The position numbers and the translations under genes are program-made. From Kiritimatiellia bacterium (GTDB lineage: Bacteria > Verrucomicrobiota > Kiritimatiellia > SLOV01), in contig SLOV01000138.1 in assembly GCA_007132345.1 (NCBI GenBank), forward strand, positions 1-43,427: a stretch of DNA of 43,427 bases, in the 5' to 3' direction. Every line of letters begins with the position of its first letter. Positions within the stretch are counted from its first letter, which is position 1. This document shows positions 1 through 43,427 of this stretch, in pieces. The notes beneath the pieces are model-generated. The model was not told the DNA's origin, ran no database searches, and worked only from the letters and a program-made list of their open reading frames with translations.

Positions 1-2
1 CC

Positions 3-359
3 GGCGATGTATCGCTGGAAAACAATGGTGGCTTCTCTTCCGTTCGACGCTATATGGACCAGATCGATGTCTCGGCCTACAGCACTGCCGTGCTACGCGT
101 GAAAGGGGACGGAAAACGCTATCAACTTCATGTCAAATCCGACCATCGCGACTGGTACCATTACAGTTACGGGTTCCAGACCGGTCACGACTGGGAAGAA
201 ATAGAAATTCCCCTGCGCGAGATGGTCCCTTACTTCCGCGGAACGCGACTCGATAAACCGAATTATTCCGCGGAAGCCCTCGCGAACATGCGGTTGCTCG
301 TTGGCAATCGCGTTGAAGAGTCGTTCCATCTCGAAGTTGATCGCATCTGGTTGAAATGA
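3..359 (+). CDS. C-terminal part of CIA30-like (complex I intermediate-associated protein 30) carbohydrate-binding-type domain protein; truncated at window start
   Basis: Frame stays open to the left edge: GDVSLENNGGFSSVRRYMDQIDVSAYSTAVLRVKGDGKRYQLHVKSD...; the LENNGGFSSVR...DGKRYQLH...F.D..WEEIEIPL..MVPYFRG pattern is CIA30-like. Confidence 0.7.
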   Translation, partial: GDVSLENNGGFSSVRRYMDQIDVSAYSTAVLRVKGDGKRYQLHVKSDHRDWYHYSYGFQTGHDWEEIEIPLREMVPYFRGTRLDKPNYSAEALANMRLLVGNRVEESFHLEVDRIWLK

Positions 360-372
360 TCGAGCGGGCGGG

Positions 373-1929
373 TTACCGGGCATATTCGATGCAGCGGGTT
401 TCGCGGACGACGGTAACCTTTATCTGCCCTGGGTATTCCATTTCGTCCTCGATCTCTTTGCTGATGTTGCGCGCCATCTGCATGGCCTCTTCGTCGTCCA
501 CCTGCGTGGGCGAAACGATGACGCGCACTTCGCGGCCTGCCTGAATGGCGTAGACCTTTTCCACGCCGCGAAAGCGGCTGGCGATGCGTTCGAGATTCTC
601 GAGCCGCTTCAGGTAAATCTCGGTGGTTTCCGAGCGGGCGCCGGGACGCGAGGCAGTGATGGCGTCGGCGGCGCGGGTGAGGGCGGCGTATATGGAAGTC
701 CCCTCGATATCGTTGTGGTGCGCGGCCACGGCATTGACGACCGTCGCCGACTCCCCATGCTTGCGGAGCAGGTCGGCGCCACGCAGGGCATGGCCGCCCT
801 CGCCGGTCTGGTCAAGGCCCTTGCCAATGTCGTGAAAGAGGCCAATGCGGCGGGCGACCGCGGCGTCGAGCCCCAGCTCGGCGGCCATCGCGCCGAGGAT
901 ATGACCCATTTCCATGGAGTGGGTGAGTACGTTCTGCCCATAGCTGTGGCGGAACCTGAGCCGGCCAACCGCGCGCACGATCTCGGGCGCAACGCCTTGC
1001 AGACCGAGAGAGTAAACCGCTTCTTCACCGGCAAGGCGCATGTTCTCTTCGAGTTCCGATTCGACCTTGGCATGTACCTCCTCGATGCGGGCCGGATGGA
1101 TGCGGCCATCGTTAATTAACGTTTCGAGGGTGATGCGGGCGACTTCGCGGCGAACGGGGTCGAACCCGGAGATCACGACAATCTCGGGGGTTTCGTCGAT
1201 GAGGATGTTGACGCCGGTGATGGCTTCCAGGGCGCGGATGTTGCGCCCTTCGCGGCCAATGATGCGCCCTTTCATCTCGTCGCTCGGCAGTGGCACGACA
1301 CAACTGGTGACCTGGTTGGTCTGGTCGGCGGCATAACGCTCGATGGCGGCGGTGATGATTTTCCGAGCCTCGCGCTCGGCCTTGTGGCGGGTTTCTTCCT
1401 GCACGCGACGGATCAGTGTGCCGGCCTCGTGCTGGAGCTCCTGCTCGAGTTGTTCCATCAAATGGCGGTGCGCCTCTTCCTGGGTCAGGCCGGAGAGTCG
1501 TTCGAGCGCCTGGCGCTGTTCACCAAGAATGGTGTTCAGGGCCGACTCCTTCTGCATCAGGATCTCTTTCTGTCGGTCAACGTCCTCCTGTTTGGTTTCC
1601 AGGATCTGTTCGCGCCGTTCGATCTGACTGAGCTTCCGGTCGAGCGTTGCCTCGCGCTGGGCGAGCCGTTCTTCCAGAGCCAGCAGGTCCTTGCGGCGCG
1701 TCTTGCGCTCTTCTTCGAAGGTGCCGCGCATCGCCAGGATTTCTTCCTTGGCCTTGATACGGGCATCGCGCACGAGCACTTCGGCTTCGCGGCGCGCGTC
1801 CTCCAGTTGGTTGCGGGCTTTCCAGGTGGCGGAGGTTTCCCGCATGCGCGCAATGATGACATGCGCGAGGTATCCCGAGAGGACGCCGGTCGTGGCGACC
1901 ATCAACGAGAGCCAGAGGGATGTTTGCAT
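373..1929 (-). CDS. rny: Ribonuclease Y
   Basis: N-terminal TM plus coiled coil, KH motif GRIIGREGRNIRALEAITGVNILIDETPE, HD motif LFHDIGKGLD, C-terminal GQIKVTVVRETRCIEYAR. Confidence 0.96.
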   Translation of the reverse strand: MQTSLWLSLMVATTGVLSGYLAHVIIARMRETSATWKARNQLEDARREAEVLVRDARIKAKEEILAMRGTFEEERKTRRKDLLALEERLAQREATLDRKLSQIERREQILETKQEDVDRQKEILMQKESALNTILGEQRQALERLSGLTQEEAHRHLMEQLEQELQHEAGTLIRRVQEETRHKAEREARKIITAAIERYAADQTNQVTSCVVPLPSDEMKGRIIGREGRNIRALEAITGVNILIDETPEIVVISGFDPVRREVARITLETLINDGRIHPARIEEVHAKVESELEENMRLAGEEAVYSLGLQGVAPEIVRAVGRLRFRHSYGQNVLTHSMEMGHILGAMAAELGLDAAVARRIGLFHDIGKGLDQTGEGGHALRGADLLRKHGESATVVNAVAAHHNDIEGTSIYAALTRAADAITASRPGARSETTEIYLKRLENLERIASRFRGVEKVYAIQAGREVRVIVSPTQVDDEEAMQMARNISKEIEDEMEYPGQIKVTVVRETRCIEYAR

Positions 1930-1998
1930 ACGAATCTCCCACCCCCCGTCGCCTGGCTTGCGGCGGAAGGTTCTGTTTCATGGGTTTCGGTTCAGGGT

Positions 1999-2589
1999 TC
2001 ATGGGTACGACAAATGGGTTGCGCGCTCGGTCCAATAGTCGGCTTCGGGCGTCAAGACGGCGTGCATCGGCTGATCCTGCTCGTTTGCGGGCACGCGGTC
2101 AATGAGTTGAAAGGGAAAGCAGACCCCCAATCGTATTCCGTCGAAGCCAGCCAGGAGCCGGTCGAAGACGCCGCCGCCGTGGCCGAGCCGGTTGCCGTGG
2201 CGGTCGAAGGCGAGGCCGGGAACCAGCATGGCCTGGGCATCGCGGGGGTTCGCCCAGACCGGAGCGGCGGGCTCGCGGATACCGTGCGGGCCGGTGCAGA
2301 GAACGCCCTCGGGCCGCCAGTGTGCCAACCGATAGGCGTCCTGGGCGGGGTCGAGGACCGGGACGAGGATCTGTTTACCCGCTCCGGCCCATTCCGCCAG
2401 CAGGGCGTCGAGGTTGGGCTCGCGGGGCATCGCCAGGAAAGCAGCGATGCAGGGCGCGTCGCGTAAAGCGGGCAGATCGCGTAGCCGACCCGCGAGCGAG
2501 CGGCTGAAAGCGTGCAGCACGGCCGGCGCGGCGTTGGCGCGGCGTCGGCGCATCTCCTGGCGAAGAGTTTCTTTTGCAGTAGCGCTCAT
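1999..2589 (-). CDS. 5-formyltetrahydrofolate cyclo-ligase
   Basis: VPGLAFDRHGNRLGHGGGVFDRLL motif; ~196 aa; family normally linked to 6S RNA (ygfA/fau type). Confidence 0.88.
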   Translation of the reverse strand: MSATAKETLRQEMRRRRANAAPAVLHAFSRSLAGRLRDLPALRDAPCIAAFLAMPREPNLDALLAEWAGAGKQILVPVLDPAQDAYRLAHWRPEGVLCTGPHGIREPAAPVWANPRDAQAMLVPGLAFDRHGNRLGHGGGVFDRLLAGFDGIRLGVCFPFQLIDRVPANEQDQPMHAVLTPEADYWTERATHLSYP

Positions 2590-2591
2590 CT

Positions 2592-2612
2592 CGAAGCGTC
2601 CCGCTGAGCCGC
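2592..2612. repeat. Partial copy of the inverted-repeat arm found at 17319-17394
   Basis: cgaagcgtcccgctgagccgc versus cgaagcgtctcgctgagccgt. Confidence 0.5.
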
Positions 2613-2674
2613 AACAGCGAAGCAGCCCTCTATCTGGAGGAACGCTGGCTGTTTCATGGCTGCGTTAGACACTC

Positions 2675-4036
2675 TCACGACGGCTGCTCCCCGGAAGGTG
2701 GCGGCGGGGAATCGGCGGCGGCCTTCCCTTTCCGTAACGAGGCCCAGTGCTCCAGGCGCTGGCGAATGGTCGTCTCGTAACCGCGGGGAACGGGGCGATA
2801 GTAGACACGGCTGGTGGGCGCGTATTCCTGTTCCACATAGCCGCTCTCGGTGTCGTGCGGATAGACGTAGCCCTCGTGCCCGAGCCGCGCCGCTCCGGCA
2901 TAACCCGTGCCGCGCAGGGGCGGTGGCACGGGCAGGGTCCTACCCTCTTCCACATCCTTGAGGGCCTCGTCGACGGCCAGGTAAGCGGCGTTGCTCTTGG
3001 GGGCGCAGGCGAGATAGGTGGTGACCTGCGAGAGAATAATGCGCGCTTCGGGCATGCCGACAAACTCCACGGCTTGCAGCGCGGAGGCCGCAAGCGTAAG
3101 GCCGCGTGGGTCGGCGTTGCCGATATCCTCGGAGGCGAGAATGAGGAGGCGCCGCACAATGAAGCGCGGGTCTTCACCTGCGTAGAGCATCTTTGCGAGC
3201 CAGTAGACGGCGGCGTTCGGGTCGCTGCCGCGCACGCTCTTGATAAAGGCGGAGATGGTGTCGTGGTGCCCGTCTTCGTCGCGGTCGTAGACGACCGGCT
3301 TGGTCTGCACCGATTCGCTGGCCGCTTCCAGGGTCACGTGAACCTGCCCGCTTTCGCTGGGCGGCGTGGTCAGCACGGCGATCTCCAGTGCATTCAGGGC
3401 GCGGCGCGCGTCGCCTTCGCAGACGCGTGCGAGGTGACGCAAGGCCTCTTCCTCGGCGGTGGGCGCAAGCGAAGAAATCGTTGGGTCACGCTCCTGTGCC
3501 CGCCGGAGCAGCACGACGATTTCATCCTCGCCGATCGGTTCGAGTTGAAAGACCTGCGAGCGGGAAGTGAGCGGGCTGTTGATGAAGAAGAAAGGGTTAT
3601 GGGTCGTGGCGCCGATCAGGGTGATGGTTCCGTCCTCGACGTACGGCAGAAGCACATCCTGCTGCGCTTTGTTGAAACGATGAATCTCGTCGATGAAGAG
3701 GATGGTTTCGCGTCCGTGTAGCCGGCGCCGCTGGTTGGCGGCTTCCAGGAGGGAGCGCAGGGTGGCGACGTTGGCCAGCACACCACTGGTCTGCTCGAAG
3801 TGGCGCTCCGTGGCGCGGGCGATGACATGGGCCAGGCTGGTCTTTCCGCAGCCGGGCGGGCCGTAAAGCACCAGGCTGCCGAGGCGGTCTGCTTCAATCG
3901 CTCTGCGGAGCAGTTTGCCCGGCCCCAGCAAGTGGTCCTGCCCCACCACCTCTTCCAGGCTGGCCGGGCGCATGCGCGCGGCCAGCGGTTGGCTTCCCGC
4001 CAGATTCACGGCGGCGTTATGTTCGAACAGATCCAT
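2675..4036 (-). CDS. rarA: Replication-associated recombination protein A (RarA/MgsA AAA+ ATPase)
   Basis: [25 protein letters not shown], Walker [12 protein letters not shown], Walker [24 protein letters not shown]; start placed at ATG ([10 protein letters not shown]) rather than upstream TTG. Confidence 0.95.
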
Positions 4037-4049
4037 TCGTTGACTCAAA

Positions 4050-4246
4050 AAAATACCCCGCCTTGGCCGTTAACAGGGCTGTAGCACTGGACTCCCTGTA
4101 CATGACAGGTGGGAACTCTGCCGGAGAGGAACGAAGCGTCCCACCGAAAAGGAGGGCCTGTTCGTTCGGCCCGGACTCCGAACTCCCATTTTTGATATAA
4201 CGGGTCAGGTGCTTGTTCGCCCCAAAGACGAACCAGGCAGGGTATT
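4050..4246 (-). ncRNA. ssrS: 6S RNA candidate
   Basis: Minus-strand ~197 nt segment closed by AUACCCUGCC/GGCGGGGUAU (10 pairs, one GU). Long rod of interrupted helices: GGGGC/GCCCU, AGCAC/GUGCU, UGGGAGUUC/GAGUUCCCA, GGAG/CUCC, GAACGAA/UUCGUUC. 5' strand CCUGACCCGUUAUAUCA resembles E. coli 6S CCUGAGCCGAUAUUUCA, and 3' side has GCUACAGCC. Followed by U7. Sits upstream of rarA and 5-FCL, known 6S neighbours. Confidence 0.87.
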
Positions 4247-4382
4247 GAAAAGGATGGCGCCAACGCGAGCAGCTTTCGCGGCGCTTTACGAATCCCGGTT
4301 GGAAAAGAACGGTTGAGACAATGCCTTTATGACAAAACGAAGTCTAACTGCTCGCAAGCCGTTTGCCAAGCATCATTCATCA

Positions 4383-6797
4383 TCAGTGATCCCGAATCCT
4401 CGCATTCAGCCCGCCAACCAGCGCCGCGCTGACCTTCTCATGGAACCGGTTGGCGTCTTCATCCGTCAGCGTCCGGTCCATGGAGCGGTAGGTGAAGGAG
4501 TAGGCCATGCTCTTCTTGCCGGACTCGATGCCTTTGCCTTCAAAGATGTCGAAGAGTTCTACATGCTCCAACTCCTTTGGCGCGGCCTTCCGGGCGATGG
4601 CCAGAATCTCCTCATGCTTCACGGCGCGGTCGACAATCAAGGCAATGTCGCGGCTGACCGAAGGATAAGCAGGCACAGGCCGCAAGGAAACCGTGCGACG
4701 CTGCTCGGCCTCCAGCAGCAGTTGAAGATCCACCTCCAGCAGACCCACCGGTTCAGTGAAGCGCCATTCCTGGCGTGCTTTGCGAGGAAGCAGACCCAGG
4801 CGACCGATCAGCGCCTTGCCGCGCCGTAGCAGGAATGAAAAGCCGGGCTCGAAACTCTGCGAAGGCTCGGCTGCAAGCGTCCAGCCTTCGAAGCCGTGGG
4901 CCCGGGCCAGGGTTGTCCACACCCCTTTGAGCCCCAAGAGCATCTCCTCTTCATCGACGGGGCTGCGCAGATCGAGACCCGTTCGCCCGGTGGGCCCCAT
5001 GAGGCCGATACAGAGGGTGACCGTTTCTTCATGCGCCACTTCTGCTCCTCCGCGGCGGTAAGTTCGGCCCACTTCAAAGAAGGCCGCCGACCGGATCTGG
5101 CGGGCATGGTTACGCGCCAGCGTTTCGCCCATCTGCGGCAGGAGCGAACTGCGCAGTACGGACTGTTCCTGGCTCAGTGGATGTGGCATCACCACCCGCT
5201 TTTCCGGGTCATCTCCCGCCAGCAAGTCGAGCAGGGCGGGCGATGTGAGGCTGTAGTTCATGATCTCGCGCAGTCCCAGGCCAACGAGCGTGCGGCGGCA
5301 GGCGGAAAGGGCCTGATCGTCCGAATCGTCCGCGCCCGGGATCAGGCGTGCCATCGGAGCCGGAGCGGGTACCCGGTCGAGGCCATGGATGCGCGCCACT
5401 TCTTCGGCGAGGTCCACTTCCCGTTCCAGGTCGCCGCGGAAGATGGGAATTTCCAGTTCGCAACCTTCCGCGTCGCGCTGCACGACGCGAAGCTGGAGGG
5501 ACTCGAAGATCGCGGCGATCCGGTCGGCATCCAGATCGAGCCCGATGAGATCGCGGATGCCGGCGAAACGGCAAGTGACCCGGCGCGGCGTGACCGGCTG
5601 CGGATAGTGATCGATCACGCCAGGGCAGATGGTGGCGCTTGCCAACTCCTGCATGAGTCGCGCGGCACGGCGACTGGCCCACTCGACCGTATCGATGTTC
5701 ACGCCGCGTTCGAAACGGTAGGAGGAGTCGGTGCGTAGGCCCAACTCCCGCGAAGTGGCGCGCACGCTGGCCGGATCGAAGCAGGCGCTTTCGAGGAGAA
5801 CGGTGTGCGTGTCGTCATGAATCTCGCTGCCCGCCCCGCCCATGACACCCGCCACCGCCACGGCCTGGGCGGCATCCGCGATAATGAGCATGTCGGGCGA
5901 CAATCGCCGCTCCACCTCGTCGAGGGTCCGCATGATTTCGCCAGGCTGCGCGCGGCGCACCACAACCTGTTTCTGTGAAAGCCGCTCCAGGTCGAAGGCG
6001 TGCAGTGGATGCCCGGTTTCCAGCAGCACGTAGTTGGTGATATCGACCACATTGTTGATGGGCCGAATGCCCGCGAGTGTGAGGCGGTGCTGCATCCAGG
6101 GCGGGGAGGGGGCCAGTGCGACATTCTCCAGAACACGCGCGGTGTAACGAGGGCAGAGGTCTTCTTCTTCCACCACCACGCTGGCGCGTTCGCCGACTGG
6201 CGAGCCTGCTTCCTGAAGATCGACCGGCGGGAGAACCAGAGCCGCCCCATAGAGCGCGGCTACCTCGCGCGCAATGCCGATCAGGCTGAGGCAGTCGGGC
6301 CGATTCGGCGTCACCTCAACCTCGATCACCGTTTCCGGGGGGGCCAGAACATCGCGCATCGGCGTCCCCGGCGTGAGGTCGGAGTCGAGCGTCAGCAGGC
6401 CGGTGTGATCGTCCGAAAGCCCCAACTCGTCTTCCGCGCAGAGCATCCCCAGCGACTCGACGCCGCGAATCTTCGCCTTCTTTAGTTTCATGCCGTTGGG
6501 CAGCGTGACCCCGACCGATGCGAAAGGGTACTTGCCGCCCACAACGACGTTCGGTGCACCACAGACTACGGTCGCACTCTCGGTGTCAGTACTGACGGTG
6601 CAGAGGGTCAGCGCGTCCGCGTTCGGATGCCGCTCCACGGCGGTGACCTCGCCGACAACAACGCGTTCGTCGAGGACGGCGCCAACGGTTTCCACCGCCT
6701 CGACCTCCAGCCCCGAAAAGGTCAGTTTCTCGACCAGTCCCTCGATCGAGTCCTCGAACGCCACGTATTCTTTCAGCCACGAAACAGGTATTTTCAT
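4383..6797 (-). CDS. pheT: Phenylalanyl-tRNA synthetase beta subunit
   Basis: MKIPVSWLKEYV..., tRNA-binding domain ERHPNADALTLCTV, VEVTPNRPDCLSLIGIAREVAALYG, C-terminal FDX-ACB domain; ORF track start 6962 moved to 6797. Confidence 0.96.
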   Translation of the reverse strand: MKIPVSWLKEYVAFEDSIEGLVEKLTFSGLEVEAVETVGAVLDERVVVGEVTAVERHPNADALTLCTVSTDTESATVVCGAPNVVVGGKYPFASVGVTLPNGMKLKKAKIRGVESLGMLCAEDELGLSDDHTGLLTLDSDLTPGTPMRDVLAPPETVIEVEVTPNRPDCLSLIGIAREVAALYGAALVLPPVDLQEAGSPVGERASVVVEEEDLCPRYTARVLENVALAPSPPWMQHRLTLAGIRPINNVVDITNYVLLETGHPLHAFDLERLSQKQVVVRRAQPGEIMRTLDEVERRLSPDMLIIADAAQAVAVAGVMGGAGSEIHDDTHTVLLESACFDPASVRATSRELGLRTDSSYRFERGVNIDTVEWASRRAARLMQELASATICPGVIDHYPQPVTPRRVTCRFAGIRDLIGLDLDADRIAAIFESLQLRVVQRDAEGCELEIPIFRGDLEREVDLAEEVARIHGLDRVPAPAPMARLIPGADDSDDQALSACRRTLVGLGLREIMNYSLTSPALLDLLAGDDPEKRVVMPHPLSQEQSVLRSSLLPQMGETLARNHARQIRSAAFFEVGRTYRRGGAEVAHEETVTLCIGLMGPTGRTGLDLRSPVDEEEMLLGLKGVWTTLARAHGFEGWTLAAEPSQSFEPGFSFLLRRGKALIGRLGLLPRKARQEWRFTEPVGLLEVDLQLLLEAEQRRTVSLRPVPAYPSVSRDIALIVDRAVKHEEILAIARKAAPKELEHVELFDIFEGKGIESGKKSMAYSFTYRSMDRTLTDEDANRFHEKVSAALVGGLNARIRDH

Positions 6798-7075
6798 CGT
6801 ATTTTTCCCAAATTGCCGCCCTTGGATAGCCGGAAACGGTCCCTCCGAACAAGACGCATCTTGCCCCGGTCCCGCATCGTTCCCCGCCGTTGGTGGCCCG
6901 CTCAGCGGACAATGGCACGACAAGGAGGACCTTCCGGACGGTTCAGAGGGGGGAGTCGCCAAGGGTTCATCCAGGCGCAGTCAACGGCGCCGTTCATTCC
7001 CTTATGGGGGTTGGTTCGGGCGTCGACATTCGCCCATATCTCCTCTTCCTCCGGTGCGATATTATGATGGGCATA

Positions 7076-7771
7076 CTACATCGCGAGCACGTAGTACTGC
7101 GCGCCTAGCGGGAGCCACCTCAGCCATGATTCGGCCACACGCAGCGCGCGTAAGGCATGGGGAAAGAAGACGCGATATTTCACAGCCGTCGAGGCAAACC
7201 CAGCTTGTGCCAGGCGGTTGCACATGTCGGCCGATCGAATCAGTTGTGCGTTTTCGTCGAACGGGCATGTATGGACGGCCCGGCGCGTAAGCGGATGATA
7301 GGGGTTATGCTCGTACACCATGGCGAGGCCACCGGATAGGAGCACGCGGCGGAATTCGCGGAACAAATGGGTGTGCTCGTCAGGATCAATGTGGTGAAAG
7401 ACGCAGGCTGCGAATACGAGGTCAAAACTCGCGTCCGCAAATGGGATTTCCACGCCATCGAAGAGTTGGAATTTCGCTTCTCCAGGGAAACGGCTTTGGC
7501 CCAGTTCCAAGCTCTTGCGCGACACGTCCAGACAGGTGAGTTCGGCCGCAGGCAGATGCTTTCCAACAAACGGCACCGAGGCACCCACTCCAGCGCCGAA
7601 GTCCAGGATGCGTGGGGCTTTCACGGAGGGCTGCAGCCGGTTCCATTCCGCTGCCAGATCGCGAATCTTGTATTCGGCGAAATAGTCGGGATCTTCGCCG
7701 GTGATGGCGATGTTCGCCCGGTGCATGGACCGATACTCCGCGGCGAACCGGTCAAACTCTGCTTCGTCCAT
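7076..7771 (-). CDS. Class I SAM-dependent methyltransferase
   Basis: MDEAEFDRFAAEYRSMHRANIAITGEDPDYFAEYKI...RILDFGAGVGASVPFV...FDLVFAACVFHHIDPDEH...REFRRVLLSGG; start reassigned to 7771. Confidence 0.87.
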   Translation of the reverse strand: MDEAEFDRFAAEYRSMHRANIAITGEDPDYFAEYKIRDLAAEWNRLQPSVKAPRILDFGAGVGASVPFVGKHLPAAELTCLDVSRKSLELGQSRFPGEAKFQLFDGVEIPFADASFDLVFAACVFHHIDPDEHTHLFREFRRVLLSGGLAMVYEHNPYHPLTRRAVHTCPFDENAQLIRSADMCNRLAQAGFASTAVKYRVFFPHALRALRVAESWLRWLPLGAQYYVLAM

Positions 7772-7785
7772 GAGCGGGGCACCCT

Positions 7786-8862
7786 CTACGCGGATGAATC
7801 GGGATCGCGTGCTGGCGGCGAATGGTGGGCGGACCACTGGCGCGGTGCGTCGAGAGCGCCGGCGGTCTCTTCTACAAAATAGCGGGGTCGCGATTTGACT
7901 TCGGCATAAATCTTCCCCAGGTACTCGCCCAGCATGCCGATGCAGAAAAGCTGGATGCCGCCGAGAAAGTACATGGGCAGCACAATCGACGCCCAGCCCG
8001 GTAAGACCCGATGGGTAATGAAGCGCGCCCAGAGCACCCACGCGGTCAGGCCCATGCTTACGAGGAAAACGACGAAACCGATCAGCGTGATGATGCGTAG
8101 CGGGATGACGGAAAACGATGTAATGCCGTCGAGGGCGAGAGCAACCATCTTCCTCAACGGATACTTGGATTCACCGGCAAGACGGGGGCTGCGGTTGTAG
8201 GTGACGATTTCGGATTTGAAGCCGATGAGGGGCACGATGCCGCGCAGAAAGAGATTTGTCTCATTATATTGTTTCAGGCACTCGATGGCACGCCTGCTCA
8301 TCAGCCGATAATCGGCATGGTTGTCGATCGACTCGGCCCCGAGAGCCGCCATGAGTTTGTAGAAGAGCGAGGCGGTCAGCCGCTTGAAGCGCTTGTCCGT
8401 CTCACGATGCTTCCGCACGCCATAGACAACATCGGCGCCGGCAAGAAAGCGATCGACCATGGCCTCGATAGCGGCGAGGTCGTCCTGCAGGTCGGCATCG
8501 ACCGTGACGAGCGCATCGCCTTCAGCGGTGAACAGGCCGGCGATCAGCGCATTCTGATGGCCGCGGTTGCGTGACAGTTTGATGCCGGTAATGCGCGGAT
8601 GGCTCGCGGCGTATTCCTTGATCAGCGCCCAGGTCCGGTCGCGGCTGCCATCATCCACAAAAAGCATCTGGCTGCTGTCCGCGATCTTGCCGGCGGCCAC
8701 CAGGTGGTCGAGCAGCGCGATGACGCGCTTGCAGGTCTCGGGAAGCACGTCTTGCTCGTTATAGCAGGGAATGATGACGCCAAGTTTCACCGGTTCGTCC
8801 GTGGGTGGCTGGCCGTGAATGGTCGCTGCGGATAGGGGAACTGTAACCGACGGCTTGTGCAT
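7786..8862 (-). CDS. Family 2 glycosyltransferase (DPM1/ArnC/GtrB-like) with two C-terminal TM helices
   Basis: LGVIIPCYNEQDVLPET, DADLQDD, NRGHQNALIAGL, C-terminal hydrophobic pair and GEYLGKIYAEVKSRPRYFVEE. Confidence 0.93.
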   Translation of the reverse strand: MHKPSVTVPLSAATIHGQPPTDEPVKLGVIIPCYNEQDVLPETCKRVIALLDHLVAAGKIADSSQMLFVDDGSRDRTWALIKEYAASHPRITGIKLSRNRGHQNALIAGLFTAEGDALVTVDADLQDDLAAIEAMVDRFLAGADVVYGVRKHRETDKRFKRLTASLFYKLMAALGAESIDNHADYRLMSRRAIECLKQYNETNLFLRGIVPLIGFKSEIVTYNRSPRLAGESKYPLRKMVALALDGITSFSVIPLRIITLIGFVVFLVSMGLTAWVLWARFITHRVLPGWASIVLPMYFLGGIQLFCIGMLGEYLGKIYAEVKSRPRYFVEETAGALDAPRQWSAHHSPPARDPDSSA

Positions 8863-8899
8863 GGGTCAATCGATGGGCGGTATCTTGTCGAGTCGTGCA

Positions 8900-10369
8900 T
8901 CATGGAGCGGCTGGATGACCGGGCGGTACGAGGAGGTCGCCGATGCCGTCCGGATCGTGAAAGAGGGTCTGCCAGCCGAGAGAGGCAAGGTTGACGGCGA
9001 TCGGGTGGTGTCGCGGAAAGAGCGCATAGCCGAATCCGTACTTGTCCACTACACGCGCGGTCTCTGCCGGGTCACGTAAGGCCAGGTAGTCGGGAAACAA
9101 TTCCTTGTCGTATTCGGGCGGCATGACGCCGCTGATGAAGACGCGCCGCTCTGGCAACAGATGCCAGGCCAGGTATCCGCCCCACTCGAAGCGATTCAAC
9201 ATGGGGCCTTGCAGATCGAGCCGCTGTATTTCTTCTACCGCCCGGAAGGGGTAGATGGGGGCGAGACTGCGTTGCAGCAACCCGTTCTCGCTGGCGTGTG
9301 TGAAGTGGACCCCCATGACGAAGACGCATACGAGAACCTGCAGGACCGCGGCGAGGGGCGCCAGCCAGCGCCGTCGCGGCAGGGCACCGATACAGCAGAA
9401 GCAGGCGAGATAGAAGTAGCCCACCATGCGATAGTATCGGAGCGCCTGGGAGAGGAAGAGAAAGGGAAGAAGGAGCAGCGGCCATCGTCGGTCGCGGCGG
9501 CCCCCGGCCAGGACACCGGCGAGCATCACGGGCAAAGAGAGGAAGAAAAGCGTGTCCGCCGAGAACGGTAGAAAGCGCGGCCTGTTCCATTCGCCAATGG
9601 TGGCAAAAACGACGGGGTCACGCTTTGTGTAGACCAGCGTTTTCAGCAGGGTGTCGCTTCCATGCACGGTCATGCAACTGACCACGATAGCCAAAACCCC
9701 CAGTCCACCCCAGACGAGCGCATGATGCCGGGCGGCGGCCGGTGCATCGCGCCGGTTGCTCCACGCCCGGATCCAGGCGGCAAGCACGTATGTGCCGAGC
9801 AGGCAGATGCCAAGGATGGACTCCGCATGCATGTTGGCCCATAGGAATTGGATCAGGAGGAGGCCGACCGCCGACCGCCACGTGAGGCCGCGCCGCCATG
9901 TGCCGTCAAGCATCCACAGCATCAAGGCGAAACAGAGATAGGAGAAAAGATATGGACGTACCCCAGACCGAAGAAACAGCGAAAGGAAGAGGATCATGGT
10001 CGCGCTCGTGGCCAATGGAACATCCCGGGCGCGCAGCACCAGCCAGAGAAAGAAGAGCGCGAGCGTTACGCAGACGGCGCGCAGGAGAATGAGTCCGGCC
10101 GGCCCTGCCCCTGCGTGCACCAGATAGAGGATGATCTGGCTTAGTTCCTGGTGATTGACCCATGGGGTTCCCTCCGTTACGTAGCTAAAGGGGTCGGTTC
10201 TTGGGATCGTGCCCTCTTGCACGATCATCCGCCCCGTCGCCATATGCCACCAGGTGTCCCAGCCCCCTACTGGGTAAAGGGAGAAGACGAACAGCGTTCC
10301 CAGGACCAGCGCCATGGCGAGCCACGTGCCCGGGGGCGCCGGGGGAGACTGCTCGGGCGGCAAAGGCAT
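8900..10369 (-). CDS. Polytopic membrane protein, GT-C/mannosyltransferase-like
   Basis: Many TM segments; YPVGGWDTWWHMATGRMIVQEGTIPRTDPFSYV...WVNHQELSQIILYLV; upstream in-frame start at 10465 also possible. Confidence 0.72.
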   Translation of the reverse strand: MPLPPEQSPPAPPGTWLAMALVLGTLFVFSLYPVGGWDTWWHMATGRMIVQEGTIPRTDPFSYVTEGTPWVNHQELSQIILYLVHAGAGPAGLILLRAVCVTLALFFLWLVLRARDVPLATSATMILFLSLFLRSGVRPYLFSYLCFALMLWMLDGTWRRGLTWRSAVGLLLIQFLWANMHAESILGICLLGTYVLAAWIRAWSNRRDAPAAARHHALVWGGLGVLAIVVSCMTVHGSDTLLKTLVYTKRDPVVFATIGEWNRPRFLPFSADTLFFLSLPVMLAGVLAGGRRDRRWPLLLLPFLFLSQALRYYRMVGYFYLACFCCIGALPRRRWLAPLAAVLQVLVCVFVMGVHFTHASENGLLQRSLAPIYPFRAVEEIQRLDLQGPMLNRFEWGGYLAWHLLPERRVFISGVMPPEYDKELFPDYLALRDPAETARVVDKYGFGYALFPRHHPIAVNLASLGWQTLFHDPDGIGDLLVPPGHPAAP

Positions 10370-10878
10370 GGCAAGACATGGTGAGGCATCGATGGTGCCG
10401 TCTCGTTGGCTTCTGTGGCGGGTCGCATCGCCGACACCGGCATCTGGTGGAGATTTACGTTTCATGCGATGATCGCGGGTGTCCGCAAAGAGCAGCCTGA
10501 TGGCGTTCTATGGTCGTGGAGACGCTAGCGGAGGCGTGCCGTAAGGAGCAAGCAGAACGAAAGTGTGCTGCACCCCAGCCCGAATATGGCTTCGGAACAG
10601 ACTTGCCAGGTTTCTTCTTTGTGCGGGTGTTTGAAAAAGGCCCCGCCGCTCTGTCCGGGAGTGTAGCATATTACTATTACGAATTTGGGCCGGTCGCCGC
10701 TCAAGACACTTTTTCGATGGCTCCTCAACTGATCGAAATCAATCGTGATCTCGCCTTTGAGGGGCATGGGGATTTGCTGAGTGTGGCTCTTCTCGGCGGA
10801 GAGCCCTGATCGCATGCGGCGTACTATCGGAATGGAGTTCGTCATGTCGTCACGGAAGACCTGGAGCATGGGCTCAAT

Positions 10879-11748
10879 ATGGTCGGTTTTCTGCGGTTCG
10901 AAATCGATGAGGGGATGGTGCTCAAGTTGGGCTATCCGTTTCTGCCACCGGACCCGGCCCAGTCCCCCAACTTTGAGCATATCTTTGGCGATCAGCTTCC
11001 CGTGGGCAGCGTGGTTCAGGTGTGGGATCAGACCGACAGATGGGTGGGCGTGGTCAAAGCATCGCGTTCGGGTTGGTGGCCGAGGGATGTCTATTTGAAT
11101 CCAGGTGATGGCGCTCGCCTGTATGCGGCAGCAGGGCGGGGGTCGCCATCTGCCTCGGTGCTGTTGATGGGCGAAGTGCCGGTGACGGAGTACCAGCCGG
11201 GAGATCCCTGCTTGGGCCCCATGATGACGATGCCCTTTGTGTCACATCCCTATCCGGAGCCGCTGCCGTTGCCGGAGTTGGATCGCGTCTTCGGTTTGCC
11301 CGGTGGCGCCATGGTGTTTGCGTGGGATTATCCGTTTCAGGGGTATTCTGTTTTCGCGAAGTCCCAGCGGGCCGGTTGGTCCCTGGATGCAGTCAGCTTT
11401 GTCATTGAGCCTGCAACGGCAGTCTGGGTCTCGGGCGGCGCGTGGCAGCAGTCCTGTTTGCCGTATGACCGCCCTTATGACTGGCCCACAACGGTGCTGC
11501 CCGGCTCGTCGGAGGGAGTGGAGATCTTGGGCATGGGCCTGACGGAGGAAGGTATCGAAATTCAGTGGACGGCCCCCGTGGATTCCAGCGTCTTCGGCAT
11601 TGAGGGCAGCAATCAGTGGCCTCTCCCTGACTGGATGCCCATGACAACGACCCATCGGCTGGTGCCTGGGACGAATGTGTGGATCGACACCGACACGGGC
11701 AGTACGACGATGCGCATCTATCGGGCATCGGGGTTTGTACTGCCCTGA
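10879..11748 (+). CDS. Beta-rich repeat protein of unknown function, likely missing its N-terminus
   Basis: Two internal repeats, LPVGSVVQVWDQTDRWVGVVKASRSGWW and LPGGAMVFAWDYPFQGYSVFAKSQRAGWS; no signal peptide; coding character continues upstream of ATG to an in-frame TGA at 10807. Confidence 0.6.
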   Translation: MVGFLRFEIDEGMVLKLGYPFLPPDPAQSPNFEHIFGDQLPVGSVVQVWDQTDRWVGVVKASRSGWWPRDVYLNPGDGARLYAAAGRGSPSASVLLMGEVPVTEYQPGDPCLGPMMTMPFVSHPYPEPLPLPELDRVFGLPGGAMVFAWDYPFQGYSVFAKSQRAGWSLDAVSFVIEPATAVWVSGGAWQQSCLPYDRPYDWPTTVLPGSSEGVEILGMGLTEEGIEIQWTAPVDSSVFGIEGSNQWPLPDWMPMTTTHRLVPGTNVWIDTDTGSTTMRIYRASGFVLP

Positions 11749-11827
11749 GGAGGGCCGGCGTGAATCAGCCCTGAATGCCAGAAAATTGAGTTGTCACGGC
11801 GCTTGATTCAGGCTTTCATCTTTTTCA

Positions 11828-13207
11828 ATGTCTTCGCTTCTGACCTCTCCCCTGCTCGGCGCAACGCTGGCCGCACTCGCCGCCTTCGCTCCTGTCGCTC
11901 CCGACGCCCGCGCCGAGATTGCGCCTGCATTGCTCGATTTCCGGGAGGTTGTCCGCGACGCGAAAGACAAAGTCTTTCCCGCCGTCCTCTACGTTAAATG
12001 CCGCCGCGAGGCCTTGGAGCGGGGCCGCCAGGCTACCGCGGAGGTCGCCGGCAGTGGCGTCATCATTTCGCCCGACGGACTGGCCCTTTCGAATTGGCAT
12101 GTCGTCGAGAAGGCGCTCGAGGTGCGCTGCCTGCTCTCCGACGGGCGCGCCATGGATGCCACCATTCTGGGAACGGACAAATCCACGGACCTGGCACTGC
12201 TTCAACTCCATCTGCCCGAAGATGGGGCGGCCCTGCCCTATGCGGAATTAGGCGATTCGCGCCTGCTGACGGAAGGCGATTTTGTCATGGCCATGGGTGC
12301 GCCCTGGGGCCTCAACCGTTCTGTTTCACTGGGGGTGGTTTCCTGCGTCGACCGCTATCTGCCCGCCGCAAGTGAGTACAGCCTCTGGCTCCAGACCGAT
12401 GCCTCGATCAGTCCCGGTAACTCGGGTGGCCCGCTGGTGAACACCGACGGCGAGGTGATCGGCATCAACACGCGCGGCGCCATCATCGGCGGCGACCTCG
12501 GCTTCGCGGTGCCCAGCGAAACGATTCTCGAACTCCTTCCCCACTTTCGGCAACGGGGCGAAGTCGAGTGGGCCTGGACCGGGCTGCAGCTTCAGCCTCT
12601 GCGCGATTTCGAGCGCAACACCTACTTTGACGCGGAGGAGGGCGTGGTGGTTGCGGGTACCGATCCAGACAGCCCGGCCAGGCGCGCGGGGGTTCTAACC
12701 GGCGACCGCATCGTCGCACTGAATGGAACCCGCATCACGGCCTTGACCGCGGAAGGGCTGCCGGGGATCCGGCGCAAGTTCGGATTACTCCCCCCCGGCG
12801 AGCTGCTCCAGATCGAATTGCTCCGTGGCGAGCAGCCCATGGAGATTTCGTTCGCGCCGCGTGTGAAAGGCACCGTAGAGGGCGACCAGCTCGCCCTGCC
12901 GCGCTGGGACATGACCGTTCGCACCATCAATCAGTTTGCCAATCCCGGCCTCTACTTCCATCGCCAGGATGGCATCTTCCTTTACGGAATCCGACGCCCC
13001 GGCAATGCACAAAACGCTGGCTTTTCCTCCCGCGATATCCTGCTGGAAATCGAGGGACAGCCGGTGCAAACCCTCGAAGATGTTCAGCGGATTCATCAGA
13101 ATGCCATTGAGCAGATCGACGAGCGCCACCGCCTTCGCTTCACGGTGCTGCGAAACGGATTGCGCCGCGAGATCGTCCTCGACTTCTCCCGGGATTTCGA
13201 ACGCTGA
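11828..13207 (+). CDS. HtrA/DegP-type trypsin-like serine protease (S1C) with PDZ domains, secreted
   Basis: Signal peptide; catalytic triad motifs SNWHVV (His), DKSTDLALLQL (Asp), SPGNSGGPLVNTDGEVIGI (Ser); PDZ GTDPDSPARRAGVLTGDRIVALNG. Confidence 0.93.
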   Translation: MSSLLTSPLLGATLAALAAFAPVAPDARAEIAPALLDFREVVRDAKDKVFPAVLYVKCRREALERGRQATAEVAGSGVIISPDGLALSNWHVVEKALEVRCLLSDGRAMDATILGTDKSTDLALLQLHLPEDGAALPYAELGDSRLLTEGDFVMAMGAPWGLNRSVSLGVVSCVDRYLPAASEYSLWLQTDASISPGNSGGPLVNTDGEVIGINTRGAIIGGDLGFAVPSETILELLPHFRQRGEVEWAWTGLQLQPLRDFERNTYFDAEEGVVVAGTDPDSPARRAGVLTGDRIVALNGTRITALTAEGLPGIRRKFGLLPPGELLQIELLRGEQPMEISFAPRVKGTVEGDQLALPRWDMTVRTINQFANPGLYFHRQDGIFLYGIRRPGNAQNAGFSSRDILLEIEGQPVQTLEDVQRIHQNAIEQIDERHRLRFTVLRNGLRREIVLDFSRDFER

Positions 13208-13254
13208 GTGATTTTGTTCCGCTTCCGGTCGACAACCCATCGAAAGGCCACACC

Positions 13255-15492
13255 ATGAACGAAAACTGCCACGCTACTTCCGTTCCGTCCCGTTGCGCCG
13301 CACCCGTTCGCGGGTTCGCAAGTTGCCTGCAAGCGATTTGCCTGGCATCGGTCCTGCTGCTCGCCGCGGGGGGCGCCGTGCGGGCGGAGGAAACGGCTGC
13401 GACATCAGGCGCCACGCAGCTCAAGATCGCGGAGGCATTGTCCCCTTCTGTCGTGCGGGTCGAATACACGCTCCGCTACGATGAAGGCGATGCCCCGCTC
13501 AGTCGCGGCTGGAACCAGCGCTGCCCCCGCTGCGGCAATTTCCACGGCGACCGGGTCGACCCCATCGTTCGGGACGAGCGACCCCTGGAGCGGGCCGGGT
13601 TCCTGCTCACTCCGACGAGCGTGGTCTCTCCCCACATCCTGGTGCACCCCCGCTTCATCGAAAGCATTGCCGTCACCTGGCGCGGCCATTCGATTCCGGC
13701 GCGGCCGGCCGGCTATGCCACGGAACATCGTGCCTTGCTGCTGGAACTTGATGAACCGATTCCGGGTGCCGAGCCGCTCGTCTTCGGCGCCGACCCCGAA
13801 GCGCCCCTCTTTGCGGCGTCGTTGGCTGAATCGGGCGGACAGTGGAATATCGGCGTGCAGCCCTTTGCGGAAACAGTTCTGCTCCGCGAGGATGGCGGCG
13901 CGCGGATCGGTCTGCCCGACGGTAGCGCCATCGTCGATGCCGAAGGGCGGGTGCTCGGCATCGCCATGGCCGAAGAACAAGCAATGAACGACCAGTGGCA
14001 TGGGTCGCCCGCCGATTGGGAGCAGGTTGCGGCCGCGGACATGGAGCGGCGCATCGAAGCGCACGCGGCCACCGTCGAGAAGCTTTTGCCGCGTGTCTCC
14101 CTGCATTTTCGCAGCCCGCGCGAATCCAGCGAAGACCCTTTTCAGAGCATGTATCGTGGTTTCGGAACCGACGATAGCAGCCCTACGGAACGCGAAGCCC
14201 ACGGCCTTCTGCTCCCTGATGGTCAGATCCTGATCCTCGCCAACCTGAGCGCCAGGGACACGGCCCGGCTGGAGCGTATTCGCGTGCACCTGCCCGGTCA
14301 GCCTCCCGCGTCGGCCTCTTTCGTGGCGAGCCTCTCCGATTATGGCGCACTGCTCGCACGCCTCGAAACACCTGGGCCCGCGCTCTCCTTTGCGGAAACA
14401 CCTGCTGAGGACCCGCAGGGGCGCCTGCTCCTCGCTTCTCATCTCGAAGTGCGCGGTGAACAGTTGCGTGCCTTTCACGAACCCGCGCGCGTGATCGAAA
14501 TGCGGAAAGGCCGCCGCGGCGCGCTTTTCCCGGAGCTTGCCGGCAACACCGCTGACATTTTTCTGTTCGACCTCGACAGCAATCTGCTCGCACTGCCCAT
14601 CGAAATACGCGAGCGCGCCGTGGGCCAGGAACGCAGATGGCGCTCCAGCGAGCGCGTGCTGACGCCTGCGCCCCTGCTGGCGGCCGTGCTGGCCGATCTC
14701 GATGCGCACATCGATACGGCCAATGTGCCCGTCGATCCGGAGGAAGAACTGCGTCTGGCGTGGATTGGCGTAGAATTGCAACCCCTCGACGCCGGTCTGG
14801 CCCGTGCCTACCAGGTGGCTGGTCGCACCGAGAGCGGCCGCACCGGGGCGCTGGTCACGCATGTCTATCCTGGATCGCCCGCCGAAGCAGCCGACATCCG
14901 TTCGGGGGATGTGCTGCTGCTGGTCAACGTCGAGGGGCTGCCAAGGCCATTCCCCGTGCAGATCGAGGAGGCGATGCATCGGGAAGCCTTCCCCTGGGAC
15001 GAAATCGATCAGGTCCCCGACGAGTACTTTCATTTTCTGCCTCAACCGTGGAGTTCCGCCGAAAACTCCTTTACGCGTTTCCTGACCGACCTCGGATTCG
15101 GACGGGAAGTGGAGATTGAAGGCATGCGCGATGGCGAACTCCTCCTGTACACCCTGCAGATCGTGGAAGGGCCACGCCATTACCAGGCCGCGCCGGAGTT
15201 CCGGTCCGAAGGCTTCGGGCTCACCGTCCGCGAGCTGACCTATGAAACGCGGCGCTTCTACCAGGCGGCCGATGACGGCCCTGGCGTGATCGTGGCCCGC
15301 ATCGAGCCAGGGTCGCCCGCCTCGACCGCGGGATTGAAGCCCTTCGAGTTGATCACGCACATCGACGACGAGCCCATTTTCACCGTCGACCGACTGCAGG
15401 CGCTGGAAGAGCAGGGCGGCGACCTGCGCCTCTCCGTTCAGCGCATGCATCAACTGCGCATCGTCGTCATGCGCCGCGTTGCGGGTTCATAG
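13255..15492 (+). CDS. Large secreted HtrA-like pseudoprotease with degenerate protease folds and two PDZ domains
   Basis: Signal peptide; AGFLLTPTSVVSPHILVHP and GLPDGSAIVDAEGRVLGIAM align with HtrA segments but lack the Asp/Ser residues; PDZ motifs YPGSPAEAADIRSGDVLLLVN and EPGSPASTAGLKPFELITHIDDEPI. Confidence 0.82.
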   Translation: MNENCHATSVPSRCAAPVRGFASCLQAICLASVLLLAAGGAVRAEETAATSGATQLKIAEALSPSVVRVEYTLRYDEGDAPLSRGWNQRCPRCGNFHGDRVDPIVRDERPLERAGFLLTPTSVVSPHILVHPRFIESIAVTWRGHSIPARPAGYATEHRALLLELDEPIPGAEPLVFGADPEAPLFAASLAESGGQWNIGVQPFAETVLLREDGGARIGLPDGSAIVDAEGRVLGIAMAEEQAMNDQWHGSPADWEQVAAADMERRIEAHAATVEKLLPRVSLHFRSPRESSEDPFQSMYRGFGTDDSSPTEREAHGLLLPDGQILILANLSARDTARLERIRVHLPGQPPASASFVASLSDYGALLARLETPGPALSFAETPAEDPQGRLLLASHLEVRGEQLRAFHEPARVIEMRKGRRGALFPELAGNTADIFLFDLDSNLLALPIEIRERAVGQERRWRSSERVLTPAPLLAAVLADLDAHIDTANVPVDPEEELRLAWIGVELQPLDAGLARAYQVAGRTESGRTGALVTHVYPGSPAEAADIRSGDVLLLVNVEGLPRPFPVQIEEAMHREAFPWDEIDQVPDEYFHFLPQPWSSAENSFTRFLTDLGFGREVEIEGMRDGELLLYTLQIVEGPRHYQAAPEFRSEGFGLTVRELTYETRRFYQAADDGPGVIVARIEPGSPASTAGLKPFELITHIDDEPIFTVDRLQALEEQGGDLRLSVQRMHQLRIVVMRRVAGS

Positions 15493-15677
15493 CCTTATAT
15501 GTGGAGTTCACCTCCCCGCTTTCTTCCGATTCGTGGCAGCGGGATGACGCACGCTTTTCGATTCTGGTAGAGCCCGACAGTCCGGACTTCGATCAGGTGT
15601 GGGTCGACGATGCCGAACCCCTTTCGCCCACCGGCGCCTATCGCCTGAAGGGCTACTTGCCCGAGTGGACAAAGTAA
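15492..15677 (+). pseudogene. Orphan C-terminal coding fragment without a clear start
   Basis: +1 frame after the pseudo-HtrA stop reads ALYVEFTSPLSSDSWQRDDARFSILVEPDSPDFDQVWVDDAEPLSPTGAYRLKGYLPEWTK*; protein-like composition, GTG at 15501 only possible start. Confidence 0.4.
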
Positions 15678-15706
15678 CGGACAGAACCCGAGATCCCTCG
15701 TGTTTT

Positions 15707-16066
15707 TCAGCCGGCGCCCCTGATTCGAATCCCCTTCTCTTCCACGATCCACAGATGCTTTTTCAGCGTTTCAGTGGGAAGCAGGGAAACAAATCGGTGC
15801 GCGAGGGCCAGCACCGCCGGCTTTGACTGATCTTTCGACCTTATTACCACGATTCCGCCGAACTCTTCTGGAGGATAAGCGATGATGTTGGCAAAATCTG
15901 TATCAAGCGTGACGAATGCGCGAGATTCCGCCTGACACACAGAGGCTATGTCGGAATCGGGCTGGCCTCCCAAATCTTGATCAAGAACAGACATTGCGTT
16001 GTGGCCGACCGCGCGAAGAATCGCGCAGATTTCGAATGGAAGATTCTCGTCGACCTTGAAGTCCAA
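15707..16066 (-). CDS. DUF5615 family PIN-like toxin
   Basis: MDFKVDENLPFEICAILRAVGHNAMSVLDQDLGGQPDSDIASVCQAESRAFVTLDTDFANI; PIN-like acidic residues. Confidence 0.88.
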   Translation of the reverse strand: MDFKVDENLPFEICAILRAVGHNAMSVLDQDLGGQPDSDIASVCQAESRAFVTLDTDFANIIAYPPEEFGGIVVIRSKDQSKPAVLALAHRFVSLLPTETLKKHLWIVEEKGIRIRGAG

Positions 16067-16074
16067 GGCCTACC

Positions 16075-16305
<231 letters not shown>

Positions 16306-16472
16306 TCAAACCTACCATGATTGGGGTGTCAGGGAAATCTCTTTGCATCCCCCGCGGTTCCTGCCTCCCTGTCCGCAACACACCTTCGCGTATCGACGGG
16401 CGCATGCCCGTCATGGAGGGGCGAGTTACACGAGCCCGCGAGCGGGTGGTCGTGGCTTTGAACCCATGCGAT

Positions 16473-16481
16473 GGCGTTGAC
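16473..16481. repeat. Target site duplication, left copy (GGCGTTGAC)
   Basis: Exact 9-bp match to 16615-16623, directly abutting the terminal inverted repeat. Confidence 0.8.
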
Positions 16482-16614
16482 CAGCAATTCTCAGTATGGC
16501 CCGGAACCAGGCCTTCGGGCCTGCTGAAGCAGGTACTACGAACCGTTTTTCGCCTAGTCTTCGCCCGTTTGTAGTCCCGCCTTCAGGCGGCAAGGGCCAT
16601 AATGAGAATTGCTG
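16482..16614. mobile_element. MITE-like 133-bp non-autonomous element with REP/BIME-like interior
   Basis: Terminal inverted repeats CAGCAATTCTCAGTATGGCCC / CAGCAATTCTCATTATGGCCC (20/21); internal GTAG-headed palindromes on opposite strands; exact 9-bp TSD. Confidence 0.85.
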
Positions 16615-16623
16615 GGCGTTGAC
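16615..16623. repeat. Target site duplication, right copy (GGCGTTGAC)
   Basis: Exact match to 16473-16481. Confidence 0.8.
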
Positions 16624-16968
16624 GGCGGCATCGTGCAAATCCGTCTCGTTGGCCTTACATTTCCTTTCGAGGCCCAGATAGTGTCCCCATGGATGCGATT
16701 CGCGTTGCCGGGCCGTCACGGCAACTCGCTGGCTATCCAGAGGAGAGAAGCCGTAGCGCGTCCAGCCCAAAACCGTCGTACGGTCTTGGCGGTCGCTCTG
16801 CTTTTTCGTTCGCCGCGGCTTGGCGGTCTTGGGTGCATGAGTGGGCATCGATCTCTCCAGTGCCATATTGCCCCTCCAAACGCGCCACATGGCTTCTCTT
16901 GTCAAGGCGGATGTGGAGCCGAAATCGCGGCCCAATGCCAATGGCAAGGTGTCCTGCCTGCAACGGAG

Positions 16969-16988
16969 CGGCTCCGCTTCCGGAGCCG
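16969..16988. repeat. Perfect palindrome CGGCTCCG-CTTC-CGGAGCCG
   Basis: 8-bp perfect stem, 4-nt loop. Confidence 0.7.
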
Positions 16989-16992
16989 GTGG

Positions 16993-17097
16993 TTAGGTGT
17001 AAGAGACCGAGCGTGAAATCTCAATGGCATGCAGGCGAAGCGCCTTGTGCAGGACAGGGTCGACATAAACAGTGGCTCGCTTTGTCAGTGTGCTCAT
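16993..17097 (-). pseudogene. Truncated RHH (CopG/Arc-type) antitoxin N-terminus
   Basis: ATG frame reads MSTLTKRATVYVDPVLHKALRLHAIEISRSVSYT*; stops where RHH helix 2 should continue. Confidence 0.55.
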
Positions 17098-17101
17098 GTA
17101 A

Positions 17102-17263
17102 AAGAACGTCTTTGACGAGGGTGACCTGGCTCCCGATTCAGTTATTCAGGATTTCTTAATAACTGCCGCCGATGGGAAGGAATACCGGGGAAGACACAAC
17201 AACCTGGACCTCATCATTTCGGTGAGGCAGCTATCTATAGAAGACGCAAAAGGTTGTGCTTAA
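17102..17263 (+). pseudogene. Fragment of RhuM-family (virulence RhuM) protein
   Basis: No start codon; reads KNVFDEGDLAPDSVIQDFLITAADGKEYRGRHNNLDLIISV... matching the RhuM pattern FLxTAADGKxYxVxHYNLDxIISVGYRV, then degenerates. Confidence 0.6.
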
Positions 17264-17318
17264 TCAGGATCTCATCAGAATGGCACTAAAATAAGGACGA
17301 TTTCGGATGGGACCTTTG

Positions 17319-17394
17319 CGGCTCACCGGGGACGGTTCGCCCTACCCACCAGGCACTTGCGCGGGAAGGTAGGGCGAAGCGTCTCGCTGAGCCG
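17319..17394. repeat. Imperfect inverted repeat, ~27-bp arms
   Basis: cggctcaccggggacggttcgccctacc ... ggtagggcgaagcgtctcgctgagccg. Confidence 0.75.
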
Positions 17395-17418
17395 TAATCT
17401 TGTTGGCGTTGACGGCGT

Positions 17419-17454
17419 CCCCCGTGAGGAGGGACGTTGTCCCACCAACGGGGG
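17419..17454. repeat. Interrupted palindrome CCCCCGT..GGGAC-gtt-GTCCC..ACGGGGG
   Basis: Two nested stems of 7 and 5 bp downstream of the FN3 gene; no U-tract. Confidence 0.6.
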
Positions 17455-17494
17455 GACTCACGTCCGTATAACTCCGCCCTCCAGCTCAGAGGCC

Positions 17495-20371
17495 TTACTC
17501 CATGGAGAGAATGCGGTAGACGTGGTGAGGCGGTCCGACGGCATCGAACATGGTGTTGGTGGTGCCATCGCCGACGATCGATCCGCCAAGATTATTCCAA
17601 TCCGTGTCTTCACCCAGATCTTCAACAGCCCACTGCACCTGGTAGGTGACGCCATTGCTGGCAAACCAGGTGATGCCCACGCCCCGCTCCAGGTCCAAGA
17701 CCAGGGGCATCGGCCCAAAGGGCATGCCGGTCAGAAGCGAAGATTCTTCGCTGGCCCCGCCCGCGCCAATCGCGACGATCACATAGTAGTAGGTCTGACC
17801 ATTCAGGACGTCGGTATCGATGAACGTCAGATCGGACGTGGTGCCGATGGACTCAAAAGGCCCGGCCATGCTGGAGGCTCTCTTCACCTCGTAGGAGGTT
17901 GCAAAGGTGCTGGCCGACCAGCCCAACGAAACCTGAGAATCGCCAGCCAGTACCGATAGCCCGCCAGGACTCGCCGGGGCTGCGAGAATGGGGGTCGCGG
18001 AAACGGGGTCACTGTCGGGGCTCTCGCCAATCGCATTGAATGCGGACACAACATAGTAGTACGTCGTTCCGCCGAGAACGGTGTCGGTATAGCTCACGTT
18101 TGCCACGCTTGTGGTGGCGATAGGGTCGTACGGTCCGCCCATGTCGATGGCGCGCTTCACGTTGTAGCCGGTTGGCAAGCCGCCGGTGGCGGCGTTCCAG
18201 CTCAGCGAGACCGAGTTGGAGGCGGCTGTGGCGCTGAGCCCCGTAGGCGCATCGGGCGGAACAACGACCGCATCCACAACATCGACATACGTGTCGGCAA
18301 TACGAATCTCGTCGACCGTGATCTCGCCGCCACCCTGAACCTGCATCCCCACGCCGGAAATGGTTCCGACATCGAAGTTGGTAATCGTGGCGGCGGCAGG
18401 CACGCCGGGCGCCGGCTGATTCGCCGTCGGATTCACATAAACCGTTACGGTGTCGTTGTTGCCGGACGTATCGAAATCGATTCTCAAGACGATCAAGTAG
18501 GTGTCGCCGTAGGTGCCGAGTCCCGCGGTGGCAAGTAAACTTGCGCCCTGTGGCGCCGTGCCTACGGTGTTCATGGAACCCAGGCCGAGCTGTCCCTGCG
18601 TGCCGGAGACGGGACCCAGGCCAAAGCCGAAGAAGAGGCCCGTGCCGCCGTTCAAGAAGTAGACCCCGTTCATGTTACCACCGGGATTTGAGGGACTCGT
18701 CTGGTAGAGGAAACTGATCCACTTGGTTCCGCTGGAAAGCGGGGTGTCCAGGCTGACGGATTGCCGGCCGGCAGGGGTGCGCATCGCATTGTGGGACGTT
18801 GGGAGGCCGGGGTAGGTGAGACCGGTCGTAATCCAGCCTGCGACCCCGTTGTTCCAGACGCCAAATCCATCGGCCGTCGAAGGCGTGCCGTCAACCAGGT
18901 TGTCTTCGATGGGGTAGTTGAATGGTTCGTAAATGCCTGTGAAAACGGCCGGCGTGGCACTCACCTCGGCGGACTCATCGCTTTCTCCGGCCGCATTCAC
19001 GGCCGTCACGACATAGTAATAGGTTATGTCGTTCACGGCGGTGGCGTCATTGAAGCTGGTGGTAGGAGCGGCCGGGGTGCCAACGATGTCGAGGTACGGT
19101 CCTCCAGAGACGGTGGCGCGCCGCACATTGTAGCTGCTTGGGTTGCCTACAGCCGGGGCGGTCCAGTTCAATGCGACCTGGTTGTCACCCGCGGTGGCCG
19201 ACAATCCGGTCGGGGCAGTGGGCACACCCAGGGGCGGCGTGGCCGAGACAGGGGAGCTGTTGGCGCTCTCCCCGCCGCCACTGACCGCCGATACCACGTA
19301 GTAGTAGGTCACGTCACCAGTGACGTGATCCGTAAAGGTGACCGTCGGGACCGATGTGGCGCCAATGGTCGTATAGGGTCCGCCGCTGGAGGTGGCGCGC
19401 TTCACATTGTAGCTGACTGGGTTGCCGGTAGAGGCGGTCCAGCTCAGATTGACGGTGTTCGGCCCGGTCGAATCCACCTGCAAATCCGCCGGCGTCGCGG
19501 GAGCGGTCGCACCGACCTCGGGCGTCACGCTGGCCCACGTGGTGCCGAAGCGAATCTCGTCAGTCTGCACTGTAGCTCCGCCCAATGCGGTAAGGAAGGT
19601 CTGGATTCTATCCATGACGGTGTATGTGCCGCTCCATGTCCCGCTTGCGGCAGGCTGCGGAGCACCCGGGGTCGGATTGATCCAGATACTCCCGCTCTGA
19701 TAGTAGGTTCCACCAGCATTCGCATCGAACCGCACGACAATGAAGTAGGTGCTGTTAAAGCTGATGGTCTCGGACGCCGTGCCCAGAACGGTTCCGCTTC
19801 CGTTGACCACCGTGGCCACACCAAAGACTCCCGAGGCGGTCATTCCCATATAATAACCTTGATTGCTCCCCGCACCGTTATCCACGGCGAAACCCGCTCT
19901 GTTGGGCGAATAGGAGGGGGCGTTGTAGAGAAAGCTCACATAAACCGTGGGGGTCGTGGAGGGAAAGATTGCGGAGGCGAGATTGAGGCCGTGGTAAGGA
20001 ACGGCCGGGCTCCACTGCAAGCCGTTGCCCGAGGTCTGCAGGCCAGGGTATGTCAGACCTTCGACAATCATGGTTCCGGATCCACCCGAAAACCAGGTGC
20101 CCGCGAAGCCCCCGCCGGTGGTCGCGGTGGGGGTGCCTGTTGCCGTCGTGGGGTCCCCTGGGTTGAGTGGACCTAGCGGATAGTCAAAGGGCTCGTACGC
20201 GAGAATCGCGGCGCTTGCCACGCCTGCCACCACCAGCAGCGCCAGACCGGCGATCAGCGACGGCAGCGCACTGGCACGACGCACTCGAGCGACGGTCCCC
20301 TCAGGACGGAAAGGCATGGCGGCACCCGGTATCATTTGCTCTTCATTCTTCATCATGTTCACAACTCGCAA
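17495..20371 (-). CDS. Secreted multidomain protein: LamG-like / FN3 x2 / LamG-like / FN3 x2 / C-terminal module
   Basis: N-terminal TM/signal (ALPSLIAGLALLVVAGVASA), two YEPF(D/N)YP-type modules, four FN3 repeats (P.GLSA.AG..QV.L.W.A....YNVKRA...GPY..I...TYYYVVSAVN..GES..S..VSATP). Confidence 0.85.
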   Translation of the reverse strand: MRVVNMMKNEEQMIPGAAMPFRPEGTVARVRRASALPSLIAGLALLVVAGVASAAILAYEPFDYPLGPLNPGDPTTATGTPTATTGGGFAGTWFSGGSGTMIVEGLTYPGLQTSGNGLQWSPAVPYHGLNLASAIFPSTTPTVYVSFLYNAPSYSPNRAGFAVDNGAGSNQGYYMGMTASGVFGVATVVNGSGTVLGTASETISFNSTYFIVVRFDANAGGTYYQSGSIWINPTPGAPQPAASGTWSGTYTVMDRIQTFLTALGGATVQTDEIRFGTTWASVTPEVGATAPATPADLQVDSTGPNTVNLSWTASTGNPVSYNVKRATSSGGPYTTIGATSVPTVTFTDHVTGDVTYYYVVSAVSGGGESANSSPVSATPPLGVPTAPTGLSATAGDNQVALNWTAPAVGNPSSYNVRRATVSGGPYLDIVGTPAAPTTSFNDATAVNDITYYYVVTAVNAAGESDESAEVSATPAVFTGIYEPFNYPIEDNLVDGTPSTADGFGVWNNGVAGWITTGLTYPGLPTSHNAMRTPAGRQSVSLDTPLSSGTKWISFLYQTSPSNPGGNMNGVYFLNGGTGLFFGFGLGPVSGTQGQLGLGSMNTVGTAPQGASLLATAGLGTYGDTYLIVLRIDFDTSGNNDTVTVYVNPTANQPAPGVPAAATITNFDVGTISGVGMQVQGGGEITVDEIRIADTYVDVVDAVVVPPDAPTGLSATAASNSVSLSWNAATGGLPTGYNVKRAIDMGGPYDPIATTSVANVSYTDTVLGGTTYYYVVSAFNAIGESPDSDPVSATPILAAPASPGGLSVLAGDSQVSLGWSASTFATSYEVKRASSMAGPFESIGTTSDLTFIDTDVLNGQTYYYVIVAIGAGGASEESSLLTGMPFGPMPLVLDLERGVGITWFASNGVTYQVQWAVEDLGEDTDWNNLGGSIVGDGTTNTMFDAVGPPHHVYRILSME

Positions 20372-20383
20372 TCTGGATCACAT

Positions 20384-22564
20384 TCACGGCAACTCGATGA
20401 CGCGGTAGATTCTGTCTGTGTACGGACCAAGGGGATCGAACACGGTCTTGATGCTCCAATCGCCAATGACAACAGGCCCCACAGGCGTCCACTCGGTGTG
20501 TGAGCTCTCGGAATCTGTCCATTCCACCTGATAGGACGTACCGGCGGTGCTGGGCCAACTGATGCCAAACCCGTCTTCAGCAATACCTGCGACAAGGTTG
20601 GTTTCGAACGCCCGGCCACCGGAGTAGTAGATGTCATCCAGCTCAATTCCGGAAATCGGGCCATCCACACCCAGAATCTGGAACAGTTGGCTGACCTGGG
20701 TGAGGTCGATGTCGCTGGCAATGTCCGAAATCGGAATCTCGACGGCATGCCAATTGCCATCGCGCACAAACCCGTACGGATCATCACCCGGCGTGAATGG
20801 GATCCAGACCTGCCCGACGCCGGACGGTCCTGTATTGGGGCCCCACGGTGTGTCCGGCCCGATCACATTCCCACTCTTCAACCCCACATAGAACTTCACC
20901 TGAGAACTGGTTCTCATCGCAAAATTCAGTTTGCCGTTTGGATTGTCGAAGGCCTCGAGGTTGTATTTGACTGCGGGGGTGAAGGCGGCGCCGAACCAGC
21001 CCATCCCCGGCGCCGAGGCGAGGCTCAGGCTCTCATCGCCTTCGAATGGGGTCTGTGCAACAGGAAGAAGCGTATCCCCCCAGACAAAGAACTCACCGTC
21101 GACACCCAGTTCGTATTCGCCCGCAGTCATATGGGCTGCCGTTTCGGTAAAGACGCCCAGATTGCCGCCCGACGGTCTCGGCCGTTCAACGCTCGGCTCC
21201 CAGTACACATTATCGATGGATAGAGTCGTGGAAGCGGAAGCCGGATCGGCCGCGATCATAAAAATCTGGTGAATGGTGTGAAAGTCGATATTCATGTATC
21301 CGTTCAGCGGAACACTCACCGTTTGCCACTGACCATCGCGGGCAAAGCCAAGTCCGTCCGTCTCGTCGCCCACTATTTGCCAATATTCGCCGCCGCGTGA
21401 ACTCTTGATGCCGATTCTTATATCGTCGGTCAACGTGGTCTTGATATCGAAATGGAGGAACCCATCCGAATAGTTCCTCATATTGCGGAAGTTGGGGAGA
21501 AAGACGCCCATGCCAAACCAGTCGCCCGCGGCGATATCAAACGACCACACCTCGGTGCCTTCGGAGGGCGTCGCAGGAACCGCCGCCTCGACCATGTTGT
21601 TCCACGTGAAGAGCGCTGCCTCGTATCCATAATCGAAGGCCGGGTCTTCAGGATCCCCATAAACAAGGGCATTGTCGACCGGGGTGGTTTCCGTAAACAC
21701 GCCAAACAGCCCGTCTTCCTCCGCGTCCTCCCCAAGAAACACTTCCGTGAAGCCATTATCTTCAACACGGATCCAATCCACCTTCAGTTGAGCGGGAAAC
21801 GTAGCGGTCACGGCTTCCGGCGTGGTGATATCTGTATAACCATCGGGTCCGCCCCAGTCGCCCACGGCGAGGTTCAAGACGATGAAGTGGGGCTGGTGAA
21901 ACTCCGTCATGTAGTCCGCCGTGATGTCCCAGCTTACGATCTCCTGACCGTCAAAATAGAAGGTCATCTCCGTGGGGGTCCATGAGAGTCTGTAGAGGTG
22001 ATAGTCCAGGGTCAGATCTACAGGCGCATCGCCCCAGAATACATTGCTCTGCTTTTCGCCGGCGGCATTCGAGAAATGCATCGCGGTGTTGAATCTGCGC
22101 TGTTGCATCCCCTCTGCAATTCCACTCTTGGAGCCGATCTCGATAATGTCGACTTCCCCAGCATCCGGCCAGGGAACGCCAGGAAAGTTGTTCCCCAGCA
22201 TCCAGAAGGCCGTCCACAAACCATCTGCCGTATTCGGCATTTTGATTCGGGCTTCGATGTCGCCATACCTGAATGCGAAACGCCCCTGCGTAAGCATGCG
22301 GGCCGAGGTGAATGCACTTCCGAAGTAGTCTTCACGCAGCGCCTGGATGACCAGACTCCCATCTTCGATAAACGAGTTGGCCGATCGGGCCGTGTTGTAT
22401 TCCATCTGGCCGTTGCCGAAGCCCCAGTTCCCCACATCCCAGATCCATGTCTCGGTATCGATTTCGGGCCCGTCGAATTCTTCTGACCAGACGATGGTGG
22501 CGCGTGCCGGCAAACTCGTGAGAAGCAGCACGGCAAAACAGAGGATGCGAACTTTGATATCCAT
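20384..22564 (-). CDS. GH16 family glycoside hydrolase (laminarinase-like) with C-terminal beta-sandwich modules
   Basis: WSEEFDGPEIDTETWIWDVG, YTSARM-like SAFTSARMLTQGRFAFRYGDIEARIKMP, catalytic GEVDIIEIGS, signal peptide. Confidence 0.93.
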   Translation of the reverse strand: MDIKVRILCFAVLLLTSLPARATIVWSEEFDGPEIDTETWIWDVGNWGFGNGQMEYNTARSANSFIEDGSLVIQALREDYFGSAFTSARMLTQGRFAFRYGDIEARIKMPNTADGLWTAFWMLGNNFPGVPWPDAGEVDIIEIGSKSGIAEGMQQRRFNTAMHFSNAAGEKQSNVFWGDAPVDLTLDYHLYRLSWTPTEMTFYFDGQEIVSWDITADYMTEFHQPHFIVLNLAVGDWGGPDGYTDITTPEAVTATFPAQLKVDWIRVEDNGFTEVFLGEDAEEDGLFGVFTETTPVDNALVYGDPEDPAFDYGYEAALFTWNNMVEAAVPATPSEGTEVWSFDIAAGDWFGMGVFLPNFRNMRNYSDGFLHFDIKTTLTDDIRIGIKSSRGGEYWQIVGDETDGLGFARDGQWQTVSVPLNGYMNIDFHTIHQIFMIAADPASASTTLSIDNVYWEPSVERPRPSGGNLGVFTETAAHMTAGEYELGVDGEFFVWGDTLLPVAQTPFEGDESLSLASAPGMGWFGAAFTPAVKYNLEAFDNPNGKLNFAMRTSSQVKFYVGLKSGNVIGPDTPWGPNTGPSGVGQVWIPFTPGDDPYGFVRDGNWHAVEIPISDIASDIDLTQVSQLFQILGVDGPISGIELDDIYYSGGRAFETNLVAGIAEDGFGISWPSTAGTSYQVEWTDSESSHTEWTPVGPVVIGDWSIKTVFDPLGPYTDRIYRVIELP

Positions 22565-22962
22565 AGAGAGTACCTTACAGGGGGCTGCGGCTGCGAAGAT
22601 GGCGTGAATCCTTCACGAATTTTGAGAAGGTATCCCATCCGATCGGGGCGCGCAACCAAAAATCGCAATTATTTTCGCAAGGAACGTAGGTGGATGTGTG
22701 GAGGCCATGGAAACAGTGGTTTTCACTTCATTAATTATTCGGACAAATATAGAGGCCCCTCTCGTTCATTGGTCTTTCCAGGATTTGCGGTCATCAGAAC
22801 CGGTGGCTTTTCTTAAGAAGACCTGATGGGCGCCACGATGTGCACTTCTGGGGACAGGCCGCATGGCGGCGACTTTCGCGTGATGCTTGATGCCGACTTT
22901 CCGAGGTGATTCTGCGCGGCGCGGCCCGTGCTGCGAGCCCAGCGGCAGCTCGACGGGCGCGG

Positions 22963-23002
22963 TCAGCCTTCAGGCGGTAAGAGCCATACTGAGAATTGCT
23001 GC
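22963..23002. mobile_element. Partial right-end copy of the MITE at 16482-16614
   Basis: tcagccttcaggcggtaagagccatactgagaattgctg versus cccgccttcaggcggcaagggccataatgagaattgctg. Confidence 0.7.
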
Positions 23003-23032
23003 GGCCTGGTGGGTGGGTTCCGCAACGGGCTT

Positions 23033-23905
23033 TCAGGTGATATTCGGGCGATGATCCAGCGTTTCGAGGATTTCTTCCATTAACAAATGCTGGGAGATCG
23101 ACTCCTCAAGAGAGGGCAAGCAGCAGCTTCCTGTATCCAGGATCTCGCCCACGATACCGCCAATGAGTTCCGACATGTAAGGGAACTTGCTCAAGACCGT
23201 GTCGCCCTGTTTGATACTGGCGTAGTCAAACAGGTAAACCGTTCCATCTACTCGGATCTCCTGGACACCCACGACGCTGTCATCGCCCCGATCGATAAGC
23301 CTGAAACGTTTAGTGCCATCTTTGTCTTCAAAGACCAGTTCCCCATAGATCTCCTCATAGCCGGCTCTCTTGCTGGGAAAAACCTTAAGAACCTTCGTGT
23401 CGCGTCCCACTTGGAGGTGGCTGATCTGCATCTGTCTCTTAAAGACATCAATCCAATGGACTGCATTGCACGCCAGCCCCCAATCTGACCCGATCAATTC
23501 CACCGATTGGGCCTCTTGCTGGAACATGCAATCGAACGTTCCGCTGCCATACAGCCATTGGTTCACAAATGTGGGAACCCGCTTCAGGGAAAGACATGCT
23601 TCAAACTCCGCCCTGGACCTGAACAGATACTTCTCCAGAATGACATAGCTGGGTTCGAGTTCCAGGCAACGTTTGTAGAGCGCAAGACGGGGCTCGCAGG
23701 AGGTCGCGACGACGCAGAGGTCCATCGGCTCGCGAATGTCGTCCAGGGAGGAACAGCGCGTGACCTCACCGAGGTCCTGCCGTTCCAACTCCTGGAGGCG
23801 AGCCGGAGCGTCAACAAGAAAGAGGTGCGCATCGGGAAACGTCCTGGCGATGCCCTGCGCGTACCTCAGGCCGATATTGCCCACTCCAACGATACAGATC
23901 TTCAT
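23033..23905 (-). CDS. Gfo/Idh/MocA-like oxidoreductase
   Basis: Rossmann MKICIVGVGNIGLRYAQGIA, VILEKYLF in place of the EKP motif, NAVHWIDVF. Confidence 0.75.
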   Translation of the reverse strand: MKICIVGVGNIGLRYAQGIARTFPDAHLFLVDAPARLQELERQDLGEVTRCSSLDDIREPMDLCVVATSCEPRLALYKRCLELEPSYVILEKYLFRSRAEFEACLSLKRVPTFVNQWLYGSGTFDCMFQQEAQSVELIGSDWGLACNAVHWIDVFKRQMQISHLQVGRDTKVLKVFPSKRAGYEEIYGELVFEDKDGTKRFRLIDRGDDSVVGVQEIRVDGTVYLFDYASIKQGDTVLSKFPYMSELIGGIVGEILDTGSCCLPSLEESISQHLLMEEILETLDHRPNIT

Positions 23906-24762
23906 GTCATGTTTTCCTGCATCCAGACATGGATGCGGCGATGCTCCGATAGCGATGGCAGCCTCCCCGGGCCGCCCTGGATGAGGTCATCGATCAGCTC
24001 GCCCAATCCGGGTTTGTATGGGGTGTGTTCATATTCCAGGGGACGGATGATGGGCCGATACGACCTGACAGGAATCTCGTCATCCGCTTCCCGCACTTCC
24101 ATGCCTTCGGCAATGGAGAACATCTCGAGCGGCTTGGCTTCATGGACGCGCCCGTCATCAGCGTAGAAGCGTATGGAAAAATTCTCGTGAGATCCATAGT
24201 TCATGTTGATGACGAGGGGCACCCCGCTGTCGTTCGACAAGAAGAAGCTGGGCGAAGAACTCCCAATTCGTGTCGCCGGCCCAAAGGGTCCAGCAAGGTA
24301 CCACAGCAGGTCAATGACGTGAATGCTCTGGGTAATCAGGGCATCGACGCTTCTTTCCGGAATGGTCGCAATGATTTTAACGATCTTTTCCGTCTCCATG
24401 ACCCCCTTCATGAAAGGAACCCAGTAATAGTAGCGCCGGTTCATGAGCAGGTAGATATCCCTGGCTGTGTCATACGTCGGACTGTGGGCGTAAGGCTTCT
24501 CGCAATAGATGTTACCCTCCAGCCTGCTGCACACGTCCTCATGGGACTCGATATTCGTGCAGACGAGCCAATCGGTGACATCGCTGGAAATCTCCGCCAG
24601 CGTCTCAACCTCCAGCTCTGGAAACATTGCCCGAAAAGACGCCACATTTGCTGAGGTCAGGTCTCTGCTGAAAATTCGCGGCCGGTTCCCCTTTGAGAGC
24701 AATACCTTGCAGTATTCTTTCGCCATGTATGCGCAGCCCACAATTCCCCATCTATTTTTCAC
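23902..24762 (-). CDS. Gfo/Idh/MocA family oxidoreductase
   Basis: WGIVGCAYMAKEYCKVL, NIYCEKPYAHS, SIHVIDLLWYLAG; 4-bp overlap with next gene. Confidence 0.82.
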   Translation of the reverse strand: MKNRWGIVGCAYMAKEYCKVLLSKGNRPRIFSRDLTSANVASFRAMFPELEVETLAEISSDVTDWLVCTNIESHEDVCSRLEGNIYCEKPYAHSPTYDTARDIYLLMNRRYYYWVPFMKGVMETEKIVKIIATIPERSVDALITQSIHVIDLLWYLAGPFGPATRIGSSSPSFFLSNDSGVPLVINMNYGSHENFSIRFYADDGRVHEAKPLEMFSIAEGMEVREADDEIPVRSYRPIIRPLEYEHTPYKPGLGELIDDLIQGGPGRLPSLSEHRRIHVWMQENMT

Positions 24763-24774
24763 TATACTTTCTTC

Positions 24775-26253
24775 CTATGCAGTGGTTGGAGCAATCTCCG
24801 CGAGCTCCTCGATGAATATTTCGACGATGTGAGAGATTTCTTCGTCGGTCAAACTGAACGAAGAGGGAAGACAGATTGCGTTTGCCGAGAGATAGGTGGA
24901 AACCGGATACGTGCCATGCGCAAATTCGCGGTACGGGTCCATCAGGTGCAAGGGATAAAAGCCGGGGCGCGAATCAACACCACGATGCCCCAAGTGCGCG
25001 AGGAGAAGGTCGCGCCCACTCTCTCCATATCCATCGAGGATGATCGTGTATAGCCAATAGGAGTTTTCTGACCAGCTATTCTTCGGCAGCAGGGAAATGC
25101 CCTGGCAACCCGAGAGGAGCTGGTCGTAGGTCTGAAAGATGACCTTCCTGCGGTGAAGCAACTCTTCGATACGTTCCATCTGGGCAACGCCGACGGCTGC
25201 CTGCATGTTCGTCATCCTGAAGTTGAAGCCCGCAACGTCGTGCCAATATTTCTTTGTCTTGCTCATCCCATGATCCCGCAGGATCCGGGCGCGGTCCGTC
25301 ATTTCATCATCTTTGAAGACCACCATCCCGCCTTCACCGGTGGTGACACCCTTGTTGGCAAAGAAACTGAAGCAGGTGGCGTCACCGTCCAGTCCGACAC
25401 GCCGGTTCTTGTAGCAGGCCCCCAGTGCTTCGGCGCAGTCCTCGATAACAAAAATGCCTGCCTGCGCAGCGATTTCCATGATCTCGTCGATTCGTGCGGG
25501 CTGCCCGTAGATGTGTACCGGCATCACGGCCTTCGTCCGCGGCGTGATGAGTCTTCGTAACTCCTCCAGATCGATGGTCCAGGTATCCCGCTCGACGTCG
25601 GCCAGCACGGGGGTGGCCCCTGCGTGTATGATGGCATTGATGCTGGCGGCAAACGTGAAGTTGGGCACGATGACTTCATCGCCACGACCAATGCCTAACG
25701 TATTCAGCGCCAGGTGCAGGGCCACCGTCCCATTGGACACGGCAATGGCGTGCCCCCCGCCCAGGTAATCATTGAAGGCCTTCTCGAAGAGCCCGATGAA
25801 CCTTCCTTGAGAAGAGATCCAGCCGCTCGTGACGCATTCAAGGACGTTGCTGATCTCCTGCTCGCCAATATTGGGTTCAAGCACCATGAAGTGCTTGATC
25901 CGTTCGCGCGTCGAGTAATCCACAACGCGCTGGTTGGCATCCAGCAGAGGGATACAACGCAGGGTCTGCTCGAAGAGATCCCAGATCTCCGAAATCTCAC
26001 AATCATACGGCAACGAATGAGGGGCGTGATTGTAATAGGGCGAGTCCACCGTCATCGTGTCGTCCAGCTCGACGCCCGTCAGAAGTGCACGCCGCGCATC
26101 GCCGTCGGTAAAGACACCGATCAGTCTGCGGTCTGCGTCCACAAGAAATACGATGCCCAGTGTGTTGGCTTGAATCACTTCCAGCACATCCCGAAAGGTT
26201 GCAGGGAGCGTGACCAGGAGGCTTTCCAGGGGGATATGTGTTCGGGTAGGCAT
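24775..26253 (-). CDS. CBS domain pair fused to DegT/DnrJ/EryC1 (AHBA synthase family) PLP aminotransferase
   Basis: N-terminal GIVFLVDADRRLIGVFTDGDARRALL and CIPLLDANQRVVDY CBS motifs; then SNGTVALHLALNTLGIGRGDEVIVPNFTFAASINAI, VIEDCAEALGACY, FFANKGVTTGEGGM. Confidence 0.9.
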   Translation of the reverse strand: MPTRTHIPLESLLVTLPATFRDVLEVIQANTLGIVFLVDADRRLIGVFTDGDARRALLTGVELDDTMTVDSPYYNHAPHSLPYDCEISEIWDLFEQTLRCIPLLDANQRVVDYSTRERIKHFMVLEPNIGEQEISNVLECVTSGWISSQGRFIGLFEKAFNDYLGGGHAIAVSNGTVALHLALNTLGIGRGDEVIVPNFTFAASINAIIHAGATPVLADVERDTWTIDLEELRRLITPRTKAVMPVHIYGQPARIDEIMEIAAQAGIFVIEDCAEALGACYKNRRVGLDGDATCFSFFANKGVTTGEGGMVVFKDDEMTDRARILRDHGMSKTKKYWHDVAGFNFRMTNMQAAVGVAQMERIEELLHRRKVIFQTYDQLLSGCQGISLLPKNSWSENSYWLYTIILDGYGESGRDLLLAHLGHRGVDSRPGFYPLHLMDPYREFAHGTYPVSTYLSANAICLPSSFSLTDEEISHIVEIFIEELAEIAPTTA

Positions 26254-26263
26254 TGTACTCGAC

Positions 26264-27127
26264 TCATTGATGGCAAGGTTGGGGCTGCCGTTTTGACTCG
26301 CTAAGTTCTTGTTGCTGTTTCAGTTGATGCATCCCGCAGCCGTAGACCTCAATCGAGACATAATCGACGTCTGATTTCAGGTGCGGCCAGAACCACGCGT
26401 CTTCGTCGAACGGTTGGTTCGAATCCTCTCGTCCATCATTGTCGCTGAGATGATAGCCGGTGATTCGTTCGTGGCATTCGTCGAACATCCCAACGGGGTC
26501 GAAGTGTAAGGAGTTTGCCGATACCTTCAGGTGCGCCACATCGATCAATTGACCAACCCGCTGTGGGAGCAGCCCCAGGATCTGCTGACACTCCAGCGGA
26601 TCGCACATCAACAATGGGTTGTCCGGGAACTCAAGAGCATTGCGTGCGGAAAGCACGTTATTCTCAATCATGAGAGTGATTCCGAGCGATTCGGCAGTCT
26701 CGTTCAGACGACATACGCGGCTGACGAATACCTCAATACATCGATCGCGATCGAAAAGGCTCCGATTCGGGATACGATTGCCCAACTCATCGAGCTTCGG
26801 ATCAAGCAGGAAGCCGGCGTGAAAACTATATCGATCCGCGCCAAGCGCGACGCACCAGCGGAGCGCCTGCTCGACATGCGATATGCTCCTTTCGCCGATG
26901 ACGGTATCTAACGATGCCAGGTTAAAGACAAAGGGGTCCGGCGGTGGGGGGAAGTAATTATGAATCTGAAAATGAGCAGCCGGCGTCAACGCCTGTAGAT
27001 CGCGCAGCAGTGTTTCCGAATAGGCACCTCCCGAGAGTTCAATGAACGGCATGCCGGCACTGAGCAGTTCTGTGGAGACGGCATCCCCGGCTCGATCATG
27101 AAAACCGCCTGTGGAAACATAAGTCAT
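26264..27127 (-). CDS. TIM-barrel sugar phosphate isomerase/epimerase family protein
   Basis: GADRYSFHAGF, LGITLMIENNVL, QLIDVAHLKVSANSL, ITGYHLSDNDG, YVSIEVYG: AP-endonuclease-2-like barrel pattern. Confidence 0.78.
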   Translation of the reverse strand: MTYVSTGGFHDRAGDAVSTELLSAGMPFIELSGGAYSETLLRDLQALTPAAHFQIHNYFPPPPDPFVFNLASLDTVIGERSISHVEQALRWCVALGADRYSFHAGFLLDPKLDELGNRIPNRSLFDRDRCIEVFVSRVCRLNETAESLGITLMIENNVLSARNALEFPDNPLLMCDPLECQQILGLLPQRVGQLIDVAHLKVSANSLHFDPVGMFDECHERITGYHLSDNDGREDSNQPFDEDAWFWPHLKSDVDYVSIEVYGCGMHQLKQQQELSESKRQPQPCHQ

Positions 27128-27212
27128 AGGAGTCTTGGTGTGTAAGCACTCTCATGCGCGAAGAGCGGCAGCGCGTGGCTCTACCCTGCGGCCCCGGCGA
27201 TGATGGTGTGGG

Positions 27213-28220
27213 CTACAGATCAATGAGTTCATCTTGTGCAAAATCGCGAGGAGCCTTCCGGCCCACGACTTCATCCCACCGCATGGGTGAGATTCCGGTG
27301 CCGGGCCGCTTCGCGGTCATGTTCTCTGTGCTGAAGGTCTCGCCCGCCGCGATCACCTGGCGCGCAACCAGCGATTTCCGCATGACGGGTCGGTTCCGGG
27401 CCTCGCTGGGAGCCAAACGTTTGATGCCATCGCCCAGTGCCGTTTCGATGTTGCGGATGGCGGTGACCAACGCGGCAAGCTCTTCGGGTTCGAGGCTGGC
27501 TTTGTGGTCGGGCCCCGGCAGGGTGCGGTCCAGCGTAAAGTGTTTTTCGATAATCGAAGCCCCCATCGCGACAGCGGCAATCGACACCTCAATTCCGGGC
27601 GTATGGTCGGAATAGCCGACAGCGAGGCCGAAGGCACGATGCATGCTCTGCATGGCGCGCAGGTTGACCTCCTCCATCGGCGTCGGGTATTGCGTCGTGC
27701 AGTGCATCACCGAGATGTCGTTGCGTGGCGTTCCCGCCTGTTCGAGCGCATCGATTGCCGATTCAACCTCCCCCAACGTCGCCATGCCGGTAGAGAGGAA
27801 GACCGGTTTTCCGGTCCGGCCAATCCGGCGCAGATACGGCAGGTTGGTGAGCTCGCCGGATGGGATCTTGAAGCAGTCCTGGCCCAGCCGGTCGAGCAGA
27901 TCGACGCTCTCGATATCGAAAGCGGTAGAGAAAAAGCCTATGTTTCGCGCCGCACAATGCGCCATGAGCTCCTTGTGTGCATCCTCGCTCAGTTCCAGGC
28001 GGCGCAGCATTTCGTGCTGAGATTCCTGTTTGTCTGTGGTCTGGGCCTGGTAATCCGCCTTTTCGGCCGTACGGGTCACGATCCGGTCCGCGCTGAACGT
28101 TTGGAATTTGACGAGGTCGGCGCCGACCCTGGCCGCCGCGTCGATCAACTGCCTGGCCAGCGCGATGTCGCCGTTATGGTTGACGCCGGCTTCGGCGATG
28201 ACAAGAGTTCGATGTTTCAT
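27213..28220 (-). CDS. neuB: N-acetylneuraminate synthase family protein (NeuB-like) with SAF domain
   Basis: LVIAEAGVNHNGDIALARQLIDAAARVGADLVKFQTF, FKIPSGELTNLPYL, VGYSDHTPGIEVSIAAVAMGASIIEKHFTLDRTLPGPDHKASLEPEEL, C-terminal SAF. Confidence 0.95.
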   Translation of the reverse strand: MKHRTLVIAEAGVNHNGDIALARQLIDAAARVGADLVKFQTFSADRIVTRTAEKADYQAQTTDKQESQHEMLRRLELSEDAHKELMAHCAARNIGFFSTAFDIESVDLLDRLGQDCFKIPSGELTNLPYLRRIGRTGKPVFLSTGMATLGEVESAIDALEQAGTPRNDISVMHCTTQYPTPMEEVNLRAMQSMHRAFGLAVGYSDHTPGIEVSIAAVAMGASIIEKHFTLDRTLPGPDHKASLEPEELAALVTAIRNIETALGDGIKRLAPSEARNRPVMRKSLVARQVIAAGETFSTENMTAKRPGTGISPMRWDEVVGRKAPRDFAQDELIDL

Positions 28221-28831
28221 TTTCTACCGTGTCCAATAAATCGTGCATGATCGGCCTGGTTATGCCGCACACTCAGGCCCATGCCGACCAGACAGCATTT
28301 TCCGAGCCGAAGTCCATCCTTGACCACACTTCCGCTGCCGACAAAGCTGCCCGCGCCAATGGTTACACTGCCATTGAGGATGGCGCCGGTGGAGATATGA
28401 CAGTGGTCTTCGACCGTCGCGTCATGTTCAATCAGGGCGCGGGAATTGACGATGCAATTGCTGCCGACCCTGGCGCCAGCATTTACAATTGCGCCATGCA
28501 TCACGATCGTGCCCGCGCCAATCGTCGCGTGTCTGGAGACGTGGGCCGTTGGCGCGATGATGTGGGGCAAAAGAAAACCGGCCTGGGCGGCTTGCCGGTA
28601 AAGGTGGATGCGCTTATCTGCCGGGCCGACCATGCCCACGGTGATGAGGGCGCATCGATACTCTTTGGCCAGTTCCGGCAGGGCATCGTCCGTGGCAATG
28701 ACGGTGTATCCGAGGTGTTGGCTACGCATTTCCTCTGGCATTCCAACCAGCCCCGCGATCTGGTATTTGCCTTCTTGTTCGATGACCTCCATGCAGGCAC
28801 GGGCGTGGCCGCCGGCACCGATCAGGATCAT
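28217..28831 (-). CDS. neuD: NeuD-type sugar O-acyltransferase (left-handed beta-helix)
   Basis: MILIGAGGHARACMEVIEQEGKYQIAGLVG, hexapeptide repeats; 4-bp overlap with neuB; start reassigned to 28831. Confidence 0.9.
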   Translation of the reverse strand: MILIGAGGHARACMEVIEQEGKYQIAGLVGMPEEMRSQHLGYTVIATDDALPELAKEYRCALITVGMVGPADKRIHLYRQAAQAGFLLPHIIAPTAHVSRHATIGAGTIVMHGAIVNAGARVGSNCIVNSRALIEHDATVEDHCHISTGAILNGSVTIGAGSFVGSGSVVKDGLRLGKCCLVGMGLSVRHNQADHARFIGHGRK

Positions 28832-28906
28832 GCTAGATTCGCTCCGTGATCTCATACGTTCGCCATCCGCGAGTATAGCCATGGTCCTAGACCCTGTAAA
28901 CCCATC

Positions 28907-30361
28907 CTAAAGAAGCTTTCGGCGCAGCCACCCGGTCATATCTGTCAGGTGGTTCAGCCTGCGCCAGCTATACAGACTGACGACCAGCGTGACCAGTGCC
29001 CCCATCACATAGCCCGCAGGCTCGGACCAGGCTCCCGAAACGATCGTACCCCCCCCGGCAAGCAGGAGGCACAGGGCGACATACCGGTTCCGCCGGGTTG
29101 GCTTGAATCCAATCATTCTTTTCGTAACGATCGCAACCGCGGCGTAGAGAAAGAGATAGGCAATCCCGAAACTCACTCCGGCCATGACCAGGCCAACCTC
29201 CGGGACCCCCAGCACAAACGACCCCAGGTACACGGCACTCCATGTGAGCTGGATTCCAATGTACGCGCCCCCACGGCCTGCGGCCAGAAACGTGAACACA
29301 ATGGGGGTGGTGGCGACCTTGAGAATGTCGCCCAGCATTTGCCATCTCAGCATCTCCGCCGCGGGCTCAAAGCCTTCGGCATAGAGTAGGTGAATGACCC
29401 ATGGCGCCAGGGTGATCATGGCCATCAGCAAAGGCCCGGCCATCAGCAGGGCCATCTCGGACTGCTCGTTGATCAGCCTGCTTGCCTGCTCCCGATCGTG
29501 AATGGCCGCGGACAGCCGCGGGTAGTAGTCCATGACCATGGCATTCAGAACAAACACGAGATAGGTCATCGAGATCGCCCAGGCCGCCTGGAAATGGCCG
29601 CTGGCGTCCAGCCCCAGATCGCGCAGGACGAGAGAACGCATGGCAAGCTGCGTGATCGACATCAGCAAGCCGGAAGCCATAAAGGGGATGCCCAGTTTCA
29701 GCATGGCCAGCCACTGGCTTCGAATTCCTGCGAGTTCTGAGGGGCCACGGGGACGCGGCAGACGAGCGGCATAGGTGCTCACCACCAGGAAATTGACGGC
29801 CGGCGCGGCCAACACGAACCAGAGGACGCCATCGTTCTCCAGCAGGTAGATCGCAGTAATCCCCACCATCGCACCCACCAGTGCACTCAGGATACTGACT
29901 CTTGCCAGGTCCTCAATTCGCCGCAAGCCCTGCAGCAGAGCGGTCTGCGATCCGGCGAGCAGGGTCAGCAGGAGCCCGAGCCCCAGCCAGCCCACGTCGC
30001 TCGCGTGTGCGGTGTCGCCAAATACCCACTGGGCGACCGGCGCGCGCAGGAGCCAGAGGATCGCCGTGCCTGCGATGCCCAGCACCACACTGCCAAACCA
30101 CAGGGCACGACGAACCGTCGCCAGGACCTCTGCTTCGTCCGCGGAGGCCGCGACCTGCTTGACGCCGCTGGTGGGCATGCCGCAGCCGGCCAGGGTGGAC
30201 GCCACGACCACGACATTCTGGTAGAGCCCCATGAGGCCAACACCCGCAGGCCCCAGCAGCATCGCCAACACTTTGACTTTGACGATGCTGATGCAGATGT
30301 TCATCGCGGAAGCGCCGCCGATAATGGCGCTGGAGCGGAAGATCTGACGGTAGGAAGTCAT
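28907..30361 (-). CDS. O-antigen translocase / Wzx-type flippase
   Basis: MTSYRQIFRSSAIIGGASAMNICISIVKVKVLAMLLGPAGVGLMGLYQNV; ~12 TM pattern. Confidence 0.88.
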   Translation of the reverse strand: MTSYRQIFRSSAIIGGASAMNICISIVKVKVLAMLLGPAGVGLMGLYQNVVVVASTLAGCGMPTSGVKQVAASADEAEVLATVRRALWFGSVVLGIAGTAILWLLRAPVAQWVFGDTAHASDVGWLGLGLLLTLLAGSQTALLQGLRRIEDLARVSILSALVGAMVGITAIYLLENDGVLWFVLAAPAVNFLVVSTYAARLPRPRGPSELAGIRSQWLAMLKLGIPFMASGLLMSITQLAMRSLVLRDLGLDASGHFQAAWAISMTYLVFVLNAMVMDYYPRLSAAIHDREQASRLINEQSEMALLMAGPLLMAMITLAPWVIHLLYAEGFEPAAEMLRWQMLGDILKVATTPIVFTFLAAGRGGAYIGIQLTWSAVYLGSFVLGVPEVGLVMAGVSFGIAYLFLYAAVAIVTKRMIGFKPTRRNRYVALCLLLAGGGTIVSGAWSEPAGYVMGALVTLVVSLYSWRRLNHLTDMTGWLRRKLL

Positions 30362-30481
30362 CAATGAAGATCCGGCAGGGCGCCGCAGTCCGGCCACGGA
30401 TGTCGTTCAAAGCCGGGTTTCGATCCAGCGGGATGATGCGCACGCTTCTGCACCGGGGCTCCGGGATCTGATGCCGCGCCT

Positions 30482-31363
30482 CTATTTCTCCGCAATCGCG
30501 ATCAAGGTATCCGTCCTGTCGATCCCTGCCAGCATATTCGAATAGGCGCTATTCAACGGATCCGTAGCCAACAGGCTCCACTTCAAGTGCCCACCCGGCT
30601 TCTTCTCCTTCAGCCAATGAAGATGGTTCGCCAGATTATACCGCTGAAAACCGGTGATGACGGGATTCCTGAAGTTTGCCTTTTCCAGGAAGGCCGTTAA
30701 GGACCATCGGTTATGCAACACCAGATGCTCGCTCCAGAACGTGAAGCTCTTGAATTCTTCACACTCCAGAAACGAAAAGAGAAAGTCATTGGCGTGCGGC
30801 ACTTCGATGACAATTCTTCCGCCGGCCGTCAGCTTGTCGTACGCGACCTTCAGGAAGCCAAATGGATCGGTCAGATGCTCAAACACATGGAAAAGCGTGA
30901 TGACATCGAAGTCTGTATGGGGAACGTCCGCCACATCGCTGTAGGCCTCGTAGCCTTCCTTTTCCAAGGCGTCTTTCGCCCGCTGCTGCGGTTCCACGGC
31001 AACAACGGTTTCGGCAAAAGGCCCGAGCAGATCCAGAACACCACCCGCTCCAGACCCTACATCCATCCATTTTCTATTGCTGATGAGCGGCAGGAACTGA
31101 TCTTTTCGTCGGCTATCGTCTGCATACGCATCGACCAAGACCCTCTGTCGGTTGTTCTCTTTCCGGAGACTTGGAAACTCATGTTTTTCAACATAGTGCG
31201 ACCTGTCCATGTGCTCGGAGGTTGATGTAAAGATGACGCCGGATTTCCGGCACCGCAGAATGGAGATCCCTTCCCGATCCCGTATCGTGGGATAAAACTC
31301 TTCGATGGCATTCTCGTCGCAAATGCCCCAGTCACACAACAGTTCCGCGATCTTGTTTTTCAT
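30482..31363 (-). CDS. Class I SAM-dependent methyltransferase
   Basis: RKWMDVGSGAGGVLDLLG, FDVITLFHVFEHLTDPFGFLKVAYDKLTAGGRIVIEVPHAND. Confidence 0.88.
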   Translation of the reverse strand: MKNKIAELLCDWGICDENAIEEFYPTIRDREGISILRCRKSGVIFTSTSEHMDRSHYVEKHEFPSLRKENNRQRVLVDAYADDSRRKDQFLPLISNRKWMDVGSGAGGVLDLLGPFAETVVAVEPQQRAKDALEKEGYEAYSDVADVPHTDFDVITLFHVFEHLTDPFGFLKVAYDKLTAGGRIVIEVPHANDFLFSFLECEEFKSFTFWSEHLVLHNRWSLTAFLEKANFRNPVITGFQRYNLANHLHWLKEKKPGGHLKWSLLATDPLNSAYSNMLAGIDRTDTLIAIAEK

Positions 31364-31401
31364 ACAACGTCCTCCCCTTGTTTTAGATATGTAAAGCGGC
31401 C

Positions 31402-32190
31402 CTAAATGCTCCAGCCCCCGTCGACTACCAGATTCTGGCCCGTCATATATTTCGATGCGTCACTCAGCAAAAAGACGAGGGCGCCAGCCAGGTCATCTGC
31501 GCCTGCCATTCTGTTGCCGAGAACGACTCGTTTGCAATATTGCGTCACAAAGGACTCTTCCTGGCGATTATAGACGCCGCCCGGTGAGATGGCGTTGACC
31601 CGTATGCCATGCTGGCCCAGGTAGGAGGCCAAGTATTTCGTCAGGCTCAATAGAGCGCCCTTGATCGCAGAGTATTCCACCGGACTGGTAAAATCCGCGC
31701 CTTCATACACTTCAAATCGCGGCGCCATGAAGCCGTAGATGGAGGAAACGAAGACAATCGTGCCGTGCCCCTGTTTGACCATGACCCGGGACAGCTCCTG
31801 AGACATCAGGAAATATCCGCCCAGGTGGAGATTCACGTTCTCGCAAAAATCCTCGTACGTGACGTCCTCGAACTTGCGACCGTAGTGTTGATTTCGCGGG
31901 TAGGCGTTGTTGACCAGAGCGTCTACCCCGCCGTGTTTCGCGAGAACGGAATCCATCATCCGCTGGATCGACTCTCTGGATGTAACATCCACCCGGCAGA
32001 ACTCGATCTTGTCTGTCCGCAACTCGGCCGACAACGATTCCTTCACCCGTTGTCCCGAAGCCTCGTCGATATCGGCAAGGATGGCTCTTCCGCCGTTCTC
32101 CACCACGGCCCGGACGAAGCCTTGTCCGATCAGGCCCGCCCCGCCGGTAATCACAACGCGACGATCGTGTAGATCAGATTGAAATGTCAT
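31402..32190 (-). CDS. SDR family oxidoreductase
   Basis: [59 protein letters not shown]. Confidence 0.92.
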   Translation of the reverse strand: MTFQSDLHDRRVVITGGAGLIGQGFVRAVVENGGRAILADIDEASGQRVKESLSAELRTDKIEFCRVDVTSRESIQRMMDSVLAKHGGVDALVNNAYPRNQHYGRKFEDVTYEDFCENVNLHLGGYFLMSQELSRVMVKQGHGTIVFVSSIYGFMAPRFEVYEGADFTSPVEYSAIKGALLSLTKYLASYLGQHGIRVNAISPGGVYNRQEESFVTQYCKRVVLGNRMAGADDLAGALVFLLSDASKYMTGQNLVVDGGWSI

Positions 32191-33112
32191 CGATGTCGAC
32201 TTCTCTCTCTTCGGTTAGAGAACGTTGGGCTGCGATGAGAACCTTCATGGAATTCAGCACGAGGTCCGGGTCAATCGGAGGCTCCCTTGATCGAATCATC
32301 CCAACGAAGTCCCCAAGCAGTCTTCTGAACATGGAGAAATTGTCGTTCAATTCCGCGTGAAAGCGTTTTGTATCGCTCCAGAAATCCAGTGCCAGTGTCT
32401 TAGCCGAATTACCAAGGGCGTCGATGAAGAGCAACGAGTCGTCGTTGTTGCGGATGCGCACCGAGGTGTGTTTCCCCTGGACGCAAGAGACGCTCCTGGC
32501 ATGGAATCCCGTCACGCCGAGGACGCCGTCGAGCATGTGGATGCCATATTTCTCCATGCCGTTGATGACCGTTCCTCGGATCAGCTTGATATCGCCAAAG
32601 GCATCCAGGTGGCCCCTGATCTCATCCAGTTCCCGAGCATATCTTGCGCCGGCGCACGACATCAACTTGCCCTCTTCCAGGTAGGGCCTGAAGAATTGCA
32701 GTTCCGATACTTCAAGGCTCAGGGGCTTATCGATGAAGACGAACTTGCCTTGTTCGAGGAAGTCCTTTGCCAATGGATAATGCGTCTCGTAATCGTCTCT
32801 TGCGATGATGACGCCATCGACGGCGTCGATCATGTCGGCCAGATCCACGACGAGGTTCGGAATCTTCGAGGCCTTCACGAGTTTTTCGGTCAGGGCGGCA
32901 TCTTGCGTCCAGGCGTGGGAGACGTGGACAGAGTCGAACCCGAATTCAGAGGCATGCCGGGTCTTGAGGTAGTTGTAGATGACGTCCCATCCGGAAGCCT
33001 TCATGCCTTCAGGGTCAAACCCATTGATGATGGCGGAAAAGGAGAAGGGGTGACCGTTGCCCTCGTTGAACCCAACGATGCCCAGTTGGATGGGGGCTAC
33101 CATGTTGTCCAT
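32174..33112 (-). CDS. Gfo/Idh/MocA family oxidoreductase
   Basis: [65 protein letters not shown]. Confidence 0.82.
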
Positions 33113-33900
33113 CCCCCATCGATGCAGATATTTTGACCGGTGATGTAGCTCGATGCATCGGAACAGAGCAGGGCGATGACGCCCTTCAGGTCTTCCGGCT
33201 GCCCGATCCGGGTCAGCATCGTCTTCGCCTTCAAGGCTTCGATGAAGGGTTCATTCTTGAGGATCTCGCCGAAGGGGAACGGCCCGGGGCTTATGGCGTT
33301 GACCCGGATGCCATGAGGGGCCAGAAAGCTGGCCAGATACTTGGTGAGTTGGATGACACCCGCCTTGGCCGCGCCATAACTGGGTGGGTTCGCGTGTTCG
33401 GTTCCCACATACATTCTGTAGTCGGGCGCTACATGGCCATACATCGAAGCGACATTCACAATGACGCCGCGGGTCTCTTTAAGGAACGGAAAAGCCAGCT
33501 TTGTTGTATAGAACACCCCGTTCAAGCAGACATCGATATCGTAGTTCCAATCGTCCAGGCTGATGGATTCGAAGGTGTTCTTCTTTCCTGACCAGGCATT
33601 ATTGATCAGGATATCTAATGCGCCGTATTCTGTTTGAATGACTTGCAGTGCCTTCTCTATGCTTTTGGGGTCGGTGATGTCCACATGCACGCCACTGGCC
33701 CGGACGCCGTACTTCTGATGCAATGCCTCGGCAACGGCATGGCTCTTCTGCTCGTTTCTCGCCCCGATGACGATGTTGGCTCCAAGCTCGGCAAGCGCCT
33801 CGCACATCGCGGTTCCCAGGTAACCGGCGCCCCCGGTGATCAAGACCGTCTTCTTTTCCAGGCCGAGGAGTTCTTGTAGCGGTTTCATGCCGTGCTTCAT
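33097..33900 (-). CDS. SDR family oxidoreductase (paralogous to 31402-32190)
   Basis: [76 protein letters not shown]. Confidence 0.92.
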
Positions 33901-33916
33901 TCGCGCCTTTCCGCGG

Positions 33917-34654
33917 CTAGGCAGTCTTTTCCCGATAGTGCTGCATGATTTGCTCCGCGATTGTGAAATCGAGCTCTGTATCGATATCCAGTGCCGTTTC
34001 CCCGGGCGTGATGACCGCGGCGGTTCGACCGAGCAGGAGCGAAATCGAGTCCTCCTTTTCGAAGAGGATCTCTTTGGTCAGCGCATAGATCTGGCCCGTC
34101 AGTTCGTAGGCGACGGGTTGTTTCTGTCTCGGCAGCCAGGGGATGGCGCCTTCAAGATATGGCTCCACAACATCCTGTGAGACTCTCCAGAGCCTGTTAG
34201 GGGAAACGTGTGATTCCGTGAAAGTGGCGACACTATCGGCTCTTCCTTCCAGCAGAATCTCGAGGCATGCTTCAATGTCCTCCATTCTTCTGAAGGGGGA
34301 AGTCGGCTCCAGAAGGATCACGATGTCGACCGGCTCGCCGGCCTTCTCAACTTGCTGCACGGTGTACTTGATCGCATCGATGACCAACGAGGCGTCTGCC
34401 GCCAATTCAGCAGGTCTCTTGATGACCTCAGCGCCATGTGCATTTGAGATCCCGGCAATGGCGTCATCATCGGTGGAGACGACGGTCTTATGAATGAGCG
34501 GGCATTGCAACGCGGCTTCAATGGAGTGAACCAGCAACGGCTTCCCGGCAAACGTCCGTATATTCTTGCCGGGGATCCCTTTCGAACCGCCTCGAGCGGG
34601 AATGATCGCCAGTATCTGCTTCTTTGCCATCTTCGCTTTCGGCTGCATTCTCAC
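33917..34654 (-). CDS. neuA: Acylneuraminate cytidylyltransferase family protein (CMP-sugar synthetase)
   Basis: [65 protein letters not shown]. Confidence 0.93.
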
Positions 34655-36864
34655 ATGGCGGTTGAGCGGTTTGGGAGATGGAGGGCTTGTTGAAGCGGGA
34701 GAAAATGGTCGGCGAAGTTGCCCTGCTGGAACTCTCCGTTGACAATGAGGCCAGCGACGTTGGCGCCCACATTACCGAATTGCTGCAACGCGTGGCGCAT
34801 GGCACGAAGACGAATGCGATTGGGTTGGCAGACGATCACCACACAATCGGCGATCCCGGATAACGTGAATGCATCATCGGACACGCCCAGCGACGCGACG
34901 TCGAGGATAATGCGATCATAGTGGTTCCGTGCCCAGTCAATAAAATCGCGGACCGAGCGGCCCCCGATGATGACCGCCGGGCTATGGGTCTCGGAGGCCT
35001 GGCTGGTGATAATATCCAGGTTCTCGCAGGGGCCGGGTACGGGCAGGTCGGCAAAGCGCCCGGGATCGCCGTCGGCCAGAATGTGCAATAGGCTGTGGTT
35101 GGTTCCCTTCTCCTTGTACTTGGCCACCGCGTCGGCATAGATCTGGGTTTTCTGGCGAGGACGAAGGTCGAAGTCAACGAGCAGGGTCTTCTCTTTGCTC
35201 CGGGCACAGATGATGGCGAAGTTGCTGGAGCAGGTGGTCTTGCCTTCTTCAGGGGCGGCGCTTGCCATCAAGATGACCTTGCTGGTCTGCGCCATTTGCG
35301 GGGAATTCAGCCGGCTGCGGATTGTGGCGAACACATCGAGGATCTGGCCGAGGGCGGAGGCGTTGAGACTGGCGAGGGCCAGGTCCTTGCGCTCGGCATC
35401 GGGCACACGGGGCACCACCCCCAGTACATGGAGCCTGAGGCCGGCCTCAATATCCGCCACCGACATGACGCGGTCATCGAACCGGTCGGTGACGAGCCCG
35501 ACCGCGAACCCGGCCATCATGCTGAGCAGGAGGCCCAGCGCGAAAACCTTGCGGGCGGACGGCCGGATCGGCCGCTCGGGGGTGGTCGCCCTCTCCAGCA
35601 CCCTGACGGAAAAGGTCTTCTCGTCGGCGGCGAGCCGGGCCTCCTCGATGCGGCGGAGGATCCCGGTGTAGGCCCGTTCGCGGGCGTCCCGCTCGCGGGC
35701 CAGGGCGTTGTACTCGGAGTTGCGCTTGACGATCTCCATCTCCAGATCGGCCGCCCGGGTGCGCTGGATCTCCAGTTTCTGGCGGAGGCTTTCGATCTGA
35801 TTGACCTTCAGGTCAATGCTGGCCGCGACCGCCCGCTGGGTGCGCTCGACGGACTGGAGAAACCGTTCGGTTTCCCGCTCGACCGCGGCGGAGTTCAGAA
35901 GAACCTCGGGGTGCTGCTGCGTGTATTTCTCGAGAAGGCCGTCGCGGTGGGCGGTGACTTCATCGAGCCGGAGGAGGGCATCGCTGATGGCCCGTCTGCC
36001 GGGGATATCCTCGGGCAGGCTGGTGAACTGCTGGGGATCCTCTTTGGCTGCCTCCAGCATGGCGGCCACGTCTCGAAGCATCACCATCTGGCTCTCCAGA
36101 TCAACGCTGAGCTGGTTGAGCGAGAGGATGGAAGCCTCTGCCGACTTCCGCTCTGCCTCGAGGCTGTCGATCTGGTTTTCGGCGCGGTACGCCACAAGTC
36201 GGGCGTCGGCCTCGGCCACCAGCTCGCGCTGCACCTCGGCCTGCTCCTGGAGCCAGGCGACCGCGTCATTGGACAGATCCCTGTTTTCGCTGACGGACTG
36301 GAACTCGGCCCCCATGGCATAGGCGTTCGCCACCCGCGCCGCCAGCTCGGGTTCGGGATGCTCTGCTGATAGAACGATGATGTTGGTGTTGCGCATGTGC
36401 CTGACCTCGGCACGGCTTGCAAACAGGTCCTCGAGCAACGCGTCCGTTTCGGTGGCCTCCGGGTACATCTCGCGGTACTGCGCCACGAAATGCTGCCTCA
36501 TGGAGGAGCCTCGCAGTTTCTGGAGCCGGGTATTGAACTCCTCCCACGGCTGGATCAGCCCAATATCCTCATGCACGGACTGGGCCATGATTCGAGGGGT
36601 GCGCAGTCTGATCTCGATCATGCTCGTGGCCTGGTAGATACGGGTGGTGAGCATGAAATAGAAGAGGGTACCAACCGCACCGAGGGCAACGACAAGCAGA
36701 ATGGGCTGCCATTTGCGTTGGAGGATCTTGAGTACACGCCGGGGGGTCAGGCCCCCGCCGCGCATGCCCCCCCGGTACCCGCCGCCCGCTTCGGGGACGG
36801 GGTATCCCTGGTGGTGGCCGCCGAGGGGATCACCGTAGCTGGGCGGTCGGGATGAATCGGGCAT
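34651..36864 (-). CDS. Wzz/Wzc-like polysaccharide co-polymerase fused to P-loop ATPase (BY-kinase fold, possibly non-canonical)
   Basis: Two TM segments flanking long coiled coil, ASAAPEEGKTTCSSNFAIICA, LLVDFDLRPRQ, IILDVASLGVSDDAFTLSGIADCVVIV; 4-bp overlap with the downstream cytidylyltransferase gene. Confidence 0.88.
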   Translation of the reverse strand: MPDSSRPPSYGDPLGGHHQGYPVPEAGGGYRGGMRGGGLTPRRVLKILQRKWQPILLVVALGAVGTLFYFMLTTRIYQATSMIEIRLRTPRIMAQSVHEDIGLIQPWEEFNTRLQKLRGSSMRQHFVAQYREMYPEATETDALLEDLFASRAEVRHMRNTNIIVLSAEHPEPELAARVANAYAMGAEFQSVSENRDLSNDAVAWLQEQAEVQRELVAEADARLVAYRAENQIDSLEAERKSAEASILSLNQLSVDLESQMVMLRDVAAMLEAAKEDPQQFTSLPEDIPGRRAISDALLRLDEVTAHRDGLLEKYTQQHPEVLLNSAAVERETERFLQSVERTQRAVAASIDLKVNQIESLRQKLEIQRTRAADLEMEIVKRNSEYNALARERDARERAYTGILRRIEEARLAADEKTFSVRVLERATTPERPIRPSARKVFALGLLLSMMAGFAVGLVTDRFDDRVMSVADIEAGLRLHVLGVVPRVPDAERKDLALASLNASALGQILDVFATIRSRLNSPQMAQTSKVILMASAAPEEGKTTCSSNFAIICARSKEKTLLVDFDLRPRQKTQIYADAVAKYKEKGTNHSLLHILADGDPGRFADLPVPGPCENLDIITSQASETHSPAVIIGGRSVRDFIDWARNHYDRIILDVASLGVSDDAFTLSGIADCVVIVCQPNRIRLRAMRHALQQFGNVGANVAGLIVNGEFQQGNFADHFLPLQQALHLPNRSTAM

Positions 36865-37140
36865 AGTACGATCTTTTCGGCGCGAGAGTCAGGTCACAGC
36901 AGGCATTGGGATCGCCTTTTGTTTAAATCTGACTATAAGCAATGGGGTAGCCATGTTCAACCTCAATCTGCCTCTTCATGCTCTTGACGGTCCCATCCCG
37001 CATTCGCTACACAAGATAGACGCGCGGTCGAGTTCCCAATCGATGAAGAGCGGCAAGACCATGCAACAACAGCCCGAGCATCCATGCCGCGGCCTATTGC
37101 ATACATCTTTCGATTTGCAACCGATCCAGCAACCGAAAGC

Positions 37141-38145
37141 ATGACCATGGAAACCTTGCAGGCCCAGGCCAAGGACGACACCCCCTCCTCCAGCCCGAGC
37201 GTAACCGTCATGATGCCCGTCTTTAACGACTGGCCGTCCGCATTCACCCTGATCGTGCGCCTCAACCCGCTTCTCGTTCAGGAGGGGTACCGACCCTCTT
37301 ATTTGCTCATCGACGACGGGTCCACCGAGCTTCCACCGTCTGCCGAAGAGGTTGAAGCCATTCCAGACGTATCCGTCCTGCACCTGCGCCGCAACCTCGG
37401 CCACCAGCGCGCCCTTTGCATCGGCATATCCTGGTTGGCCAAAAACCTGCATGGAGCGCAACCGATCGTCGTCATGGATTCCGACGGCGAGGACTGCCCC
37501 GAGGAGGTGAAGCGACTCCTGGATCGCTACGATCGCGAGCATGGACAAACGTTCGTCTTTGCCGAGCGGACCCGACGCTCGGAAGGATTCTTGTTCAAGT
37601 TTTTCTACAATCTATATTGTTTCCTTCATATATTTCTGGTGGGCCATCGTGTTCGATTTGGAAACTTCAGTGTCGTTCCCAGCCGGCGGCTTCCCAGCTT
37701 GAGTGTCGTACCCGAACTCTGGAACCATTATGCGGCGGCGGTCGTGGTCTCCAAGCAGCCCTATACGACAGTCTCTACCGAGCGCGGTGAACGATACTTC
37801 GGCGATTCGAAGATGAACTTCACGGAGTTGGTGATACACGGCTTAAGCGCCCTCTCTGTCTTCAGCGATCGGCTGAGCGTTCGAATCTCGTTCTTTGTGT
37901 TTGGGCTGCTGGTGCTGATTGGAGCGGCCGCGGTCGTGATCATGGGGGCGCAGCTCTTCACCGACTCAGCCGTTCCAGAGTGGGTCACGCTTACCGGTGG
38001 CCTCTTGTTCCTGTGCGCCATTCAACTCATCACGCTTCTGTCCGTTTTCTGCTTTATGGTTCTGGCCAACCGAAAAGGAAATACCTTCCTGCCGATTCGC
38101 GACTACCAATATTTCATCGACCACGTCAAGACGCTGAGCCGCTGA
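37141..38145 (+). CDS. Family 2 glycosyltransferase with C-terminal TM helices
   Basis: VTVMMPVFNDWPSAFTLIVRL, LLIDDGST, NLGHQRALCIGISWL, VVMDSDGEDCPEEVKRLL; C-terminal hydrophobic pair; start set at MTMETLQAQ. Confidence 0.87.
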   Translation: MTMETLQAQAKDDTPSSSPSVTVMMPVFNDWPSAFTLIVRLNPLLVQEGYRPSYLLIDDGSTELPPSAEEVEAIPDVSVLHLRRNLGHQRALCIGISWLAKNLHGAQPIVVMDSDGEDCPEEVKRLLDRYDREHGQTFVFAERTRRSEGFLFKFFYNLYCFLHIFLVGHRVRFGNFSVVPSRRLPSLSVVPELWNHYAAAVVVSKQPYTTVSTERGERYFGDSKMNFTELVIHGLSALSVFSDRLSVRISFFVFGLLVLIGAAAVVIMGAQLFTDSAVPEWVTLTGGLLFLCAIQLITLLSVFCFMVLANRKGNTFLPIRDYQYFIDHVKTLSR

Positions 38146-38146
38146 C

Positions 38147-38866
38147 ATGAAGGGGCCGTTCACCTACCATGGAAACGAACTCGAGCTATTTGCGGAGGCG
38201 AAGCATTGGAAGCGCTACATCTACAACCAGATGGCAGCCTATCTGGGCGACGAAGTGCTTGAAGTCGGCGCGGGCTATGGTGGATCGACGGTGCATCTTG
38301 CCAGGAAACAGGCCGACCGCTGGGTCTGCCTGGAACCTGACCCGGAGTTGGCCGCGCAACTGCGACTGCGTCTGGACAGGGGTGAGTGCCCGTCCTTTTG
38401 TGAAGTCCGGATCGGTACGCTTGATGGGCTTGCGGCCGATGACCGCTTTGATTCGCTCATCTATCTGGACGTCATGGAACACATCGAAGACGACATAGCG
38501 GAATTCTGCGCGGCGGTTCATCATCTGAAGCCAGGCGGCCATCTGGTCGTGTTGGCCCCGGCTCATCAGTGGCTGTTTACGCCGTTCGATCGGACCCTCG
38601 GGCACTTCCGTCGATACGACCGAAAGACGATGCGTCAATTCACGAATGGCGATGTTGAACTCGTGCGCCTCGATTATCTCGATAGCGTCGGGTTCATGGC
38701 GTCCCTGGCCAACCGACTGGTCCTTAAACAGCCGATGCCAACCCGGCGCCAGGTGCGGATATGGGACCGACTGATGGTGCCCTTCTCCAGAGTCCTTGAC
38801 CGGATCTTGTTTCATCGTGTCGGCAAGAGCGTTCTGGGTGTCTGGAAACGAAACGGAAGGACTTGA
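38147..38866 (+). CDS. Class I SAM-dependent methyltransferase
   Basis: EVLEVGAGYGGSTVHLARKQADRWVCLEPDPELA, SLIYLDVMEHIEDDIAEFCAAVHHLKPGGHLVVLAPAHQWLFTPFDRTLGHFRRYDR. Confidence 0.92.
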   Translation: MKGPFTYHGNELELFAEAKHWKRYIYNQMAAYLGDEVLEVGAGYGGSTVHLARKQADRWVCLEPDPELAAQLRLRLDRGECPSFCEVRIGTLDGLAADDRFDSLIYLDVMEHIEDDIAEFCAAVHHLKPGGHLVVLAPAHQWLFTPFDRTLGHFRRYDRKTMRQFTNGDVELVRLDYLDSVGFMASLANRLVLKQPMPTRRQVRIWDRLMVPFSRVLDRILFHRVGKSVLGVWKRNGRT

Positions 38867-38869
38867 CCT

Positions 38870-40765
38870 ATGCAAACGAACCTTTCTCAGCCAACAATTT
38901 CGAAGGCGCTCTTTGCCGTTGCTGCGATTGCGATTGGCGTGGCGGGCCTCCTGCCATGGTTCTTCGCTCAACAGAGGTTTCCCGAAGAGCCGATCACCGT
39001 CACGTCCCTGTACCGCAGTGCGGGGGGCGAGATCGAATATTACCCGATCATTGCCGAATTGGCCGAAGGAACTTCTTATGGAACCACCGTCAAGGAATAC
39101 GAAGGACTCATCACGCGGTCGTTTCCGAATACAACCGTGGCCATTCATGCCCTGGGCCTGGCCTGTTTCGGCGCGTGGGGCCTGGCGGTCGCGGACGTGG
39201 TGATCGGATGGATCTATTTTGCGGTGGTCTTTCTATTCTTCCGCACCCTTCGAATGAGTCCGTATGCGAGCTTTCTGGCGGCGCTGTTTTTATCGCTGCG
39301 GATCCCTGAGGCTTTGCATGGCCTCGGACTTCCCGGACCCTGGGGGGCGTTTGCGGGCATTTGGACTTCGCGCCTTCCCCGCCCCATCATGACCGAACCG
39401 CTCTTCCTGCTGGCGATCATTTCCACCATGAAACTGATGTTTTCAAAAGAGCCCGCGCGGTTTCGCTATTGGTTCTTCCTGGGACTGACGTACGGCATAC
39501 CGGTACATGGCGATATACACGCAGCCATCATTCTGGTGCTCGCCAGCCCGATTCTCCTCTTCCTGTTACGCAGGATGCCTGTGCGGGACCTCGCACGAGG
39601 AGTCGGGGTTTCCATGATTCCCTATGTGGCTCTCTTGATCCCTTTCGTGCTGAAGCGGGTGCAGGAGCATCCCGATATCGCGCTTCGTCTGGGGGTGATT
39701 CCAGTGGATCGCTTGCGCCCTGTCTGGCTTCCGCAAGACGTCACCCAGTTCGTCTTTGCCACGGCGATTTTTGCGATCACCCTTCTGTTCCTGCGATGGA
39801 GCCGCTCGAAGAAATGGAAACCGCTATTGGACGACCACGGGCTCGAATTCGGACGCCTCGCCTTTCTTGCCGGCTTCATTCTCATCGCCTTCTGGAGCGC
39901 ACCGATCTCCAGTCTGTTGCTGGGGCGAACGATTCAGCCCTACCATTTCGGTTGGCGCGCGGGCACCTTGCTTCTCTATTTCTGTTTCCTGCTGGGGATC
40001 AATGTTGCCGATATCGCCCTCGGCGAGTTCAATCGTCGGTCACCAATCGCGTTGCGCGGGCCGGTGGGCGTGCTCGCCGCCGTCAGCGCCATGCTGGCTG
40101 TCGCCGTGCCGCACGGGGCCACCCGCTCCACTCTGGTTGCCCACGAAGGCCACATCAAGAGCCCGTACAGCTACCTTGACGCGCTGGGACCTTCCTATCG
40201 CAAATCCTTATCCGAACTCGCGGTCTTCATGGAGAGCATTCCCGACAACTCGGTCGTCGGGGGCTTTGACCTGTCGGTTTATGCATGGTGGCCGACCTTT
40301 CGCGATGGATACTGGTTTCTTGTAGGCCCGTTCGTATCCTCGATCCCTGACGACGAGCTGGAGGAGAGACTGATCCTGTTCTGCAAGCTTCTGCAGATGA
40401 CGCCAGCCGAGTTTGTGGAATTCATTCAGCGGGTCGATGTGAACTTGTTCTGGCTGGGGTCCGCGAAGTACCAGGCGACTTCGGTCTACACGTTCGGCGC
40501 CTTCGAGGACTACACGCCGGAGCAACAGCGCCTCATTGAAGAATCCACCGCGCGGGATATGTGGAACGTCATGATTCCCCAGAGCGAGCTTGCACGGCTC
40601 AGGCAGAGGTTCGAAACGACCTCACTCGCCGGGATGAGCACGCGGCAGTTGGATGTCATCGTCCTCACCAACAATGACGAAGATCGACCTTTCGCGCCAC
40701 TATCGGGCGAATGGATAAAGGAATTCGAAAACGACGTCTTTCGCGTCTTTATCCGCAACGGGTGA
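38870..40765 (+). CDS. Polytopic membrane protein of unknown function (GT-C-like topology)
   Basis: Multiple TM segments; ~600-aa; RSAGGEIEYYPIIAELAEGTSYGTTVKEYEG; adjacent to GT2 and methyltransferase. Confidence 0.75.
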   Translation: MQTNLSQPTISKALFAVAAIAIGVAGLLPWFFAQQRFPEEPITVTSLYRSAGGEIEYYPIIAELAEGTSYGTTVKEYEGLITRSFPNTTVAIHALGLACFGAWGLAVADVVIGWIYFAVVFLFFRTLRMSPYASFLAALFLSLRIPEALHGLGLPGPWGAFAGIWTSRLPRPIMTEPLFLLAIISTMKLMFSKEPARFRYWFFLGLTYGIPVHGDIHAAIILVLASPILLFLLRRMPVRDLARGVGVSMIPYVALLIPFVLKRVQEHPDIALRLGVIPVDRLRPVWLPQDVTQFVFATAIFAITLLFLRWSRSKKWKPLLDDHGLEFGRLAFLAGFILIAFWSAPISSLLLGRTIQPYHFGWRAGTLLLYFCFLLGINVADIALGEFNRRSPIALRGPVGVLAAVSAMLAVAVPHGATRSTLVAHEGHIKSPYSYLDALGPSYRKSLSELAVFMESIPDNSVVGGFDLSVYAWWPTFRDGYWFLVGPFVSSIPDDELEERLILFCKLLQMTPAEFVEFIQRVDVNLFWLGSAKYQATSVYTFGAFEDYTPEQQRLIEESTARDMWNVMIPQSELARLRQRFETTSLAGMSTRQLDVIVLTNNDEDRPFAPLSGEWIKEFENDVFRVFIRNG

Positions 40766-40775
40766 GGGTCGAAGT

Positions 40776-42026
40776 TTATTGTGGCCGCTCGTCGAGTTGC
40801 CAGTGGTGGGGCGGGTGGAGGACACCCTTGTTGTTGCCGGTCGGTAATACGGTCAAGGGGTAGGTGTGCCAGTGATAATCGTAGGCGTAGTCCCAGTTCT
40901 TCGTGTAGGCCCCCACGTCGACGTAATAGAGGCCGCCTTTTAGATCGAGGCGCTCCATGTGAAGCGTGATCCGCCCCTCCCCGTGGAGCACCGGCATGCT
41001 GATGCCTGCGGCGGCCGTGCTCAGGTCGGCGCAGACCTGCTCGTCTTCTGTGCTGATGGTCACGCCAAAGGTCGGTGCCTCGATTCGCTTTGGTGCCGAA
41101 TACGCGATTTCGACACACAGCGGCTCACCACTGCGAATCTCGTTCACCGGACGATTATGCCGATCGAGGATCTGTACGGCAGCGATTTCCAATTCCATGG
41201 AGCCAAAACGATTCTCGCGCACGCGTAGCTCACGCCCTGATGCCGCGATTCGTGCGGGCCAGTCGATCGGTGTGTGGCGCCGGGTTTCCGTTTCCATTTC
41301 GGCGACATACTGGTCAACAATCTCATCCGGATCGCCCTGCCCGACCAGCCGCCCGCGCCTCAGCCATAATGCCTTGTCACACAGTTTCCGGATCTGCCCC
41401 ATGTCGTGAGAAACCATAAGGATGGCACTGTTCTCGCTCTTGAACTGATCGATCCGCTCGAGACATTTCTTCTGAAACGCGAGATCGCCAACTGCCAGGA
41501 CCTCATCGACCAGCAGCACGTCGGGCGCCGTGTGGACACCGATCGCAAACGCCAGTCGTAATTGCATGCCGGTGCTGAAGGTGCGTAGCGGGCTGTCGAT
41601 AAACTTCTCAAGCTCCGCGAATGCCACAATGGAATCCAGGCGTTGTGCCACCTGGCGCCGGGTGAGCCCCCCGATCACGCCGCTGATGAAGATATTCTCG
41701 CGCGCGGTCAACTCGGGGTGGAAGCCCGTACCGAGCTCGAGCAGTGCGGCGATGCGCCCCCGGATCCTCACCTTTCCTTGGTCGGGCCGGCCCACACCGC
41801 CGATGAGCCGGAGCAAGGTCGATTTTCCGGCGCCATTCCCGCCAACGATGCCGGCGATCTCGCCGGGCTCGACGGCGAAGCTCACGTCATGCAGCCCCCA
41901 GAAGCGTTCCACGGCCCGTAGACGATAGGAGCGGCGCACGAAAACCTCTTTGAGTGTGCGTGGCCGGTCCGTGTGATAGCGGCGGAACTGCTTGCCGAGT
42001 CCTTCCACAACGATTGCGGGTGGCAT
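40776..42026 (-). CDS. Polysaccharide ABC transporter ATP-binding protein (Wzt-like) with C-terminal substrate-binding domain
   Basis: GIVGGNGAGKSTLLRLIGG, RTFSTGMQLRLAFAIGVHTAPDVLLVDEVLAVGDLAFQKKCLERI; C-terminal Wzt_C-like beta domain. Confidence 0.95.
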   Translation of the reverse strand: MPPAIVVEGLGKQFRRYHTDRPRTLKEVFVRRSYRLRAVERFWGLHDVSFAVEPGEIAGIVGGNGAGKSTLLRLIGGVGRPDQGKVRIRGRIAALLELGTGFHPELTARENIFISGVIGGLTRRQVAQRLDSIVAFAELEKFIDSPLRTFSTGMQLRLAFAIGVHTAPDVLLVDEVLAVGDLAFQKKCLERIDQFKSENSAILMVSHDMGQIRKLCDKALWLRRGRLVGQGDPDEIVDQYVAEMETETRRHTPIDWPARIAASGRELRVRENRFGSMELEIAAVQILDRHNRPVNEIRSGEPLCVEIAYSAPKRIEAPTFGVTISTEDEQVCADLSTAAAGISMPVLHGEGRITLHMERLDLKGGLYYVDVGAYTKNWDYAYDYHWHTYPLTVLPTGNNKGVLHPPHHWQLDERPQ

Positions 42027-42803
42027 CTACAGCTCCTCCACAAAGCGGTAACTCAGGTGTACAAACACGGTGTGGCCGACCACCAGCAGTACCACGGCCA
42101 ACACGCTGAGCTGCAGTAAACTCAGAGCCGTGGGGGAGGTGCCGTCCAGCAGGATGACCCGATAGGCCTGTACCAGATGCATCATCGGGTTGAGACGATA
42201 CATCGGCTGGAAACGCTCCGGCACCAGGCTGATGTCATAGAAGATGGGGGTAAGGAAGAAGAGCAACTGCAGGAGCACCCCCATCAGATGCTCGATGTCA
42301 CGGAAGAGCACATTGCCCGCGGCGACGAGATAGCCAAGGCCCAGTGTGAAGACAAACTGGATCGCGATCACGACGGGCAATAGCAGCGTCACGCGGCCCG
42401 GAACGGTGCCTTCAAAGAAAAGAAAAATCATCAGTAGAGGGAGCGCGAAAAGCAGGTGGACCAGGTTGGTGGTCACGGTGACAACAGGCAAGACCGGTGC
42501 GGTGAAGCCGGGCCACCGGATCAACTCGCGGCTGTCCGTGATGGACCCGGACGCCTGCAACACAGAGGATTGAAACCACGTATAGACCAGCATCCCCGTG
42601 AAGGCGAAGGGGCCAAAGCGCGGAATGTCCAGCGCCAGGGCCACCTTGAAAAGAAAATAGAAGACCGTGAGAAACATGAGCGGGTTCACGAGGGCCCACG
42701 CAAACCCGAGAACGGAGCGTTTGTAACGCACTTTCAGGTCGCGAACGACCAACTCCCGCAAGAGGTCGTGCAGATAGACCAGCCGCTGCAGTTCGATCTT
42801 CAT
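42027..42803 (-). CDS. Polysaccharide ABC transporter permease (Wzm-like)
   Basis: LLRELVVRDLKVRYKRSVLGFAWALVNPLMFLTVFYFLF; RLNPMMHLVQAYRVILLDG; start set at MKIELQRLV. Confidence 0.94.
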   Translation of the reverse strand: MKIELQRLVYLHDLLRELVVRDLKVRYKRSVLGFAWALVNPLMFLTVFYFLFKVALALDIPRFGPFAFTGMLVYTWFQSSVLQASGSITDSRELIRWPGFTAPVLPVVTVTTNLVHLLFALPLLMIFLFFEGTVPGRVTLLLPVVIAIQFVFTLGLGYLVAAGNVLFRDIEHLMGVLLQLLFFLTPIFYDISLVPERFQPMYRLNPMMHLVQAYRVILLDGTSPTALSLLQLSVLAVVLLVVGHTVFVHLSYRFVEEL

Positions 42804-42840
42804 GGGCCGCGGCTCCCGATCCTGGAATGGGCATGTTCCG

Positions 42841-43427
42841 TCATCTCTGATCCGCCTTCCCCGCACTATCCGCCACGGCGGTTGCCGATCGCTGCGAGAC
42901 GGGGACGTAGGGGCCGCTGCGCCCCTCCCGCCGGACGCGCCGCCGCGATTTCCAGAGGGCCCAGGGGCCGACGAGCGTTCCCATCATTTCGAGCATGACC
43001 AGGGATACCGGATAGACGGTTCGGCCAAGCAGGCGCTGCTTGATTCGGCCCAACTGCGAGCGCGGCAGGGAATAGAGCAGTCGCGTCAAGGCCCGCGGAT
43101 CATGGTCACGCAGCAAGGTGGTGAGATGATACGCGACATGGCCCTTGCTGTAGTTGTAGATCTGATGGCGCAGCGCCGACATTTCCCGGCGATGGGTGTG
43201 CCAGACATACGCGTCCGGCGCATAGACCAGTCGAAAGCCCGCCCGGATGATCTTGTAAAACAGGTAGGTATCTTCACCGACACCACTCGGCATACCAGGG
43301 CCCAGTGCTTCGTCCATGAGACCCACCTGGGGATGGTGGAAGAGAGACGAACGAAAAGCCGCATTCGCGGTGGAACCGAGCTCCCAAGTCGGCACGGCGT
43401 GACGCCTGAAGTACCGGAACCAGTGGA
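42841..43427 (-). CDS. Family 2 glycosyltransferase, C-terminal part; truncated at window end
   Basis: Frame open to the right edge (HWFRYFRRHAVPTWELGSTANAAFRSSLF); GPGMPSGVGEDTYLFYKIIRAGFRLVYAPDAYVWHTHRREMSALRHQIYNYSKGHVAY. Confidence 0.87.
   Translation of the reverse strand, partial: HWFRYFRRHAVPTWELGSTANAAFRSSLFHHPQVGLMDEALGPGMPSGVGEDTYLFYKIIRAGFRLVYAPDAYVWHTHRREMSALRHQIYNYSKGHVAYHLTTLLRDHDPRALTRLLYSLPRSQLGRIKQRLLGRTVYPVSLVMLEMMGTLVGPWALWKSRRRVRREGRSGPYVPVSQRSATAVADSAGKADQR

Follow-up and report, generated by a model that had tools for sequence, protein, structure and literature searches.

The window analyzed here, a stretch of 43,427 nucleotides from a Kiritimatiellia bacterium (contig SLOV01000138.1), contains a 133-bp element that is very probably a composite MITE, one with the ends of an ISNCY-family DDE element, moved in trans with a 9-bp target-site duplication (TSD), and with a host RAYT-type REP doublet as cargo amplified by the DDE route. 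In many bacteria the same ends enclose REP pairs of different hosts, which suggests that sequences normally attributed to RAYT enzymes are being spread by a DDE transposase.

The element was read directly from the sequence at window positions 16482-16614. It is bounded by 21-bp terminal inverted repeats (TIRs), complementary at 20/21 positions, and an exact 9-bp TSD lies outside both, so that the 133-bp MITE with a perfect duplication described in an earlier sequence-only reading was confirmed. The two GTAG-headed palindromes that this reading had placed on opposite strands were also found. They face each other and form an inverted pair, as in REPIN and BIME doublets. The parts of the element and its flanks are as follows.

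16473-16481, no strand: left TSD copy GGCGTTGAC, read directly; 9 bp is the sole elevated register over 65 copies
16482-16502, + strand: left TIR CAGCAATTCTCAGTATGGCCC, ISNCY-family IS type; its core CAGCAATTCTCATT is also present at intact IS ends
16503-16519, + strand: left arm, from the TIR to REP 1, including part of a private palindrome at 16508-16523
16520-16539, - strand: REP 1 GTAGTACCTGCTTCAGCAGG, head inward, related to the REPs flanking the RAYT gene on contig C128
16540-16570, no strand: spacer between the REPs, with the highest divergence in the family (about 0.09)
16571-16590, + strand: REP 2 GTAGTCCCGCCTTCAGGCGG, head inward, identical (100% over 24-26 bp) to RAYT-flanking REPs of the same genome; lowest divergence in the family (0.016)
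16591-16593, + strand: short right arm, CAA
16594-16614, - strand: right TIR, read on the - strand as CAGCAATTCTCATTATGGCCC
16615-16623, no strand: right TSD copy GGCGTTGAC, read directly and covered by the 65-copy register test

The GTAG pattern had two matches in the window and never occurred twice in 100 shuffles. The element strand folds far more strongly than its shuffles (z = -5.9). An Rfam search gave no match inside the element and one sub-threshold guanidine-II match outside it, which was taken as chance. A third palindrome of the sequence-only reading, CAGGCC-TTCG-GGCCTG (16508-16523), is present in this copy but was rejected as a family feature; it is private to the window copy, and the family consensus at this place is GGGTTCTTCGGG.

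We then analyzed the copies of the element in the window's genome, a 3.53-Mb draft of 410 contigs that is 91.5% complete. Allowing up to 3 mismatches, we counted 90 TIR matches on the forward and 88 on the reverse strand, against 0 for a reversed control pattern. Copies were sampled through loci, and 65 distinct ones had both flanks readable. The length was exactly 133 bp in 52 of these 65. Flank identity was 0.747 at the 9-bp register and 0.26-0.32 at registers 4-8 and 10-13. The TSDs matched at 9/9 positions in 24 copies and at 8/9 in 15, giving 39/65 at ≥8/9, compared with about 1% for randomly re-paired flanks. Since the 9-bp register alone is raised, we conclude that the TIRs bound the moving unit and that 9-bp duplications are made. 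Both the duplication length and the TIRs as copy boundaries, proposed from a single copy, thus held across the sampled family. Flanks matching at ≤4/9 positions were found in 14 of the 65 copies and could be explained by recombination between copies or by assembly joins. The family has the properties of MITEs, being short, non-coding and TIR-bounded, with many copies of one length and a TSD of fixed length.

Within the phylum, the TIR (≤1 mismatch) was found in 24 of 390 sampled genomes. In the window's genome (G000) and in G053 each strand had over 40 matches, which suggests bursts in single lineages. Copy numbers are underestimated, because most of the genomes are draft MAGs whose assemblies are interrupted at these repeats. 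A second composite type was observed in the window's genome, a 154-bp element (L014:1346-1499, contig C90) that adjoins a 133-bp copy. Its TIRs are degenerate versions of those of the window element, and its interior, GTCATCCCGAGC...GGAATGACA, is different.

A 9-bp TSD had been taken to imply a DDE transposase, and intact insertion sequences with a common TIR core, a 9-bp TSD and an invariant D/D/E triad are consistent with this. We refer to them as ISNCY-family, a name that follows the annotation of one record, WP_013335080.1 (Gloeothece verrucosa), and not ISfinder. Scanning genome contigs for the TIR gave matches in many phyla. Pairing of TIRs in the scanned contig loci yielded MITEs only, and the IS was found through ORFs beside contig-end TIRs. 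On a Methylococcaceae contig, a 1451-bp element has the window-element TIRs and encodes a 449-aa transposase; its TSD is unreadable because the contig ends on its outer left side. The 14-bp TIR core CAGCAATTCTCATT is present at both ends of the intact IS. Relatives in cyanobacterial plasmids sit between TIRs starting CAGCAATTCTCATTTT, with perfect 9-bp TSDs around the IS in Anabaena cylindrica (GGCAACGAC) and Calothrix (GAAATATAC), and a Gloeothece copy has the TIRs with non-matching flanks. In the window's class, transposase relatives are encoded in 42 of 287 sampled genomes. Four loci of this class (L412, L414, L415 and L420) have TIR pairs with variants of the core and perfect 9-bp TSDs. 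At two other loci, L264 and L265, the transposases had no convincing TIR pair within the stretch examined.

Residues D132, D221 and E345 were invariant among the aligned transposases. A weak match to DDE_Tnp_1 was obtained for 5 of 6 transposases (best 3e-5), a PDB sequence search gave no meaningful match, and a search of viral contigs gave no relative. A full-length transposon with matching TIRs, for which the sequence-only reading had called, was found in relatives (cyanobacterial plasmids, the window's class and the Methylococcaceae contig) but not in the window's own genome. No match to the ISNCY-type transposase was present in that 91.5% complete draft, and the transposase moving the element is therefore inferred from relatives; a same-genome partner is not a defining requirement of a MITE. 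The ISNCY-family IS has the TIR core and the 9-bp TSD in common with the window element. It codes for its own transposase, probably of DDE type, and lacks a REP pair, whereas the window element is non-autonomous and 133 bp long.

The interior REPs of the element are those of the host's RAYT system. A search for a RAYT gene, also suggested from the sequence, found one in the window's genome on contig C128 (NF047646, 86.3 bits against a cut-off of 80). It is directly flanked on both sides by pairs of GTAGTCCCGCCTTCAGGCGG and GTAGTACCGGCTTCAGCCGG. The MITE interior and these flanking REPs are 100% identical over 24-26 bp, which extends beyond the hairpin. Sampled REPs of the window's genome lay within 135 bp of a TIR in 117 of 134 cases, in a sample biased by the many loci fetched by TIR. 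The mobile unit here runs from TIR to TIR with a 9-bp TSD, so it is not the REP pair alone that moves, and free REP pairs without TIRs also exist in this genome.

We compared 23 MITE interiors, drawn from 12 genomes, with the sampled RAYT flanks; 7 had a match in a flank of their own genome and 16 in at least one flank of any genome, counts that are lower bounds because 30 of the more than 100 listed RAYT loci were fetched. Shuffled interiors gave 0 same-genome matches in 10 rounds. The host-flank control is not fully clean, because it gave one unexpected match; the sequence involved is another repeat, adjacent to the element, and occurs beside another RAYT as well. Over 52 full-length copies, REP 2 diverged least, by 0.016 (permutation P 0.0002), followed by REP 1 at 0.046, the TIRs at about 0.06 and the spacer at 0.09. 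Stem pair 41/50 of REP 1 showed three compensatory double changes and three broken ones. This pattern is compatible with lasting constraint on the REPs of the chromosome or with exchange between them and the element.

The same type of TIR was found around many different palindrome pairs. At least eight unrelated doublets lie within matching TIRs in Verrucomicrobiota-type MAGs, Acetobacteraceae and others. We term them REP-like because several have no established link to a RAYT of the same genome.

GTAGTCCCGGCTTTAGCCGG, heads outward: G057 and G062
GCGGACAGGAGTGTCCGC: G057
GGACGACACGGAGGTCGTCC: G053
GTAGGCCGGGTGCCCTCACCCGGC: G058
CGTCATGGCCGGACTTGTTCCGGCCAT: G059 (Acetobacteraceae)
GTAGCCGCCACCGTTAGGTGG: G049
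GTCATCCCGAGCG-type: G044
GGTAGGGCG-type: G007 and G056

TSDs matching at ≥8/9 positions were found in 20 of 26 elements of G059, 12 of 20 of G057 and 5 of 5 of G058, and in 42 of 63 paired elements in a broad scan. In G059, 25 of the 33 sampled CGTC REPs adjoin one or both TIRs, and a search of this genome with the RAYT model gave no match. Most sampled REP doublets in several genomes, including the CGTC-type REPs of this RAYT-model-negative Acetobacteraceae genome, are thus inside or beside the TIRs of MITEs with 9-bp duplications. Matching TIRs surround different doublets across hosts, which supports the reading of a BIME between DDE-type ends and shows the class to be recurrent. The hybrid element class offered in the sequence-only reading holds more widely than was proposed there.

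Two smaller variations were observed among these elements. In some copies of the GCGGACA-type MITEs of G057 (L160, L193) the duplications read as 8 bp, TCTCCCTC and CTCCCGTG, rather than 9. At L234 (G053, JANYBP010000011.1) a 262-bp MITE copy has an extra insert bounded by TGTAGTGTCCC and GGGACACTACA; this insert is apparently a further small element that lies inside the MITE, and the outer 9-bp TSD is intact.

A BIME captured between DDE-type ends had been proposed, and both the BIME interior and the DDE ends are supported, while the route of entry can be described only conditionally. The REPs may have come into the MITE when a RAYT inserted them there, or when the MITE recombined with REPs of the chromosome. 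The composite would then have been amplified in trans by an ISNCY-type transposase, which made the 9-bp duplications, and the IS may since have been lost from the window's genome or be unassembled in it. The capture event was not observed, as no MITE with an intact REP-free interior was recognized in this genome; one 58-bp copy resembles a deletion derivative. As the 133-bp unit was probably amplified by the DDE route, most REP copies sampled here would be passengers and not RAYT insertions.

It is possible, although on the doubtful side, that REP pairs insert into existing TIR palindromes as preferred targets and that the TIR element moves independently, the association reflecting RAYT target choice. 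REP dimers in palindromes have been described as insertions into target palindromes (PMC3733652), and one backbone in G057 apparently holds two unrelated pairs, with similar left arms and an identical right end in an alignment judged by eye. However, 52 of 65 copies are 133 bp long with the REPs at a constant place, and no intact empty TIR element was recognized. The near-uniform length and constant REP position indicate that the composite itself was amplified, and insertion into target palindromes can be true of its origin only.

We consider it unlikely that two systems act on the element, with a DDE transposase copying the unit, a RAYT or recombination renewing the REP module, and the REPs being functional and not neutral cargo. 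If this were true, the MITE of every host would be dressed with the host's own REPs.

A descent in the opposite direction, in which the REPs derive from the MITE, is decidedly unlikely. The hairpins would have been adopted later by RAYTs, or the free REPs would be decayed, end-less MITE copies similar to QMITE2. The free REP pairs of the window's genome do have the head spacing of the MITE interior, 49-51 bp where both partners are intact, and small QMITE2 copies are REP-like and were taken as truncated MITEs (PMC5896051). However, unrelated palindromes occupy matching TIRs, even within one backbone. The GGACGACACGGAGGTCGTCC REP, packed in MITEs in G053, is mostly free beside RAYT genes in G056 and G007, and the RAYT-flanking REPs in the window's genome form clusters without TIRs.

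That a RAYT (HUH, Y1) moves the whole 133-bp unit, with incidental or target-derived duplications, is highly improbable. RAYT genes are indeed present in the genome and the REP pair inside the element is of the RAYT type, but the duplications have variable sequence and lie exactly at the TIRs in 39 of 65 copies, a register that contradicts this mechanism; moreover, IS200/IS605-type enzymes are described as having no TIRs and making no larger duplications (PMC2817692), and the ends and 9-bp TSD are common to an intact DDE-type IS. It is scarcely credible that the hairpins are ordinary MITE palindromes resembling REPs by chance, since, although MITE interiors are often palindromic and the whole element folds strongly, the identity with host RAYT-adjacent REPs extends past the hairpin and the shuffled interiors lacked same-genome matches.

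For the composite MITE, the closest precedents are QMITE2 and the REP dimers inside palindromes. QMITE2 of Coxiella burnetii (Wachter et al. 2018, PMC5896051) is a MITE with TIRs, 7-11 nt direct repeats and an internal GTAG REP. It resembles the window element in being TIR-bounded with direct repeats and a GTAG REP and in being dispersed in one genome. Judged by its description, it differs in being known from a single species, in having no DDE partner named in the text consulted, and in not being shown to have TIRs in common with MITEs that carry other REPs. Di Nocera et al. 2013 (PMC3733652) described REP dimers inside palindromes, namely GTAG-15 of Anabaena variabilis and CGTC-1 of Halothiobacillus, the CGTC REPs being apparently without a transposase. 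As here, the dimers are regularly enclosed by an inverted repeat, and REP-free palindromes were not found in two species. There, however, the dimers are read as insertions into palindromic targets, the consensus sequences differ from the window-element TIRs, the term 'target site' is absent, and no TSD is reported in the text consulted.

REPIN/BIME doublets associated with RAYTs (Nunvar 2010 PMC2817692; Bertels and Rainey 2011 PMC3116915) are likewise inverted GTAG-headed pairs matching the host RAYT-flanking REPs, whereas the window element ends in TIRs, has a 9-bp TSD and is apparently spread by a DDE enzyme. In the TIRtron (PMC3733652), TIRs flank a tyrosine transposase gene. The one RAYT locus considered in this respect, on C128, has REPs and not the window-element TIRs at its sides, within the extent of L126. 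ISPpu9 (PMC8450116), an IS targeting REPs, has an IS-REP link in common with the window element, but it inserts into REPs, while here the REPs are inside the transposon. A literature search, with most subscription papers outside its range, gave no report of one TIR family with different REPs across hosts.

With these results, the spread of REPs by a DDE route can be tested directly. They also mean that REP copy number cannot always stand for RAYT activity, and they suggest that TIR-bounded transposons may also underlie other 'REP dimers within palindromes'.

Two observations concern the neighborhood of the element in the window. Just upstream, at 16414-16438, lies TGGAGGGGCGAGTTACACGAGCCCG, which is found two more times next to a different RAYT-like gene (L288, contig C127) and is probably a second repeat family of the window's genome. 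The element is also located about 180 bp upstream of a putative toxin/antitoxin-like pair spanning 15707-16310 on the - strand. On inspection of the sequence, the ORF at 15707-16066 (-) resembles a PIN-like toxin of the DUF5615 type, and upstream of this ORF the stretch at about 16200-16300 resembles a DUF433 antitoxin.
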